Assembly (NCBI GenBank): GCA_947473045.1
Contig: CANJCO010000006.1
Span: 1 to 64,000 of the forward strand
Reading direction: 5' to 3'
From: Myxococcales bacterium
Lineage (GTDB): Bacteria; Myxococcota_A; Polyangia; Polyangiales; Polyangiaceae
DNA length: 64,000 nucleotides
The translations under genes and the position numbers were made by a program. Positions 1 through 64,000 of the stretch are shown here, piece after piece (within the stretch, counting starts at the first letter, position 1; every line of letters begins with the position of its first letter). The notes beneath the pieces were generated by a model. That model was not told where the DNA came from and did not search any database. It was given only the letters and a program-made list of their open reading frames with translations.

Positions 1-836
1 AACGAGAAGCTCTGCGGCGAAAGCTCCTCGAACGAGAGCCCGCAGTCGTGACAGGCCCGCTGCTCGCTGCAGATGCGGTCGACCCCGTTTTCGCGGGCGA
101 TCATCACGCCGCCGCCTTCGCGGAGCGCGAGCTCAACCGAGTCGGTGATTCGGTCGCGAAGCCCCGCCTTGATCACGATGCGATCGATCACCGCGTCGAC
201 GTCGTGCTTGCTCTTTTTGTCGAGCCGCACGGGCTCCGCGCCGGTGTCGACCACGCGCCCGTCGACGCGCAGTCGCGAAAAGCCCTTGGCGATGGCGCGC
301 GCCACGATCGCCTCGTGCTCTCCTTTTTTGCCGCGCACCAGCGGCGCGAAGAGCTCTACCTTCGTGCCCTGAGGCAAGGCAGCCAGCCCTTGCGCGATTT
401 GCTCGGCAGTCTGAGCGCGCGCAGGCTTGCCGCACCGGTGGCAGTGCTGCTCCCCCAGGCGCGCATAGAGCACGCGCAAGTAGTCGTAGATCTCCGTGAC
501 GGTGCCGACAGTCGATCGCGGGTTGTTCGACGCGGCCTTTTGCTCAATCGCGATGGTAGGCGAGAGGCCTCGAATGCGCTCGTATTTGGGCTTTTCCATC
601 TGCCCGAGAAACTGCCGCGCGTACGACGAGAGGCTCTCGACGTAGCGACGCTGACCTTCGGCAAACAGGGTATCGAACGCCAGCGACGACTTGCCGCTGC
701 CCGAGGGCCCCGTCACGACGACGAGGCGCTTCTTGGGAATGCTGACGGTGACGTTCTTGAGGTTGTGCTCGCAGGCTCCGACGATCACGATCTCGCCGTC
801 GCCGCCAGATCTTGCCCTCGTTTGCCCGGCCGTCAC
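1..836 (-). CDS. uvrA: UvrABC system protein A (N-terminal part; gene continues beyond the left edge)
   Basis: Reverse-strand reading gives GEIVIVGACEHNLKNVTVSIPKKRLVVVTGPSGSGKSSLAFDTLFAEGQRRYVESLSSYARQFLGQMEKPKYERIRGLSPTIAIEQ, the UvrA N-terminal Walker A region. GTG start proposed at 836; not in the ORF track because it is open at the window edge. Confidence 0.93.
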   Translation of the reverse strand, partial: MTAGQTRARSGGDGEIVIVGACEHNLKNVTVSIPKKRLVVVTGPSGSGKSSLAFDTLFAEGQRRYVESLSSYARQFLGQMEKPKYERIRGLSPTIAIEQKAASNNPRSTVGTVTEIYDYLRVLYARLGEQHCHRCGKPARAQTAEQIAQGLAALPQGTKVELFAPLVRGKKGEHEAIVARAIAKGFSRLRVDGRVVDTGAEPVRLDKKSKHDVDAVIDRIVIKAGLRDRITDSVELALREGGGVMIARENGVDRICSEQRACHDCGLSFEELSPQSFS

Positions 837-846
837 TGTCGATCGC

Positions 847-1326
847 TCACGCGAGGGCGGCTTCGATCGCCGCGCGCACTTCGGGGCCGGCCGGGTCTAC
901 GGTCGGCTCGAAGCGCGCGAGCACCTCTCCTTGTTTGCCAATCAGGAACTTGTTGAAGTTCCACTTGATGTCACCCGAAAAGGGCGACTGCTGGGTAAGA
1001 AACGCGAAGAGTGGCGAAATGCCCTCGCCCTTGACGACCACCTTCGAGAACATGTCGAACTTGACGCCGTAATTCGTAGTGCAAAACGAGGCGATTTCGC
1101 TGTTGGCGCCAGGTTCCTGCCCACCGAACTCGTTGGCCGGAAAGCCGAGCACCCGAAGCCCGCGCGCGCCGAGGGTTTCGTGGAGCTGCTCGAGCGCGGC
1201 GTACTGCGGCGTGAGGCCGCACTTGCTCGCGACGTTCACGATGAGCAGAACGTGACCCGTGTATTGTGCAAGCTTTACATCGTGACCGTCGATGGTGACG
1301 GCCGAGAAATCGTGAACGCTGGGCAT
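847..1326 (-). CDS. Glutathione peroxidase (Cys type)
   Basis: 159 aa; NVASKCGLTPQY and LGFPANEFGGQEPG motifs of the GSHPx family. Confidence 0.93.
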   Translation of the reverse strand: MPSVHDFSAVTIDGHDVKLAQYTGHVLLIVNVASKCGLTPQYAALEQLHETLGARGLRVLGFPANEFGGQEPGANSEIASFCTTNYGVKFDMFSKVVVKGEGISPLFAFLTQQSPFSGDIKWNFNKFLIGKQGEVLARFEPTVDPAGPEVRAAIEAALA

Positions 1327-1382
1327 GGTCGAACTCCTGGGGTGGGCTGCTGTTCGATGCTCAGCGCGCGCGGCGCGTTGCC

Positions 1383-2324
1383 TCAGATGCCGACGGGGTG
1401 CCAGATGGTCTTCGTCTCGAGGAAGCGCTCGATGAAGCCGAGGCCCTGCGCCTTGCGCTCGTCGTACCAGTCGGCTTGCGGCCCGTGCACTTTGACGCGC
1501 TTCACGTTGTCAGTGCCGAGCTGCTCGACTTCGGCCGCCAGCGCCTTGTCGACGCCCCACACGTCCATCGCCATCACTTCGCGGTGTCGCGCCATGATCG
1601 GGGCGAGCTCGCTCGCGTGGCCCGACAGCACGTTGACGACGCCGCCGGGAAGATCGCTCGTGGCGAGCTGCTCGCACCAGAGCAGCGGCGTACGCGGATC
1701 GTCCATGCCGCAAACTGCGACGCACGTGTTGCCCGAGGCGATGAGCGGAAGCACCGTTGAGACGAGCCCGAGGAGCGACGGGCGGGCCGGCGCGATGACG
1801 CACACGACGCCCATCGGCTCAGGCACGCTGAAGCCGAAGTGAGGCCCCGCGACCGGGTTGCTCGACGCAACGAGCGCGTGGAATTTGTCAGCAAAACCCG
1901 CGTAGAAAACGACGCGATCAATCGACGCGTCGACTTCGCGCTCGGCGGCTGCAGTGCCTCCGCGAAGCAGCGAAGTGACGAGCTCAGAGCGACGCGACTC
2001 CATCATTTCGGCGAGGCGATAGAGGATTTGGCTCTTGTTGAAGGGAGTCCGCGCAGCCCAGCCCTCGCTCGCGTTTTTTGCGACGAGCACGGCGTCACGC
2101 ACGTCTTTGCGCGAACCTCGCGGAACATTCACGATGGCGGGATCGGCGCCGCCCGAGCTGCTTGCGGTCACTTGCAGGTACCTCCCGGACTCGGAGCGCA
2201 CGAACGCTCCGCCGACATACATTTTGTAAGCCTTATTAACCGTGAGACGCACGGCGGGCAGCGGTGCGGGGGCCGCAACCCTGGCCGCGCGGGGGATCGA
2301 TTTGGTGATGGTCTTCGTCGCCAT
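1383..2324 (-). CDS. Truncated aldehyde dehydrogenase-like protein lacking the catalytic half (ALDH16 C-domain-like)
   Basis: 313 aa; ALDH NAD-binding-type sequence (YKMYVGGAFVRSESGRY, PEPMGVVCVIAP, LPGGVVNVLSG) that ends without the LELGGK Glu or the GQxC Cys. Confidence 0.8.
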   Translation of the reverse strand: MATKTITKSIPRAARVAAPAPLPAVRLTVNKAYKMYVGGAFVRSESGRYLQVTASSSGGADPAIVNVPRGSRKDVRDAVLVAKNASEGWAARTPFNKSQILYRLAEMMESRRSELVTSLLRGGTAAAEREVDASIDRVVFYAGFADKFHALVASSNPVAGPHFGFSVPEPMGVVCVIAPARPSLLGLVSTVLPLIASGNTCVAVCGMDDPRTPLLWCEQLATSDLPGGVVNVLSGHASELAPIMARHREVMAMDVWGVDKALAAEVEQLGTDNVKRVKVHGPQADWYDERKAQGLGFIERFLETKTIWHPVGI

Positions 2325-2325
2325 G

Positions 2326-3852
2326 TCAGCCCTCGAGCTCTACGTATGCGGCGAGGCCCTGGCGCCCGCCCTCGCGGCCAAAGCCGCTCTCTTTGAACCC
2401 GCCGAACGGAGAGGTCGGGTCGAACTTGTTATAAGTATTTCCCCAGATCACACCGGCTTTGAGGCGCTGGCCCATCCAGAAGATCTTCGCGCCCTTGTCG
2501 GTCCACACGCCGGCCGACAAGCCATACATGGTGTTGTTCGCCTTCTCGATGGCTTCGTCGGGCGTGCGAAAGGTGAGAATGCTGAGCACGGGTCCGAAGA
2601 TCTCCTCGCGCGCGATGCGGCTCGATTGCGCCACGTCGGTGAAGAAGGTCGGCGGAAACCAGAAGCCTTTGGCCGGTAGCGCGCACGCTGCGCTGACGCG
2701 CGTAGAGCCCTCATCTTCGCCGGCCTTCACCAGCTCCTGAATCTTGGTCAGCTGCATCTTCGAGTTGATGGCGCCGACGTCGGTGTTCTTGTCGAGCGGA
2801 TCGCCCACGCGGAGCGTCGCGATGCGATCGGTCAGCTTGCGCACGATGACGTCGTGCACGCTCTCTTCGACGAGCAGGCGCGAGCCGGCGCAGCACACGT
2901 GGCCCTGATTGAAGTAGATGCCGCTGACGATGCCTTCGACGGCCTGATCGAGCGGAGCGTCGGCGAAGATGATGTTCGCCGCCTTGCCGCCGAGCTCGAG
3001 GGTGAGCCGCTTGTTTGTGCCCGCGACTGCGCGCTGAATGCGCTTGCCCACGTCAGTGGAGCCGGTGAAGGCGACCTTGTTGACGTCCGGGTGGTTGACC
3101 AGCGCGGCACCGGTCGGCCCCGCACCCGTGATGATATTCACGACGCCCGGCGGAAGCTCGCACTCCTCGATGAGCTTGGCGAGCAGCAGCGCCGTGAGCG
3201 GGGTGGTCTCGGCGGGCTTGAGCACCACAGTGTTTCCGCACGCGAGCGCGGGCGCGATTTTCCACGCCGCCATGAGCAGCGGGAAGTTCCACGGAATGAT
3301 TTGTCCGGCGACGCCGAGCGGGCGCGCGCGGCGGCCCTGAAAGGCGTAGTCGAGCTTGTCGGCCCAGCCTGCGTGATAAAAGAAGTGCGCCGCCGCCAGC
3401 GGAACGTCGACGTCGCGCGATTCCTTAATCGGCTTTCCGCCGTTCATCGACTCGACGATAGCCAGCTCGCGGGCCTTCTCCTGAATCGCCCGCGCGATGC
3501 GATAGATGTATTTTGCACGCTCACGGCCCGGCATCTTCGACCAGTATTTGTCGAACGCCGTGCGCGCCGCAGTGACGGCCAGGTCGACGTCATGCGCGTC
3601 GGCCTCGGCTACGTCGGCCAGCTTCTCCTCGGTCGACGGAGAGATCGTCGAGAAGTACTTGCCGGCGCGCGGCTTCTTCCACGCCCCGCCGATAAACAGC
3701 TCGTAGCGCTTGTCGAGCTTGATGTGATCAGTCGCCTCGGGCGAGGGCGCGTAGGTCCACGCCTTGCCGAAATCGAGCGCGTGCGAGCCGCTGACGGGCT
3801 GCGCCGCGCGGCCGGCGATGGCCTTGGATTGGCTGTCGGTCTTCTTCGCCAT
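2326..3852 (-). CDS. Aldehyde dehydrogenase
   Basis: 508 aa; GQIIPWNFPLLMAAWKIAPALACGNTVVLKPAE, LTLELGGKAANIIFADA, NQGHVCCAGSRL. Confidence 0.95.
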   Translation of the reverse strand: MAKKTDSQSKAIAGRAAQPVSGSHALDFGKAWTYAPSPEATDHIKLDKRYELFIGGAWKKPRAGKYFSTISPSTEEKLADVAEADAHDVDLAVTAARTAFDKYWSKMPGRERAKYIYRIARAIQEKARELAIVESMNGGKPIKESRDVDVPLAAAHFFYHAGWADKLDYAFQGRRARPLGVAGQIIPWNFPLLMAAWKIAPALACGNTVVLKPAETTPLTALLLAKLIEECELPPGVVNIITGAGPTGAALVNHPDVNKVAFTGSTDVGKRIQRAVAGTNKRLTLELGGKAANIIFADAPLDQAVEGIVSGIYFNQGHVCCAGSRLLVEESVHDVIVRKLTDRIATLRVGDPLDKNTDVGAINSKMQLTKIQELVKAGEDEGSTRVSAACALPAKGFWFPPTFFTDVAQSSRIAREEIFGPVLSILTFRTPDEAIEKANNTMYGLSAGVWTDKGAKIFWMGQRLKAGVIWGNTYNKFDPTSPFGGFKESGFGREGGRQGLAAYVELEG

Positions 3853-3855
3853 GAA

Positions 3856-4854
3856 TCAATCCTTCGAGAAGTCTTCGGAAGACTGGTAGTTGCCAGTCTT
3901 CTCTTTTTGAAGCTGCATGAGCACGTCGTTGAGCAGCGTGCTCGCCCCGAAACGAAACAGATCGGGCGTCAGCCACGCGTCGCCGAGCGTCTCTTTGACG
4001 ATCACGAGGTAGTGGAGCGCCTGCTTGGCAGTGCGAATACCGCCCGCGGGCTTCATGCCGACTTTGCGACCGGTCGCGCGGTAGTGATCGGCAATGGCCT
4101 GAAGCATGACGAGGGTGACGGCGGGGGTGGCCGCGGGGACGACCTTGCCCGTCGAGGTCTTGATGAAGTCGCCGCCAGCGGCGATGCCGATCTCGCTCGC
4201 CTTGCGCACCACATCGTAGCTGCCAAGCTCGCCCGTCTCGAGAATCACCTTGAGGTGGGCTGCCCCGCAGGCCTCTTTTACCGCCGCGATCTCATCGAAG
4301 ACTTTGCCGTACTGGCCTGAAAGCATGGCGCCGCGATCGATCACCATGTCGATCTCGTCGGCGCCGAATTCGACCGCGCGGCGCACGTCGTCGAGCTTGA
4401 TCGGCAGCGGAGACTGGCCACTGGGAAACGCCGTCGCGACGCTCGCGACCTTGATATTCGAGCCGGCAAGGCACTGCTTCGCGAGCCGAACCCAGTTGGG
4501 GTAAACGCACACTGCCGCCACTTGCGGAAGCGACGGATCGCTGCCGAGCGGATAGAGCGCTTTCTGGCACATCGCGCGAACCTTGCCGGCGGTGTCTTTG
4601 CCTTCGAGCGTCGTGAGATCCATCATCGAGATCGCGAGCTTCAGCCCGGCGACCTTCGACGCCTTTTTTAGGCTGCGCTTGGCGAGAGCGGCGACGCGCT
4701 CTTCGACGGCGACCTGGTCGACCGTGGGAGAGGCAGGGTTGAAGTTGGGCGGCGCGACGAGGCGCGCGCCGGACGTTTGGTCGGCGACGGTGGCTAGGGT
4801 CACGATCGGCGAAAGTATCACCGGTTCGGCGACGATAACGAGCACAAACGCCAA
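3856..4854 (-). CDS. deoC: Deoxyribose-phosphate aldolase
   Basis: VAAVCVYPNWV, ADEIDMVIDRG, LKVILETGEL, GGDFIKTSTGK, VGMKPAGGIRT motifs of DeoC. The true start may be downstream of 4854. Confidence 0.93.
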   Translation of the reverse strand: MAFVLVIVAEPVILSPIVTLATVADQTSGARLVAPPNFNPASPTVDQVAVEERVAALAKRSLKKASKVAGLKLAISMMDLTTLEGKDTAGKVRAMCQKALYPLGSDPSLPQVAAVCVYPNWVRLAKQCLAGSNIKVASVATAFPSGQSPLPIKLDDVRRAVEFGADEIDMVIDRGAMLSGQYGKVFDEIAAVKEACGAAHLKVILETGELGSYDVVRKASEIGIAAGGDFIKTSTGKVVPAATPAVTLVMLQAIADHYRATGRKVGMKPAGGIRTAKQALHYLVIVKETLGDAWLTPDLFRFGASTLLNDVLMQLQKEKTGNYQSSEDFSKD

Positions 4855-4883
4855 AAACCCCGCGGAGGGTTCCGGCGGGGTTT
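4855..4883 (-). terminator. Probable Rho-independent terminator downstream of rpsU
   Basis: Read on the minus strand: AAACCCCGC...GCGGGGTTT stem followed by a short T run, just after the rpsU stop. Confidence 0.6.
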
Positions 4884-4902
4884 CGGGCTGCAGACTTGAA
4901 GC

Positions 4903-5136
4903 TCAGGGCTTCGGCGGGGCTGCGTCCATCTTCGCTCGCTTGCGACGACGACGGGCGGCCTCAGCCTGCTTCTTGCGGCGCTTGATGCTCGGCTTCATGT
5001 AGTGGCGGCGCATCTTGAGCTCACGCAGGACGCCCTCCGAGGCGAGCTTGCGCTTGAGCATCTTGATGGCGCGCTCGATACCGCGGTCGCTGACGATGAC
5101 CTCGAGCGGCTTGCACTGAATTGCGTCTGTAGGCAT
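4903..5136 (-). CDS. rpsU: 30S ribosomal protein S21
   Basis: MPTDAIQCKPLEVIVSDRGIERAIKMLKRKLASEGVLRELKMRRHYMKPSIKRRKKQAEAARRRRKR; ATG at 5136 preceded by a GGAG ribosome binding site. Confidence 0.95.
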   Translation of the reverse strand: MPTDAIQCKPLEVIVSDRGIERAIKMLKRKLASEGVLRELKMRRHYMKPSIKRRKKQAEAARRRRKRAKMDAAPPKP

Positions 5137-5214
5137 TCGATTCTCCGAAAGGACGGACTCACGTAGCACGAGGCTGCGGGCTGCGCAACCGTTCACGCCA
5201 GCCCGCGCCGGGGC

Positions 5215-5667
5215 TCAGCCCTTCTTTTTGCCGCCGCCCGTAATGGTCGCAGCGAAATAAGTGGTGGCGCGCTTTTCGCCCTTCTTGTGCAGGCGCTTGG
5301 AGTCGAGGCCCTCCTGGAGGGGGCGGGGCATTTCGCGGGAGTCGAGGCCCATCGACTTGCGAATGTCTTCGGCGCGCATGCCCCTGGGGTTGTCCTTCAG
5401 CATGGCGACGATCGCGTCGAGCGTGCGCGCGATGTCGTCGGGCGAGCGACGACCGAGGCGCCCGGCGCCCTTGGCCTTGGCGACCTTCGGTGCCTTGGCT
5501 GCGCTGACGACGGCGGGCTTCGAGGCTGCGGCGACCGCGACGGCGACCGAGCGCGACACGCTGACGGTGCCGGCAGCGATTTCTTCGAGCGAGGCGCTGC
5601 GGACGGCCGCGAGAACCTGCTGAACGAACTGATTGGCGAGAGACTCGATGTTCTTCTGGAACGACAT
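5215..5667 (-). CDS. Hypothetical protein with basic A/K-rich linker and winged-helix-like C-terminus
   Basis: 150 aa; C-terminal RSPDDIARTLDAIVAMLKDNPRGMRAEDIRKSMGLDSREMPRPLQEGLDSKRLHKKGEKRATTYFA resembles a DNA-binding wHTH. Confidence 0.65.
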   Translation of the reverse strand: MSFQKNIESLANQFVQQVLAAVRSASLEEIAAGTVSVSRSVAVAVAAASKPAVVSAAKAPKVAKAKGAGRLGRRSPDDIARTLDAIVAMLKDNPRGMRAEDIRKSMGLDSREMPRPLQEGLDSKRLHKKGEKRATTYFAATITGGGKKKG

Positions 5668-5740
5668 GGGGATTGGCCTTTAGAGGTTTCGTGCTTCGCA
5701 GGTCAAGCGAATTGGCACATCCGGCGTGCGTGATTGGAAA

Positions 5741-7255
5741 TCAGACTGCCTGTCTGGCAGGCGAGATGATCGACAGCAGGTAGTAGGTCACGGCTGCGCC
5801 CCCTGCCCCGACGAACCACGCGTAATCGAAAAGAACCCGCAAAGGCGCCCATATCAGGCCCACCCAGGCCAGCGCGCACCCAACCGCTGTGGCGACAATG
5901 GCAGGAGCGCGGGTGCCCCGGTAGCGGCCCTCGGGACGATAGAGGTCGGCGAGAACCAGTCGGCGCTTTTTTACGATCCAGTAATCGCACACGAGCACTC
6001 CTGCGATCGACCCGAGCCCCCCCGAATAACCGAGAAGCCATTGAAAGATATAGCCGCTCGGGTCGGCGATCAGGCGCCACGGCATCATGAAGACGCCGAT
6101 GACTCCGGTGATAATGCCTCCCATTTTGAAGGAGATCCGCCGCGGCGACAGGTTCGCGAAATCGTTCGCGGGCGACACCACATTGGCTGCGATGTTGACG
6201 CTGAGCGTGGCGATGACGACCGTGAACATCGCGATGCCCACGACGAGCCTCGACTCGAAGTGACCCACGAGCTCGATCGGGTCCCACATCGCCTTGCCGT
6301 AGATGATTTGCGAGGCGCTCGTAATAATCACGCCCATCGCGGCGAACACGGTCATCGTCGAAGGGAGCGCGATGACCTGCCCGACCACCTGTTCGCGCTG
6401 CGAGCGACCGTACCTCGTGAAATCGGGCATATTGAGCGAAAGCGTCGCCCAAAAGCCGACCATCGCGGTGACGCTGGGCACGAAGACCACCCAAAACGAG
6501 CCGAGCGTCGGGAACTTGCTCGGGGTGGTCATGATCGGGCCGAGACCGTGCGCGCGCCAGATGGCCCAGGCCACCAGGAGCGCGGCCATGACGAGCACGA
6601 AGGGCGCTGCGAGGTTCTCGACCTTGCGCAGCAGCTCCATTCCGCGAATCACGATCGCGATATTAAGCGCCCAAAACAGCGCAAAACTGAGCCACTCAGT
6701 GGGAAGGTGCCCGTCGATCATCGCGCCGCCGAGCAGCGTCGGCCACCCCGGAAGCAGCGCCCGGAAGAACGTCTGCAGGGCCTGTCCGCCTATCCACGCG
6801 TTGATGCCGAACCAGCCGCAGGCGACGACCGCGCGCATGACGGCAGGGACGTTCGCCCCGTAGACCCCGTAGGCCGCGCGCGCGAACACCGGAAATGGCA
6901 CTCCGTACTTTGTTCCAGGGTGGCTGTTGGCCAGAATTGGCACCAGCACGATCGCGTTTCCGATGAGAATCGTGACCAGCGCCTGCCACCAGTTCATTCC
7001 GGTGCCGATGAGGCCCGAGGCGAGCATGTAAGTCGGAATGCAGTGGGCCATCGAGATCCACAGCGCGGCGAACGTATAGGTCGTCCAAGTGCGCTGCTCG
7101 ACCCGCGTAGGGGCCAGATCGTGGCTAAAAAGTGGCGAAGACTCCAAGTTGACCGAACCGCGCAGCTCGACCCGGCCATCTTCGTGCTGCAGGTGCTCTG
7201 CGTCGCTTTCGGGGCCCTCGGCGCGCGCGTGTCCATGTAGTGACGTATCCGCCAT
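5741..7255 (-). CDS. NCS1 family nucleobase:cation symporter (uracil/hydantoin/allantoin permease type)
   Basis: RTWTTYTFAALWISMAHCIPTYMLASGLIGTGMNWWQALVTILIGNAIVLVPILANSHPGTKYGVPFPVFARAAYGVYG; multiple TM segments; ATG at 7255; adjacent to pyrimidine catabolism genes. Confidence 0.9.
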   Translation of the reverse strand: MADTSLHGHARAEGPESDAEHLQHEDGRVELRGSVNLESSPLFSHDLAPTRVEQRTWTTYTFAALWISMAHCIPTYMLASGLIGTGMNWWQALVTILIGNAIVLVPILANSHPGTKYGVPFPVFARAAYGVYGANVPAVMRAVVACGWFGINAWIGGQALQTFFRALLPGWPTLLGGAMIDGHLPTEWLSFALFWALNIAIVIRGMELLRKVENLAAPFVLVMAALLVAWAIWRAHGLGPIMTTPSKFPTLGSFWVVFVPSVTAMVGFWATLSLNMPDFTRYGRSQREQVVGQVIALPSTMTVFAAMGVIITSASQIIYGKAMWDPIELVGHFESRLVVGIAMFTVVIATLSVNIAANVVSPANDFANLSPRRISFKMGGIITGVIGVFMMPWRLIADPSGYIFQWLLGYSGGLGSIAGVLVCDYWIVKKRRLVLADLYRPEGRYRGTRAPAIVATAVGCALAWVGLIWAPLRVLFDYAWFVGAGGAAVTYYLLSIISPARQAV

Positions 7256-7478
7256 CGAGACTCCCTTGCCCGCCCGACTCCGGGCGAAAGGCGAAAAGTA
7301 CCGCGCCGCGAGCCGCGATGACAAGCGGAGGGGCGCCGGCGATCTTCGTGCTGGTGACGGGCGCCGCTTTGTTTATCATCGAGCGCTTCACGCGATCGCC
7401 CGGCTCTTCGGGCGGCGCACAAACGCAGCCTTACCAAGCTCGCGACGCAAGCTCCTTGCGCGGCGATGTGGAGGAGCG

Positions 7479-8789
7479 ATGACGGATAAGCTGGGTGACA
7501 ACCGGTCCGAAGAAATCTTCGAGGATTTCAAGGGCGAGTACACGCGCGAACAGGCTGTGGTCGAGGCGAACCGGTGTCTTTACTGCGCCGACGCCCCTTG
7601 CGTGCAGGCCTGTCCGACGCACATCGAAATTCCGCAGTTCATTCGCAAAATCGCGACGGGGAACGTGAAGGGATCGGCCAGGACGATCTTCGAATCGAAC
7701 ATCCTCGGCATGAGCTGCGCGCGGGTGTGCCCCGTCGAAGTGCTGTGCGCGGGCGACTGCGTCTACAACCACATGGGCATGCCGCCGATTCAGATCGGCA
7801 AGCTGCAGCGCTTCTCGACCGACCACGCGTTCGACGCGGGCTGGCGCTTCTTCGAAGCCGGCCCCGACAGCGGCAAGAGCGTCGGCCTCATCGGCGCGGG
7901 GCCCGCGAGCCTCGCGTGCGCGCACGAGCTGCGACGCGAAGGACACAGCGTCACGATTTATGAAAAGCGCGCCGAAGTGGGAGGTCTCAACACCACCGGC
8001 GTCGCACCTTACAAAATGAAGGCCGACCGCAGCGTCGAAGAGGCCGAGTGGGTGCTCGGCATCGGCGGAGTCGAAGTCAAGACTGGCGTCACGATTGGTC
8101 AGGACGTCACGTTCGAGGCCCTCGAAAACAGCCACGACGCCCTGTTTTTGGGCGCAGGACTGGGCGCTGACACCGCGATGCGCATCCCCGGCGAGCAGCT
8201 CGAAGGGGTGCACGGCGCCGTCGCGTGGATCGAGAAGATGAAGCTCGCCAAGGTGCCTGCCAGCGCGCGCACGTGCGTCGTCGTAGGCGGCGGAAACACG
8301 GCGATAGACGCAGTGCGCGAGGCCGGCGGCCTCGGGATCCGGCGGGTCGTGATGGTCTATCGCGGCGCGCAGGAGAAGATGAGCGGCTACCGGCACGAGT
8401 GGCGAGCCGCACAGGTCGAGGGCGCGGAGGCTCAATGGCACGCCCTGCCCGTCGCGTTCGAGGGCGACGGAAAGGTCGAGCGCGTGCGGTGCGTGAAGCT
8501 CGACGACGCAAAAAAGCCTATCCCCGGCAGTGAATTCGTCATCGACGCCGAGCTCGTACTCATCGCGATCGGCCAGTCGAAGCTCGGCGAAATGCTCGCG
8601 ACCCTGCAGGGCGTCGAGCTCGACCGGGGCCGCATCGTCGCCGACGAGCACGGACGCACTGGACGCAAGGGGCTGTTTGCCGGGGGTGACTGCAAAAACG
8701 GCGGCAAAGAAGTGGTCAACGCCGCAGCAGAGGGCAAAGCCGCCGCGCGAGCGATTCATGACTATCTGATGGGAGGCACCAATGCCTGA
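7479..8789 (+). CDS. preT: NAD-dependent dihydropyrimidine dehydrogenase, PreT-type subunit
   Basis: N-terminal Cys-rich Fe-S region (CLYCADAPCVQACPTHIEIPQFI, CARVCPVEVLCAGDCV), FAD site VGLIGAGPASLACAHELRREG, NAD site VVVGGGNTAIDA; ATG 7479 with GAGGAG RBS. Confidence 0.93.
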   Translation: MTDKLGDNRSEEIFEDFKGEYTREQAVVEANRCLYCADAPCVQACPTHIEIPQFIRKIATGNVKGSARTIFESNILGMSCARVCPVEVLCAGDCVYNHMGMPPIQIGKLQRFSTDHAFDAGWRFFEAGPDSGKSVGLIGAGPASLACAHELRREGHSVTIYEKRAEVGGLNTTGVAPYKMKADRSVEEAEWVLGIGGVEVKTGVTIGQDVTFEALENSHDALFLGAGLGADTAMRIPGEQLEGVHGAVAWIEKMKLAKVPASARTCVVVGGGNTAIDAVREAGGLGIRRVVMVYRGAQEKMSGYRHEWRAAQVEGAEAQWHALPVAFEGDGKVERVRCVKLDDAKKPIPGSEFVIDAELVLIAIGQSKLGEMLATLQGVELDRGRIVADEHGRTGRKGLFAGGDCKNGGKEVVNAAAEGKAAARAIHDYLMGGTNA

Positions 8790-10056
8790 TTTGTTCACAA
8801 ACTGCGGCGGTATCACCTCACCCAACCCGTTTTGGCTCGCGTCCGCGCCTCCCGCCAACAGCGGCGCGCAAATTCAGCGGGCGTTCGACGCCGGCTGGGG
8901 CGGCGCAGTGTGGAAGACGCTCGGGCAACCCATTCAGAACGTGTCGAGCCGGTTTGGCGCGACGAACGTCCGGGGGGTGCAAGGCGCGGGATTCAACAAT
9001 ATCGAGCTGATCACCGACCGTTCGCTCGAGATTAACTTCGCCGAGATTTACGACACCAAAAAGAAGTACCCGAAGCACGCCGTGGTGGTCTCGCTCATGG
9101 TCGAGACGAAGCAGGAGTGGAAGGACCTCATCAAGCGGTCCATCGACGCCGGCGCCGACGGCCTCGAGCTGAATTTCGGATGCCCGCACGGCATGTGCGA
9201 GCGCGGAATGGGAAGCGCGGTCGGCCAGGAGCCCCGCGTCAATCAGGAGATCACGTCGTGGGCCGTCGAGTTTTCGAGCGTGCCGGTGCTCGTGAAGCTC
9301 ACGCCAAACGTCTCCGACATTGTCCCTCACGGACTCGCGGCCAAGCGAGGCGGCGCGCACGGCGTGTCGCTCATCAACACCATCAAGAGCATTATCGGCG
9401 TCGACATCGACCGCTACGTGCTCGAGCCGCGCGTCGCGCAGCTGAGCACCAACGGCGGCTACTGCGGCTCCGCAGTGAAGCCAATCGCGCTGCACATGGT
9501 CGCCGCGCTGGCACGTGAACCGAAGTTCGGATTGCCCATCAGCGGCATCGGCGGAATCTCCAACTGGCGCGACGCAGTCGAATTCCTGCTGCTCGGATCG
9601 AGCTCGCTCCAAGTTTGCACGGAGGTCATGCTGCGCGGATATCGGGTCGTCGAAGACATGATCGACGGCCTCGAAGAATACATGCGCACGCACGGATTCG
9701 AGCGCCTCGACCAGATGATCGGCAAGGCAATTCCGAGCTTCTCCGAATGGGGAAATCTCGACTTGAACTACGAGACGGTCGCGAAGATCGACGCCGACAA
9801 ATGCATCGGCTGCCACCTGTGCGTGGTGGCGTGCCACGACGGCGCTCACCAGTGCATTCACCCCGTAAAAGACGGCAAAACGCGGGTGCCCGTGATTGAC
9901 GAGAGCGAATGCGTCGGCTGCAATCTCTGCAAGATTGTCTGCCCGGTCGACGACTGCATCACGATGGTGCAAGTCGACAACGGATTCGCGCCGTCGACGT
10001 GGAATGAGCACGTCACCCAGGGCAAACCGCTTCGCCCCAAAAAAGGCGCTCACTAA
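8782..10056 (+). CDS. preA: NAD-dependent dihydropyrimidine dehydrogenase, PreA-type subunit
   Basis: DHOD-like barrel (SPNPFWLASAPP, ELNFGCPHGM, PVLVKLTPNV) plus C-terminal 2x[4Fe-4S] motifs CIGCHLCVVACHDGAHQC and CVGCNLCKIVCPVDDC; overlaps preT. Confidence 0.95.
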   Translation: MPDLFTNCGGITSPNPFWLASAPPANSGAQIQRAFDAGWGGAVWKTLGQPIQNVSSRFGATNVRGVQGAGFNNIELITDRSLEINFAEIYDTKKKYPKHAVVVSLMVETKQEWKDLIKRSIDAGADGLELNFGCPHGMCERGMGSAVGQEPRVNQEITSWAVEFSSVPVLVKLTPNVSDIVPHGLAAKRGGAHGVSLINTIKSIIGVDIDRYVLEPRVAQLSTNGGYCGSAVKPIALHMVAALAREPKFGLPISGIGGISNWRDAVEFLLLGSSSLQVCTEVMLRGYRVVEDMIDGLEEYMRTHGFERLDQMIGKAIPSFSEWGNLDLNYETVAKIDADKCIGCHLCVVACHDGAHQCIHPVKDGKTRVPVIDESECVGCNLCKIVCPVDDCITMVQVDNGFAPSTWNEHVTQGKPLRPKKGAH

Positions 10057-10200
10057 CAGGCCGTTGAAGAACGGCCTGCTAGCCTTTCATCTCGGGGAGG
10101 TATGCACCTCCCCGCCCCGAAAAACGCGGTTTTTCGGGGTCCCCACCCCACGCAATTGGCTTCGCCAATTACTATCAGGGTGTTTTTCAACACCCTGATA
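10057..10200 (+). repeat. Five-hairpin intergenic repeat, copy A
   Basis: Consecutive perfect palindromes: 10057-10078 (CAGGCCGTT-GAAG-AACGGCCTG), 10093-10114 (CGGGGAGGT-ATGC-ACCTCCCCG), 10115-10139 (CCCCGAAAAAC-GCG-GTTTTTCGGGG), 10154-10170 (AATTGGC-TTC-GCCAATT), 10173-10200 (TATCAGGGTGTT-TTTC-AACACCCTGATA). Similar copies at 48216 and 57868. Confidence 0.95.
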
Positions 10201-10289
10201 AACTCACTAAGCAGGTGCCTACGAGCCGTGACCGAGGTGAACCGGTCAGCCGCCTGCCAGTCTTTCAAACCCGACGCCACGAGGAAACC

Positions 10290-11159
10290 ATGAGCAGAAT
10301 CGTCCGCTGCGGCCTGATCCAGGCCAGCAATCCACTGAACGACGAGAGCCGTTCGGTCGCCGATATTCAGAAGGCAATGCTCGACAAGCACCTGCCGTAC
10401 ATCGAAGAAGCAGGGAGGCAAGGCGTTCAAATCCTCGGCCTTCAGGAGATCTTCAACGGGCCGTACTTTTGCCCGAGCCAGGACCCGCGTTGGTATGACG
10501 CGGCAGAGCCCGTGCCCGGCCCGATGGTCGAGCTGATGAGCGGCTACGCGAAGAAGTACAACATGGTGCTCGTGGTGCCCGTCTACGAGCTCGAGATGCC
10601 CGGGGTTTATTACAACACGGCCGCAGTGATCGACGCCGACGGGACCTACCTCGGCAAGTACCGCAAACAGCATATCCCCCAGGTCAATCCCGGCTTCTTC
10701 GAGAAGTTTTACTTCAAGCCCGGCAACGGCGGATATCCCGTTTTCCAGACGCGGTACGGCAAAGTCGGCGTCTATATTTGCTACGACCGCCACTTCCCCG
10801 AGGGAGCGCGATGCCTCGGCCTCAACGGCGCCGAGATCGTGTTCAATCCGTCAGCGACCGTGGCCGGCGTCAGCCAGTACCTGTGGAAGCTCGAGCAGCC
10901 CGCGCACGCCGCGGCGAACGGCTACTTCATGGCGTGCAGCAACCGCGTCGGCACCGAGGCGCCGTGGAACATCGGCAAGTTCTACGGCACGAGCTATTTC
11001 GTCGACCCCCGCGGACAGATCGTCAAAGAGGCGTCAGAGGACAACGACGAGCTGCTGGTCGCCGACCTCGATTTCGGAAAAATCGAGGAGGTCCGAAAAG
11101 TGTGGCAATTTTACCGCGATCGCCGGCCCGAGGCCTACGACGAGATCGTCAAGAAGTAG
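10290..11159 (+). CDS. Beta-ureidopropionase / N-carbamoyl amino acid amidohydrolase (nitrilase superfamily)
   Basis: MSRIVRCGLIQASNPL, LQEIFNGPYFC, YRKQHIPQ, VGVYICYDRHFPEGAR: Glu-Lys-Cys triad of the CN hydrolase family; context of pyrimidine degradation. Confidence 0.9.
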   Translation: MSRIVRCGLIQASNPLNDESRSVADIQKAMLDKHLPYIEEAGRQGVQILGLQEIFNGPYFCPSQDPRWYDAAEPVPGPMVELMSGYAKKYNMVLVVPVYELEMPGVYYNTAAVIDADGTYLGKYRKQHIPQVNPGFFEKFYFKPGNGGYPVFQTRYGKVGVYICYDRHFPEGARCLGLNGAEIVFNPSATVAGVSQYLWKLEQPAHAAANGYFMACSNRVGTEAPWNIGKFYGTSYFVDPRGQIVKEASEDNDELLVADLDFGKIEEVRKVWQFYRDRRPEAYDEIVKK

Positions 11160-12626
<1,467 letters not shown>

Positions 12627-12662
12627 AAATTACCGCTGCAGACTCGCAAGGAGAGTTCCACC

Positions 12663-14153
12663 ATGATTGCCCCGTTCAAGGCCACGAGCTACGCGTTTAC
12701 CCCATTTGACACCGCGCGAAACTTCATCGCCGGTGAGTGGTGCGACCCGCTCACCTCCAAAGCGTCGCAGGACGTCATCAATCCGCGCCACGGCAAGTCG
12801 ATGGCGAAGGTGCTCATGGGAGGGCGCGACGACGTCGACGCCGCGGTAACGGCTGCTCGAGCCGCGTTCAACGACTGGCGCCGCGTGCCTATCCGCGACC
12901 GCGCCCATGTATTTTACAAGCTTCGCGAGCTGATGCACAAAAACATTGACGAGCTCGCCTGGCTCGTCTCGCACGAGAACGGAAAGACGTTCGGCGAGTC
13001 GAAGGCAGAGGTCGAGAAGAGCATCGAGTGCGCCGAGTACGGCTGCTCGCTTCCCAATCTCGCCGAGGGCGGAGGGCTCGAAGTCAGTCGCGGCGTAACC
13101 TGTGAGGTCGTCTACGAGCCTCTCGGCGTCGTCGCTGGCGTGGTGCCCTTCAACTTCCCCATCATGGTGCCCTTCTGGATGATTCCGCAGGCGCTGGTCG
13201 GCGGAAACACGTTCGTGCTCAAGCCGAGCGAGCGCGTGCCGCTGACCACGTTGCGGCTCGCCGAGCTGCTCCGCGAAGCAGGCCTGCCCAAGGGCGTCTT
13301 CAACATCGTGCAAGGCGGCAAGGAAGTCGTCGAGGCGCTGTGTGATCACGAGCACATCAAGGCGTTCGGTTTCGTCGGCTCGACCAAAGTCGCGAAGGCT
13401 GTGTACGGCCGCGCCTCGACGGCCGGCAAGCGCGCCCTCTGCCTCGGTGGGGCCAAAAATCACCTCATCGTGGTGCCCGACGCCGACGTCGCGGTCACGG
13501 CGGACAACGTCGTGGCGTCGTTTATGGGATGCGCGGGGCAGCGCTGCATGGCGGCTTCGGTGCTCGTCGCCGTGGGTAACGTCGACCACATCATAAGCGC
13601 GGTCGTCGAGCGCGCAGCGAAGATCAGCACCGGCACCGACATGGGCCCTGTCACCACCGAGGCCGCGCAGCAGCGCATCGTCGCGTACATCGACGGCGCC
13701 GAAAAGCTGGGAGCCAAGGTGCTCCTCGACGGCCGCGGGGCCGACGGCGGAGCGGGTGGATACTGGGTAGGTCCCACCATCCTCGATCAGGTCGACCCTT
13801 CGATGCCGGCCGGGTGCGAGGAGATTTTCGGACCGGTCCTGTCGATCGTTCGCGTGCCGAACCTCGAGCGGGCCATCGAGCTCGAGAACGCGAGCCCCTA
13901 CGGCAACGCTGCGTGCATTTACACGACGAGCGGCGACGTCGCCCGGCGCGTAATGGGAGCAGTCGAAGCAGGCATGTGCGGGGTGAACGTGGGTGTTCCC
14001 GTGCCGCGCGAACCTTACGGGTTCGGCGGCTGGAACGACTCCGCGTTCGGCGCCGGAAACATTACTGGTTGGGACGGTTACCGATTTTGGACCCGGCAGC
14101 GGAAGATCACGACCAAGTGGTCGCTGCAAAAAGACCAGAACTGGATGTCGTGA
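12663..14153 (+). CDS. mmsA: CoA-acylating (methyl)malonate-semialdehyde dehydrogenase
   Basis: 496 aa; FIAGEWCDP, GVVPFNFPIMVPFWMIPQALVGGNTFVLKPSERVPLT, CAGQRCMA, GVNVGVPVPREPYGFGGWNDS. Confidence 0.92.
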   Translation: MIAPFKATSYAFTPFDTARNFIAGEWCDPLTSKASQDVINPRHGKSMAKVLMGGRDDVDAAVTAARAAFNDWRRVPIRDRAHVFYKLRELMHKNIDELAWLVSHENGKTFGESKAEVEKSIECAEYGCSLPNLAEGGGLEVSRGVTCEVVYEPLGVVAGVVPFNFPIMVPFWMIPQALVGGNTFVLKPSERVPLTTLRLAELLREAGLPKGVFNIVQGGKEVVEALCDHEHIKAFGFVGSTKVAKAVYGRASTAGKRALCLGGAKNHLIVVPDADVAVTADNVVASFMGCAGQRCMAASVLVAVGNVDHIISAVVERAAKISTGTDMGPVTTEAAQQRIVAYIDGAEKLGAKVLLDGRGADGGAGGYWVGPTILDQVDPSMPAGCEEIFGPVLSIVRVPNLERAIELENASPYGNAACIYTTSGDVARRVMGAVEAGMCGVNVGVPVPREPYGFGGWNDSAFGAGNITGWDGYRFWTRQRKITTKWSLQKDQNWMS

Positions 14154-14164
14154 GGAGCTCGTTT

Positions 14165-15484
14165 ATGGATTCGAAAGAGATGATCGAGCTGTGTCAGAAG
14201 CACAGCCTGTTTTCGTGGTCAGCAACCGGCAAAGTAGACCCGATGCCCATCGCCCGGGCCGAGGGCGTTTACCTGTATTCGCCCGAGGGAAAGCGCTGGA
14301 TCGACTTCAACAGCCAGCTCATGAGCGTCAACATCGGTCACGGGCATCCGCACGTGATCGAGGCGATCAAGGCGCAGGCGGAGTCACTCTGCTTCGCGGG
14401 ACCGAGCATGGCCACCGAGGTGCGCGCGCGACTTTCGAAGCGCCTCGCGGAGCTCGTGCCCGGCGATATCAACACGTTTTTCTATACGCTTGGGGGCGCC
14501 GAGGCGAACGAGAACGCCATTAAGGCGGCGCGCCTGTTTACAGGGCGGCACAAGATCATGGCGCGGTACCGTAGCTACCACGGCGCGACCCACGGTGTGA
14601 TGTCGCTCACGGGAGACCCGCGCAGACTTCCGAATGAGCCCGGCATGGCCGGCATTGTTCGGGTGATGGACCCGAGGCCCTACGACTATTCGTTTGGGTC
14701 GACTGACGCCGAGATTGTCGCGAACAACCTGGCCTACATCGAGGAGACCATTCAGTACGAAGGGGCCAGCTCGATTGCCGCGATGTTCATCGAGACAGTC
14801 ACAGGCACCAACGGCATCTTGCCGCCGCCCGAGGGTTACCTCGCGGGCCTGAAGAAGCTGCTCGAAAAGTATGGCATCCTGCTCGTATGCGACGAGGTCA
14901 TGTGCGGCTGGGGTCGAACCGGAAAACTGTTCGCGTTCGAACACGGCGGCATCGTCCCTGACATTGTCACCATGGCGAAGGGCCTGACGAGCAGCTACAT
15001 GCCGCTCGGGGTGATGGGGCTCTCCGACCGCATCGCGAATCACTTTCGCGACAATGTGTTTTGGGGAGGTCTCACCTACAATGCGCACCCCATGTGCCTC
15101 GCTGCTGCGATGGCGGTCATCGACGTGCTCGAGAGCGAGAAGCTCGTCGAGCGCTCGGCGGCGATGGGCCTGATCATGCGCGAGCACATGGTGCGGCTGG
15201 CGGCAAAGCACAAGTGCGTTCGCGAACACCGCAATATTGGGCTGTTCGGCATTATCGAGCTGCAGAAGAACACAAAGGGCGAGCGCCTCGTGCCGTACGC
15301 AGGGGCGCATCCGGTGATGGCGAAGCTCGGCAAGTTCTTCAAGGAAGAGGGCCTGTTTACGGTGCTCCAGTGGGGCGGCGTGATGTGCAATCCGCCGCTG
15401 ACGATCAGCGAGACGCAGATGGCAGACGCGTTCGAGATTATCGACCGCGGACTGTCGATCGTCGACGAAGTCGTCGAAGGATAG
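14165..15484 (+). CDS. Class III (PLP) aminotransferase, probable beta-alanine aminotransferase
   Basis: VNIGHGHPHVIEAIKAQ, FYTLGGAEANENAIKAAR, YRSYHGATHG, LLVCDEVMCGWGRTGKLFAFEH, ITMAKGLTSSYMPLG-type PLP Lys region; ATG 14165. Confidence 0.87.
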   Translation: MDSKEMIELCQKHSLFSWSATGKVDPMPIARAEGVYLYSPEGKRWIDFNSQLMSVNIGHGHPHVIEAIKAQAESLCFAGPSMATEVRARLSKRLAELVPGDINTFFYTLGGAEANENAIKAARLFTGRHKIMARYRSYHGATHGVMSLTGDPRRLPNEPGMAGIVRVMDPRPYDYSFGSTDAEIVANNLAYIEETIQYEGASSIAAMFIETVTGTNGILPPPEGYLAGLKKLLEKYGILLVCDEVMCGWGRTGKLFAFEHGGIVPDIVTMAKGLTSSYMPLGVMGLSDRIANHFRDNVFWGGLTYNAHPMCLAAAMAVIDVLESEKLVERSAAMGLIMREHMVRLAAKHKCVREHRNIGLFGIIELQKNTKGERLVPYAGAHPVMAKLGKFFKEEGLFTVLQWGGVMCNPPLTISETQMADAFEIIDRGLSIVDEVVEG

Positions 15485-15534
15485 CCGCGCCGGATCGCGT
15501 CCGTCGGGCGCGCGCACGATGCATCGGACAATCG

Positions 15535-15577
15535 CCGCCGCCACCCCGTCTTCACGGGTGTCGGCGGCCGTTTTTTT
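15535..15577 (+). terminator. Rho-independent terminator of the pyrimidine operon
   Basis: CCGCCGCCACCCCGT...ACGGGTGTCGGCGG hairpin followed by TTTTTTT. Confidence 0.8.
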
Positions 15578-15615
15578 CGCGGTTCGGCAGTCGTGAGACC
15601 GCGGTTGTGATTCAG

Positions 15616-15699
15616 TACCGAAGGAGGGACTCGAACCCTCACGAGGGGTAACCTCGGCGGATTTTGAATCCGCTGCGTCTGCCATTCCGCCACTTCGGC
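15616..15699 (-). tRNA. tRNA-Leu (anticodon CAA)
   Basis: Reverse-strand GCCGAAGTGGCGGAATGGCAGACGCAGCGGATTCAAAATCCGCCGAGGTTACCCCTCGTGAGGGTTCGAGTCCCTCCTTCGGTA; anticodon stem GCGGA/TCCGC around TTCAAAA, long variable arm, GGTTCGAGTCC T-arm; no encoded CCA. Confidence 0.95.
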
Positions 15700-15837
15700 A
15701 TCTGTCGAGCGCCCGAAGAACGACCGACGCTTCGCTCAGTAGCATAGCTGCGCGGCGCGACCTCGGCGATTTGCCAAAGGCGGCTCGCACAAAGTCGGGA
15801 ACGACTGGGGCCACCGGTGTACTAAACGCCAAGACCC

Positions 15838-16698
15838 ATGCGCACCCCCGTCGCCCTTGTCGCTCTCGCTTCGGTGCTCTCCGTCGCTCCGCTCGCCGGA
15901 TGCCGCGACCATTCGAAGGACAACGCGCGGCTGGCCGTAGCTGACGTTGAGCTGCTGGCCGCACAAATCGAGCGCGACGTGGCTGAAGTGCAGCGCGGAC
16001 TGCCCGAGGGCGCGAAGAAAATGGCCAGCGTGTATCTGCGCGGCGCCGACCCTCATGAAGATCCCAGCGGCACGCGGCGGGCGCTCATCAAGGCGCAACG
16101 CGAAGTACCCGACCTCAATATTTCGAAATCGACCTTCTTCGCGCTCGCGGACGACAAGGGCATCGGCCTGCGCAACAACCTCGAGCAGGACGCCATGGCG
16201 GGGCAGGACTTGCTCAAGCTGTTTCCCGCGCTGTCAAAAGCGCTCGCCGGGGAGTACGTCGAGACAGTCGGCAGCTTCGGCGGCCCTCCCAGGCCGAGCG
16301 GCCCCGACCGGGACTGGATCGCCGCAGCGCCCGTGAGGACCGAGGCCGGCAAAGTTGGAGGGCTGTTCGTGACCGGCTGGTCATTGCGTGCATTTTGCAG
16401 GCATTTGAACGAGGTCTGGAAACACGAGCGCTCCGAGCAACTGAGGGCGAGCGGCGACACAGGGAAGCTGCCGATATTTTACGTGGCCATCTTCGACAAG
16501 ACGGGCGTGTACAGCGCTCCGTTCACGCCTGAAGTAAGCGAAAAGGCGCTGACCGAGGCCGACCTCGTCGGCAAGACGGCGAGTGGCACGTTTTCGTCGC
16601 CGATCAACATCACCGACCGCGATTTCGGCTACGCCGCGAAACGAACCCCGCAGCTCGGTCCGGACGTGGGCGTCGTCGTGCTCCGCAGCGACCTGTAG
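15838..16698 (+). CDS. Hypothetical lipoprotein
   Basis: 286 aa; signal plus lipobox-like LAGC near the N-terminus; coherent frame. Confidence 0.75.
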   Translation: MRTPVALVALASVLSVAPLAGCRDHSKDNARLAVADVELLAAQIERDVAEVQRGLPEGAKKMASVYLRGADPHEDPSGTRRALIKAQREVPDLNISKSTFFALADDKGIGLRNNLEQDAMAGQDLLKLFPALSKALAGEYVETVGSFGGPPRPSGPDRDWIAAAPVRTEAGKVGGLFVTGWSLRAFCRHLNEVWKHERSEQLRASGDTGKLPIFYVAIFDKTGVYSAPFTPEVSEKALTEADLVGKTASGTFSSPINITDRDFGYAAKRTPQLGPDVGVVVLRSDL

Positions 16699-16699
16699 C

Positions 16700-16891
16700 T
16701 CAGGGCGAAGGCGCGGTGCCGAGACGACCGAACGCGTGAACCGCGTAGGCGAGGAGCGCCCAGCCCGCGACGGCGACCGGACCGCCGACGGCCTGCGAGG
16801 CAGTCGCCGCGACGATGACGCCGACAGCCGAGAGCGATGCGCCGGCCAGCAGCAGTGCGCGCGCCCGCTTGGCGGCGGCGGTCAGGGCCAC
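16700..16891 (-). CDS. Small hydrophobic (membrane) protein
   Basis: 63 aa with two hydrophobic stretches; overlaps the upstream same-strand ORF by 10 bp. Confidence 0.5.
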   Translation of the reverse strand: MALTAAAKRARALLLAGASLSAVGVIVAATASQAVGGPVAVAGWALLAYAVHAFGRLGTAPSP

Positions 16892-17367
16892 TGGTCCTCG
16901 ATCGCCTTGCGAAGAAAGTCGCGAACGTCGCGCTCGAGCTTGAGCTCGGCCGCGATGTTGGTCGTCGTGTGATCGTCACCCGACAGGTCGTCGTGCATGT
17001 AATCGCGCTCGAAAAGCACCAGAACGTGAACGCCCTCTTCGTCGCCCGGCACGACGATGAGAGCATCGGAGTCGGGTGCGCGCTTGGGCAGGACGTCCGC
17101 CAGCGCGGCCTGCTGTTCGCGCGTGAGAAATGCCACGCCGAATTTGCGCTGGGCTGCGGCGACCTCGAGGTGAACGCTCCGGCCACCCAGCACGGTCACA
17201 GCGCGGTTGGTGTCGGGATCGATGTGCGCTCCCTTGAAGGTGCGAACCATCACCTCCGACGCGCGCCGCTCGTCGACAGGGCGCTGCGCGTTCGGCGCTC
17301 GCGCGGCCGGAGCGCCACAGGCGATGACCATCGACCCGACGAAAGCCCACAAAAACCGATTTGTCAC
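16882..17367 (-). CDS. Hypothetical lipoprotein-like protein
   Basis: 161 aa; hydrophobic N-terminus with MVIACGAP. Confidence 0.65.
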   Translation of the reverse strand: MTNRFLWAFVGSMVIACGAPAARAPNAQRPVDERRASEVMVRTFKGAHIDPDTNRAVTVLGGRSVHLEVAAAQRKFGVAFLTREQQAALADVLPKRAPDSDALIVVPGDEEGVHVLVLFERDYMHDDLSGDDHTTTNIAAELKLERDVRDFLRKAIEDQWP

Positions 17368-17413
17368 ACGCGCAACGCTAGCCGAGACGGCGGCTTGTCG
17401 CTAGGTTCCGCGC

Positions 17414-19027
17414 ATGGCGGCGACCGACCCGACGAATGGCCCGGCTCCGCCACTGCAGCCGAAGGCGAAGGCGCGGTTCGCTGCGATCGACGTCGGCTCG
17501 AACGCCATGCGCATGCGCATCGTCGAGGCGAGCGCGCCCGATCGAAGCGGTCCTGCGTCGCGCAGCGCCACCGCGTGGCGCGAAGTAAAGAGCGAGCGCG
17601 CGTCGGTGCGGCTGGGCACCGAAGTCTTCACGACCGGACGGCTCGCGCCCGCATCGATCGGCGCAGCGTGCGCGGCCCTCAAGGGGTTTCGCGAAGCGAT
17701 GGACGACGCGAAGGTCGACGCTTACCGCGCCACGGCCACGAGCGCAGTTCGCGAGGCTGAAAACGGCGCCACGCTCGTGGAGCGCGCCCTTCGCGAGGCG
17801 GGCGTGCACCTCGACGTTATCGAGGGCGTTGAAGAGGCCCGCCTGATCGAGCTCGCGGTCGTGCGCAACGTCGACACGCAGGCGCGGCGCGTGATGCTCA
17901 TCGACGTGGGCGGCGGCTCTACAGAGCTGACGCTGCTCGACGACGGCAAGCACGCGTTCTCCATTTCGTTGCCGATCGGCACCGTGCGACTGCTCGAGAC
18001 CCTGCTGCGCGACTCTGGCGGCAAGGGCCTCGACAAGGGACGGCAGCGGCTGCTGTGGGAGATGGTCGATCGCGCGGTCGCGGAGGTGCGCGTGCACCTC
18101 GAAAAGACCAGCTTTGAGCTTCTGATCGGCACCGGCGGCAACATCGAGACGCTCGCCGATCTCTGTCCCGCGAAGGGCGATGCGGGCAGCGACGCGCGCG
18201 CGGCCGACGTCGCGCAAGTGCAGGCGCTCTTCGGAAAGCTCGCAAAAATGACGCCGATCGAGCGACAGCTCACCTACGGCCTCCGCCCCGATCGCGCCGA
18301 CACGATCGTGCCCGCCGCGGCGATCTTTCTGCGCCTCGCGGAAGTGTGGAACGCGGCGACGATCGCGGTGCCCGGAGTTGGCCTCAAAGAGGGCATTCTC
18401 GAGGAGCTCGTCGACAAGCACTTTCACCTCGAAAATCGCGACGAACAAGCCGCGAGCGTGCTCGCCGCGTGCACCCGGCTTGGCCAGCGTTACCACTTCG
18501 ACGAAGCGCACGGCGAGCTGGTCGCGAAGCTCTCGGCGCAGCTGTTTGACGACATGCAGTCGCTGCACGCGTTTGGCGAGCGAGACCGGCTGCTGCTGCG
18601 CGCCGCAGCGCTGCTTCACGACATCGGCGACTTCGTTCGGTACGACGGCCACCACAAGCACACCTACTACCTCGTGCTCAATTCTGACCTGATCGGCCTC
18701 ACGCCGGAAGAACGCGCGATCGTCGCCAACATCGCGCGCTATCATCGCAAGAGCCTCCCCGAGCCGTCCCATCCGAATTTTCGGGAGCTCGACAAAGACG
18801 CGCGCGGGAAAGTCCGCGGGCTCGCCGCAATTCTGCGCATCGCCGACGCGCTCGATCGTGAGCACCTCGGCAAAGTCAGCGGCGTGCGCGCCACGGTCGA
18901 CCGGGCGCGACACCGGCTCGTGCTGTCGATCCAGGGGCGCGAAGATCGCGAACTCGAAGAGTGGACGGTCAAGGCGAAGTCGGAGTTGCTCCGCGAGGTA
19001 TTCGACCTCGACGTGGCCTTCAGCTGA
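17414..19027 (+). CDS. ppx: Ppx/GppA phosphatase family protein with C-terminal HD domain
   Basis: AAIDVGSNAMRMRIVE, VMLIDVGGGSTELTLLDDG, ALLHDIGDFVRYDGHHKHTYYLV. Confidence 0.92.
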   Translation: MAATDPTNGPAPPLQPKAKARFAAIDVGSNAMRMRIVEASAPDRSGPASRSATAWREVKSERASVRLGTEVFTTGRLAPASIGAACAALKGFREAMDDAKVDAYRATATSAVREAENGATLVERALREAGVHLDVIEGVEEARLIELAVVRNVDTQARRVMLIDVGGGSTELTLLDDGKHAFSISLPIGTVRLLETLLRDSGGKGLDKGRQRLLWEMVDRAVAEVRVHLEKTSFELLIGTGGNIETLADLCPAKGDAGSDARAADVAQVQALFGKLAKMTPIERQLTYGLRPDRADTIVPAAAIFLRLAEVWNAATIAVPGVGLKEGILEELVDKHFHLENRDEQAASVLAACTRLGQRYHFDEAHGELVAKLSAQLFDDMQSLHAFGERDRLLLRAAALLHDIGDFVRYDGHHKHTYYLVLNSDLIGLTPEERAIVANIARYHRKSLPEPSHPNFRELDKDARGKVRGLAAILRIADALDREHLGKVSGVRATVDRARHRLVLSIQGREDRELEEWTVKAKSELLREVFDLDVAFS

Positions 19028-19075
19028 CGAAAATTGCGTGTGGCGACGCACTTCACGAGGCTATCGTACCCGCCC

Positions 19076-19702
19076 ATGCGCAGAGGTTCCGTAGCCGTCG
19101 TCCTCGCGCTGGCTGTGGCTTCCGCGGCTTGCGCAGGGTCGCGCGTGCCCGACGCGAAGACCGCGATTGAGGCCTACGCGCGCGCTGCGGAGAGCGGCGA
19201 CAGCGACGCTCTGTACGGCATGATGACGGAGGCCTCTCAGCGCGGCCTGACGCAGGCGCAGTTGCGCGAAGCAGTGTTGGCCGAGCGCGCCGAACTTGCG
19301 GAGCAAGCGCGCGGTCTGACCGGGAGCGACGCGAGCGTGAAAGCGATCGCGCGGCTGCGTTTCGAAGACGGCGAAGAGGCCGCCCTCGCCCTCGAGGAAG
19401 GTCGCTTTCGCGTTTCGGCGGCGGGCGCCCTGCCCGGCGGCGGACGCACTCCCGAGGAGGCGCTCGATCAGCTGCGGCGCGTGCTCGCGAGGCGCAGCTA
19501 CGCCGGGCTGATGCGCGTGGTGACGCCGCAAACGCGGGCGCTTATCGAGCGCGATTTGCGCTCGCTCGTGGAGGGCCTCGAGAAATCCGACACGCTGTCT
19601 CCTCAGATCACGGGCGACTCGGCGACCGTCAAGGTGCCGGGTGGCCATCAGGTGCGCCTGCGCCGGGACGGTGCGATCTGGCGCGTCGACGACTTTGACT
19701 AG
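19076..19702 (+). CDS. Hypothetical lipoprotein
   Basis: MRRGSVAVVLALAVASAACAGS signal/lipobox; downstream ATG chosen over 19034. Confidence 0.65.
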   Translation: MRRGSVAVVLALAVASAACAGSRVPDAKTAIEAYARAAESGDSDALYGMMTEASQRGLTQAQLREAVLAERAELAEQARGLTGSDASVKAIARLRFEDGEEAALALEEGRFRVSAAGALPGGGRTPEEALDQLRRVLARRSYAGLMRVVTPQTRALIERDLRSLVEGLEKSDTLSPQITGDSATVKVPGGHQVRLRRDGAIWRVDDFD

Positions 19703-19743
19703 CAGGACGTTGAAGCAGCGGCCTGCCAGCGCCAAGCCGCTGG
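19703..19743 (+). repeat. Solo terminal hairpin related to the five-hairpin repeat (copy D)
   Basis: CAGGACGTTGAAGCAGCGGCCTGC differs by one base from the terminal hairpin of copy B (CAGGCCGTTGAAGCAGCGGCCTGC on the minus strand); fills the gap between two convergent stop codons. Confidence 0.8.
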
Positions 19744-20538
19744 CTACTTCGTGTCCGCGCCTCCGGCGATCGCGCGCCGGCGCATCAGAAACGGTGCGTG
19801 AACCTGATCGTCTTTGTAGTTCGAGCAAAGCGCGTACATCGCGACGTTGACGGCGAGTCGAATCGCTCGTTCGCGCTGCGCGTCGCCGCCGGGAGTGACC
19901 GACTGTTCCCACACCCCGGTTGCGCTGCGCGCCAGCGCTCCGCCTACGTCGTGCTGCGAGAAAATCACCTGCGCCGCACCTCCGCGCACAATCGCGTCGA
20001 GGGTCTTTTTACCCGCGACGCGCCCTTCCGCGCGCGACAACAAGTAGAAGCTGCGAAACACGACGTGATCGCTACCCAGCGCGATCGGGACGCTGTCGGG
20101 GAGCACGCGCGCCAACTCGCGGCGGGCGGCTCGACCGAAGTCGCTCGCATCTCCTGAAGGACCGACGCCAGCGTCATCGACAAACATCACGCCTCCGAGC
20201 GTGAAGAAGTTATGAAGACCTGCGATCTCAGCGCTGGTCAGGGCTGCGACGTCGGTGCGCCCGCTCCAGTACACGAACGGCGCGTGGCTGATTTCGGGAG
20301 CGTCGGCGCGCACACGCGAAGGTGCGAGGCGTGCGGGCGCGCTGGTTCGTTGCACCAACTCCCAGGCCCAACGGGCCGCCGCGGTGGGGTACGCTGCGTC
20401 GGTCTGGCTACCCGTCAGCAGCACGCGCGGATCGAACGCGCCCACTTCGCCGAATGCGCGCGCAGGTGCAGGCGTCAGCGCCAAAAGCGCTGCAGCGAGT
20501 GCTGCGAGCACCATCCACAACGCGCTGCCGACCCTCAC
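19744..20538 (-). CDS. DUF4159-like domain protein
   Basis: 264 aa; signal peptide; AEIAGLHNFFTLGGVMFVDDAG...SNYKDDQVHAPFLMRR pattern. Confidence 0.7.
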   Translation of the reverse strand: MRVGSALWMVLAALAAALLALTPAPARAFGEVGAFDPRVLLTGSQTDAAYPTAAARWAWELVQRTSAPARLAPSRVRADAPEISHAPFVYWSGRTDVAALTSAEIAGLHNFFTLGGVMFVDDAGVGPSGDASDFGRAARRELARVLPDSVPIALGSDHVVFRSFYLLSRAEGRVAGKKTLDAIVRGGAAQVIFSQHDVGGALARSATGVWEQSVTPGGDAQRERAIRLAVNVAMYALCSNYKDDQVHAPFLMRRRAIAGGADTK

Positions 20539-20573
20539 CCGGCAACGAGTAGCGCGTGCTATGGGGGAAGTCG

Positions 20574-22823
20574 ATGCGAACGTCTCTGGCAGCGCTCGCC
20601 GCTCCTGCGGCTACGGGCGACCCTTCGACGCGCCTTGCAGCCAGCTCCGACCTGCCTCCGTGGCTCCTCGGGGCCACCGCCGTGCTTGCGCTGGCAAGCC
20701 TCGTGCTGCTCGCGGTCGAGATGCGAAGGCGCGAGCGCGGCGGTCTGCTTATCGCCGCGACCGGCCTGCTTGCGATCGGAGCGCTCGTGCTGGCAGTGCT
20801 GAGGCCCGTAAGGATTGCAGCGAGAGAGAGCGTCGTGGGAGCGCGCGTCGTCGTGCTCGCCGACACGTCGCGATCGATGGCGTTAAAAGACGGCTCCGGC
20901 TCGCGCGCAGACGCCCGCGATCGCGCGATCGCCAGCCTCTCAAAGCAAAGCGATCAAGTGCGTCTGGTAACGCTCGGGTTCGGCGACGGGCCCGCTTTGC
21001 CGTGGTCTGCCGGCGCGCCGTCGATCGCTGCGCGGAGCGACCTCGGCACAGCGGTGCGCAGCCTCGCGGCGTCTCCCGACGAACGCCCTGCCGCGATCGT
21101 GCTCGTGTCCGACGGGCGCCTGGACGATCCCCCGGAGGCAGCCGGCGTCGCGGCGATGCGCGCGCTCGGCGATGAGCTGAAGGTCCCGGTTCACGTGATC
21201 GCGACCACGCGGAGCGCTCCCGCCGACGCGAGCATCCGGCGCGTGGGACTCGCGGGAGCGGCGGTCGCCCATGTGCCGCTACCGCTTCGCATCGAGGTTG
21301 GCTGCGACGGCGGCCTCGCATGTGATGAGTTGACGGTCACGGCGCGCGAGCTGCGCGAAGACGGTACGCCGGCGCTGCTCGCGTCCGGGTTGGCCCATGT
21401 CGACAGGACCGGGCACGCGACGCTGGATTTGACCGTCACGCTCGAACGCGCGGGCATCCACGTGCTCGAGGTGGCGCTCACGCCGCCATCCGGCGACACC
21501 ATCGCCGGCAACGATCGAAGGCTGCTTCCGATCACCGTGTCGCGCGAGCGCGTGCGCGTGCTGCACGTCGCAGGACGTCCGACCAACGACGTTCGCGCCC
21601 TGCGTGAATGGCTGAAATCCGATGCGTCCGTCGATGTCGTCGCGTTCTTCATCCTGCGCACGCCGACCGACGCTACGAACGCGTCGCAGGACGAGCTCGC
21701 GCTGATTCCGTTCCCCGTCGACGAGCTGTTCAGCGAGCACCTGCCGAGCTTCGACGCCGTGGTTTTGCAGGACTTCGACGCACAGCCCTATGGCCTCGAG
21801 CGGCACCTGCCCGCGGTCGCATCTTATGTCCGCAGCGGCGGCGGACTCATCATGGTCGGCGGCGCGAACTCCTTCGTCGCGGGCGGCTATGCGGGCTCAC
21901 CGCTCGCCGGCGTGCTGCCCATCGCACTCGATGGATCATCCGGTGCGACCGCCGCAGACACGGCGACGTTTCAACCTTCGTGGTCCGAGGCCGCTCGAGC
22001 CGCACCGCTGCTCGCGGCGCTGAAGGGCGTCGTCGGCGACGAGCTTCCCGTCATGCCGGGAGCCAACGTGCTCGGTGACGTTCGTCCGGGCGGCGTAGCG
22101 CTGTGGACGCACCCGTTCCGCAAGACCGCATCCGGCGCGCCGATGCCGGTTCTCGCGATCGGCGAGCAAGGCAACGGCCGAAGCATCGCGCTCGGAATCG
22201 ATGGCGCATGGCGGCTGCGCTTTTCGGATCTCGCGGCCCGCACTTCGGGGCGAGGCTACGGCGCGATGTGGGACGGACTGCTCGGTTGGCTCATGCGCGA
22301 TCCCCGCTTCGAGCCCGCGCAAATCGAAATCGCCGCGTGCGTCGCCGATGTCCCCAGCTCGCTCCGCGTGCGCGCAGAAGCGCTCGGAAAGGCCCGTGCC
22401 GACATCACCATCGAAGTGTCACGGATGGACGCGCAAATGCCTCCGATTCACCTCGAGAAGAAAGACGCCGCGCTCGGCGAACCGGTCGACGTGGCGCTGC
22501 CTGCGCTCGCCGAAGGAGGCTACGCCGCGCGCGTGACGTTTGGCACCGGCAGCGCCACGCTCAGGCAGTTCGCTTGCGAGGCTGGCGGAGATGAGTGGGC
22601 GGACTCCCGGCCCGATGGCGATCGGCTCGAGCAGCTCGCAAAGACCACAGGAGGCCGATTCTTCTGGGCCGATCAGCGCGTCGCCGTGCCGCTGCCCGCG
22701 CCAACCGTGGTCAGTTCCGAGCGACACGTCGTGCCCCTCGCACCGCCGTGGTTGTGGGCGCTCATCGCAGCGCTCGCTTTCGGCGCACACGCGATCGCCA
22801 GGCGCCGCGGAGGGCTCACGTGA
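20574..22823 (+). CDS. VWA / glutamine-amidotransferase-like membrane protein
   Basis: Two N-terminal TMs, VVLADTSRSMALKDGSGS (VWA MIDAS-like), YVRSGGGLIMVGGANSFVAGGYAGSPLAGVLPI (GATase1-like), C-terminal TM. Confidence 0.8.
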   Translation: MRTSLAALAAPAATGDPSTRLAASSDLPPWLLGATAVLALASLVLLAVEMRRRERGGLLIAATGLLAIGALVLAVLRPVRIAARESVVGARVVVLADTSRSMALKDGSGSRADARDRAIASLSKQSDQVRLVTLGFGDGPALPWSAGAPSIAARSDLGTAVRSLAASPDERPAAIVLVSDGRLDDPPEAAGVAAMRALGDELKVPVHVIATTRSAPADASIRRVGLAGAAVAHVPLPLRIEVGCDGGLACDELTVTARELREDGTPALLASGLAHVDRTGHATLDLTVTLERAGIHVLEVALTPPSGDTIAGNDRRLLPITVSRERVRVLHVAGRPTNDVRALREWLKSDASVDVVAFFILRTPTDATNASQDELALIPFPVDELFSEHLPSFDAVVLQDFDAQPYGLERHLPAVASYVRSGGGLIMVGGANSFVAGGYAGSPLAGVLPIALDGSSGATAADTATFQPSWSEAARAAPLLAALKGVVGDELPVMPGANVLGDVRPGGVALWTHPFRKTASGAPMPVLAIGEQGNGRSIALGIDGAWRLRFSDLAARTSGRGYGAMWDGLLGWLMRDPRFEPAQIEIAACVADVPSSLRVRAEALGKARADITIEVSRMDAQMPPIHLEKKDAALGEPVDVALPALAEGGYAARVTFGTGSATLRQFACEAGGDEWADSRPDGDRLEQLAKTTGGRFFWADQRVAVPLPAPTVVSSERHVVPLAPPWLWALIAALAFGAHAIARRRGGLT

Positions 22824-25345
22824 TCCGCCGTCGACTCGCTCGCGCACGCGCCCGTGCTACAATTTGCGTTGTGCGTGGCTTCGCGCTCGCGGTGGTGTTC
22901 GGGCTCGCAGGTTTCGCGACGCCCGCGCACGCGCTGAGCTGGCCCGACGTGGCAGACCGCGTCGAGAAAAACCTCGCCTCGCCCGATGCGAGCGCGCGTC
23001 GCGCAGCGGCGGCGGAGCTCGCTACCCTGGGCGGACCCCGGGCTTCCGCCCTCGCCATGCGGGCGCTCGTCGACGTCGACGTCGAGGTCCGCATCGCCGC
23101 CGCAGATGCAGCCCTTCGACTCGACCTCTCAGCGGCGACCGACGTCGTGCTCCCGTGGTTGGGCGATCGCGAATCGCGGCTTCGCGTAAAGGCCTGCGAG
23201 GTCGCGCGCGCCTTGCCCAGCGAGCACGGCCCCGCGCTCCTTGGTCGCGCGCTCGCAGATGCCGAGGCATCGGTCCGCGCGGCCGCAGCAGACGCGCTCG
23301 GCGGCTCCGGCTCACCGGAGGCCGTGCCGCCGCTGCTCGGAAAACTCGATGATGCCTCCCCGGTCGTCCGAGCGCGCGTCATCCGGGCCCTCGCGCAGCT
23401 CGCCGACAGCCGCGCGGTGATTCCGCTCGTTGGCAAGGTCCAGGACTCGGTCGGCGATGTTCGACGAGAAGTCGCGCGCGCGCTGGGCGAGCTCGGCGAT
23501 ACGCGGGCTTCGCAGGCTCTGCTGCTGCAGCTTCGCGACAACCTTCCCGAGGTGCGTATCGATGCCATCGCCGCGCTAGGGCGCCTTCGATCCAGCGATG
23601 CAGTCGACGCGCTCGCTCCGCTTTCGACTGATCGCAACCCCGCGCTGCGAATGGCGGCCATCGCCGCGCTCGGCAGAATTGGCACAGCGGAAGCCGTACG
23701 AGCGCTCGTTGCAAACCTGGGGCGCGCAGAAGACGCGAGCGGCGGCCTCGACGCGACGCCGGTACGCGAGGCGCTCGTAAACGCGGGGCCCACCGCGCTC
23801 GTCGCGATGCGCGAATTGCTCGCGGGTCCGGTAGCGGCGTCGATCGCCACGAGCGCCGCGTGGGTCCTCGGCGCGCTGCGCGCAAGCCAGGAGAGCGGCG
23901 CCCTGATATCGGCGATGCGGCGGGGCGCGCTCCCGCCGGCCGCGTGCCTTCGGGCGCTTTCGCAGACCGGTAGCGACGCCGCGCTTCCCATCGTCCTCGA
24001 ATTCATCGGAGACCCGAACCCTGCCCATCGCGCCGAAGCAGCGCGCGCCGCGGCGTTGCTGTTGCGCCCCGAAGGTCCCGATGGGCGAGCTTTCGAGCCG
24101 ATCGAAAACGCGCAGCGTGATCCACACCATTCGAGCGAGGAGCGCGCAAGCCTCGTTGTGCTGCTCGGGCGCACCGGAGCCGCTCGCGCCGCGGCCACCC
24201 TCGGCGGGCTCGCGCGGTCGCAGGACAGCGCCGTTCGCCGGGCCGCCATCGACGCGCTGACCGACCTCGGAGCGGCCGCAGCCACGCAGAGCGACGTGCT
24301 CGTCGAGCTTGTCAACGACCCCGATTCAACCATTCGGCTCCGCGGAGCGATCGCCCTCGCAGCCGCTGGCGGCAGTCGCGAACGCGACATGCTTACCCGG
24401 CAATTGATCGAACCCGAAGAGCACGACCGCGCCGCGCTGCTCATCGCGCTCGGAGGCATCCTGTCGCGCGAGCCGGGCGATGCAGCGGTGCGTACGCTCG
24501 TGGGAACGCTCGACGCCGCTGCGGGTGCGCAGCGCGACGCGTCGCTTGCGGCCATCGCGAGAGCAAAAAACGGTAGCGCGAGAGCTGCGCTCGCACGCAG
24601 CGCCGCGAGCGAAGACGCCGCCGAGCGTCGAATGGTCGCGTCAATCCTCTCCGCTCAGGCGCCGGCAGACGTGATGCCGCTGGCCGTCGCGCTCGCGTCG
24701 GACTCCGACGCGACGGTGCGCGCCGAGGCAGCGTGGACGCTCGGGAGCCTCGGCAGCGCTGCCGCGGCAACGAAACTCACGGCGCTCACGCGAGATGCAA
24801 ACGTTGATGTCTCGGCGAACGCGGCCGCTGCGCTCGGACGCCTCGCAGCCCGCGACCGGTCGCCAGGCGCGGCGCGCCTCACGTTGTGCCCCCTGCTCGG
24901 CTCAGCTGCGACGCCTGCCAACGCACGCGCAAACGCCCTCGTCGGACTCGCCCTCGCTCACGCGCGCTGCGAAGGCACGGCAAAATTGGAGCTTCGCGCG
25001 CTCCGACACGAAGCCGAAGTCGTCCGCGCCGCGGCCGCACGCGCCCTGCGCACCGATCCATCCCCCGACGACCTGCGCGCGCTCGCACAGTGCGTCACCA
25101 ACGACCGCTCCGCGCGGGTCGCTCGCCGCTGCTCGGAAGGCCCGCGCGCATCAGGCAGCGCCTCGGCCGCAGTCACGGTTTACGTGACCGGCGAGTCAGG
25201 CACCGTCCCCCAACCCGGAGCCGCGTTCCTGCTGGAGATGAGCGACGGTATGTTGCACGCGGGCACCACCGATCGACGGGGCGCCGTCACCGACCCGATG
25301 GCCCCGGCCGGCGAGCTTGTGCTCCGGCGCTCAGCCGCCCCGTGA
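22820..25345 (+). CDS. HEAT-repeat protein with signal peptide
   Basis: Many ALRVLGE/ARAAALAALGRLG-type ~30-aa repeats; GTG at 22820 overlaps the upstream TGA. Confidence 0.8.
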   Translation: MIRRRLARARARATICVVRGFALAVVFGLAGFATPAHALSWPDVADRVEKNLASPDASARRAAAAELATLGGPRASALAMRALVDVDVEVRIAAADAALRLDLSAATDVVLPWLGDRESRLRVKACEVARALPSEHGPALLGRALADAEASVRAAAADALGGSGSPEAVPPLLGKLDDASPVVRARVIRALAQLADSRAVIPLVGKVQDSVGDVRREVARALGELGDTRASQALLLQLRDNLPEVRIDAIAALGRLRSSDAVDALAPLSTDRNPALRMAAIAALGRIGTAEAVRALVANLGRAEDASGGLDATPVREALVNAGPTALVAMRELLAGPVAASIATSAAWVLGALRASQESGALISAMRRGALPPAACLRALSQTGSDAALPIVLEFIGDPNPAHRAEAARAAALLLRPEGPDGRAFEPIENAQRDPHHSSEERASLVVLLGRTGAARAAATLGGLARSQDSAVRRAAIDALTDLGAAAATQSDVLVELVNDPDSTIRLRGAIALAAAGGSRERDMLTRQLIEPEEHDRAALLIALGGILSREPGDAAVRTLVGTLDAAAGAQRDASLAAIARAKNGSARAALARSAASEDAAERRMVASILSAQAPADVMPLAVALASDSDATVRAEAAWTLGSLGSAAAATKLTALTRDANVDVSANAAAALGRLAARDRSPGAARLTLCPLLGSAATPANARANALVGLALAHARCEGTAKLELRALRHEAEVVRAAAARALRTDPSPDDLRALAQCVTNDRSARVARRCSEGPRASGSASAAVTVYVTGESGTVPQPGAAFLLEMSDGMLHAGTTDRRGAVTDPMAPAGELVLRRSAAP

Positions 25346-25354
25346 CTCGGGCGT

Positions 25355-25726
25355 TCAGCCCTTGAAATAGGCCGCAGCGCACACGTCGTTTTCCCAAATC
25401 TCGACGCGCACGACCGAGAGCCGAACGTCGTCCACTTTCGCCGCGAGGTTGTCGAAGACCACGCGCGCGATGTTTTCCGCGGTCGGATTCACCTCATCGA
25501 ACGGCGCAATTTCGTTGAGGAAGACGTGCTCGTAGGGTTCGACGAGCGCGCGAAGCGTTGGCCCCAGCTCGTTGAAGTCCATCACGAATCCCCGCGAGTC
25601 GAGCTCGGTGGCTCGCACGGTGGCCTTGATGCGCCAGTTGTGCCCGTGAAGGCGTTCTCCCTCGCCGGGCGCAAGCCTGAGCTGGTGCGCTGCAGCGACG
25701 ACGGTCTCGGTGCTGATTTCCCACAT
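25355..25726 (-). CDS. queD: 6-carboxytetrahydropterin synthase / PTPS family
   Basis: 123 aa; AAHQLRLAPGEGERLHGHNWRIKATV, GFVMDFNELG, YEHVFLNEIAPFDEVNPTAENIAR. Confidence 0.9.
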   Translation of the reverse strand: MWEISTETVVAAAHQLRLAPGEGERLHGHNWRIKATVRATELDSRGFVMDFNELGPTLRALVEPYEHVFLNEIAPFDEVNPTAENIARVVFDNLAAKVDDVRLSVVRVEIWENDVCAAAYFKG

Positions 25727-25783
25727 GCTGCGCGCAACCTAGCACTTTCGGCGCGCGACGTGTGCGCATGCTAAGGCTCTCGC

Positions 25784-26383
25784 GTGCGACCGCGACGACG
25801 TAGAGCCCGCAGCGAAGACCCCGAGCGAATCGAGTTCGTGCTCGGGCGCGCCGGCGAGGCGCGATTCGCTCCCAAACCGCCACCGCTGACCGCGCGACAG
25901 TGGGCCCAGGCCGTGGGGCTCCGCATCGCAGATCGCACCAAGCCCCTGTCGCTCGAGCGCGGCACTTTGGTCGTTCAGGCGGCCTCGTCTACGTGGGCGA
26001 GCGAGCTGTCGATGCTTCGCGATCCAATTCTCGATCGCCTTCGCGCCCAGGGCATCGAGGTGCGCGAAGTGCGCTTTCGCGTCCAACCGATCGCCCCGCC
26101 GCCGCGCCCGGCCGAACGCCGAAAGACGCGCGCCGTGCCTCCGCCCGCGCCGCTCCCGCCCGAGCTCGCCGCAGCGGTCGCCAATGTGCAGGACGCAGAG
26201 CTCGCGAGCATCATTCGCGACGCCGCGAGCCGAAATCTCGCGTGGCAGGACAACCTCACCCGCGTCAGCGCAGGGCAGCCAGCCGGTCGAGCCCCTCAAG
26301 TCGCTGAAACAGAAAGCGATCCGCCGGCCCGTAGGACGTCACCTGCGCCCGCATCGCCTCGACGTAGGCGCGAAGGCGCGTGA
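25784..26383 (+). CDS. DUF721 (DciA-like) protein
   Basis: 199 aa; LTARQWAQAVGLRIADRTKPLSLERGTLVVQAASSTWASELSMLRDPILDRL is the DUF721 pattern. Confidence 0.75.
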   Translation: MRPRRRRARSEDPERIEFVLGRAGEARFAPKPPPLTARQWAQAVGLRIADRTKPLSLERGTLVVQAASSTWASELSMLRDPILDRLRAQGIEVREVRFRVQPIAPPPRPAERRKTRAVPPPAPLPPELAAAVANVQDAELASIIRDAASRNLAWQDNLTRVSAGQPAGRAPQVAETESDPPARRTSPAPASPRRRREGA

Positions 26384-27107
26384 CATCGACCGGCCCGACC
26401 CGGTGCAGCGCACTGTACAGTTCGTCGAGGACCGACGCGGGGCACAGGCAAGCCGCGCTGCCGTAGAGCTCAATCACGCGGTCGGCCCAGATCGCTTTGC
26501 CCGTCACGATCGCAAGTTTCGCCGAGAGCCTACCCGCCTGCTCGAGCAGCGCTGGGGTGACGCGGCGCCCGGAGCGGCTCGTTTCGAGCACGTCAGCCAA
26601 AGGAGCCGCGAGCATACGCTCCGCCTCTGCGGCGCGCCCCATCGCAAACGCCTTGTCGGCCACGCCGGCGAGCATTCGGAAGGTGTCGGCTCGCCGGATG
26701 GTGCTGGGATCGTATCCGCTGGACGTGTCGTCCACGGGACCCGACTCCTGTCCATCGCTCAGCGACGGGAGCGTTTGCGCGATTTGGGCGAGCGCCACGC
26801 TGCGACCCCCGGCGGCGGCGGAGCCTGCCGCGAGCACCGAAAGCGTCAGCTCCTGACCACCGATGCGGACCGTGGCGCCGTCGGCGAGAGCAACGCGGCC
26901 CGTAATGCGCAGGCCGTCGACGAGCACTCCGTTGCGGCTCTGCAAGTCTTCGATCGTTACGCCGTCGCGCCGCACCGCGAGCAGCGCGTGGCGCCTCGAG
27001 ATCAGCGCATCATCCAACGAAAGATGGCACTCCGCGCTGCGCCCAAGCACAAAGTCGCCATCGACCAGTTCGATGTCTTGCTGCTGGTGGCGCAAACGGA
27101 ACCGCAT
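26265..27107 (-). CDS. FHA domain protein
   Basis: VLGRSAECHLSLDDALISRRHALLAVRRDGVTIEDLQSRNGVLVDG. Confidence 0.88.
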   Translation of the reverse strand: MRFRLRHQQQDIELVDGDFVLGRSAECHLSLDDALISRRHALLAVRRDGVTIEDLQSRNGVLVDGLRITGRVALADGATVRIGGQELTLSVLAAGSAAAGGRSVALAQIAQTLPSLSDGQESGPVDDTSSGYDPSTIRRADTFRMLAGVADKAFAMGRAAEAERMLAAPLADVLETSRSGRRVTPALLEQAGRLSAKLAIVTGKAIWADRVIELYGSAACLCPASVLDELYSALHRVGPVDVTRLRAYVEAMRAQVTSYGPADRFLFQRLEGLDRLAALR

Positions 27108-27161
27108 AAATAAAACATAAAACGATACCCTCCCGCGAGCGGATCGTGCAAGGGCCTGACT

Positions 27162-28016
27162 TCAGCCGCCGGGCGCCAGGCCTACAAAGCGGGCGCTGAA
27201 GGGTTCGCGGACCGCGAGGGGCAAGCTGCGCAGGGCCGCGGCGACCGCGACCGCCAGGCGACCGCGCAAGGAATCGGGCAGCCCAAGCATCGCGTCGACT
27301 GCGCCCTCCGACGGAAGGCAGCCCGACTTCGCGCTCACGCGCAGCAGGCCAGCGAGAGCGCTGATATCGTCTGTGACCACAGCCACCCGGACGGCCAAAC
27401 GCGCGGCGGCGTCGAGCTGAGACGGGTCGAGCGCGTCGTGAGCGTTCGCGCGCTCTTCGAGCTGCCCGACGATGCGCAGCATGGCCCGTGATGCGTCTGC
27501 AGTGCGCCCCAGCGAGAGCGCCTTTTCGACGACCTCGGCCAGCAGCTGAACGCTCCACGACTGCTGCGCCCGGCCGTCGAGTTTCCCGGTGAACGTGTCT
27601 TCTTCGTCGGCGGACCTTTGCTCGGTCGACCCGCAATTGGGGCACGACACGAGCTCACGCGCATAGGGAAACCGGCAGCGCACGCAGTAGCTGAGGCTGC
27701 CGGTCGTCCGCCCCGAAAGCGCAGCCGGCGCATCGGGCACCTCGCAAAACACCAGCTCGTGCGTGCCGATGCGAATGCGGTCGCGATCGCTGAGCTTGGT
27801 GCGTCCACGAACCGCTACGCCGTTCAGCTTCACGCCGTTACGGCTCTTGAGATCTTCGCAGTACGCGCCGTCGTCGCCGATGACGATTTGCGCGTGTTCG
27901 CGCGAGACGAGCGGATCTTCCAGCGTGACGTGGCACTGCGGGCTGCGACCCATCGTCGTGGTGCCCCGCGCGAGGTCTACCTCCTGCATCAAAAACCGAA
28001 GACGAAATCGGGCCAA
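27162..28016 (-). CDS. FHA domain protein with internal zinc ribbon
   Basis: TMGRSPQCHVTLEDPLVSREHAQIVIGDDGAYCEDLKSRNGVKLNGVAVRG; YCVRCRFPYARELVSCPNCGS. Confidence 0.9.
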   Translation of the reverse strand: MARFRLRFLMQEVDLARGTTTMGRSPQCHVTLEDPLVSREHAQIVIGDDGAYCEDLKSRNGVKLNGVAVRGRTKLSDRDRIRIGTHELVFCEVPDAPAALSGRTTGSLSYCVRCRFPYARELVSCPNCGSTEQRSADEEDTFTGKLDGRAQQSWSVQLLAEVVEKALSLGRTADASRAMLRIVGQLEERANAHDALDPSQLDAAARLAVRVAVVTDDISALAGLLRVSAKSGCLPSEGAVDAMLGLPDSLRGRLAVAVAAALRSLPLAVREPFSARFVGLAPGG

Positions 28017-28215
28017 TTGTGCTCCTCACCTCGAGCCTACCAGAGCGCCGCGACAGCGCCGAAGCCTTCCCTCAACGTCCGCGCGGACGCCTTCTGAGCC
28101 TAGCGCACCCAGGTCGCGACGCTGCGATACTTCTAAGCGCAGGTCACGCGGATCCATGCGCTGCGCCTTCCGTGCTATACGTCCCAGAATCTTGGACGCA
28201 ACGCTAGAGGCTCTG

Positions 28216-28455
28216 ATGAAGGTTTGCCGCGACGTGCTCAGCCCCCTGATTCGGGCCGACGGCGGCGAACTCTACGTAGTGAGTGCAGCCCCGGCTTCGG
28301 TGCACCTCCACCTGGGCGGCACGTGTGGCGGTTGTCCAGGCGCGGCGATCACGCGCGACTCCATCATCGATCCGGCAGTGCGCGCAGTCTTTCCGAAAGC
28401 CACGCTGCGCGTAACCACGGGCTACCTCATTCCCGACGGCGCCCAGAAAATGTGA
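28216..28455 (+). CDS. NifU C-terminal (Nfu) domain Fe-S scaffold protein
   Basis: MKVCRDVLSPLIRADGGELYVVSAAPASVHLHLGGTCGGCPGAAIT: IRxDGG and CGGCPG motifs; RBS GAGG upstream; alternative start 28156. Confidence 0.8.
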   Translation: MKVCRDVLSPLIRADGGELYVVSAAPASVHLHLGGTCGGCPGAAITRDSIIDPAVRAVFPKATLRVTTGYLIPDGAQKM

Positions 28456-28513
28456 AACGCGCGCCTCGCTGTGCGGGGCGCGCGCTCGTGTCGCTCGCGA
28501 ATGCGCGGGCGGG

Positions 28514-29392
28514 TTACTTCTTGGGTTTGGGGCCTTTTCCGGCGGCGCTCGAAGCAGGCTTCGCTGCGTTGGGATCCTGCCTTCCGAGGCCCCGCGTGAC
28601 CGTCGCGATGCTCGGGTCGAGCGCGAGCGGATCTTCTTCTTTGTTCATGCGCAGGCTGGCCAGCGCGCCGAGCGTTGCGCGGTCTTCGACGATGACGCCA
28701 ACCGCGGGCGGACTCTCGGCGGATCGATCGATCACGCGAAGATGGGTCGCGCCGTCCTGCCAGTCGACGGTGGCGTTGCCAAGGTTCTGGGCCGGATCAG
28801 GCAGCCGCAAGCGACCCGGAACATTGAGAAGCACCTGCATCTTCGTGACGGCTTCCTGGAAGGACTTGCCGAGCAGCCCGCCCTCTTTCAGCGGAACTTC
28901 GTCGTAGATCTTCCACAGGCGCTCCGCGGGTGGCGCTCCGATGAAGAAGAAGTATCGGCGCTTGCCAGCACGGTCGGCGTACATGAGCGACTCGTGGTTT
29001 CGATACGTGTATTCTTCACGAATACCGGCGCGATCGTAGCCCGTCGGGGTGTCTTTGAACTCGACGAACGTCGACAGGACCGCGACCTTCTTGCTCTCGC
29101 GTTCCGACTCGGCGGCCTGCATGCCGACGCCGGGCTGCATCTTCGCGAGCATCGGGTTGTAGTCCTGATCGAAGAGCCCGCCTGCTTGCGTGTATTCTTT
29201 GCCAACGTCCGCGTGGTTGGACCCCCACTTGAACTGCTCGAGCTGCTCGGCCAGCGACGGAACGGTCGCCGGCTCGGGCGGAGGCACCGGAACTGGTGCT
29301 TTGACTGGGGGTTTCGCCGCGATGCTGACGGCCGGAACGACGCCGAGGCAAAGGACCCCTGCGATGACGAGATGGCGATAGTGCCGCTTCAT
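28514..29392 (-). CDS. Hypothetical secreted protein
   Basis: MKRHYRHLVIAGVLCLGVVPAVSIAAK signal peptide; coherent frame. Confidence 0.7.
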   Translation of the reverse strand: MKRHYRHLVIAGVLCLGVVPAVSIAAKPPVKAPVPVPPPEPATVPSLAEQLEQFKWGSNHADVGKEYTQAGGLFDQDYNPMLAKMQPGVGMQAAESERESKKVAVLSTFVEFKDTPTGYDRAGIREEYTYRNHESLMYADRAGKRRYFFFIGAPPAERLWKIYDEVPLKEGGLLGKSFQEAVTKMQVLLNVPGRLRLPDPAQNLGNATVDWQDGATHLRVIDRSAESPPAVGVIVEDRATLGALASLRMNKEEDPLALDPSIATVTRGLGRQDPNAAKPASSAAGKGPKPKK

Positions 29393-29586
29393 GGCTCCCT
29401 CACTGGCGCGATTTGCGCGAAAATTGAGCGTATCTTTAATCGGAGTCGCCTTCAAGACGACGCTCGCCGGCGCTTCTGGTCGAGTTGCAGCCGGCTTGCT
29501 CCAAGTTAGACGGACGTCGCCGACAATCGATGGACCTCGGTCGCGCGTCATGGACTCCGGCGGTGCTTGCTACTAAAAAGTGCCTC

Positions 29587-30126
29587 ATGCTGCGCTCGCT
29601 GGCCTACTGGTTACCGCTTGCCTCGGTCGCGTTTTCCGCGTGCGGCGGCCCCGAGGCGAGCGCTCCGCTGCGCGCGCTGCCCGCCTACGAGAGCCGTGAC
29701 GCGGCGTTGTTCGACGACGCGATCGAGGCCAGCGCCGTCGGCCTTAACCTCGAAGATTCGGCCCCCGTTCGCGCTGACGCAGTGCTGCGCGAACGCACAC
29801 AAACAGGCGACGCCGTGGTGCGCGTCCGCGTAGAAACCGTGACGGCCAGCGCCGACAGCGAGGGCACGCGCTATCAAATCGCGCTTCGTCCGCTCGCAAC
29901 CCTCGCGGGCACGCGCGCCCCCTCAGGAACGTTCACGGTGGTTGTCGACAAGCGGTCGCCCGCGATGGGAATCGTCAAGAGCTTCGACGCGCGGCTCGGC
30001 GGCAAAACGTTCGTCGCATTCATTCGCGAGTTCCAAACCGGCGAAGAGCGGCGCTTCCACTTCCACTTCGCGGCCGACAGCAAAGAAGTGAACGCCGCCG
30101 TCCGCGAAGCCGTCGACCTTCAGTAA
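29587..30126 (+). CDS. Hypothetical lipoprotein
   Basis: MLRSLAYWLPLASVAFSACGG lipobox-like N-terminus. Confidence 0.65.
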   Translation: MLRSLAYWLPLASVAFSACGGPEASAPLRALPAYESRDAALFDDAIEASAVGLNLEDSAPVRADAVLRERTQTGDAVVRVRVETVTASADSEGTRYQIALRPLATLAGTRAPSGTFTVVVDKRSPAMGIVKSFDARLGGKTFVAFIREFQTGEERRFHFHFAADSKEVNAAVREAVDLQ

Positions 30127-30151
30127 AAGAGCAGCAGAGAGCAAGCCAGTC

Positions 30152-30952
30152 ATGTCGATCGAGTTGAAGAGCGCCAAAGAAATCGAAGCCATTCGCGTGT
30201 CGAGCCAGATGGCCGCCGAGACGTTGCTGATCGTCGGGGACCAGCTCCGTGCCGGCATGACGACCGACGACATCAACACGATCGTCCACGACGACACGCT
30301 GCGGCGCGGGGCCACGCCGTCGCCGCTCAACTACAAAGGCTTTCCGAAAAGCGTGTGCACTTCGGTCAATCACATCGTCTGCCACGGCATACCCAGCGCG
30401 CAGGTGCTCAAGAACGGCGATATTATCAACGTCGACGTCACGACGTTTTTCAACGGCTTTCATGGCGACACGTCGGCGACGTTCTTCATCGGAACCCCGA
30501 GCCCGAGCGCACGGCACGTAACCGAAATTTGCCGCAAGGCCCTCGACCTCGGCATCGCCGAAGTGAAAGACGGCGCGCGCTTCGGTGACATCGGCGCAGC
30601 GATTCAGCAGTACGTCGAAGCCAGCGGATGCAGCGTCGTCCGCGACTTCGTCGGGCACGGCATCGGGCGACGCTTTCACGAGCCTCCCCAGGTGAAACAC
30701 TACGGAAGACGCGGCACCGGCGAGCGCATGCGGGCCGGCATGGTGTTCACGATCGAGCCGATGGTGAACGAAGGCGGCTGGGAAATCGAAGTGGACGAAC
30801 GCGACCGTTGGACGGTGACGACCGCCGATCGATCGCTGTCCGCGCAGTTCGAGCACACGATCGTCGTCACCAAGTCGGGCTGCGAGATCCTCACCGAGCG
30901 CAAGCGACCGCTTCGACTGAGCGAGAGCGTCCCCGCCGTTTTTGCGAGCTGA
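30152..30952 (+). CDS. map: Methionine aminopeptidase, type I
   Basis: SVNHIVCHGIP, GDIINVDVTTFFNGFHGDTSATFFIG, VGHGIGRRFHEPPQVKHYG, GMVFTIEPMVN. Confidence 0.95.
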   Translation: MSIELKSAKEIEAIRVSSQMAAETLLIVGDQLRAGMTTDDINTIVHDDTLRRGATPSPLNYKGFPKSVCTSVNHIVCHGIPSAQVLKNGDIINVDVTTFFNGFHGDTSATFFIGTPSPSARHVTEICRKALDLGIAEVKDGARFGDIGAAIQQYVEASGCSVVRDFVGHGIGRRFHEPPQVKHYGRRGTGERMRAGMVFTIEPMVNEGGWEIEVDERDRWTVTTADRSLSAQFEHTIVVTKSGCEILTERKRPLRLSESVPAVFAS

Positions 30953-30964
30953 CCCGCGGACGCT

Positions 30965-31165
30965 TCACCGGCCGATTGGGCTGCGCCCGCCGTCCGCGGC
31001 CCGGGGGACTTGCGCCGGCGCAACGCAAAACCCGAGCGACGGCTCGAATACGCTCGCTTCAGGGCATCCGAGCGAAGGCGGCGCGGGAGGTGACGGCGGC
31101 GCCGGCACAGGCGCTGCGCACGCGGATACGGCCGCGAAAAGCGCCATGAGCGATCGCCGGCGCAT
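30965..31165 (-). CDS. Small putative lipoprotein
   Basis: 66 aa MRRRSLMALFAAVSACAAPVPAPPSPPAPPSLGCPEASVFEPSLGFCVAP; directly downstream of recN. Confidence 0.45.
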   Translation of the reverse strand: MRRRSLMALFAAVSACAAPVPAPPSPPAPPSLGCPEASVFEPSLGFCVAPAQVPRAADGGRSPIGR

Positions 31166-31170
31166 GGGTG

Positions 31171-32868
31171 TCAGCGCCTGAGCATCTCGGCCGCGGTGCG
31201 GCGCGCGGCCTCGGTGACTTTGACCCCACCGATCATGCGCGCGAGCTCGGCGACGCGATCGTCTTCGGTTAGTCGCCTCACCTGCGTGAAGGTGCGCCCG
31301 CGGCTTTCGGACTTTCCGACAACAAAGTGCGCATCGGCGAGCGCGGCGATTTGCGGCAAGTGGGTGATGCAAAGCACCTGACGATGCGCGGCGACATCAG
31401 CGATCGCGCGGCCGATCACCTCGGCGATGGCGCCCCCAACACCTGCATCAACTTCGTCAAACACGTACAGCCCCGCGGGGCCCTTCTCGGCCAGCACGCG
31501 CTTGAGCGCCAGCAGGGCGCGGGAGAGCTCTCCGCCGCTGGCGATCTTGCGCAGCGGGCGAGGCTCTTCGCCAGGATTCGGCGCGATCATGAACTCGACC
31601 CGATCGAGGCCGGAGCGACCCAGGCGCGCGCCATCGACGACGAGCGTATCGCTCGAGACGGCCTCGGCACGCGACACTTCGACGAGCACGCGGGCGCGGC
31701 CCATGCCGAGCAGGGCGAGCTCCCTGCCGATCGCGTCGGCGAGTCCATCGGCAGCCTCACGGCGCTTGCGCGACAACGTGCGCGCAGACTTCGACAGCGA
31801 GGCCAGGCCACCGGCCATCGTAGTCTCGAGCGCAGCGATGCGATCGGCCGCGCCCGCGATCGCCTCGAGCTCGGTGGTGAGCGCGCGACGCTGCTCGAGC
31901 AGCTCCGCGGTCGACGGCCCGTACTTACGCAAGATCTTACGCAAGCGGAACAACCGCTCGTCTACCTCGGCCGCGCGTGCCGGGTTGTGCTCGACACCGT
32001 CCGCGTATCGCGACAGCTCGCGCGCGGCGTCGGCGAGCTGCGATCGCGCAGCTTCAAGCGCTTGCGCATGGGGAGCCAGGGCGGAGTCGATTTCAGCCGC
32101 GCTCTCGAGATCTGCGGTCAGTCGCGCGAGCTCGTCGCACAGCGCCGACTCACCCTCGTACAGCGCATCGGCGGCATGCCGGGTCGCCTGCGCGAGCTTC
32201 TCCGCGTGTTTGAGACGCGCAGCCTCCTGTTCGAGTTCGAGCTCTTCGCCGGCGCGCGGGTCGAGGTCGTCGATCTCCCTCAGCTGGAACGCGAGAAAGT
32301 CTTCGCGCTCGGCGCGGCTGCGCTCCTTCTCGCGAGCCACGTCAAGCTCACGGGCGACCGCCGAGAGTGCATCGACCTCCGCCGCGAGCTTGTCGCGACC
32401 CGAATCGAGCCCTCCGAACGCGTCGAGAAAGCCCATGTGCGTCGCCGGGTCGGTGAGCGACACGCTCTCGTGCTGCGAGGCGATGTCGCAGAGATCCGCC
32501 GCGAGCTCTGCGAGCTGGCCGGCCGTGCACAGGCGGCCGTTGAGATAGGCGCGGCTGCGACCCTCGAGCGGCACGATGCGCCGCACGACCAACTCGCCGT
32601 CGAACGGCACCCCGCTCGCGTCAAGCTTCTGAGCGACCCGAGCCTGCGCGTTTGCCTCGATCGAAAAAAGGGCCTCCACCTCGGCCTCTTTCGCTCCCGC
32701 GCGCACCATTTCCGGCTTGCTTCGGCCTCCGAGCACCAAGCCCAGGGCGTCGACGAGCATCGATTTCCCAGCCCCGGTCTCGCCGGTCAGCACATTAAAG
32801 CGAGCGCCGAGCTCGAGAGTCAGGCCCTCGATCAGCACCAAATTTTGAACGCTCAGAGTCTGAAGCAT
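31171..32868 (-). CDS. recN: DNA repair protein RecN
   Basis: MLQTLSVQNLVLIEGLTLELGARFNVLTGETGAGKSMLVDALGLVLGGRS; YVFDEVDAGVGGAIAEVIGR; VLCITHLPQIAALADAHFVVGK. Confidence 0.95.
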   Translation of the reverse strand: MLQTLSVQNLVLIEGLTLELGARFNVLTGETGAGKSMLVDALGLVLGGRSKPEMVRAGAKEAEVEALFSIEANAQARVAQKLDASGVPFDGELVVRRIVPLEGRSRAYLNGRLCTAGQLAELAADLCDIASQHESVSLTDPATHMGFLDAFGGLDSGRDKLAAEVDALSAVARELDVAREKERSRAEREDFLAFQLREIDDLDPRAGEELELEQEAARLKHAEKLAQATRHAADALYEGESALCDELARLTADLESAAEIDSALAPHAQALEAARSQLADAARELSRYADGVEHNPARAAEVDERLFRLRKILRKYGPSTAELLEQRRALTTELEAIAGAADRIAALETTMAGGLASLSKSARTLSRKRREAADGLADAIGRELALLGMGRARVLVEVSRAEAVSSDTLVVDGARLGRSGLDRVEFMIAPNPGEEPRPLRKIASGGELSRALLALKRVLAEKGPAGLYVFDEVDAGVGGAIAEVIGRAIADVAAHRQVLCITHLPQIAALADAHFVVGKSESRGRTFTQVRRLTEDDRVAELARMIGGVKVTEAARRTAAEMLRR

Positions 32869-33041
32869 GGCCCCTTTGTGCTTTACCGCGCCCTCGCCGC
32901 GGCCCCAAGCGATTGCTCCCGCGCGCGCCGCAGTTGACGATTGCGTGGGCATTTCACTAGCGTACGGAGGGTCCGCTCCTGCCCGGAGCGCGACATCTCA
33001 AGCTAGATCACAATCATTTCGACTACTTGCGAAAACGCGCG

Positions 33042-33998
33042 ATGCCCAAGACGACCTCAGCCAAACGCAAGCCAGCCTCCCGAAGTGCCGCCAGCGGCGC
33101 CGATCCGATCCCGAGCGCCCGCTCGTCGCGGACGATTTCCGATGCGAAACCCGCCCGGCCCAAGCGTGACGACCCCAAGCCGAAGCGCCCGGCCCGCGCG
33201 CGAAGCCACACGCCTCGCCTGCCGCCCGAGCCCCCCGCCCGTCCGCTGACGCTCGAAGAGCGAAGCGCGCGCGTGGATGCGCGGCTCCTGCGGGCCGACG
33301 CCGCGTTCGTGAAGCGATTCCGCGAGAGTCTCGACATGTCGTGGATTCACTTCGACAGCGCCATCGAGGGCGTCGTGTATACGATCCAGGAGCTGAAGGC
33401 CGCGATCGATCCGAGCGCATCCGTCGAGGTTGACTCAAGCCTCCAGCCGATCTGCGAGGAGATTCGCCGCCACCGCGAGGCGCTCGATTTCGTGCGCGAT
33501 TTCGCCCTCAAATCGAAGCAGCCGGTCACGGTCGATACGATCAAGCAGATCTATCTGATCCTTCACCCCGAAGAGGGCGACCTCAAGACTGTCAAATACC
33601 GCAAGGACATCCCGCAGCACCGGCTGTACTTCCACGAGTACGCGGCGCCCGACAAAATTGCCCTGAAGGTGCGGCAGGTCGTCGACTGGATTTACGATCC
33701 GGAGACCAAGAAGACCCGCAACGCCGTGCGCATCGCAGCGCGCGCTCACTACGATCTGCTCCGCGTGTTTCCGTTCGCGACCGACAGCGGCACCGTGGCG
33801 CGACTCATGATGAACCTGCTCATCATTCGCGCCGGCGTGCACCCCGCGATCATTCACTCAACCGAGCGTCAGCGCTATTACGACGCGCTCAAGGGCGCGA
33901 GTACGGCGATGAGCCAGATCGTGGTCGAGTCGATCGAGAACAATCTCGCCTCGATTGAAAAGCTCCTCGACAACTACGAGCAAAGCGCGGCCCACTGA
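33042..33998 (+). CDS. Fic-like domain protein with degenerate active-site motif
   Basis: WIHFDSAIEGVVYTIQEL (inhibitory-helix-like) and LLRVFPFATDSGTVARLMMNLLIIRAGVHPAII aligned to the canonical HPFxxGNGRxxR region. Confidence 0.75.
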   Translation: MPKTTSAKRKPASRSAASGADPIPSARSSRTISDAKPARPKRDDPKPKRPARARSHTPRLPPEPPARPLTLEERSARVDARLLRADAAFVKRFRESLDMSWIHFDSAIEGVVYTIQELKAAIDPSASVEVDSSLQPICEEIRRHREALDFVRDFALKSKQPVTVDTIKQIYLILHPEEGDLKTVKYRKDIPQHRLYFHEYAAPDKIALKVRQVVDWIYDPETKKTRNAVRIAARAHYDLLRVFPFATDSGTVARLMMNLLIIRAGVHPAIIHSTERQRYYDALKGASTAMSQIVVESIENNLASIEKLLDNYEQSAAH

Positions 33999-34004
33999 GG
34001 CTCG

Positions 34005-34772
34005 ATGCTGAAGAAGCGCGTCATCCCGTGTCTTGACGTGCGCGATGGCCGCGTGGTCAAGGGCGTCGCCTTCGAAGGCCTCGTGGACGCGGGCGACCCC
34101 GTCGAGTGCGCGGCGCGCTATGACGCCCAGGGCGCCGATGAGATCACCTTCCTCGATATCACGGCTTCTCACGAGCGGCGTGGCGCGATTTTGAGCGTCG
34201 TCGCCATGACGGCGGAGCAGATTTTTACGCCGCTCACCGTTGGCGGGGGCATCCGCGATGAGCGCGACGTCAAGGCCTTGCTCGACGCGGGGGCCGACAA
34301 GGTCAGCATCAACACAAGCGCGGTTGTCGACCCTGCCCTCGTCGAGCGATGCGCGGGCGCGTGGGGATCTCAGGCGATCGTCGTCGCAATAGACGCGAGG
34401 CGCTCGGCGACAGGGTGGGAAGTGTTCATCCACGGCGGACGGACGCCCACAGGCAAGGACGCGGTGTCGTGGGCCGGCGAAGTCGCGCGCCTCGGAGCCG
34501 GCGAAATTCTTCTCACGAGCATGGACCGCGACGGCACCCGCGCGGGCTACGATCTCGATTTGCTGCGCGCCGTGACATCCGCCGTCGGCGTGCCCGTGAT
34601 CGCCAGCGGCGGGGTCGGCACGCTCGACCACATCTGCGACGGGCTGCGCGCCGGAGCAGACGCAGCGCTCGCCGCGTCGATATTTCATTCCGGTCAGCAC
34701 ACGATCGGCGAAGTCAAAGAGCTGCTCGCCCTCAAGGGCATTGCCGCGCGCCCAATCGCGGAGGCGCGGTGA
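34005..34772 (+). CDS. hisF: Imidazole glycerol phosphate synthase subunit HisF
   Basis: [67 protein letters not shown]. Confidence 0.96.
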
Positions 34773-36445
34773 ACGGGCCCCTCGACGAGTCGGTTACGCT
34801 CCAGGAGATCGTCGCGATCGTGTCCGCGAGGCGCGTGCCGCTCGCGCCCGAGCTCGCGGGCTACCTCGCCCTCGAGGTCGCGGAGCAATGCGCCAGCGAC
34901 GACGACGACGTTGACCCTGCGCAAATCTACGTAAGCGACGAAGGCTCTGTGGCCGTCGTCCGCGTTCGAAAAGCGAAGGACGCAGACTCCGCGGCCGAGG
35001 CGACCGTTCGCGGATTGCTGGCCAAGTTGCTCGAGGCCAGCGGCTCGCAGACCCCTGCGCTCGCCGCCTGCGCACGCAAGCGGGCATCCGGAGGCGTAGC
35101 GGCGCTGGCGACAGAGCTCGAGGCCGCGCTGATTCCGGTCAACCGTTCGGCAGGACGTCGCGCCCTCGCACGCCTCGCGCGCGAGGTAAAGCGCGTGGTG
35201 CTGGGCGTTGGCCGAAACGCGTCGCTCCCGACCTCGGAGCGCGGCGGGAGGGTCCCGACAGTCGCGCCGCCGGCAGCGGCCCCCGCAGCGCCCATCGACC
35301 CGCCCGCAGCTGCTGCGAGCGTTACGACCCCCGCGAGCGAGCCTGATTTGCCCGCCAGCGCCAGCGCCAGCGCAACGCTCAACGTGGAGCCGCCTCCGCG
35401 CGCTGCAGCGGCGGCGAGCCCCTCCGTCGACGCGCTCATTCGTGACTTCAAAGTCTCCGACGAGCACGGTGACAAGGCCTTGTCGCGAGAGCTGCGCGCG
35501 CTCGCCGGCGTTGATGTGACGCCCCCGCCGCCCGTTGTTGCGGCGCCAACGCCGCAGCCAGCGGTGCGCGAAACACCGCGCGATCGGCGGGCCGCAGACG
35601 ATGCCGACGACAGCAATCGGTCGCTGCCTGTCGACGGCGATCGGCACGCCACGACGGCACCCTCGCAATTCAAGCGACGTCCCGCGGCTGGCGCGGCGAC
35701 GGAGGTCAGGTCGCGCGGCGCTGGCGCCGGACTCGCGGTCGCGCTCGTTGTCGTGGCGCTGCTGGCGGCCACGACCTACGCGCTCAAGCCCGACTGGTTC
35801 GGCGCAAGGCGGCCCGACAAACCAGCGCCCGATTCGCGCGCCCCCGAAGCGGTCGCCCGAGCGGCACAGACCGCGGATTCACCAGCCCAATGCCGCACGT
35901 CGCTGATCGTGACCGACGCGCCCGAGGGCTCCGAAATCCTGCTGCGCGTCGGGCAGTCGCCTGCCGACATCGATCGCATGCCGGTGGGCGTACGCCTCGA
36001 ATTCGTGGCCTCCGCTGAGGGGTACGAGCCCAAGCGCGCCGTTGTGGCCGCGGGCGGCGCCTGGGACAAGGGGGCCAACGGCAGACCCCGCCACGAGCTC
36101 ACCGTGCAGCTTGAGCGGTCGAAGGCCAAGCCCGGGCAACCGGACGCGTGGCCCCCGGGTGAACCGGGCAGCGTCATCGGAGGAAGCGGCAACGGGGCCG
36201 GCGGGGTCGTGCACCTCGTGTCGTCACCGCAGGGAGCAGAGGTTTGGCTGCTCGCCGGTCTCGGCCCGCGCGAGACCGTCGACGATCTCGCCGCATGCGA
36301 TGTCGACGTCGACCTGCTCATCGCGGGGCCGAAATTGTTCCGGAAGCGCCTGCACGTCCTCGCCTCCCAATTTCAGCCCGATCCTGCAAAACCGGGCGGC
36401 TGGCGCACCGCTCGAATTTCAGCCGCGGCGCCGCTCAGTCCCTGA
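34769..36445 (+). CDS. Hypothetical membrane protein with low-complexity linker, one TM and C-terminal PEGA-like segments
   Basis: 558 aa from GTG 34769 overlapping the hisF stop; [53 protein letters not shown]. Confidence 0.7.
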
Positions 36446-36515
36446 CCCGTTTCCAGCTCGCGCCGCCCGAGGCGCAAAGGTCTGATAGCCTCACTCGACT
36501 CAGGAGAATTTCGAT

Positions 36516-36902
36516 ATGCACGAGCAAGACAAAGCCATGATTCGCGCTCTGGTTCCCGTTGCATGGGCAGACGGCGTTTTCGCCGACTCCGAGCAGCAGA
36601 CCCTCGAGGCCCTGCTCGACGCATTCGGGGCCACCGACGCCGACAAGGCCGAACTTCGCGCGTTCGCTGCCGAGAAAAAGACCCTCGAAGACATCGATCT
36701 GCAGGAATTGTCGGCCGATGATCGACGCGCGCTCCTGCAGCACGCGACGCTCATGTCATGGGTCGACGGCTCGCAAGGCCCCGAGGAAATTGCGCTGCTC
36801 GACGCGTTTGTCTCGCGCCTGAAGATTCCGGCCGAAGAAGGAAAGCAGATCATCGCGGTGGCCGCCGAGCGGGCAAAGCGGCATCTGGGCCTGCTGAGCT
36901 GA
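36516..36902 (+). CDS. TerB-like domain protein
   Basis: 128 aa; ALVPVAWADGVFADSEQQTLEALLDAFG...LLQHATLMSWVDGSQGPEEIALLDAF. Confidence 0.75.
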   Translation: MHEQDKAMIRALVPVAWADGVFADSEQQTLEALLDAFGATDADKAELRAFAAEKKTLEDIDLQELSADDRRALLQHATLMSWVDGSQGPEEIALLDAFVSRLKIPAEEGKQIIAVAAERAKRHLGLLS

Positions 36903-36914
36903 CCGTTTGCAGCC

Positions 36915-37283
36915 TCACACGCGCGTGCGCAGGGACTCGATCTCTTTGAGCAATGCTGTGGGGCTGAACGGCTTCGTGTAGTACGCGGTCGCTCCGGCGG
37001 CCGCAGCGCGCGCCTTGGAGTGCGAATCGTCCATGGCGCTGATCACGAGTACGGGCACCGCCTTCGTGGTCGCTTCCGACCGCAGGCGACGACACACGTC
37101 GAAGCCATCCATGCCTCCTGGCAAATTAAGGTCGAGGAGCACCACGTCAGGCCGCTGCGCGAGCGCCGCCTCAATCGCTCGCGCCCCGGTAGACACCGCC
37201 ACAACCTCGTGCCCGCGACTGGACACGAGCGCTTCGATCATCTGACGGATCGACTCCGAGTCTTCGACGATGAGGATGTGCAT
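36915..37283 (-). CDS. Single-domain response regulator (CheY-like)
   Basis: MHILIVEDSESIRQMIEALVSSRGHEVVAVSTGARAIEAALAQRPDVVLLDLNLPGGMDGFDVCRRLR. Confidence 0.92.
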   Translation of the reverse strand: MHILIVEDSESIRQMIEALVSSRGHEVVAVSTGARAIEAALAQRPDVVLLDLNLPGGMDGFDVCRRLRSEATTKAVPVLVISAMDDSHSKARAAAAGATAYYTKPFSPTALLKEIESLRTRV

Positions 37284-37338
37284 CGACCCTTCAGGATACA
37301 CCCAAAGCGGGCAAACTTGGACGTCGTTGTGGCCGTCG

Positions 37339-38703
37339 TCAGCGCGAAAACACTAGGCCTACGCGAAGTCCCCCGCCAGGCGCATCGGAGAGCTGCACAG
37401 CAGCGCCGAGCGACAGCGCGATTTCGCTCGCGAAAAATAGCGGCAAGTTGCTCGGGCGACCGCAGGTTCCAGCTTCGATCTCTAGACCGGCAAACGCGCG
37501 GCGCGCATTGACGGGCAGCGGCGGGCCGCTGTCGTCGATCTCGAGGCAAGGGCCGGGCTCCTGATCGGTCAGCTGGACGATCACCCGCGAGTCGCGCGGA
37601 GACGCCGCGAGCGCCTGCGCGAGCAGGCAATCAACCATCAGCCCGGCCGAGCGAACCTCGACGCGCGCAACCAGAGGGCCGGCGAACGCGCGCAGCTCAA
37701 TCGTGACGCCTTGCCGATCGGCGCGCGCCGCGCAGGCCTGCACGCGAGCAGAAACCAGCTCGGCGATATCGACCCCGCCGCGCAGCTCCGAAGCGTCGAC
37801 AGCTCCCACGTTCGCGAGGAGCATCGCGAGCTCGTGCGCCTCTGTCATCGCCCGACGGGTCGCGGGCAAACGTTCGTCGGCCGACTCCGGCGCGGCGGCG
37901 AGCTCGCGCAGCGCGGGCGCCAGCGCGGACCGCAGTTCGGCAGCCAGTCCAGCCGAGAGCGCCCGAATGGCGGGCAGGCGCCCGCCAGCGTCTGCAGCGG
38001 AAAAGCCGGGCGGAAAGGTCGACGTCGACGCCGGCTCATCGTGCGCTGAATACGCCTCGGCGAGTTCGCGAGCGTAAGCTTCGCCTTGCTTGCGCGCCTC
38101 GTCGAGCTCTCGCTGCAGCGCCTCACGCTCCTGCCGTTCGCCGACGTTTACCGCCGGCAAACTAACGACTTCCATGCCGCCTTCGAGTTCGAGACGACCG
38201 CCAAAACGAATCGCCATGCGCGACAGCCAGGCGCGCTCGGTGGCGGCCGAGGCCGAGCTGTCGGGGCCGAGGACCGCGCCAATCTTCACCTCGTCACCAT
38301 CGCGCTTGATGCTGATCGCGCCTTCGCTCCCCTGCCCGTGCCCGACGAGGAGCTGCATCATTCGGCGAAGCTCGCCTTCGTCGCCGAAGACCTCAGTGCC
38401 GCTGCCCGGCTCGATCGACACGCGCGCGTCGGGCGCGATCTCGTAGAGAAGCGCGGCGAGGTCCAGGCGCCCCCGGCGGGGGCTGTGCTTCGCCGGCTTG
38501 TGGTGCAAACCAGACAGCATGCGCATCGCGTCGTCGAGCGCGTCGAGCGTCGCGTCGAGGGCTTCCGGCGCATCGGACACAGTCGCAGGCGGAGGCTTGC
38601 TCTGTAGAAACTGCACGCCAAGGCGCAGGCGTTCTGCCGCCCCTTGCGCTTCCTGGGTAAGCAGCCAGCCGAGCTCCTGCCGCGTCAATTTTCCGTTGGA
38701 CAC
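37339..38703 (-). CDS. Histidine-kinase-like protein without recognisable phosphoacceptor His
   Basis: 454 aa from GTG 38703; LSAGLAAELRSALAPAL (H-box-like), CLEIDDSGPPLP (G1-like), central coiled region. Confidence 0.6.
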   Translation of the reverse strand: MSNGKLTRQELGWLLTQEAQGAAERLRLGVQFLQSKPPPATVSDAPEALDATLDALDDAMRMLSGLHHKPAKHSPRRGRLDLAALLYEIAPDARVSIEPGSGTEVFGDEGELRRMMQLLVGHGQGSEGAISIKRDGDEVKIGAVLGPDSSASAATERAWLSRMAIRFGGRLELEGGMEVVSLPAVNVGERQEREALQRELDEARKQGEAYARELAEAYSAHDEPASTSTFPPGFSAADAGGRLPAIRALSAGLAAELRSALAPALRELAAAPESADERLPATRRAMTEAHELAMLLANVGAVDASELRGGVDIAELVSARVQACAARADRQGVTIELRAFAGPLVARVEVRSAGLMVDCLLAQALAASPRDSRVIVQLTDQEPGPCLEIDDSGPPLPVNARRAFAGLEIEAGTCGRPSNLPLFFASEIALSLGAAVQLSDAPGGGLRVGLVFSR

Positions 38704-38765
38704 GCGGCCAGCATACGCGAACGGCGCACCGACCAAAAGCGCAACGGAGCGCGAGCGCGCGCTGC

Positions 38766-40541
38766 TTACTTTCGCGAGGGCGTTCGCGCCGAGCCCGCGC
38801 AGGCCCAGTCTCGTTCCACACGAGAGGCACACCACGACGCGGCGAGCTTCGCCCCGCCCACGGCGAGGGTAATTTCGGCGGCGGGTGCAGGCAGGTTGAC
38901 CGCCTTCGCCGCGCGCAGCGTCGCCATCGCGGCCGCGTCGCAGATCAACGCAGCGGCACCGACGCCCGCAAGGCACATGCTGAGCGAGCTCGGAAGCGAC
39001 TCGGCGACGACCGCCCGCACGTGGCTCGCGCCGTTCAAGGCTGCCTGCGTGGCGGCCCGCGCTTCGTCGAGCGAGGCGCAGACGACGAGGCATGGGGCGC
39101 TGATCGAAGCGAGCGACGAGCCGGCTACGACGGCCAGAGACTGAGCCGCTTTCCACGGCGCTGCCGCGGCGAACGAGGCGATCGCGCGCTTGGCCCCCGC
39201 GTCGACGGGGCGCTTTTCGCGAGCGACGAGGACATCGTCGGTCGGAAGCGTTCGTGGAACGGTCACGCGAACCGGCCGTTTGAAGCCGCGAGGGTCTCCG
39301 ATTTCGCCCGTCGCGACGGCGAACGCGAGCGTCTCGGCCGATGCCACGACGAAGCCCCTTCCCGGCGACGCGGGCTCCGGATCGCTGGTGCGCACGCTGA
39401 CGGCGCCGTCTTCGGGCGGCGGATACATTTCGCCCGTAAGCACGCGAAGATCAGGCTCGATCAGCCGCGCGCCGGTCGCGACGAGGTCCGTCAGCGCGCC
39501 CTCGGCGGCGAGCACTTCGAGCATCTGGCGCGTCGGAACAGCCAGGAGCAAATCGAGTCGCGGGGGAACCCGCTTCGACTTGAGCAGCGCGGCTGCCGCG
39601 AGCAAATCACGCAAGGTCGCGCCCGAGTCTCCGCCCAGAAGCGCCTGCGTAACGGGCTTTCCGGCGAGGTCGCGCACGCTGCGAACCTTTCCCTGCTCGT
39701 CGCGCAGCAACGGATCGACCGCCGACAGATCGATTTGCACGATCTCTTCAGTCGGTGCTCCGGCGTCGGGCGCGAGGGCCCGGTGTGCCTTCGACCGCCG
39801 CTGATCGCGAAGGTAGACCTCCGTACGCTCATCGCTCGTAAACACCACCGCCCACGCGCCGAGTTCGGGCGCGAGCGACGCGAGTACCGCACGCTCGGCC
39901 ACCGACAGCAGCCGAGCGCTCGCACCAACGAACTCAAGCACGACCGGAGCGCGATGCTGCGCTTCGACGCGCCGCACGGCTTCACCGAGACCGCGGCGAA
40001 TCAGCTCGAGCGCCACATCGCGAGCGCACACGAAGGGCCGCACGCGCCCGGTCAACTGCACCTGAATGCTGCGGGGCGGGCGCAAGGTGACGCGGCCGGT
40101 CACGAGCGCCTCGGCCAGCTGCGAAGGCGGCGCGAGCACAGTCAGCATTCCGACGCCGCCGCTCGACGCAAGTCGGGGGTCGTCCGTCAGGCAGAGCCGA
40201 GCAGGACTGGCAAAACGCTCGAGATGCACCGCCCCCGGGAACCCAACGCCGGGCCGCCCGACGAGCACGCCATGACTCAGATACTCCGCCGCTGTCGCAG
40301 ACGCCGGCGCGTCGACCGTCGACACGACCGCGCGTCCGTCGTAGGCAATGGCAACTTCAACGGCAGCCTTTTTCAGGCCGTAAGATGCCGCCTCGGCGAG
40401 CACACGCCCCGGCTGACGCGAGAGCGCGACCTGATCGACTTTGACGACAGTAAAGTCGCCCGAGAGCGACGGGTCTTCAGCCCGTCCCGCGAGGACCTTT
40501 TGGGCCATCGTGCGCGGGGGATCCCCAGCTTTGGCGCGCAT
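38766..40541 (-). CDS. Aconitase/isopropylmalate-dehydratase-like protein lacking canonical Fe-S cysteines
   Basis: LAEALVTGRVTLRPPRSIQVQLTGRVRPFVCARDVALELI; RLLSVAERAVLASLAPELGAWAVVFTSDERTEVYL; LASPGRGFVVASAETLAFAVATGEIGDPR-like block; C-terminal LAVVAGSS...HVRAVVAESLPSSL swivel-like region. Confidence 0.75.
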   Translation of the reverse strand: MRAKAGDPPRTMAQKVLAGRAEDPSLSGDFTVVKVDQVALSRQPGRVLAEAASYGLKKAAVEVAIAYDGRAVVSTVDAPASATAAEYLSHGVLVGRPGVGFPGAVHLERFASPARLCLTDDPRLASSGGVGMLTVLAPPSQLAEALVTGRVTLRPPRSIQVQLTGRVRPFVCARDVALELIRRGLGEAVRRVEAQHRAPVVLEFVGASARLLSVAERAVLASLAPELGAWAVVFTSDERTEVYLRDQRRSKAHRALAPDAGAPTEEIVQIDLSAVDPLLRDEQGKVRSVRDLAGKPVTQALLGGDSGATLRDLLAAAALLKSKRVPPRLDLLLAVPTRQMLEVLAAEGALTDLVATGARLIEPDLRVLTGEMYPPPEDGAVSVRTSDPEPASPGRGFVVASAETLAFAVATGEIGDPRGFKRPVRVTVPRTLPTDDVLVAREKRPVDAGAKRAIASFAAAAPWKAAQSLAVVAGSSLASISAPCLVVCASLDEARAATQAALNGASHVRAVVAESLPSSLSMCLAGVGAAALICDAAAMATLRAAKAVNLPAPAAEITLAVGGAKLAASWCASRVERDWACAGSARTPSRK

Positions 40542-40713
40542 GCAGTTCTTTGCCTTGACTGCTCGGTAACGAACACGACTGCAGGAACACGAGCGCCCGG
40601 AAAGCTACAACCTGCCAGCCTGCGGAAGCAAGGGCTAAGGGCGAACGGACGCCGCACCGGCGCGGGCGCAACCTAGTTGACCGTGCCGCCAGCGCGCATC
40701 TAGGGTGCCTTGC

Positions 40714-41070
40714 ATGTTCAAAGATGCGCTCCGAGACATTGTGGAGCAGGTCGACGGCGGCCTCGCCGGCCTCATCATGGATGCCAGCGGCATTACGCTG
40801 GAGCGCTACACGAAGGCGGGCGCCACGGTCGACATCGACACGGTCGGCATCGAGTTCGGCGTCGTGGTGAGCGCGGTGAAGCGGGCCACCGAAATGCTCG
40901 AGGCCGGCGCTCCGCGTGAGCTCGCGGTCACCACCGCCAACATGACCACCATCATTCGCATGCTCGACGACACGTATTTTCTGGCGCTCGCGCTGTCCCC
41001 CGAAGGCAACGTCGGCAAGGGCCGGTACCTGATGCGAACGGCCGCGCCGAAGATCACCGCCGAGCTCTGA
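40714..41070 (+). CDS. Roadblock/LC7 domain protein
   Basis: 118 aa; VDGGLAGLIMDASGITLERYTK... FLALALSPEGNVGKGRYLMRTAAPKI. Confidence 0.82.
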   Translation: MFKDALRDIVEQVDGGLAGLIMDASGITLERYTKAGATVDIDTVGIEFGVVVSAVKRATEMLEAGAPRELAVTTANMTTIIRMLDDTYFLALALSPEGNVGKGRYLMRTAAPKITAEL

Positions 41071-41073
41071 CGG

Positions 41074-41532
41074 GTGAGCGCTCCGCAGCTAAGGGTGCTG
41101 TGCCTGTCGGGTCCGAACCTCCAGCTGCTCGGAACGAGGGAGCCGGAGGTTTACGGCCCAACGACCCTCGACGAAATCCACGCCTCGTTGAGGGGCGCCG
41201 GCGCCGCCCTCGGCGTTGAGGTCACCTGCCGCCAAAGCAATCACGAAGGCGAGCTGGTCGACTGGATCGGCGCAGCGCGCGGCGCGTTCGAAGGGCTGCT
41301 GCTCAACGCGGGAGCCCTCTCGCACACGTCACTGTCGCTCTTCGATGCGATCAAGGCGGTGTCGCTGCCGTGCGTCGAAGTCCATCTCTCGAACCCCGAG
41401 GCGCGCGAGCCCTTTCGTCATCACTCGATGATCGCCGGGGCCTGCCTCGGCAAGGTCACCGGATTCGGGGCTCACAGCTACGCGCTTGCGCTGACCGGAC
41501 TCGCGTCTCACCTGTCGGCCAAAACGCGCTGA
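41074..41532 (+). CDS. aroQ: 3-dehydroquinate dehydratase type II
   Basis: LCLSGPNLQLLGTREPEVYG, RQSNHEGELVDWI, LLLNAGALSHTSLSL, VEVHLSNPEAREPFRHHS. Confidence 0.95.
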   Translation: MSAPQLRVLCLSGPNLQLLGTREPEVYGPTTLDEIHASLRGAGAALGVEVTCRQSNHEGELVDWIGAARGAFEGLLLNAGALSHTSLSLFDAIKAVSLPCVEVHLSNPEAREPFRHHSMIAGACLGKVTGFGAHSYALALTGLASHLSAKTR

Positions 41533-41631
41533 CGACGCGCGCGTGCCGCGCTGCGTTGACACGCGAAAGCTTTTTCGCAGCACAGCAGCCCTTCCCTAGC
41601 GAGTTCGCAAAGGGCTAGTGTTCGGCTCCTG

Positions 41632-42075
41632 ATGATGGAGATCGACAAACTTCGCGCCCTGATCGACGTGCTCATCGAAAAGGACGTTGCCGAGTTCGAA
41701 CACGAAGACGAATCGGCCCGCGTGCGAATCGTGCGCGGGAAGGTCGTCGCGAACGCTCAAGCCGCGATCGCCGCGGGCTCTTCCGGCGCCGCGCCCGGCG
41801 TGGCCCCGAAAGGCGAGGACCTCGTCGATGACAGCAACGCCTTCATCACGAGCCCGTTCGTCGGCACGTTCTACCGCGCGCCAAGCCCGGACGCGCCCAC
41901 GTTCGTCGAGGTAGGTTCGGTAGTTCGCCCCGGGCAGAGCCTCTGCATCATCGAGGCGATGAAGCTCATGAACGAGATCGAGAGCGACGTGTCCGGTACC
42001 GTCGTCGAAGTGCTCGTTCCAAATGGCAAGAGCGTCGAGTTCGGCCAGAAACTCTTCCGCGTGAAGAAGGCCTGA
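41632..42075 (+). CDS. accB: Biotin carboxyl carrier protein of acetyl-CoA carboxylase
   Basis: [48 protein letters not shown]. Confidence 0.96.
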
Positions 42076-42088
42076 CGCGGGCCGCGCC

Positions 42089-43444
42089 ATGTTCAAGAAG
42101 ATCCTCATCGCCAACCGCGGCGAGATCGCGCTGCGGATTCTGCGCGCGTGTCGCGAGCTCGGCATCAAGACGGTGGCCGTCCACTCTGAAGCCGACGCGC
42201 GGGCGCTGCACGTTCGGTTCGCCGACGAGGCCGTGTGCATCGGCCCGGCCGCGGCGACGAAGAGCTACCTGAACATCCCCGCGATTATCAGCGCAGCCGA
42301 AATCACGGCGGCCGACGCGCTGCACCCGGGATACGGGTTTCTGTCAGAAAACGCCGAGTTCGCGCGAATTTGTCAGAAGTGCAACATCACGTTCATCGGC
42401 CCGTCTCCTGAAGCGATGCGCGCGTGGGGCGACAAGGTCACCGCGCGCGAAAATGCGGCGCGGTTCGGTCTGCCGCTGCTGCCGGGAAGCGCCGTGCTGC
42501 GCGACGCGGCGCACGCCATCGAAGAAGCAGGTCGCATTGGCTACCCCGTGATTCTCAAGGCCTCCGGAGGCGGAGGAGGTCGCGGCATGCGCATCGTGCG
42601 CGCCGCGAGCGAGATGGAAAACAACTTCGCGCAGGCGACCCACGAAGCCACGACAGGCTTCAAGAACCCTGACGTGTTCCTCGAGAAATTCATCGAGCGC
42701 CCCAAGCACATCGAATTTCAGGTGCTGGCCGACTCACATGGCGGCGTCTGGACGCTTGGCGAACGCGAATGTTCGCTGCAAAGGCGCCACCAAAAAGTGA
42801 TCGAAGAAGCTCCGAGCCCCGCGCTGTCGGCCGAGAAGCGACAGGAGCTGGGTGAGGTGATTCGCGGGGCCATTCGCGCGACCGGGTACCGCTCGCTCGG
42901 CACACTCGAATTCATCATGGACGAGGACAAAAACCTTTATTTCCTCGAGATGAACACGCGCGTGCAGGTCGAGCACCCCGTCACCGAAATGGCCACGGGA
43001 CTCGATCTCGTCGCGCTGCAGATCCGCGCGGCAGCGGGCGAGAAAATCGAGCTCCCCGACACCCGCCCCTGGGGCTTTCGTGGCCACGCGATCGAGTGCC
43101 GCATCAACGCCGAAGACCCGAAGACCTTCGTGCCGTGGCCTGGGCTCATAACCGAGTACCATCCCGCCGGCGGCGCGGGCGTCCGCGTCGACTCGGGGGT
43201 CTACGGCGGCTGGCGTGTGCCCGCCGATTACGACTCACTCATCGCGAAGCTGATCGTACACGCCCCCACGCGCGCTGAGGCCATCGTGCGCATGAGGCGA
43301 GCGCTTTCGGAGTTCATCGTGGGGGGCATCCGCACCAACATCGAACTCCACAAGCAGCTGCTCGACAATCAGGAGGTCATCGACGGAACGATGACCACCC
43401 GAACGATCGAAAACATGCTCTCAGCCGAAAAAGCCAAGGGCTGA
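42089..43444 (+). CDS. accC: Biotin carboxylase
   Basis: [55 protein letters not shown]. Confidence 0.97.
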
Positions 43445-43454
43445 GTCAGCGCGG

Positions 43455-44756
43455 TCAGTTGCCCTCCCAACGCAGGCTCTCTCCCTGCGTCGTGGAAATG
43501 CGCTGCTGGTTCATCCCCTGATTGTTGCTCGTGTACAGGCCGCCACGCGTCGAGAAAAACGCCACGGTGCGACCGTCGGGAGCGCAAGCAGGATACGTGT
43601 TCGAGCCTTGATCCTGGGTGAGTCGCTTCATGCTGCCAGCGCTGCCATCGGGGCCCACGCTGAAGATGTCCCAGGTAGCGCCGTCGCGTCCCATGAACAC
43701 GATGCGGGCGCCCTCGGGGTCGTTGCACCATGCAGGCGCCATGTTGTAGGCGCCGCGCCAACTGACGCGTTTGTTGTCGACGTAAATCTGGGGACTCCCA
43801 CCTTGATTGGACACGTAGGCGAGCTGCCCCCCCGGGCCGAACGCGGGGTGCGTGTTGAGACCTCCCGTTGTGGCGCGCGCGAGGTTGGACCCATCGGCGC
43901 CGCCGACCCAAATGTCGCTCGCGCCATTTTGTGAGATGACGAGCGCCATCTTACCGGAGCCGAAAGCGACGCCGAAAATCAGGCCCGTGCGCTCAAGGAC
44001 GGCAGCAGGATTGCCGACTCGAAACAGCGAGTAGCGGCCGTCGGGGACGCCGCCTGCATAGTAGACCGCCCCGGCGGGGCCGACCGCGGGCGCCAGGGCC
44101 ACGTTCGTGCTGGCGGCGAGGCGGGAGAGATTTTGCCCGTCGCTGTCGATCGAAAACAGCCCCTTCTGGCCGCGACCGGTGGTCGCGCTGAAGACCATAC
44201 GCGTTCCGAAGGTGCCCGACGTGCCGGTGAACCACTTGATGACTTCGTTGACGAACTGATGCACGACGCCGCGCACGCCGCCCGCAGCCACGTCGTACTC
44301 CTTCGTGAGCACGGCTTCCGCCCCCCGCGATACGACGAACAGCTTGAGCACAACGTGAAGCTGCGCCCCGCGCGTGACAGTGGAGCCCTTGATGACGCCA
44401 TCGGCGCCAACGTTTCTCCAGGAAGCCGGGTCGATGCTCGCGACTTCGGTCGACAGGTTTGCGGTGAAGCTCGCCGGGTCGAGCACTTGAAACATCGACG
44501 ACAGGGTGAAATCGCGCGAGGCCGTTTCGGTGGCGCCTTTGCCGACCTCGGCGTCGCCCGTCCATGCCGGGACTGCGACTTTGAACAGCGCGCGATTGCC
44601 CCCGCTGACAACAATCTGGGTGACCTGTCCCCCCGTAGGGCTCGCCGCAGTGGGCAGCGCGGAGCTCGCTTGAGATTGCGCCGTCGCGGGCCACGCGCAC
44701 ACAAGCGCCGAGCCTGCGAGCAGCACGCACAGCGGAGCCGTCCTGGTTATTTGCAT
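43455..44756 (-). CDS. tolB: Tol-Pal system protein TolB
   Basis: WD40-like beta-propeller repeats (THPAFGPGGQLAYVSNQGGSPQIYV, NTYPACAPDGRTVAFFSTRGGLYT); N-terminal signal; downstream of tolA-like gene. Confidence 0.92.
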   Translation of the reverse strand: MQITRTAPLCVLLAGSALVCAWPATAQSQASSALPTAASPTGGQVTQIVVSGGNRALFKVAVPAWTGDAEVGKGATETASRDFTLSSMFQVLDPASFTANLSTEVASIDPASWRNVGADGVIKGSTVTRGAQLHVVLKLFVVSRGAEAVLTKEYDVAAGGVRGVVHQFVNEVIKWFTGTSGTFGTRMVFSATTGRGQKGLFSIDSDGQNLSRLAASTNVALAPAVGPAGAVYYAGGVPDGRYSLFRVGNPAAVLERTGLIFGVAFGSGKMALVISQNGASDIWVGGADGSNLARATTGGLNTHPAFGPGGQLAYVSNQGGSPQIYVDNKRVSWRGAYNMAPAWCNDPEGARIVFMGRDGATWDIFSVGPDGSAGSMKRLTQDQGSNTYPACAPDGRTVAFFSTRGGLYTSNNQGMNQQRISTTQGESLRWEGN

Positions 44757-45547
44757 CTCGATGTATCTCCGTGCAGATCGCCCGACAAGGCTACTTGAAC
44801 CGTACGCCCCTTGAAGGCATCTGCCACCTCGGCCGGAGGGTCCGGCAGCGCCGCGCGGTCGTCCATGAGTTTTTGCAGCATGGTGCGCGCCGAGTCATCG
44901 AAGAGCTCGTTGCCGCTCGGCTTCACCGGGTCGAGGCGAAGATGCCAGATCACCATTCGGGGGCTCACGTTGAACTGAAATACCACGCACAGGCGGTTCG
45001 CCTCTCCCTGGGAGATGACCGTCGGATACTGCCAACGCTCATGAAAAAAGCCCCCGAGGCGCGCACCGTAGAGGTCACCCGCGTGAACCTTCGAGGGGTC
45101 GGTTTCGAGTCCGCCCTCGACTCCCTCCGAGAAGCCTTGTTCAGGCCTCGCCTTGCCGCCATCTTCTGCGAACGGGTCACTCTTCGCGAGCAGCCGCGTG
45201 AGATCGCTGTCGTCGACATTCGGAGGCCGCGGGCCCGCATCTGCCGGATTTTTTTGCGCCGGATCATTGGGCGAAGGCGCGATATCCTGCTTGGGCGCGG
45301 TCGACTTGCGCGGCACGACGCGGTCGGGAAGCTGGCTCGGATCGATCGGCTTACCGAGCTTGAGCAGCGACGCCGCGATCACCGGCTTTGACACGAGGGA
45401 TTGATCGGCGGACTCCTGCGGCATCGGATGGGTTGCCCGCACCACAAGCACAATCAGCGGCACAAGGTGCAGCGCGACGGCGACCGCAACGCCGAGCGCG
45501 ACCTCATCGCTGCTGTACCTGGGATTGAGAGCTGACGTGCTCGCCAA
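44747..45547 (-). CDS. TonB/TolA-like energy transducer
   Basis: Single N-terminal TM, proline/charged linker, C-terminal TolA/TonB-like domain; between tolR and tolB. Confidence 0.8.
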   Translation of the reverse strand: MASTSALNPRYSSDEVALGVAVAVALHLVPLIVLVVRATHPMPQESADQSLVSKPVIAASLLKLGKPIDPSQLPDRVVPRKSTAPKQDIAPSPNDPAQKNPADAGPRPPNVDDSDLTRLLAKSDPFAEDGGKARPEQGFSEGVEGGLETDPSKVHAGDLYGARLGGFFHERWQYPTVISQGEANRLCVVFQFNVSPRMVIWHLRLDPVKPSGNELFDDSARTMLQKLMDDRAALPDPPAEVADAFKGRTVQVALSGDLHGDTSRCK

Positions 45548-45563
45548 GAGTCGACCTTCCGCC

Positions 45564-45986
45564 CTATTTTACGGTTAAGGGGTCGGTTACCATCCCCAGC
45601 TTTTCGACGCCCGCCGCGCGCGCCGCGGCCATGACGCGAAGCACGACGCCGTATTTCACGTTCTCGTCGGCCTGCACGTACAGCTCTTTTTCGTCGGCGA
45701 GGCGCGCGTTGGTCTTGAGCTTGCCTTCGACGTCGCCGGTGATTTCGTCTTTGCCCAGATAGACGTGCTCGTCGGCTGTCACGATCACCATGAGCTTGGT
45801 GTCATCGGTCTGCATCGGCGCGCTCTTCACTTTCGGCAAGTCGACCGACACGCCGGTGGTCAGGAGCGGCGCCGTGACCATGAAGATCACGAGGAGCACG
45901 AGCATGACGTCGATCAGCGGCGTCACGTTGATTTCGTTGAGGCCCGAGAGGCGCTTTCTGCCGCCGTGGCCCAGCGAAGCGCCCAT
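45564..45986 (-). CDS. tolR: ExbD/TolR family protein
   Basis: [37 protein letters not shown]. Confidence 0.95.
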
Positions 45987-45988
45987 CG

Positions 45989-46738
45989 TTACAGGCCGCC
46001 CATGCGCGCGCGCGAGGCAACGTCAGCCGCGAAGCCTTCCATGATGTCGCCGAGCTGCTGAACGCGTCGCGCAAAATAATTGTACGCCATGACGCTGGGA
46101 ATGGCTGCGACGAGCCCAATCGCAGTTGCGATCAGCGCTTCGGCGATTTTCGGAGCGACCACTGGAAGGTTCGCGTTCTGCTGGTTTCCGATGCTGAGAA
46201 ACGCGTCCATGATCCCGTAGACGGTGCCAAATAGCCCGATGAAGGGAGCCGTCGATCCGATGGTACCAAGAAGGCTCATCCACGATTCGAGATGGCTCAC
46301 TTCTTTCGCAGCGGCCCGTCGCGTCGCGCTCTCGACGTGCATGCCCTGAGCGTCGTCGAGCTTGCGCAGCGTGCCGCCGGTCATGCGGAGCATCTCGTCG
46401 TAGCCGACCGCGAAGATACGGGCGAAGGGTGACCCACGAAACGCGGAGAGACCTTGCGCGATCTCAGCGAAGCCCGAAGCCCGGTCAAAAGCGTCGAGAA
46501 ATTTCGCGGACTCGCCGCGAGCGCGGGCAAGATGCAGCGCTTTAACGCCGATGACGATCCAGCACGTGACGCTGAACATCACGAGCAGCAGCAGCACGAG
46601 TTTTACCGGCACCGACGCCTGCAGGACGAGCACCACCGGATCGAGCTTGGGAGGCTCCGGCAAACTCGCGCCGGAGGGCGGGGCCGCGAGCGAAGCTGTG
46701 ATGGCGCCCAGAGCGTGAGCAGGTTGATTCCAGAACAT
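45989..46738 (-). CDS. tolQ: MotA/TolQ/ExbB proton channel family protein
   Basis: [28 protein letters not shown]...[25 protein letters not shown]. Confidence 0.95.
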
Positions 46739-46837
46739 ACGAGCACGGTGGTAGCGATCTCGGCAGGGCGCGTCAACGATGGAGACAAGCGCGCGAAACC
46801 GCTGGCCTCGACGTCTGAACGGGCGTAATCACCGCGC

Positions 46838-47341
46838 GTGGCCCTGCCTTCCCGTCGCACCTCAATCGCTGTCTGCTTCGCCGCCGGCCTCGCCGCCTGC
46901 AGCGCCGCGACCACCACGACGACGAGCACGACGTTCACACCTGTGACGGGAGTCTCGGTTAGCGCTGACGCCCTGATTGGCGCGCGGGGTTGCGGCTCGC
47001 AACCCGGACAAGTCTATAAATACGCCGCGGTCATCTATGGGCCGTCCGACGGTTCAGACGCGGGCGTTGTCGCGCTCGGAGCCGGAGCGTACGACTGCTA
47101 CGCGGATGCGCTTTTCGCGAACCTCGCCAATTCTGGAGTCGCGAGCTTTACCGTCGCGATCTACGCCTACGATGCGCCCGCCTACGCCGCGCACGCGAGC
47201 GACATTCAAAGCGCGCTGTCGCTGGCTTCGCTCGACCCGGCGCGGCTCGCGCTCCGCGCCACCTACGTCACGCACTGCTCCGCATCGCAGCAGGCCGGCG
47301 TGCAGGTGCTCGCCATTTGCGATCCGCTCGCCGCGCCCTGA
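46838..47341 (+). CDS. Hypothetical lipoprotein
   Basis: MALPSRRTSIAVCFAAGLAACSAATTTTTSTT lipobox-like N-terminus. Confidence 0.65.
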   Translation: MALPSRRTSIAVCFAAGLAACSAATTTTTSTTFTPVTGVSVSADALIGARGCGSQPGQVYKYAAVIYGPSDGSDAGVVALGAGAYDCYADALFANLANSGVASFTVAIYAYDAPAYAAHASDIQSALSLASLDPARLALRATYVTHCSASQQAGVQVLAICDPLAAP

Positions 47342-47387
47342 ATGTAACGCGCCTTGCGCCAGCGATCGGCGCGACCTACGCTAAAGG

Positions 47388-48215
47388 TTGATGGAAGCGC
47401 CCATGCTCGCCGTGCCTCGACTGGGCCGCGTGCTCAAGGTCGCGATGGTTCTCGTCGCCATTTTCGGCGTCGGAGGCGGTCTGCTCTGGAGCGCCGTGCC
47501 AGGCGGTCAGAGCGTGCTCGTCAATTGGCTGTTTTGCAATCCTGCGATGGTCCTGTCGAGGCCCTGGACGCTCGTCACCGCCGGCCTCTGCACCAATCCG
47601 GAGAGCTACGGCCACCTCGTCGTCACGCTCCTCGGGCTGTATTTTCTAGGTCCCGACCTTGAGAGACGGTGGGGCGGAGCGCGGTTCGCGAGGCTGCTTT
47701 TAATCTCGGTCGTGGCCGGCTTCGTGCTCTCTGCGGCGCTCGACGCGCTCGCTCCCGGGCAGGCTCGCTTGTTTCATCCGCCGGTCATGTTTGGCACCGG
47801 CGCTGCGCTCTCCGCGCTGGCAACGGCATGGTCACGCGAAAATCCGGGCGCGCAGATTCGCCTCTTCTTCTTCCTGCCGGTCTCCGGAAAAGCCCTGCTG
47901 TGGGTCACGCTCGGCTTCTGCGCGCTGGGGCTCGTCTACCCCGCTGGAGTGCCCGAAGGCGTCGCGTCGCCGTTCGGCGGCGTGATCGCAGGGCTGCTGC
48001 TGGGGGGCACACCCTCGCCGCTGCGAACGCTCTACTTGCGCGGCAAGCTCGCGGTGCTGCGCCGCGGCTCGCCCCCCATGCGCATCGACCTCGGCCCCGA
48101 GCGACCGGTCCGCCGGGCACGCGCGGGCGGCCCCGAGCTGCGCGTCGTCCCGGGCGGCCTGGGGGACGAGCGCGACAAGCCTCGCGGCGCCCGCGACAAG
48201 CGCTACCTCAACTAG
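47388..48215 (+). CDS. Rhomboid-like membrane protein lacking catalytic Ser/His
   Basis: Six or so TMs; NPAMVLSRPWTLVTAGLCTNPESYGHLVVTLLGLYFLGPDLERRWG; FGTGAALSALATA where GxSG is expected; ASPFGGVIAGLLLGG where His is expected. Confidence 0.75.
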   Translation: MMEAPMLAVPRLGRVLKVAMVLVAIFGVGGGLLWSAVPGGQSVLVNWLFCNPAMVLSRPWTLVTAGLCTNPESYGHLVVTLLGLYFLGPDLERRWGGARFARLLLISVVAGFVLSAALDALAPGQARLFHPPVMFGTGAALSALATAWSRENPGAQIRLFFFLPVSGKALLWVTLGFCALGLVYPAGVPEGVASPFGGVIAGLLLGGTPSPLRTLYLRGKLAVLRRGSPPMRIDLGPERPVRRARAGGPELRVVPGGLGDERDKPRGARDKRYLN

Positions 48216-48359
48216 CAGGGCGCGCGAAAAACACCCTGCCAGGAATTGGCGAAGCCAATTGCGTGGGGTGGGGACCGGCGAAAAACCGCGTTTTTCGGGG
48301 CGGGGAGGTGCATACCTCCCCGAGATGAAAGGCTAGCAGGCCGCTGCTTCAACGGCCTG
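48216..48359 (-). repeat. Five-hairpin intergenic repeat, copy B (inverted)
   Basis: Inverted relative to copy A: 48244-48260 (AATTGGC-GAA-GCCAATT), 48279-48297 (CGAAAAAC-CGC-GTTTTTCG), 48301-48322 (CGGGGAGGT-GCAT-ACCTCCCCG), 48337-48359 (CAGGCCG...CGGCCTG); spacers GCGTGGGGTGGGGACC and AGATGAAAGGCTAG match copy A. Confidence 0.95.
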
Positions 48360-49385
48360 TTAGGCGCGCCCGCTGGTTTCGCGGCGAGCTCGCGCTGCGA
48401 GTTTGTGCGCGAGCCGGAGCGCGGAGCGCATGCCTCGCGAATCCGCGTCGAAGCGTGCCGCGCGGTCGTAGGCGGTGCCGTGATCGACGCTCGTGCGAAT
48501 GATGGGCAGCCCCAACGAGACGTTCACTTCGCGGCCGAACGCGAGCAGCTTCATCGGGATGGTCGCCTGATCGTGATACATCGCCACTACGCCGTCGTGC
48601 TCGCCCGCGGCTGCAAGCCGAAACGCCGTCTCGGCTGCAATCGGACCCGCCACGCGCGCTGACATTCCGGCGCGCGAAAGCCTCGCCCGCGCCAGCTCGA
48701 TGCCACTGGCGATGCGCGACTCTTCGCGACCGAGCAGCCCTCCCTCTCCGGCGTGCGGGTTGAGCGCGGCGATCGCGAGTCGAGGCTCTTCGTGGCCCAG
48801 ACGATGCAGCAGGTTTGCAAGCCAGTAGGTCGCGCGCGCCACCGCGACAGCCGTAACGGCGCGCGGCACATTCGCGAGCGGCAAGTGCGTCGTCACGAGG
48901 GCCGTCGTGAGCCTCGCGGACCAAAACGCCATCACGACTTCAGCGGCCCCGAGGCGCTGCTGCAAGTGCTCGGTGTGTCCGAGAAAATCCGCCGAGCCCG
49001 GCGCGCCGCTTCGGGCGATGACGTCCTTGCTGACCGGTCCGGTCACCATTGCGTCGAAGGCGCCGGTCGCAACGAGATCGCACGCCGCGTCGACCCACGC
49101 GAGCTGCGCAGCGCCCGTCGCCGCCGTGGGCGCGCCCAGAACGCGATCGCGCGGCGGCAGCGAACGGGTCGGCTGCCACTGAAATACCCCTTCTGCGGTG
49201 ACGCGCGCCGGGTCGCGCACGCGCGCGGGAGACGTAATGCCAAGAGCGCGGCTCGCCCGGTTGATTGCGCCCGCATCTCCGACGAGCAGCACGGTCGCGC
49301 GCTTGAGCGACGCCGCCCCCGCGAGCGACACCTCGGGACCGATGCCGCAAGCGCATCCCACGCTCACAACGAGCCGCGTAGTCAT
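48360..49385 (-). CDS. pdxA: 4-hydroxythreonine-4-phosphate dehydrogenase
   Basis: CGIGPEVSLAGA, TGPVSKDVI, GHTEHLQQRLG, ALNPHAGEGGLLGREE, YHDQATIPMKLLAFGREVNVSLGLPIIRTSVDHGTAYD. Confidence 0.95.
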   Translation of the reverse strand: MTTRLVVSVGCACGIGPEVSLAGAASLKRATVLLVGDAGAINRASRALGITSPARVRDPARVTAEGVFQWQPTRSLPPRDRVLGAPTAATGAAQLAWVDAACDLVATGAFDAMVTGPVSKDVIARSGAPGSADFLGHTEHLQQRLGAAEVVMAFWSARLTTALVTTHLPLANVPRAVTAVAVARATYWLANLLHRLGHEEPRLAIAALNPHAGEGGLLGREESRIASGIELARARLSRAGMSARVAGPIAAETAFRLAAAGEHDGVVAMYHDQATIPMKLLAFGREVNVSLGLPIIRTSVDHGTAYDRAARFDADSRGMRSALRLAHKLAARARRETSGRA

Positions 49386-49392
49386 CCGAGGT

Positions 49393-50838
49393 TCACGAGA
49401 CGCGCGTGCCGCCGACCGTAATCGCCGAGATTTTGATGGTCGGACAGCCCACGCCCACCGGAACGCTCTGACCGTCTTTGCCGCAAGTCCAGATGCCGTC
49501 GCTCACTTCGACGTCGTTGCCGAGCATCGAAACTTTTCGCAGCACGTCCGGACCGTTGCCGATCAGATTGACGCCTTTCAGCGGCGCCGTGATGCGACCG
49601 TCTTCGACGAGGTAGCTCTCGGTCAGCGAAAATACGAAATCGCCGTTCGAGATGTCGACCTGACCGCCGCCGAACTTGCGGGCGAAGACCCCGCGCTTGA
49701 CGCTCTTCAGGATCTCCTCGGGATCATGCGGGCCCGCGGTGAGAATGGTGTTCGTCATGCGCGGCATCGGCGCGCTCGCGAAGCTCTCTCGTCGACCGTT
49801 GCCGCTGGGCGTTAGCTTGTAATGCTTGGAGCTGAGGCGGTCGTGCATGTAGCCGCGGAGTCGGCCGTTTTCGATGAGCACCGACGACCGCGGCTCGTTG
49901 CCCTCGTCGTCGACATTGATCGAACCGCGCGACTGAAGCAGGGTCGCGTCGTCGATCACCGTGCACAGCTCGCTGGCCACGACGTTGCCGATTTGCCCCG
50001 CGTAGTTGCTGGTGCCCTTGCGATTGAAGTCAGCCTCGAGCCCGTGGCCCACGGCTTCGTGGAGCAGGATCCCGCTGTCGCCCGGAGCCAGTACGACCTC
50101 CATCGTGCCCGCAGGAGCCTCCTGTGCGTCGAGCATGCGAATGGCTTGCTCCGCCGCCTGGCGCGCATGCCATTCGGGTGATTTGGCGTCGAAGTAGCCG
50201 AGACTCGTGCGTCCCCCGCCGCCCGAGCTTCCCTCCTGGCGCTTGCCGTCTCGCTCGGAAATCGCCCGCACGCCGAACCGCACCAGCGGCTGCGTATCGC
50301 GCGCCCACTTGCCATCGCTCGTGACGACCAGAATTTCGCGAATCTCCTCGGCGAGGCTCGCCTCGACCTTGATGATCCGCGGGTCAAAGGCGTGCGCTGC
50401 GGCCGCGGCGCGTTCGAGCAGCGCGCGCTTGGTCGTTCCGGGCTCGTCGAGCGTAACCCGGACGAGATCATACCGGTGCGGCAAACTCTGCACGACGGGG
50501 CTGACCGCGACCGTGCCGCCTTTGCCGTCGGCAATCTGCGCGGCGGTCTCTGCGGCGCGTTTCATGGCCTCCCAGTCGAACTGTTCGACGTAGGCATAAC
50601 CTGTGGCGTCGCCCTTCTGGACGCGAACCCCGAGGCCCATCGACACGCCGCGCGACGCGCTTTTCAGAATGCCGTCGTCGAAGACCAGACCGCCGGCGGC
50701 GCGGTATTCGAAGAACAAGTCCGCGTAGTCGCCCCCCTTCGACAGGGCGACGCCAAGAAGGCGCTCGGCGAGCACAGCATCGAGAGGAGAGGTGCCGCCC
50801 TCGGCGAACGGCGCTTGGTAGAGAGCAGAGGAGGTCAT
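49393..50838 (-). CDS. tldD: Metalloprotease TldD
   Basis: MEVVLAPGDSGILLHEAVGHGLEADFNRKGTSNYAGQIG (HExxxH), MPRMTNTILTAGPHDPEEIL. Confidence 0.94.
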   Translation of the reverse strand: MTSSALYQAPFAEGGTSPLDAVLAERLLGVALSKGGDYADLFFEYRAAGGLVFDDGILKSASRGVSMGLGVRVQKGDATGYAYVEQFDWEAMKRAAETAAQIADGKGGTVAVSPVVQSLPHRYDLVRVTLDEPGTTKRALLERAAAAAHAFDPRIIKVEASLAEEIREILVVTSDGKWARDTQPLVRFGVRAISERDGKRQEGSSGGGGRTSLGYFDAKSPEWHARQAAEQAIRMLDAQEAPAGTMEVVLAPGDSGILLHEAVGHGLEADFNRKGTSNYAGQIGNVVASELCTVIDDATLLQSRGSINVDDEGNEPRSSVLIENGRLRGYMHDRLSSKHYKLTPSGNGRRESFASAPMPRMTNTILTAGPHDPEEILKSVKRGVFARKFGGGQVDISNGDFVFSLTESYLVEDGRITAPLKGVNLIGNGPDVLRKVSMLGNDVEVSDGIWTCGKDGQSVPVGVGCPTIKISAITVGGTRVS

Positions 50839-50956
50839 TGCGGGACAGAAGCTAAGCCCGATCCACGCGCGTCACAACGCCGGCGTCGGCGACCGCGCGC
50901 GGGTGCAAATCATTTTCGCCGTGAACGCGCCACGGCGCATAAAGTGCCGTCACGAC

Positions 50957-51385
50957 ATGCAAGCTCTGCTCATCACCCTTCACGTGTTCGCCAACCTCAT
51001 TTGGATCGGCGCGATCGCCGCGGTGGGGCTCATGCTGCACAGCGCCTCGCGCGCGCCCGAATCCGAAGGCGCCATCATCGGCCGAATGGCGCGTCGAATT
51101 TACGGAGGCCTCGCGCAGCCTGCCTTCGGCATCAGCTTCCTGTTCGGCGTCGGCATGGTCTCCCGGGACCTCCACGGCTACATGCACCAGCACTGGTTCC
51201 ACGGAAAGCTAACGCTTGCGCTCGCCGTCATCGCGCTCCACCACGTCGTCGGAGCGAAAGCGAAGAAGGTTGCGGGCGGAAGTATGCAAGCGGGCCGGAA
51301 TGGCGCTATCCTTACGGGTGCACTACTTTTATGCGCGCTCGCGGCCGTTACTTTAGTGACGTTCCGCCAGTCGCTCGTACCTTGA
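50957..51385 (+). CDS. HemJ/CopD-like integral membrane protein
   Basis: MQALLITLHVFANLIWIGAIAAVGLMLHSA; four predicted TMs with conserved His/Trp. Confidence 0.65.
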   Translation: MQALLITLHVFANLIWIGAIAAVGLMLHSASRAPESEGAIIGRMARRIYGGLAQPAFGISFLFGVGMVSRDLHGYMHQHWFHGKLTLALAVIALHHVVGAKAKKVAGGSMQAGRNGAILTGALLLCALAAVTLVTFRQSLVP

Positions 51386-51487
51386 CCACGCTCCGCTGGG
51401 CGGGTCCGCTTCGAACTCACTTCGACGTGCTCAACTCGTACTTTGCTGCCATCCCCGGCGGCGAATTAAATCGGAGACCCGCAGGCC

Positions 51488-53947
51488 GTGGCGATTGATC
51501 GCGAAAGTGTGCTCGCAGCTGCCCAGAAGTTTGTCGAGAAGCAGAAGTACGACAAGGCAATAGGCGAGTACCAAAAACTCCTCCAGGTTGACCCCGGCGA
51601 CGCGCGAACGTTGCTTAAGGTCGGCGACTTGCAGCTCAAGATGGCGGCCTACGTCGACGGCGTAGCTACCTATGAGCGCGTGGGGAAGTTCTACGCCCAG
51701 CAGGGCTTCGCGCTCAAAGCCATCGCTGTCTTCAAGCAAATTCGCGAGATTATCGCGAAAAACGTCCCAGAGCTCGAAGAGCGGTATGCGCACATCCCGC
51801 CGAAGCTCGCCGAGCTCTACCAGCAGCTCGGGCTCACCAGCGACGCGCTCGCCGCGCTCGACGAGGTCGCAACCCGACTCCAGCGGCTCCAGCGCGACGC
51901 CGAGGCGCTCGACGTCTTTCGCAAAATCGTCGAGCTCGATCCGACGAACTTCCTGCCGCACCTTCGCCTCGCGGAGGCGCTGTCGCGGGCGCGCGACGTC
52001 GACGGCGCTGCTGCCGCATTTGGAGTCGCCGCGTCGCTGCTCGTTCAGATGGGCCGAAGCGACGACGCGCTCAAGGTGCTCGAGCGGCTGCTTCACCATA
52101 AGGCGTCGGTGCAGACGGCCCGGCTCTGCGCCCAGATTTACATCGAACGCGGCGGCCCACAGGACGGCATGCTCGCCCTGTCGAAATTGCAGGCGTGCTT
52201 TCAGGAAGACCAGCGCGACCTCGAAACGCTCGGCCTCCTCGCGCGCGCCTTCGGTCTGCTGGGTCAAACCAACAAGACGTTCGAAGTGCACAAGGAGATG
52301 GCCCGCATCGCCGGCGACCAGGGCAAATTCGACCTGATGGGCGAGCTCGTCGCGGCATTGAAGCGCGAAGCTCCCCAGGACGACGCCGTGCTCGAAATCG
52401 CCGCAACCTACGAGCGCGCCGTCAACGGTGCGGCCCCGGCGCCCTCCGTCGACCTGGCGCAGAGCGGCTACGAGGACGTCGCCGCGGAGAGCCTCGCTGC
52501 GCAGGAGCTCGTCGAAGACGACAACTTCGAGGTCGTCGAAGAGTCCGCCGAGAGCCTCGCTGCGGAAGTAGCGCAACTGCTGGCTGACGCCGGTTCGCTC
52601 GCGGAGCAGGGCGAACACGACGCGTCGATCGATACCCTCATCTCAGCTGCCGAGCTCGACCCCAGGGCGCTCGACGTTCGCGTGGCCCTCCGCGACGTTT
52701 ACCTCGCGGCGGGCCGGCGCGACGACGCCGTCATCGAGATGCTCAACGTCGCTTCGCTTCAGCTCGACGCGCTCGACGGCGAAGGCGCAGCGCAGACGCT
52801 CCAGGATGTCATCGCGCTCGATCCATCGAACCCCCGCGCCGCCGAAATGCTGCGCGAACTTGGCTACGAGCTGGTCGAAGAAGCCGCTACCGCAGCGCAG
52901 CCGACGCGCGCGCATTTCGACAGCTACGATCCCGAGGCTCCGCTGCCGTCGTATGATCTCGACGGCCTTGCGACGCGAATTCCACCCGCGGTCGAGCGGG
53001 CGCCCAACGCGCCTTTGCCGAGCTTCCCCGTCGCCCCCGAGAGCGAGGCGCGCTTCGACCTCGTCGAGCCGGCCGCGAGAGTCGTCGAGTCATCCGGCAA
53101 GGGCACCTCCGCCGAGCTCGAAGACGCCCTCGAAGAGGCCGATTTTTACGCGTCGCGCGGCCTGTACGACGACGCCCGCGCAGTGCTTCGCGACCAGCTG
53201 ACGCGCACGCCAAAGAGCCCGCTCATTCTCGAGCGAATCGAAGAAATCGACGCCCTGCAGGTGGCCACGCGAACCGGTTCCGGCCCGCGAACGGCCCCGC
53301 GCGGCGAGCCCGGCGGTGAGAGCGACGGCGACGCGATGGACATCGCCGCTTCACTCGACGCGCTCGATGCCATGGACGTCGCGCCGGAGGCACAGGACCT
53401 CATCAATGAGAGCGGGCAGGTCGACGTCGAAGAGGTCTTCGCAAAGTTCAAAGAAGGCGTCTCGAAGCAAATTTCGATGGACGACGGTCAGGCCCACTAC
53501 GACCTCGGCGTGGCGTACCGCGAGATGGGCCTCACCGATGACGCGATCAACGAATTTCGCATCGCCGCCAGCGATGCCAATCTCGAATGCATCTGCCAAT
53601 CGATGATCGGCACGCTGAGACTCGACCGCGGCGATCTCGACCTCGCGCTGGAGTCATTCCTCGAAGGACTCGCGGCGCGCATTCGTACGCCCGAACACGA
53701 GACCGTGCTCTGCTTCGAGGTGGGCGCTTGCTACGAGAAGAAGCACATGAACAAAGAGGCGCTCGCGTACTTTCAGCGCGTGTCTCGAAGAGACGCGGCC
53801 TACCGCGACGTGGCTGAGCGCATTCGCCGGCTGTCGAAGCCCGAGCCGGCGACCGGCTCGCGAGTCATTGCTGTAGGCGCAGAAGAAGACGAGTTCGACC
53901 GCGCTTTCGATGAAATGCTCGGCGGCGGCGACAGCGGAAAACGCTAG
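51488..53947 (+). CDS. Tetratricopeptide repeat protein
   Basis: 819 aa; AAQKFVEKQKYDKAIGEYQKLLQVDPGDARTLLKVGDL and further TPR blocks. Confidence 0.85.
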   Translation: MAIDRESVLAAAQKFVEKQKYDKAIGEYQKLLQVDPGDARTLLKVGDLQLKMAAYVDGVATYERVGKFYAQQGFALKAIAVFKQIREIIAKNVPELEERYAHIPPKLAELYQQLGLTSDALAALDEVATRLQRLQRDAEALDVFRKIVELDPTNFLPHLRLAEALSRARDVDGAAAAFGVAASLLVQMGRSDDALKVLERLLHHKASVQTARLCAQIYIERGGPQDGMLALSKLQACFQEDQRDLETLGLLARAFGLLGQTNKTFEVHKEMARIAGDQGKFDLMGELVAALKREAPQDDAVLEIAATYERAVNGAAPAPSVDLAQSGYEDVAAESLAAQELVEDDNFEVVEESAESLAAEVAQLLADAGSLAEQGEHDASIDTLISAAELDPRALDVRVALRDVYLAAGRRDDAVIEMLNVASLQLDALDGEGAAQTLQDVIALDPSNPRAAEMLRELGYELVEEAATAAQPTRAHFDSYDPEAPLPSYDLDGLATRIPPAVERAPNAPLPSFPVAPESEARFDLVEPAARVVESSGKGTSAELEDALEEADFYASRGLYDDARAVLRDQLTRTPKSPLILERIEEIDALQVATRTGSGPRTAPRGEPGGESDGDAMDIAASLDALDAMDVAPEAQDLINESGQVDVEEVFAKFKEGVSKQISMDDGQAHYDLGVAYREMGLTDDAINEFRIAASDANLECICQSMIGTLRLDRGDLDLALESFLEGLAARIRTPEHETVLCFEVGACYEKKHMNKEALAYFQRVSRRDAAYRDVAERIRRLSKPEPATGSRVIAVGAEEDEFDRAFDEMLGGGDSGKR

Positions 53948-53954
53948 AACCGCG

Positions 53955-54704
53955 TCAGCCGCGATGGGGCGCCAGCGCAGCGACCAGCCGTTTGGCCCAT
54001 GGGTCGGCCGTGGTGACCTCGGCGACGGCCTCGGTGCGCACGCGGCCTGACATGTAAACTGCACGGAATACCCGAACGATCTCGCGCACGCTCTCCGCAG
54101 GAACTTCACGTCGCTCGAGTCCGACGACGTTGACCGCCCTGACCCGAGCGCGATCACCCTGCACGATGACGAACGGGGGCACGTCACGCTCGACCATTGA
54201 GCCGGCAGCGACAAAGGCCCCCTCGCCCACCGAGACATACTGCGCGATGCCAGCGAGCCCGCCAAAGACAACGTGGTCGGCGAGCGTCACGTGCCCCGCG
54301 AGTTGTACGGCGTTGGCAACGATGCAGCGTGATCCGACTTGAACGTCGTGGCCGACGTGGCTTTGCGCCATAAAAAGGTTGTGCGAGCCGATTCGCGTGT
54401 CGGTTGCCCGGGTGCCGCGGTGCACCGTGACATGCTCCCGGAACACGTTGTGCGATCCGATCACCAGGCGCGTCGCGAGGGCGCTGTTTCGCACGTCCTG
54501 CGGAGCGCCGCCAAGCGCGGCGAACGGGAACACTTCGTTGTCGGAGCCCAGCTCGGCGGGCCCGGTGAGCACTGCGTGTGGACCGATCTTGCAGCGAGGT
54601 CCGACGGTCACGCCCCGACCGATGAACGCGAACGCGCCGACCTCGACGTCGGCAGCGAGCTCTGCGCCCGCTTCGATGACCGCTGAGGCGTGAACTCCCG
54701 CCAT
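53955..54704 (-). CDS. lpxA: Acyl-ACP--UDP-N-acetylglucosamine O-acyltransferase
   Basis: Hexapeptide repeats; NVFREHVTVHRGTR, HVGHDVQVGSRCIVANAVQLAGHV; start MAGVHASAVIEAGAEL at 54704. Confidence 0.94.
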   Translation of the reverse strand: MAGVHASAVIEAGAELAADVEVGAFAFIGRGVTVGPRCKIGPHAVLTGPAELGSDNEVFPFAALGGAPQDVRNSALATRLVIGSHNVFREHVTVHRGTRATDTRIGSHNLFMAQSHVGHDVQVGSRCIVANAVQLAGHVTLADHVVFGGLAGIAQYVSVGEGAFVAAGSMVERDVPPFVIVQGDRARVRAVNVVGLERREVPAESVREIVRVFRAVYMSGRVRTEAVAEVTTADPWAKRLVAALAPHRG

Positions 54705-54705
54705 G

Positions 54706-55158
54706 TCAGCCGTCGCGATCGATGACGCTCGCGAGCAGCTCGCCCTGCGCGCAGAGCGTGCCGTCGACCGAGGCCTCGCCCTTGAATTTCCACACGTTGG
54801 TGCGGTGGTGAAGCACCGTGACTTCGAGGTCAAGTCGGTCTCCCGGGATGACCGGCCGACGAAATTTCGCCTTGTCGATGCCGAGAAAATACATGAGCGA
54901 GCGCTGCGCGTCGAACGGCTCGCTGGCGTACGCGAGAATGCCGCCGATCTGCGCGAGCGCCTCGAGGATGAGCACCCCGGGCATGATGGCCCGACCAGGG
55001 AAATGACCCTGAAACCACGGCTCGTTGATCGACACCGATTTATGGCCGACGATCCGCTCGAATGGCGTGATGTCGGTGACGCGCTCGACGAGCACGAACG
55101 GAACGCGATGCGGCAGGATCTGCAGAATGCGGTCTATTTCGAGGGTGGTCGCCGTCAT
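54706..55158 (-). CDS. fabZ: 3-hydroxyacyl-ACP dehydratase FabZ
   Basis: IDRILQILPHRVPFVLVERV, NEPWFQGHFPGRAIMPGVLILEALAQIGG. Confidence 0.96.
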   Translation of the reverse strand: MTATTLEIDRILQILPHRVPFVLVERVTDITPFERIVGHKSVSINEPWFQGHFPGRAIMPGVLILEALAQIGGILAYASEPFDAQRSLMYFLGIDKAKFRRPVIPGDRLDLEVTVLHHRTNVWKFKGEASVDGTLCAQGELLASVIDRDG

Positions 55159-56009
55159 GCTTCCTTCTTGTAGAGCCTCGCCAGCCCACGCAACCAGCGT
55201 AAGCGCGGCAGCGCGGGATATCCTGCCATGACCGCACCGGCCGGTACATCGCCGATCACCCCGCTCTTGGCCGCCACGCGCGCGCCTGCGCCGATGACCA
55301 CGTGATCGGCGACGCCCACCTGACCGCCGAGCTGCACGCCGTTGCCGACAACGACCGAGCCCGCGAGGCCGGTCTGCGCCGCAATGAGGCACCCCTGCCC
55401 GACGTCGCAGTTGTGACCCACGTGGCAATGCGCGTCGAGCTTCGTCCCGCGACCGATCCGCGTCGGCGTGAGCGTGCCTGCATCGACCGTGGTGAGCGGA
55501 CCGATGTAGACGTCGTCTTCGATGACCACACCGCCGAGCTGCGGAATGGCGCGAATTTCGCCACTTCGCATCGCCCAACCAAATCCTGGCCGGCCGATGA
55601 CGCAGCCGGGTTCGATGATCACACGCGCGCCGATCACGACGCGTGGTCCTAAAAATACTCCGGGCGCGATCACGCTCGCCTCGCCGATGGTCGGATCGAC
55701 CGGCGGCGCATCGCAGGCGTCGAGCACTTCGGCGAACGCCCAGGCGGCCTCGGCGTGCTCCCAGCGGGGGAGCGCGTTGACACGCGCGTCGCTCATCAGG
55801 TCACGAGCGACAAGAAGGACAGCGCCGCGGCCCGTCGCAGCCTGCGCCTGCGCGATGTGCCGTGCGTGAAGCAGCGGAGCGAGATCGCCTTCGCCGGCGC
55901 TCCCGATGCGGGCGACACGCGAGACCATACAGTCGCGTCCGAACGTGGCACCCCCGTGCCTGCGCGACAGCTCGGACAGGGCAACCGGCGCGCGAAACGG
56001 CAGGCTCAC
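55155..56009 (-). CDS. lpxD: UDP-3-O-(3-hydroxyacyl)glucosamine N-acyltransferase
   Basis: Hexapeptide repeats, TTVDAGTLTPTRIGRGTKLDAHCHVGHNCDVGQGCLIAAQTGLAGS; GTG start 56009 proposed (track ORF begins 56084). Confidence 0.9.
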   Translation of the reverse strand: MSLPFRAPVALSELSRRHGGATFGRDCMVSRVARIGSAGEGDLAPLLHARHIAQAQAATGRGAVLLVARDLMSDARVNALPRWEHAEAAWAFAEVLDACDAPPVDPTIGEASVIAPGVFLGPRVVIGARVIIEPGCVIGRPGFGWAMRSGEIRAIPQLGGVVIEDDVYIGPLTTVDAGTLTPTRIGRGTKLDAHCHVGHNCDVGQGCLIAAQTGLAGSVVVGNGVQLGGQVGVADHVVIGAGARVAAKSGVIGDVPAGAVMAGYPALPRLRWLRGLARLYKKEA

Positions 56010-56596
56010 TTCGGAGCGGCAGATCCCGCGGGAGCAGCAGGGGCCGGCGTCGCTGCGCCACCGCTGTTGTAGAGCTGAATGCACTTGTCGGTGAGGTCGA
56101 GATCGGTGCGCACGTAAGCGACGGTCGCCTTGTCGACGACCAGATCGTAGCTCTCGGTGGTCGCGATGCGCTTCACGATGCCCATGATCCGCTCGAAGAT
56201 CGGATCGGTCATTTCCTTCTGCTTCTTCTCGAGCTCCTTGTTGTAGTCGACGAAGACCGCCTGAAGCTCCATGAGCTGCTTTTGCAGCTCCTCCATGCGC
56301 TTGGTGTAGGCCTCTTTCGACAGCACGCGCGACTGCTTGTCGATGTCTTCCTTTTGCTTCTGCAGCTCGGTCTGCTTGCGGTTGAGCTCCTGCTGGCGGC
56401 TGTCAAACAGCTTCTTCAGCGTAGCCGTGGCGCGGAGGCCATCTTCCGTCTGCATGACCGCACGTTGAACGTCGACCACGCCGACCTTCATGCTCGCTTG
56501 TTGCGCAGCGCTCTCGCGCGCAAAGCAAAGCGACGCGACCATGGCCAGCGCAGCAACGAGGTATCGAACGCCCGCAAGACGAGACATCACCGACAT
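56006..56596 (-). CDS. OmpH/Skp family periplasmic chaperone
   Basis: Signal peptide, KVGVVDVQRAVMQTEDGLRATATLKKLFDSRQQELNRKQTELQKQKEDI coiled coil; upstream of lpxD. Confidence 0.88.
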   Translation of the reverse strand: MSVMSRLAGVRYLVAALAMVASLCFARESAAQQASMKVGVVDVQRAVMQTEDGLRATATLKKLFDSRQQELNRKQTELQKQKEDIDKQSRVLSKEAYTKRMEELQKQLMELQAVFVDYNKELEKKQKEMTDPIFERIMGIVKRIATTESYDLVVDKATVAYVRTDLDLTDKCIQLYNSGGAATPAPAAPAGSAAPK

Positions 56597-56844
56597 GCCG
56601 GGCGGATTAGCCTTTTCGGCGGCCTCCGTCAAACTCGGCCCGCGCAGCCGAGCGACACGGAACGCGTCAACACGGGGCAAGGTGTGCACGCGCGTCCACA
56701 CTCGCGCCGGCAACGATGGCCCACTACCACACCCGCCGAAAACGAAGCGTGTCGCAAATCGGCGCCCGAAAGCAGGCGATGCGCGTGGCACGCCTCTTGG
56801 ATAAGCTGACCAAGCAGAGATTATTCTCTACACGGAGAGGCGCG

Positions 56845-57864
56845 ATGAACATCTGGAGCACACTTAGCCGTCCCTTTGCTGTCGTCACCACGGTGGGCGC
56901 CATCGGCGCGATCGCGTGGACGCAGGGGGGATGCGGCGGACCCGACACGCGTTATTATTGCGATGATACGGGCTGCTACACGTGCGATGGGTTCGGATGC
57001 ACGACCGTGGCGCCGCCCGCGCCGCAGAGCTGCTCCGGAGACTCGAGCTGTCCCGCTGGCGACGTCTGCACCGACAAGGGCTGCGCGTCGCAATGTCAGG
57101 CCGACGCCGACTGCCCCAAGGGCACCGTTTGCGACGCGGGCGGGCATCTCTGCAAGGCCCCCGGCACGACGCCGGGCAACACCAAGCAGTGCACGACGAC
57201 GAAGGACTGCAGCGCGGGTGCGGCCTGCGAGGGCGGCAAATGCCAAGCGTGCGGAGGCACCAACGGCCCCTGCCCGTGCGCGTCAAACGCCGACTGCGCG
57301 ACGCCCGGCGACGTGTGCTCGGCCGGCTACTGCACGGCGGCGAGCAACACGTGCAAGTACTCAAGCGAGTGCGGCAGCGGGAAGGTCTGTGCCGACGGCC
57401 AGTGCACGGGCGACTGCGGCGCCAATCCGAGCGCCTGCCAGAGCGGGCAGATCTGCGTCAAGGGCGCGTGCGAGGCCGACCCGAGCGTCAAGCCGCAGTG
57501 CCAAAACGATACGCAGTGCTCCGGCGCGACACCGAAATGCGTCGCCGGCGCCTGCGCCCCGCAATGCACGACCGATTCACAGTGCCCCGGCGGCGACTAC
57601 TGCAACCAGGGCGCGTGCGTCGTCGACAAAAGGCCGAAGCCGGTCTGCGCCAGCGCGTCCGAGTGCGGAGCCAACCAGCAGTGCCTGCAGGGCTACTGCA
57701 AGTACACGTGCAAGTCGGACGGCGAGTGCAAGCTCATCGACGCCCGCATCGGGTACTGCGGCAAGGACAACGTGTGCCGCTCGCTGCAGGAGGCGCAGGC
57801 CCAGTGCACGCAGTCGTCGGAGTGCAGCGGCGGCAAGTCGTGCGTCGCCAACCAGTGCCTGTGA
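56845..57864 (+). CDS. Secreted Cys-rich protein of Dickkopf-like tandem repeats
   Basis: MNIWSTLSRPFAVVTTVGAIGAIAWTQGGCGG; repeated C-x-DsqC-x-G-x(2-4)-C-x4-C units throughout. Confidence 0.85.
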   Translation: MNIWSTLSRPFAVVTTVGAIGAIAWTQGGCGGPDTRYYCDDTGCYTCDGFGCTTVAPPAPQSCSGDSSCPAGDVCTDKGCASQCQADADCPKGTVCDAGGHLCKAPGTTPGNTKQCTTTKDCSAGAACEGGKCQACGGTNGPCPCASNADCATPGDVCSAGYCTAASNTCKYSSECGSGKVCADGQCTGDCGANPSACQSGQICVKGACEADPSVKPQCQNDTQCSGATPKCVAGACAPQCTTDSQCPGGDYCNQGACVVDKRPKPVCASASECGANQQCLQGYCKYTCKSDGECKLIDARIGYCGKDNVCRSLQEAQAQCTQSSECSGGKSCVANQCL

Positions 57865-57867
57865 CGC

Positions 57868-58013
57868 CTGGCAGGCCATTCAACAGCGGCCTGCCAGCCT
57901 TTCATCTCGGGGAGGCATGCGCCTCGCCGAGATGAAGAACGCGGTTTTTCAGGGGCCCCACCTTACGCAATTGGCTTCGCCAATCCCTGGCAGGGTGTTT
58001 TTCGAGCCCCCTG
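57868..58013 (+). repeat. Five-hairpin intergenic repeat, copy C (diverged)
   Basis: 57868-57897 (CTGGCAGGCC-N10-GGCCTGCCAG), 57902-57935 (TCATCTCGG-g-GAGGC-ATGC-GCCTC-g-CCGAGATGA), GAAGAAC-GCG-GTTTTTC, 57970-57984 (ATTGGC-TTC-GCCAAT), terminal CAGGGTGTTTTTC...CCCTG; same order as copy A. Confidence 0.93.
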
Positions 58014-59081
58014 CTAGTCGGTCTCTTCGATAAACAGCGACGGCGGCGCATCGCAGGCTTCGGCGGGCTGCTCCACCTGCACGGTCACGTACTCGATCCG
58101 GTACGTCTCGCGCAGGTGGCGCGCAAGCTTCGAGCCCAGCTGCGGCTCGCTGCCGTCGGCGTGAATGTGAACGGCCACGGCCTCGTGACCGGCGCCGAGC
58201 GTCCACACGTGCATGTCGTGAACTTCGGCGACGCCGGGAAACCCGAGGATCGCCTTTCGCATCGCGGGCACGGGAAGGTGCTCGGGGGCCGCCTCGAGGA
58301 GCACGACAATGGCGTCTTTCAACAGGCGCAGCGCACCGACGCCAATGATGACGGCGACCAGAAAGCTCGCGATCGCGTCTGCCGAAACCGGGCCGCCCGC
58401 GCGCACGATGATGGCCGCCACCAGCGCCGCGATCGAACCCAGCGTGTCGCCGATGAGGTGCAGACGGGCGCCGCGAAGGTTGAGGGTATGTCCTCCGGCG
58501 CTGTGGTCGTGGTCGTGGCCGTGGTCGCCCGGCGCATGGGCGTGACCGATGACGTCGTGCAGCAGCCAGGCGCTGAGGCCGTTGACAACGAGCGCGCCGA
58601 TCGCGACGTAGAGCATGATCGACCCCTCGGGGCCCTCTTCGTGCCCCCGCAGCGCCGATATCGCGCGGCGCACGATTTCTGCGGTGGCGAGCAGCACGAG
58701 CATCGCGTTGACCATAGCGGCCACCGGCTCCGCGCGGCGGAGGCCGAAGGTGAACCGCGGCGTCGGGCGGCGCACGGCGACCCGCATGGCCACCAGGCTC
58801 ATCGCGAGGGCGAGGACGTCCATGAGCAGGTGCAGCGCGTCCGCCTGAAGCACGTTGCTGCGCGCCGCGATCGCGCCCGCGAACTCGAGCGTGAGAAACG
58901 ATGACACGAGCGCGAGCACCAGCGACAGGCGCTTGGCCTGTTTCGCCTCTTTCGGCGTGAACTCGCCCTTCGCGCCGGCCCGCGGCCCAACGACCGCGTC
59001 ACGCTTCGGGGCGGGCGCTGGCGCGTGATCGTGGCCGTGATCGTGGTCGTGGCCGTGGTGGTCGTGGTGGTCGTGGCTCAA
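58014..59081 (-). CDS. Cation diffusion facilitator family transporter
   Basis: His-rich N-terminus MSHDHHDHHGHDHDHGHDHAP; LQADALHLLMDVLALAMSLVAMRV; HLIGDTLGSIAALVAAIIV. Confidence 0.94.
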   Translation of the reverse strand: MSHDHHDHHGHDHDHGHDHAPAPAPKRDAVVGPRAGAKGEFTPKEAKQAKRLSLVLALVSSFLTLEFAGAIAARSNVLQADALHLLMDVLALAMSLVAMRVAVRRPTPRFTFGLRRAEPVAAMVNAMLVLLATAEIVRRAISALRGHEEGPEGSIMLYVAIGALVVNGLSAWLLHDVIGHAHAPGDHGHDHDHSAGGHTLNLRGARLHLIGDTLGSIAALVAAIIVRAGGPVSADAIASFLVAVIIGVGALRLLKDAIVVLLEAAPEHLPVPAMRKAILGFPGVAEVHDMHVWTLGAGHEAVAVHIHADGSEPQLGSKLARHLRETYRIEYVTVQVEQPAEACDAPPSLFIEETD

Positions 59082-59087
59082 GACGGC

Positions 59088-60467
59088 CTAGATGAGCACA
59101 TAGTCCTCGGTGATATTCGTTGTCGCGGTCGCGAGCACGCTCGACGTCTCCTCGTCGCGCTCGATCGCCATCAAGTACAGGCTCAGCAGGATCGCCGGGT
59201 GCGCACGCACGAGGTCCATGAACTGGTCGCGGGGCAGGTGGAGGGTGACGGTGGGCCTGACGGCGACGACGTCCGCGTTGGCTTTGCGCCGCAACACCAG
59301 CGCGACCTCGCCGACGACAGCGCCTACGCCGAGCGTGGAGATGACGAACGGCTCGCCGCTCTCGTGGCCGATAATCGCCACTTCTCCCGAGGCGATGAGG
59401 TGCAGGCCGCTGGTGTCGTGGCCTTCGTCGATGAGCTTTTCACCTTTTTCGAAGACGCGCGTTTCGAGCAAATCGACCAGCAGCGGACGCTGCTCCTGCG
59501 CCACGTTGAGGAGCACCGGCGACGTCCGCACGAGGTTCGCGACCATGCGCCTGCGACAGTGAGCCGCGAGCTGAACGCCGACGTCGGGGCGGATTTCTGC
59601 CACAGCCTCGAGAGCGTCGCGCCTCGCGACCAGCAGAATCGATGGCCGGCACGCAAACACGCTCGCGGCGCGCGGCGCGCGGGAGACAAGCGCCATCTCG
59701 CCGAACAGCGCCCCGTTGCCGAGTCGCGCGAGCGTCGTCGGTTCGGCCGCTGCGTCAACTTCGGCCCCGTCGCCGCCGACGGCCTTTCGAACTTCGAGCT
59801 CGCCGCGCGCGACGATGTAAGCCTCGGCGCCTTCGGCACCCTGGCAAATCACCTCGTGTCCTGCCGGAACCGTGATCATTTCAAAGACTGAAACGAGGGC
59901 GCGCAGGCCCCCCTTTTCGAGCGAGCTGAACAGCGGTAGCGGCGCGAAAAGCGCGATATTTTCTCCCGCTTCGTACTTGCCCGACGCCTCGTGAACAATC
60001 TGCGTGGCCTTCGACAGCAGCGCGGGGCCGGTCAAAAATGATGACAGGGGCTGGAGCTGGTCGAACGACGGGAGGGGCGGAGGCGGAGGCGGCAACTCCG
60101 TCAGCCGCGACGAGCCTGCGCAGAACGCGGCGGCGACATCGTCGAGCAGCTCGCTCGTGTCGACCCCGAGCGTTCGGAGGTCCGCCACCGCCGCGACCGC
60201 GAGCGGCAGGTTCCCTGAATCGATGGCGCGGCGCAGGCCGAGCTTGAACCCCTCGATCGCGGCTTCGGTGCGGCCGGCATCCGCAAGCAGTCGGCACGTG
60301 AGAATCAGCGCGCTCGGCACCGCGTCTTCCTGCTCGACGATGGCCGCGCTCCATCGCAGCGCCGCATCGCGCTCCCCAGCCAGCAGCAGCGACAGCGCGC
60401 GGTCGATTGGCGAGTCGGTTGTCGATGTACCGGGAAGATCGGGAGGAGCCGTCCGCATGGAAGGCAC
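59088..60467 (-). CDS. Protein with two cyclic-nucleotide-binding (Crp-like) domains
   Basis: LFSSLEKGGLRALVSVFEMITVPAGHEVICQGAEGAEAYIVARGELEV and FEKGEKLIDEGHDTSGLHLIASGEVAIIG...GEVALVLRRKANADVVAV. Confidence 0.85.
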   Translation of the reverse strand: MPSMRTAPPDLPGTSTTDSPIDRALSLLLAGERDAALRWSAAIVEQEDAVPSALILTCRLLADAGRTEAAIEGFKLGLRRAIDSGNLPLAVAAVADLRTLGVDTSELLDDVAAAFCAGSSRLTELPPPPPPLPSFDQLQPLSSFLTGPALLSKATQIVHEASGKYEAGENIALFAPLPLFSSLEKGGLRALVSVFEMITVPAGHEVICQGAEGAEAYIVARGELEVRKAVGGDGAEVDAAAEPTTLARLGNGALFGEMALVSRAPRAASVFACRPSILLVARRDALEAVAEIRPDVGVQLAAHCRRRMVANLVRTSPVLLNVAQEQRPLLVDLLETRVFEKGEKLIDEGHDTSGLHLIASGEVAIIGHESGEPFVISTLGVGAVVGEVALVLRRKANADVVAVRPTVTLHLPRDQFMDLVRAHPAILLSLYLMAIERDEETSSVLATATTNITEDYVLI

Positions 60468-60509
60468 AGGAGACTACAACAAGTCGGGCCCGGGCGAGAC
60501 AAACGCGCG

Positions 60510-61559
60510 TCAGCGATCGTCGTCGTGATGGCGCGACGGCCCGTCCCGGACCGCGCTCATCGCGTTGGCGGTGGCAGTCACGAGCGGCACGACCTTCGGA
60601 TAGTCCATGCGCGTTGGGCCGATCACGCCCACCGTGCCCGCCGGCTGACCGCGCTCCGTGTAGGCCGCTCCGACGATAGCGACCTGCCCGCCGCCCAGCG
60701 ACCCTGCCTCGCGGCCGACCACGACCGTCGCGCCTTTTGCGTCGAGCGTCGCATCGAGGAGCAGCACAAGACTGTCGCGATCTTCGAACAGCGCGGCCAG
60801 GCTCTTCATGGCCTCTCCGCCCGCAAACTCGGGCTTCTCGTAGAGTCGGGACTGCCCTTCGATAACCACGTCGCTGCCGGATCCGACGCCTTGGAGCGCA
60901 GCCTCACCCAGCTCGAACGCGTGTCGGCGAAGGTCGTCGTGCTGCATGCGCTCGCTGGCGAGCCGGCGCGCGAAAAGGTCGCGGAGGTCGGCGAGCGACC
61001 GGCCTTCGATCACGTCATCGAGCAGGTTGTGAATGCGCGCCAGCTCCGGTTCGACGATGGCCGAACGCAAGAACCGATTTTGCACCACGCCGCTGGTCAT
61101 GACGAGCACGGCGAGAAGCTCGCCCGCGACGGTCGGCACAAAACGCAAGTGCTTGAGCGTCAGCCCCTCGGCACGAGAGGTCATGACGAGCGCAGCCGTG
61201 CCCGTGAGCTCGGCGAGCAACTTGCCCGTCTCGCGGATGACGTTACCCCCGCGCTCGGCGGCTTCGAGGTGATCGCGAATGCGCGCGTGCTCGTCGATCG
61301 AAAGCTCGCGCAGCTGCATCAGCGCGTCGATGAAGAGACGAAAGGCCTTGTCGGTCGGCACGCGGCCGGCGCTTGTGTGCGGCTGCTGCAGGTAGCCCAT
61401 CTCTTCGAGGTCGGAGAGCACGTTCCGAATGCTCGCAGCCGACAGATCGATGCCATCTTTTTTTGACAGCGTGCGCGACCCAACCGGATCGCCTGTCGCC
61501 ACGAACTCGCTGATCGCGGCGTAGAGAATTTGGCGGGCGCGGTGGGTGAGCACGGTCAT
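60510..61559 (-). CDS. hrcA: Heat-inducible transcription repressor HrcA
   Basis: LTHRARQILYAAISEFVATGDPVGSRTLSKKDGIDLSAASIRNVLSDLEEMGYLQQPHTSAGRVPTDKAFRLFID. Confidence 0.95.
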   Translation of the reverse strand: MTVLTHRARQILYAAISEFVATGDPVGSRTLSKKDGIDLSAASIRNVLSDLEEMGYLQQPHTSAGRVPTDKAFRLFIDALMQLRELSIDEHARIRDHLEAAERGGNVIRETGKLLAELTGTAALVMTSRAEGLTLKHLRFVPTVAGELLAVLVMTSGVVQNRFLRSAIVEPELARIHNLLDDVIEGRSLADLRDLFARRLASERMQHDDLRRHAFELGEAALQGVGSGSDVVIEGQSRLYEKPEFAGGEAMKSLAALFEDRDSLVLLLDATLDAKGATVVVGREAGSLGGGQVAIVGAAYTERGQPAGTVGVIGPTRMDYPKVVPLVTATANAMSAVRDGPSRHHDDDR

Positions 61560-61621
61560 TGCGTCTGCACCATTATAGCGCGAAATTAGCGTTCGCTGCG
61601 GCATGGAGTAAACGTGAGCAG

Positions 61622-62434
61622 ATGCGCGGCGCGTGGTTGGGCATCGCGGCGGCCCTCGCCGCGTGTCACGGTCGCTCAGCGCGCGGGCCTTCGTCGCCGG
61701 CAGCGATTGCCCCCGGCCCCCCTCGGCCCGAGGTGAACGGCGCGTCAGGCTCGGTTGCCGTCGCGCAGCCACCCCACGACAGCCGCCCGGAAATCGCCGC
61801 CGGCGGGCCCGAAGGGACGCCTGCGTTTCGCTACGGGATGCTCGATGCCGCGAGCTGCGAAGCCGAGCTTGGGAGGCGGGCGATCTCCCATGTGCGGGTG
61901 CCTTCGGCGCGCGGCGTGCTCATGCCGCTGCGGCTGACCGGCGCGCTCCGCGGCGTTGCGTTCCACGGCGTCACGTCGAAGGCTTCTCGCGCGACGTCAC
62001 CGTACGAAATTATGGATTGCCGCCTGGCGTTGGCGCTCGACGACCTGGCTGCGATCGTCCAAAAACACAATATCGTCGAGGTCGTGCACATGTCCGCCTA
62101 CCGGCCTCCGCCCACGCGCGGCTGGACCGAGGGAGCGATCGGCAAGGCGCACGGCGGCGCGCTCGCGCTCGACGCGGGCACGTTCGTGCGCAAAGACGGA
62201 TCGACGCTGGTCGTCGAGCGCGACTTTCACGGGCGAATCGGCGCCAGCACCTGCAACGGAGCTCCCGGGCCCAATCCTCCCACTCCCGAAGCGGTCGAGC
62301 TGCGCGCGGTGCTCTGCGAGATCGCTGAAGCGCACATTTTTAACGTCACGCTCACGCCGAACTACAACGCGCCTCACCGCAACCACTTCCATCTCGAAGT
62401 GACCGCGGGCGTGCGCTGGTTTGTCGTTCACTGA
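61622..62434 (+). CDS. Extensin-like C-terminal domain lipoprotein
   Basis: MRGAWLGIAAALAACHG lipobox; ALALDDLAAIVQKHNIVEVVHMSAYRPP...HGGALALDAGTFV...NYNAPHRNHFHLEV. Confidence 0.75.
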   Translation: MRGAWLGIAAALAACHGRSARGPSSPAAIAPGPPRPEVNGASGSVAVAQPPHDSRPEIAAGGPEGTPAFRYGMLDAASCEAELGRRAISHVRVPSARGVLMPLRLTGALRGVAFHGVTSKASRATSPYEIMDCRLALALDDLAAIVQKHNIVEVVHMSAYRPPPTRGWTEGAIGKAHGGALALDAGTFVRKDGSTLVVERDFHGRIGASTCNGAPGPNPPTPEAVELRAVLCEIAEAHIFNVTLTPNYNAPHRNHFHLEVTAGVRWFVVH

Positions 62435-63384
62435 GTCGGTTCGCTGGCCGCCGCGAGTCGGGCGATCGTCTCCTGCATGTCGCGGGGCATCGCATCCTCG
62501 AAGCGCACCTCGAGATTGGTTGCAGGATGCACGAATCCCAACTCCGCCGCGTGAAGCATCAGACGGGGCGCGGCGGGCTGAGCCTCGCGCGGTCCGCGGA
62601 TGTAGACGCGTTCGCCGAGCAGCGGATGACCGACTTCTGAAAGGTGAATGCGTATTTGGTGCGTACGGCCCGTCTCAAGGCGACACGCCACGAGCGTCGC
62701 GCCCGCAAACTTTCGCAGCGCCTCCACATGCGTCACGGCGAGCTGCCCGTGGGCGTGCTGGCGCGTGCTGCCTCGCTTGCCATCGCCGCGGTCTTCGACG
62801 AGGTAGCTGCGAAACGTCTGCGAGCGAACCTCACCGGCGGCGATCGCATAGTAGAGCCGGTGCACGGAGTGGGCGCGAAACTGGGCCGAAAGGCTTTGCT
62901 TGGCCAGCCATGTGCGCGTGAACACCAGCACACCGCTCGTATCTTTGTCGATGCGGTGCACCACGCCCAGCGGCGCCACGCCGGCGCGCTCCGACTGGTG
63001 CGTGAGGTAGTCACGAACGCGCTGTTCGAGATTGTCGGGCTCCTCTTCGAGGTAGGGCACCGTCGAGAGGCCAGCGGGCTTACGCACCACGATAAGGTGC
63101 GGATCGAGGTGCGCGACGGTGTCGGCGCCAAGGCGAGCCGGCCTCGGACGCGGCGCGTTCTGCCGAAGCTCGACCGACGCTTCTGGCGTGACGTACCTGG
63201 TCGCCACCAGGACAGGCGCCCCGTCGACGAACACCTTTCCCTGTTCGATCGCAGCGCGGGCCTTGCCCCAGCTGAGCTGAAATTGGTCTTTCACCCGAGC
63301 GTCGAGCATCGGAAGCGAAGGGCCGGGTTGCGGCGAAGGCGCGGGCGCCGGCCCTCGCCTTATGTCTCGGGATCTCTTCACCAT
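62428..63384 (-). CDS. RluA family pseudouridine synthase with S4 domain
   Basis: PLGVVHRIDKDTSGVLVFTRT; LETGRTHQIRIHLSEVGHPLLGERVY; N-terminal S4-like KARAAIEQGKVFVDG. Confidence 0.93.
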   Translation of the reverse strand: MVKRSRDIRRGPAPAPSPQPGPSLPMLDARVKDQFQLSWGKARAAIEQGKVFVDGAPVLVATRYVTPEASVELRQNAPRPRPARLGADTVAHLDPHLIVVRKPAGLSTVPYLEEEPDNLEQRVRDYLTHQSERAGVAPLGVVHRIDKDTSGVLVFTRTWLAKQSLSAQFRAHSVHRLYYAIAAGEVRSQTFRSYLVEDRGDGKRGSTRQHAHGQLAVTHVEALRKFAGATLVACRLETGRTHQIRIHLSEVGHPLLGERVYIRGPREAQPAAPRLMLHAAELGFVHPATNLEVRFEDAMPRDMQETIARLAAASEPTQ

Positions 63385-63446
63385 CGCGACGTTTTTCGAC
63401 TAACCTGCGGTTTCACTTGAGTGTCCTGCTCAATCGAGGAGCCACC

Positions 63447-64000
63447 TTGACCAAGACTCTACTCGCAGTCGACGACAGCGCCACCATGCGCAAAGTCATG
63501 GAGATCACGTTCGGCGGTGAAGACTTCAATGTCGTCGTGGCCGCCGACCGCGCTGGCGCTCTCGCAGCACTCGGGGCGAACCCCCGCGCGCTGCTGGTCG
63601 ACGCCGCGCATCCCGAAGACGGTTACGCGCTGGCGAAGGAGCTCCGCAAGGCGCTGCCGAACGCCGCGATCGTGATGTTGTCGAGCCGCTACGCTCCTTA
63701 CGATCAGGTCAAGGGCCGCGATGCGGGCGCCGACGACTTCATCGATAAGCCGTTCGATACGCAGCAGCTGATCGACAAGGTAAAGAAGCTCGTCGCCGGC
63801 CGAGATGCGGCTGCGCCGACCCTGTCCGCGCCCGTCCCGCCGGAGGTCGAAGCACGGCCCCTGCCGCCCCCTGCCCCGCCCGCGTATCTTCCCCCCGTCG
63901 CTCCGCCGATCGCAGCCGCGCCCGCCAAGCCGCCCGTGCCCGTGACCCGCTCCGGAACGCTGTCGTTTCCTTCCGGCTCGCCTGCCCCCGCGCCGCCCGC
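63447..64000 (+). CDS. Response regulator receiver protein with Pro/Ala-rich tail (incomplete at right edge)
   Basis: TTG start 63447; MTKTLLAVDDSATMRKVMEITFGGEDFNVVVAADRAGAL...DDFIDKPFDTQQLIDKVKKL then proline-rich tail running off the window. Confidence 0.85.
   Translation, partial: MTKTLLAVDDSATMRKVMEITFGGEDFNVVVAADRAGALAALGANPRALLVDAAHPEDGYALAKELRKALPNAAIVMLSSRYAPYDQVKGRDAGADDFIDKPFDTQQLIDKVKKLVAGRDAAAPTLSAPVPPEVEARPLPPPAPPAYLPPVAPPIAAAPAKPPVPVTRSGTLSFPSGSPAPAPP

Follow-up and report, generated by a model that had tools for sequence, protein, structure and literature searches.

Non-autonomous DNA transposons (MITEs) of the IS5 family are short and intergenic, lack a transposase gene, reach high copy numbers, duplicate a YTAR target and end in terminal inverted repeats matching those of an insertion sequence (IS). 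Correia/NEMIS, RUP and other small bacterial MITEs are 100-200 bp long and structured, are mobilised in trans and duplicate their target, and usually fold into a single end-to-end stem (PMC2229807). The CIR elements of Caulobacter and Brucella combine stem-loop arms with a linker, are intergenic and conserved between genera, and feature a GANTC motif but no proven mobility (PMC2229807). REP and BIME elements, often associated with a RAYT transposase, consist of palindromic units with a GTAG or CGTC tag and prefer gene 3' ends and convergent gene pairs (PMC3733652).

The element at positions 10057-10197 of the window, referring to the whole stretch of 64,000 nucleotides that was analysed, shares the listed features of IS5-family MITEs but forms five separate hairpins instead of one long terminal-repeat hairpin, has an interior that was not derived from the IS found, and carries a core common to MITEs with other terminal repeats. 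It is unrelated to the Correia/NEMIS and RUP group in sequence and host, differs from CIR elements in its strong evidence of mobility and in its linker TCCCCACCCCACGC, and differs from REPs in its DDE-type target duplication and the absence of a Y1 gene from the genome. We read it as a MITE moved by an IS5-family transposase into YTAR sites, with a core inherited by a wider set of MITEs (probability about 0.93). The initial annotation had offered a MITE-like element as one option, and this was borne out by what was observed: terminal inverted repeats, target duplication, two empty sites, some 150 copies with identical young members, and a partner IS with matching ends and target. Such MITEs are a known kind; this family and its shared core are new, as judged against Rfam and against known MITEs by their descriptions.

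Architecture of the copy behind the preA-like gene

Copy A and its parts are as follows.

10053-10056, plus strand: left target-site duplication CTAA, which includes TAA, the stop of the preA-like gene upstream
10057-10197, plus strand: MITE copy A, of the young 141-bp subfamily
10057-10078, plus strand: H1, the left terminal inverted repeat as a hairpin, CAGGCCGTTGAAGAACGGCCTG, 9-bp stem, loop of 4
10086-10154, plus strand: conserved core, TTCATC with H2, H3 and linker (covariance model R1, 85.4 bits, E 1.9e-22)
10093-10114, plus strand: hairpin H2, CGGGGAGGT ATGC ACCTCCCCG, 9 bp, loop of 4
10115-10139, plus strand: hairpin H3, CCCCGAAAAAC GCG GTTTTTCGGGG, 11 bp, loop of 3
10140-10153, plus strand: conserved unpaired linker TCCCCACCCCACGC
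10154-10170, plus strand: hairpin H4, AATTGGC TTC GCCAATT, 7 bp, loop of 3
10176-10197, plus strand: H5, the right terminal inverted repeat as a hairpin (complement CAGGGTGTTGAAAAACACCCTG), 9 bp, or 12 bp including the outer TAT/ATA
10198-10201, plus strand: right flank ATAA, the second copy of the target, differing from CTAA in one base

Single-strand folding of copy A returned exactly these five hairpins in this order, with -76.6 kcal/mol as RNA (z -9.8) and -51.2 as single-stranded DNA (z -12.4) relative to dinucleotide shuffles, of which 0 of 200 folded as well; the fold is far beyond chance. Five consecutive hairpins directly after the preA stop codon had been described at the outset and were found again, the element proper being 10057-10197. 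The stem lengths then given as 9, 9, 11, 7 and 12 stand for the first four, while the fifth is 9 bp and reaches 12 only with TAT/ATA. The stop codon adjoins the element because it belongs to the YTAR target site. With the base A at the start of an ATAR right flank, CTAT-H5-ATAG becomes a perfect palindrome, the outcome expected from template-switch correction.

Copies, target sites and the candidate transposase

The same ordered parts, reported earlier at 48216 (inverted) and 57868, indeed recur in the window with the bounds below, and a solitary terminal hairpin lies between them and copy A.

19699-19730, plus strand: solo H1 hairpin CTAG-CAGGACGTTGAAGCAGCGGCCTG-CCAG, a one-ended remnant that begins at the stop codon of ORF 19034-19702
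48216-48359, minus strand: MITE copy B, older 144-bp subfamily, flanks CTAA/CTAG, between convergent rhomboid-like and pdxA genes, empty site in the same-genus genome G001
57872-58013, plus strand: MITE copy C, older subfamily, flanks CTGG/CTAG, empty site in G001

The initial annotation had left room for an element without further copies. In the draft host genome (5,150,796 bp, 138 contigs) the H4 core gave 149 matches at up to 2 mismatches versus 0 in the reversed control, corresponding to about 150 copies of 141-144 bp with no transposase gene inside. Copy A is a member of a young 141-bp group; copies B and C fall into an older 144-bp group that has diverged. Many copies share 99-100% identity and lie at contig ends; among 56 sampled young loci, where a pair of loci may in some cases be a single copy broken across two contigs, 45 showed no difference from the consensus over the available stretch. 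Since so many copies are identical, the transposition burst is recent, and in practical terms these near-identical copies occupy very many contig ends of the draft genome. No match to the element was obtained on phages, plasmids or viral contigs.

Further variants were seen among the copies. A third subfamily in the host (L126, L127, L128, L340) has CTAT after H1 and AGCAGGG before H5, and nested or tandem insertions (L015, L060, L345) place extra hairpins or whole elements within or abutting older copies. A 98% identical copy from a different genus lies at the end of a small contig of 4,965 bp (L062, G006:C52), reflecting either recent horizontal transfer or contamination.

The terminal inverted repeats are hairpin-shaped and about 16 bp long (CAGGNYGTTGAARAAC), paired as CAGGCCGTTGAAGAAC and CAGGGTGTTGAAAAAC. 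Alignment of the flanks revealed sharp borders, with CAGG...CCTG inside and YTAR outside, and the target duplication is the 4-bp YTAR (CTAA, CTAG or TTAG). Identical 4-bp flanks were found in 11 of the 18 young copies having both flanks, namely CTAG, CTAA, TTAG and once CCAG. The flanks of the remaining 7 are non-identical, several with CTAR on the left and ATAR on the right, where only the first base of the right flank differs; this may result from template-switch correction or, alternatively, from duplication of 3 bp, the end base being variable. The CTAR/ATAR arrangement occurs in copy A and at L012, L022, L023, L103 and L113.

Both older loci could be compared with G001, where the element is absent and a single CTAG is present: TGA-GCGA-CTAG-CTCTC corresponds to TGA-CGC-CTGG-[element]-CTAG at locus C, and AACC-CTAG-TTCAAG to GCG-CCTAA-[element]-CTAG-TTGAGG at locus B. 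The elements were therefore inserted at CTAG with duplication of the target. For copy A no empty site was found, as the preA synteny is not kept in the relatives searched. Mobility is thus well supported by comparative evidence.

The only transposase of matching type in the host genome is an IS5-family DDE enzyme, present in one assembled copy.

G000:C83:9569-10907: partner IS of 1339 bp on contig C83, encoding a 366-aa transposase

This protein scored 273 bits with the NCBIfam model NF033581 (IS5_4; cut-off 140) and contains PF05598, PF01609 and PF13751. IS1182 was rejected as the partner family, its model giving 199 bits, below its NCBIfam cut-off of 270, whereas IS5_4 lies above its own. 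The C83 IS ends in CAGGACGTTGAGAAAC and CAGGGTGTTGAAATTC, has CTAA on both sides and shares about 12-14 bases with the MITE ends; the MITE interior is not derived from it. Among 40 related transposase loci in named genomes, 33 showed CAGGNYGNTGAARAA-type ends on both sides; identical 4-bp flanks, all YTAR, are present at 24 of these. Insertion of IS5 has been reported to be accompanied by the target-site motif YTAR (PMC10359306).

Because the same genome holds an IS with matching ends and target, the evidence that the C83 enzyme family mobilises the element is strong but indirect. The transposase of this separate IS would recognise the roughly 16-bp hairpin-shaped ends, and insertion into YTAR tetranucleotides would duplicate the four bases; we infer that either the C83 enzyme or a lost close relative acts here by cut-and-paste chemistry. 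The true helper could also be another IS, lost or unassembled, as only one transposase copy is assembled and the match to its IS ends extends over just 12-14 bases. In other genomes bearing the core, no IS5_4 (NF033581) match exceeded the family cut-off, and a tblastn search around the cores of other genera, with the C83 enzyme as query, recovered only a 50-aa fragment (74% identity; L075) beside a solo hairpin in G011.

A conserved core with differing ends

A covariance model built from other genera alone detected the H2-H3 hairpins and the linker in 27 of the 110 genomes, representing 14 of 49 genera, of the family (probably Polyangiaceae), and scored copies A, B and C at 85, 70 and 46 bits, respectively. 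In a phylum-wide search of 387 genomes, 13 matched, all but two inside this family. The outer hairpins vary by genome, being CAGG..GTTGAA here, CAGGCTGCTGAA in G005, CTCRAGAGCTGTCGA in G022 and CTRAATGACCGAGC in G111 and G116, and different again in G023, G037 and G049. Divergence from a single repeat is plausible for some of these types, but not obvious for the ends in G111 and G116. No literature on repeat elements of Polyangiaceae was found.

Two relatives deserve description. In G022, a related element with the ends CTCRAGAGCTGTCGA and CTGAAGGTCTGTCAA (L229, L246-L251, L325) is present in at least 45 copies, and this genome has no NF033581 match. In the MITE type of G116, G111 and G114, the 3' arm of the left hairpin mirrors the stop codon of the neighbouring gene, whichever it is (L244, L245, L256, L257, L306, L307, L310, L313, L314), as in CTAAATG..CATTTAG, CTGAATG..CATTCAG and CTAGATG..CATCTAG.

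The interiors of MITEs are usually passive and decaying. A paired-hairpin interior with a single-stranded linker that lasts over 14 genera while the ends differ makes a selected structural core in small transposons testable. Under the MITE reading, the H2-H3-linker interior would have passed to a broader group of this family's MITEs, whose terminal repeats differ. It is possible, although we hold it somewhat less probable than the opposite, that the core is a functional DNA module, such as a transposition enhancer or a host-protein site in folded or cruciform DNA, selectively retained family-wide and fitted with several transposon ends as a reusable MITE chassis. The conserved unpaired linker suggests sequence-specific binding, and as a working guess it may be a putative site for a host factor or the transposase.

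Pairing in the core is strongly maintained: 97.9% of cells are paired, with 5 double-change pairs versus 2.0 in shuffled controls on an alignment made from sequence only, and with 16 of 19 pairs on a 77-row alignment that, having been fitted to the structure, leans toward it and would favour G-U if anything. In a helix under selection as RNA, G-U would be expected to be tolerated far better than A-C. The stems contain 17 G-U and 16 A-C cells outside the host genome, and 25 and 29 overall. As the two kinds of cell are equally common, the data are suggestive, though not proof, of maintenance at the DNA level rather than as RNA; such maintenance does not account for the conserved unpaired linker. 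The stems would probably stay paired through selection on hairpin or cruciform DNA, through template-switch correction of imperfect palindromes, or both. The G-U argument has been used for transcription in the REP literature (PMC3733652), and one proposal is that hairpins arise and persist through template switching (PMC8794818).

It is unlikely that MITEs carry the H2-H3-linker core as a structured non-coding RNA. Strong compensatory changes and an unpaired linker conserved over 14 genera would fit such an RNA; the equality of G-U and A-C does not, the core occurs in both orientations relative to genes, and template switching, as proposed in PMC8794818, can make and keep paired hairpins. Rfam searches at gathering and permissive thresholds gave only chance-level matches, agreeing with the earlier statement that no named ncRNA was recognised and yielding, as far as Rfam reaches, no described family. 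In a palindromic mobile element, compensatory base changes are by themselves no proof of a functional RNA. On visual inspection of alignments A2-A5, pairing of the H3 loop (GCGTGG) with the linker (CCACGC) as a pseudoknot is perfect in some species, but changes in the loop are not mirrored in the linker, and the pseudoknot was rejected.

Position at gene ends

Long flanks are available for 29 host copies; at 14 of them an ORF on each side ends toward the element, and at 3 neither side has an ORF that does. The corresponding values are 20% and 36% for control YTAR sites and 7% and 66% for random positions. The YTAR preference thus explains the gene-end location at least partly, and selection against insertions into promoters and genes probably accounts for the remainder. 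According to the MITE reading, YTAR would often include a stop codon in a GC-rich genome, so that insertion duplicates the stop and the reading frame stays intact, while selection would remove insertions harming promoters or genes; copies would accumulate at gene 3' ends because of both. At L067, L079, L087, L088 and L243, the left terminal hairpin is missing and the core starts (TCATC) right after a YTAR stop codon.

The element might instead have been kept as a bidirectional transcription terminator or a 3'-end RNA element that regulates genes, its numbers raised by selection and its mobility incidental; the initial annotation had considered both a multi-hairpin bidirectional terminator and a 3'-end RNA-stabilising element. 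The stable hairpins and the placement of 14 of 29 copies between ORFs ending toward them, with 3 of 29 lacking such an ORF, agree with this. It is nevertheless improbable: a scan for the intrinsic-terminator consensus, a GC stem followed by a T-run, found 0 sites on both strands of the element, the orientation relative to genes shows no strong preference (left 21, right 19), and the 4-bp target duplications and empty sites demonstrate insertion. The terminator option is further weakened by the gene-end position following partly from YTAR, and the RNA-stabilising option is left without positive support, G-U and A-C being equally frequent in the stems.

That a Y1 (RAYT) transposase mobilises the element in the manner of a REP/BIME is very improbable indeed: the solo 22-bp palindromes with CTAG-like tetranucleotide flanks and the gene-end location resemble REPs, but no Y1_Tnp gene (PF01797, Y1/RAYT) is present in the host genome, on which ground Y1/IS200-605/REP mobilisation was rejected, neither end has the GTAG or CGTC tag of REPs (PMC3733652), and the YTAR flanks are genuinely duplicated, in line with the initial non-recognition as REP/BIME.

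Solo H1 hairpins, REP-like one-ended remnants with nothing else of the element remaining, were observed at 19699-19730 of the window and at L329, L331, L334, L335, L339, L341 and L344, and perhaps represent deletions between the inner and outer CTAG.

Follow-up and report, generated by a model that had tools for sequence, protein, structure and literature searches.

Insertion into CTAG-type target sites as the probable basis of the stop-to-stop placement of an IS5-type miniature element in a Myxococcales genome

IS5 of Escherichia coli encodes a DDE transposase and duplicates a 4-bp target of the form Py-T-A-Pu (YTAR), of which CTAG is the commonest (PMC5493358). According to the portions of their descriptions drawn on here, MITEPsy1 of Pseudomonas syringae is an IS5-related MITE with CTAG or YTAA as its insertion site and a 4-nt duplication (PMC3189936), and RUP of Streptococcus pneumoniae is an intergenic MITE of ~107 bp with more than 100 copies (PMC2229807). 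TnRErm46/ISRe46 of Rhodococcus equi targets CTAG, and the duplicated TAG supplies the stop of the target genes, whose function is not interrupted (PMC6794481).

The repeat described here was analyzed in a window of 64,000 nucleotides, positions 1 to 64,000 of contig CANJCO010000006.1 of a Myxococcales bacterium. It has the YTAR duplication in common with IS5 of E. coli, but IS5 is autonomous, unlike this apparent MITE. The terminal repeats of IS5 also differ from those of the MITE. MITEPsy1 is similar in being small (~100 bp) and non-autonomous, with terminal repeats that resemble those of an IS5 relative, but it has few copies, and the cited portion of its description contains neither placement on stop codons nor a conserved core common to elements of different ends (PMC3189936). 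RUP, too, is presumed to depend on a resident IS of similar ends for mobilization in trans, but it is of the IS630 type with a TA target, and stop-codon placement of this sort does not figure in the cited portion of its description (PMC2229807). TnRErm46 differs in being a large autonomous resistance transposon with an NCTAGN duplication and different ends (PMC6794481).

In the window, 144 bp separate a rhomboid-like CDS from a convergent pdxA (Pfam matches Rhomboid and PdxA), and the gap is filled by one copy of the dispersed repeat, copy B (Table 1). An earlier note had correctly placed the two gene ends at 48215 (TAG) and 48360 and had equated the element with the gap between them. The repeat does fill this gap, but its true extent is 152 bp (48212-48363) and includes both stops, which lie inside the outermost tetranucleotides, CTAG on the left and TTAG on the right. 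The hairpins named in that note are present (AATTGGCGAAGCCAATT at 48244-48260 and CGGGGAGGTGCATACCTCCCCG at 48301-48322), and the core runs in the order AATTGGCGAAGCCAATT, GCGTGGGGTGGGGACC, CGAAAAACCGCGTTTTTCG, CGGGGAGGTGCATACCTCCCCG, AGATGAAAGG, followed by the right hairpin, CAGGCCGCTG..CAACGGCCTG. Both terminal hairpins are strong (fold z -4.3 and -4.7), and their inner arms also contain CTAG, which is unusual for an IS5 end.

Table 1. Features of copy B, its neighboring genes and the other copies in the window.
Feature	Position	Strand	Remarks
Rhomboid-family gene	47388..48215	+	TAG 48213-48215 is the element's left edge
pdxA	48360..49385	-	TAA 48360-48362 is the element's right edge
Complete copy B of the putative MITE with both flanking tetranucleotides, 152 bp	48212..48363	+	Aligned copies and flanks: similarity stops at YTAR
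Left target-site copy, CTAG	48212..48215	+	Contains the rhomboid TAG; same TAG at the same residue in element-free G001
Left terminal hairpin CAGGGCGCGCGAAAAACACCCTGCCAG, IS5-type end (CAGGGCG..CACCCTG)	48216..48242	+	
Core hairpin H2 AATTGGCGAAGCCAATT	48244..48260	+	Stem variable, GRA loop retained
Conserved G-rich spacer GCGTGGGGTGGGGACC	48261..48276	+	
Core hairpin H3 CGAAAAACCGCGTTTTTCG	48279..48297	+	Compensatory changes among relatives
Core hairpin H4 CGGGGAGGTGCATACCTCCCCG	48301..48322	+	Compensatory changes among relatives
Conserved core, 85-86 nt (model R1)	48244..48329	+	Matches in 27/184 Polyangiales genomes
Right terminal hairpin CTAGCAGGCCGCTGCTTCAACGGCCTGTTAG	48333..48363	+	
Right target-site copy, TTAG (minus strand CTAA)	48360..48363	-	Its TAA is the pdxA stop
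Copy A, 149 bp	10053..10201	-	94% identical to copy B; gene 8791-10056 (+) ends on its TAA
Copy C	57868..58016	-	85% identical to copy B; gene 58014-59081 (-) ends on its TAG
Solo terminal hairpin without core	19699..19730	+	Gene 19076-19702 (+) ends on its TAG

Copy A had been credited with the same length as the gap, but it measures 149 bp and does not lie between convergent stops: a gene stop is at one edge and a tandem downstream gene at the other. An 8-bp direct repeat (TTAGTGAG) lies on either side of it, separated from its left end by five additional bases (TTTAT), an arrangement that does not fit a plain 4-bp duplication. The solo hairpin is the right hairpin occurring alone. The dispersed element is 149-152 bp long and carries no transposase, and it has 40 scored matches genome-wide and 81 full or partial copies in the sampled stretches, where copies at contig ends were possibly counted twice. 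The genome is GC-rich, 92% coding and 99.98% complete, and many of its contigs start or finish in one near-identical, recent subfamily, indicating that the repeat breaks the assembly. At two further loci of this genome (L261 and L274), the flanks are element-end sequences, so that the elements there entered other copies or sites beside them and represent nested or tandem arrays. At another (L257, G000:C54, ~147-1620), a recent MITE copy with CTAG at either side has received, at its CTAG edge, an IS701-family transposon whose transposase has 412 aa and whose ends read GCACTACTTTGACA; this transposon represents a second IS family using CTAG as its target word.

Judged by its ends and content, copy B appears to be a non-autonomous IS5-type MITE. 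The genome contains two DDE_Tnp_1 matches, one of which belongs to its single IS5-subgroup transposon, located on contig C83, whose 356-aa transposase belongs to the IS5 family (NF033581; IS5_4, 273 bits versus a cut-off of 140) and also scores with the IS1182 model, below cut-off. The boundaries of this IS, CTAA-CAGGACGTTGAGAAA...TTTCAACACCCTG-CTAA, form a perfect target duplication, and the MITE ends, CAGG(G/C)(T/C)G(T/C)TGAA, match its ends. It is a candidate for the autonomous partner in the same genome, and its transposase may mobilize the MITE. Homologs of this transposase that are 53-56% identical occur on plasmids. Among the eight plasmid ISs examined, five have CAGG..GAAAAA-type ends with exact duplications (CTAG, TTAG, TTAG, CTAA and TTAG), a sixth has ends of the same type with CTAG/TTAG, and the remaining two have no clear duplication; one plasmid IS starts with CAGGGTGTTGAAAAAC, identical to the recent MITE subfamily. 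A DNA search of PLSDB returned no match to the element, and no transposase homolog was found at E 1e-30 in twelve core-bearing relatives.

Traces of the same duplication are visible in the MITE itself. Across 53 two-edged copies, the left and right tetranucleotides correlate at the first (p = 0.003) and last base (p = 0.008), and among multi-base duplication registers the best one coincides with those 4 bp. The tetranucleotides are identical in only 12/53 of these copies, and in copy B (CTAG/TTAG) three of the four bases agree; mutation of the unconstrained edge accounts for most of the mismatches, though not obviously for all. In many copies, a gene stop lies in a CTAG preserved at one edge and the opposite edge now reads CTGG or CCAG, a decay that would follow if constraint acts on the stop alone, and one recent copy has CTGG at both sides.

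Placement was assessed in sampled genome stretches using a home-made gene caller (a hexamer model trained on long ORFs). Tabulated against the nearest stops, the copies are not randomly placed: 37 element edges lie at offset 0, exactly at the stop of a gene running into the element, only two genes read beyond an element edge, and the other called stops lie dispersed upstream. Exact stops are about evenly divided between left and right edges, and in this genome the element has no preferred orientation with respect to genes. The exact-edge stops (n = 37) comprise 30 TAG, 6 TAA and 1 TGA, against a background of 69% TGA, 22% TAG and 9% TAA in the same genome. C or T precedes the stop, completing YTAR, at 34/36 TAG/TAA edges versus 74/212 (35%) other TAG/TAA stops (p = 8e-14), which indicates that the signal is YTAR and not the stop codon. 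The highly specific insertion proposed in the earlier note is thus right in substance, but the specificity is for YTAR, CTAG above all, and not for gene ends as such.

Stops make up 68/219 (31%) of the non-coding YTAR sites and 37/49 of those in convergent regions, where target availability therefore nearly suffices; classified elements lie on stops in 16/21 cases overall and in 10/10 within convergent regions. A stop is occupied by 54% of two-edged copies versus the 31% of non-coding YTAR sites, suggesting that purging or a further 3'-end preference adds to target choice. Convergent regions hold 10/21 classified elements versus 49/219 (22%) of the available YTAR sites (p = 0.014), a preference that purging of harmful insertions would give. 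Four convergent gene pairs in the sampled genome share one CTAG/TTAG without an element.

Synteny was compared in a congener (G001), since the rhomboid gene does not adjoin pdxA in distant Polyangiaceae. Thirteen genes that end on an element have good orthologs there, and the element is absent at all 13. Most orthologs terminate at the corresponding residue or a few residues away from it, with larger offsets for pdxA (~7 residues) and for L142 and L263 (~5-6). Their stops are TAG/TAA in 9/13 cases versus 30.5% expected (p = 0.005), and C or T precedes the stop in eight of these nine (p = 0.001). Orthologs that end at or near the same position in a YTAR context indicate that the element entered a pre-existing CTAG. 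The rhomboid/pdxA junction is itself conserved in the congener and element-free: the rhomboid protein ends ...KRYLN with TAG at the same residue, followed by GGTTCAA (7 bp) and the pdxA stop, TGA, which does not share the rhomboid CTAG.

We put at roughly 93% the probability that the repeat is an IS5-type MITE that targets YTAR with a 4-bp duplication and survives at stops, which explains the stop-to-stop position of copy B. The transposase would recognize CAGG(G/C)(T/C)G(T/C)TGAA ends, insert into YTAR with a preference for CTAG and duplicate the 4 bp. CTAG, as its own reverse complement, offers TAG on both strands; with this word rare in the genome and insertions within genes presumably purged, surviving copies would be found largely at stop codons. 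At 48212, insertion would have occurred into a CTAG that probably served as the shared stop of the convergent rhomboid gene and pdxA, and duplication of the tetranucleotide would have given each gene a separate stop at an element edge. The right copy would later have changed from CTAG to TTAG, turning the pdxA TAG into TAA, a silent change. When the flanks of copy B are read across the element, pdxA would end in TAG on the rhomboid CTAG. Sequence comparison points to a shared CTAG ancestor at this junction and to transposition of the MITE by a C83-type transposase acting in trans, both of which we infer. What the sequences show directly are the ends, the parent-type IS with its perfect duplication, the YTAR bias and the element-free orthologs with a stop at or near the same residue. 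The stop-to-stop placement would arise because the chosen target is the palindromic stop CTAG.

The earlier note also raised selection for a 3'-end function. A regulatory element selected at convergent gene ends, either a bidirectional terminator or an mRNA-end stabilizer, would agree with the strong hairpins at both ends, the enrichment in convergent regions and the covarying core structure. However, no intrinsic terminator (GC stem plus T tract) was found in the element, both orientations with respect to genes occur in this genome, contigs of the assembly break off within its near-identical recent subfamily, which fits a mobile repeat, and the orthologous junction in the congener lacks it. 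The exact placement moreover follows from YTAR availability in convergent regions, so that such a function is not needed, and we regard it as unlikely. Less probable again, and in our judgment very improbable, is that the element brings its own stop codons and inserts anywhere, with only in-frame insertions surviving. Most copies do have TAG in both directions at their edges, but the element-free orthologs terminate at the same residue or close to it, mostly in TAG/TAA and in a YTAR context, out-of-frame stops inside the element number 2 versus 37 exact ones, and the homologous ISs show the tetranucleotide to be a target duplication.

Palindromic hairpin units, solo hairpins and high copy number would also suit a REP/BIME mobilized by a RAYT (Y1 tyrosine transposase), an origin that we find barely credible given 0 matches to Y1_Tnp (PF01797) in the 99.98% complete genome, with control genomes positive, and given ends and target copies that are IS5-type instead. 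An Rfam covariance-model search with the element remained negative even at E 1. The right end of copy B, GTTAGGC, recalls an integron attC site, but copy A reads GTTAGTG, and the resemblance is therefore fortuitous.

Apart from its insertion into YTAR, the favored IS5-type MITE carries a core that is conserved in part of the Polyangiales. Its covariance model, with matches in the genomes counted in Table 1, has 68 cells changed on both sides versus 21 in shuffles, with 94.5% paired. A conserved peptide was considered and rejected: the core varies in length by 1-2 nt among genomes and its compensatory changes alter codons, indicating that it is non-coding. The ends around the core vary by lineage. 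Those of G001/G005 (CAGGCTGNTGAAAA) resemble those of the source genome; in G133/G138 the ends are ATGRSCGAGC and the edge carries TAG, TAA or TGA, and in G022 and G116 they are of the CTGAAGGTCTGTC type, with a TGA marking the 5' edge. In G022 (loci L181-L200), 18/21 copies have their start precisely on a called TGA stop and every one is in sense to that gene, and in the congener G112 most orthologs stop at the same residue or close to it. No variable target duplication was found in the G022 family beyond TGA on both sides, and the YTAR argument does not cover this family because CTGA is common. Possibly, though we hold this with considerable doubt, the core is a structured RNA (or single-stranded DNA) module under selection, widespread in Polyangiales, that was acquired by several end types (CAGG..GTTGAA, CTGAAGGTCTGTC.. 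and ATGRSCGAGC..) and forms the 3' UTR of many unrelated genes in some lineages.

Three other loci deserve mention. A copy 95% identical to copy B lies at a contig start in another genus (L112, G006:C52:1-118) and is closest to the recent subfamily, reflecting contamination or recent transfer. A lone core copy (L220) on the single 16,040,666-bp contig of G144 sits between two long palindromic hairpins with CTCAATC-like starts. In Labilithrix (L032), a different long hairpin, CTAAAGGGACGAG...CTCGTCCCTTTAG, follows pdxA and incorporates its TAA at the base of the stem.

The stop-to-stop MITE belongs to an already known kind of element. Why elements of differing ends carry one conserved core is a distinct puzzle that lends itself to testing. 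A transposon that targets the CTAG palindrome can colonize a compact GC-rich genome almost harmlessly, because CTAG is there mostly a stop or non-coding and the duplication keeps the stops of both genes. It can be predicted from this rule where other GC-rich genomes may accumulate such elements.
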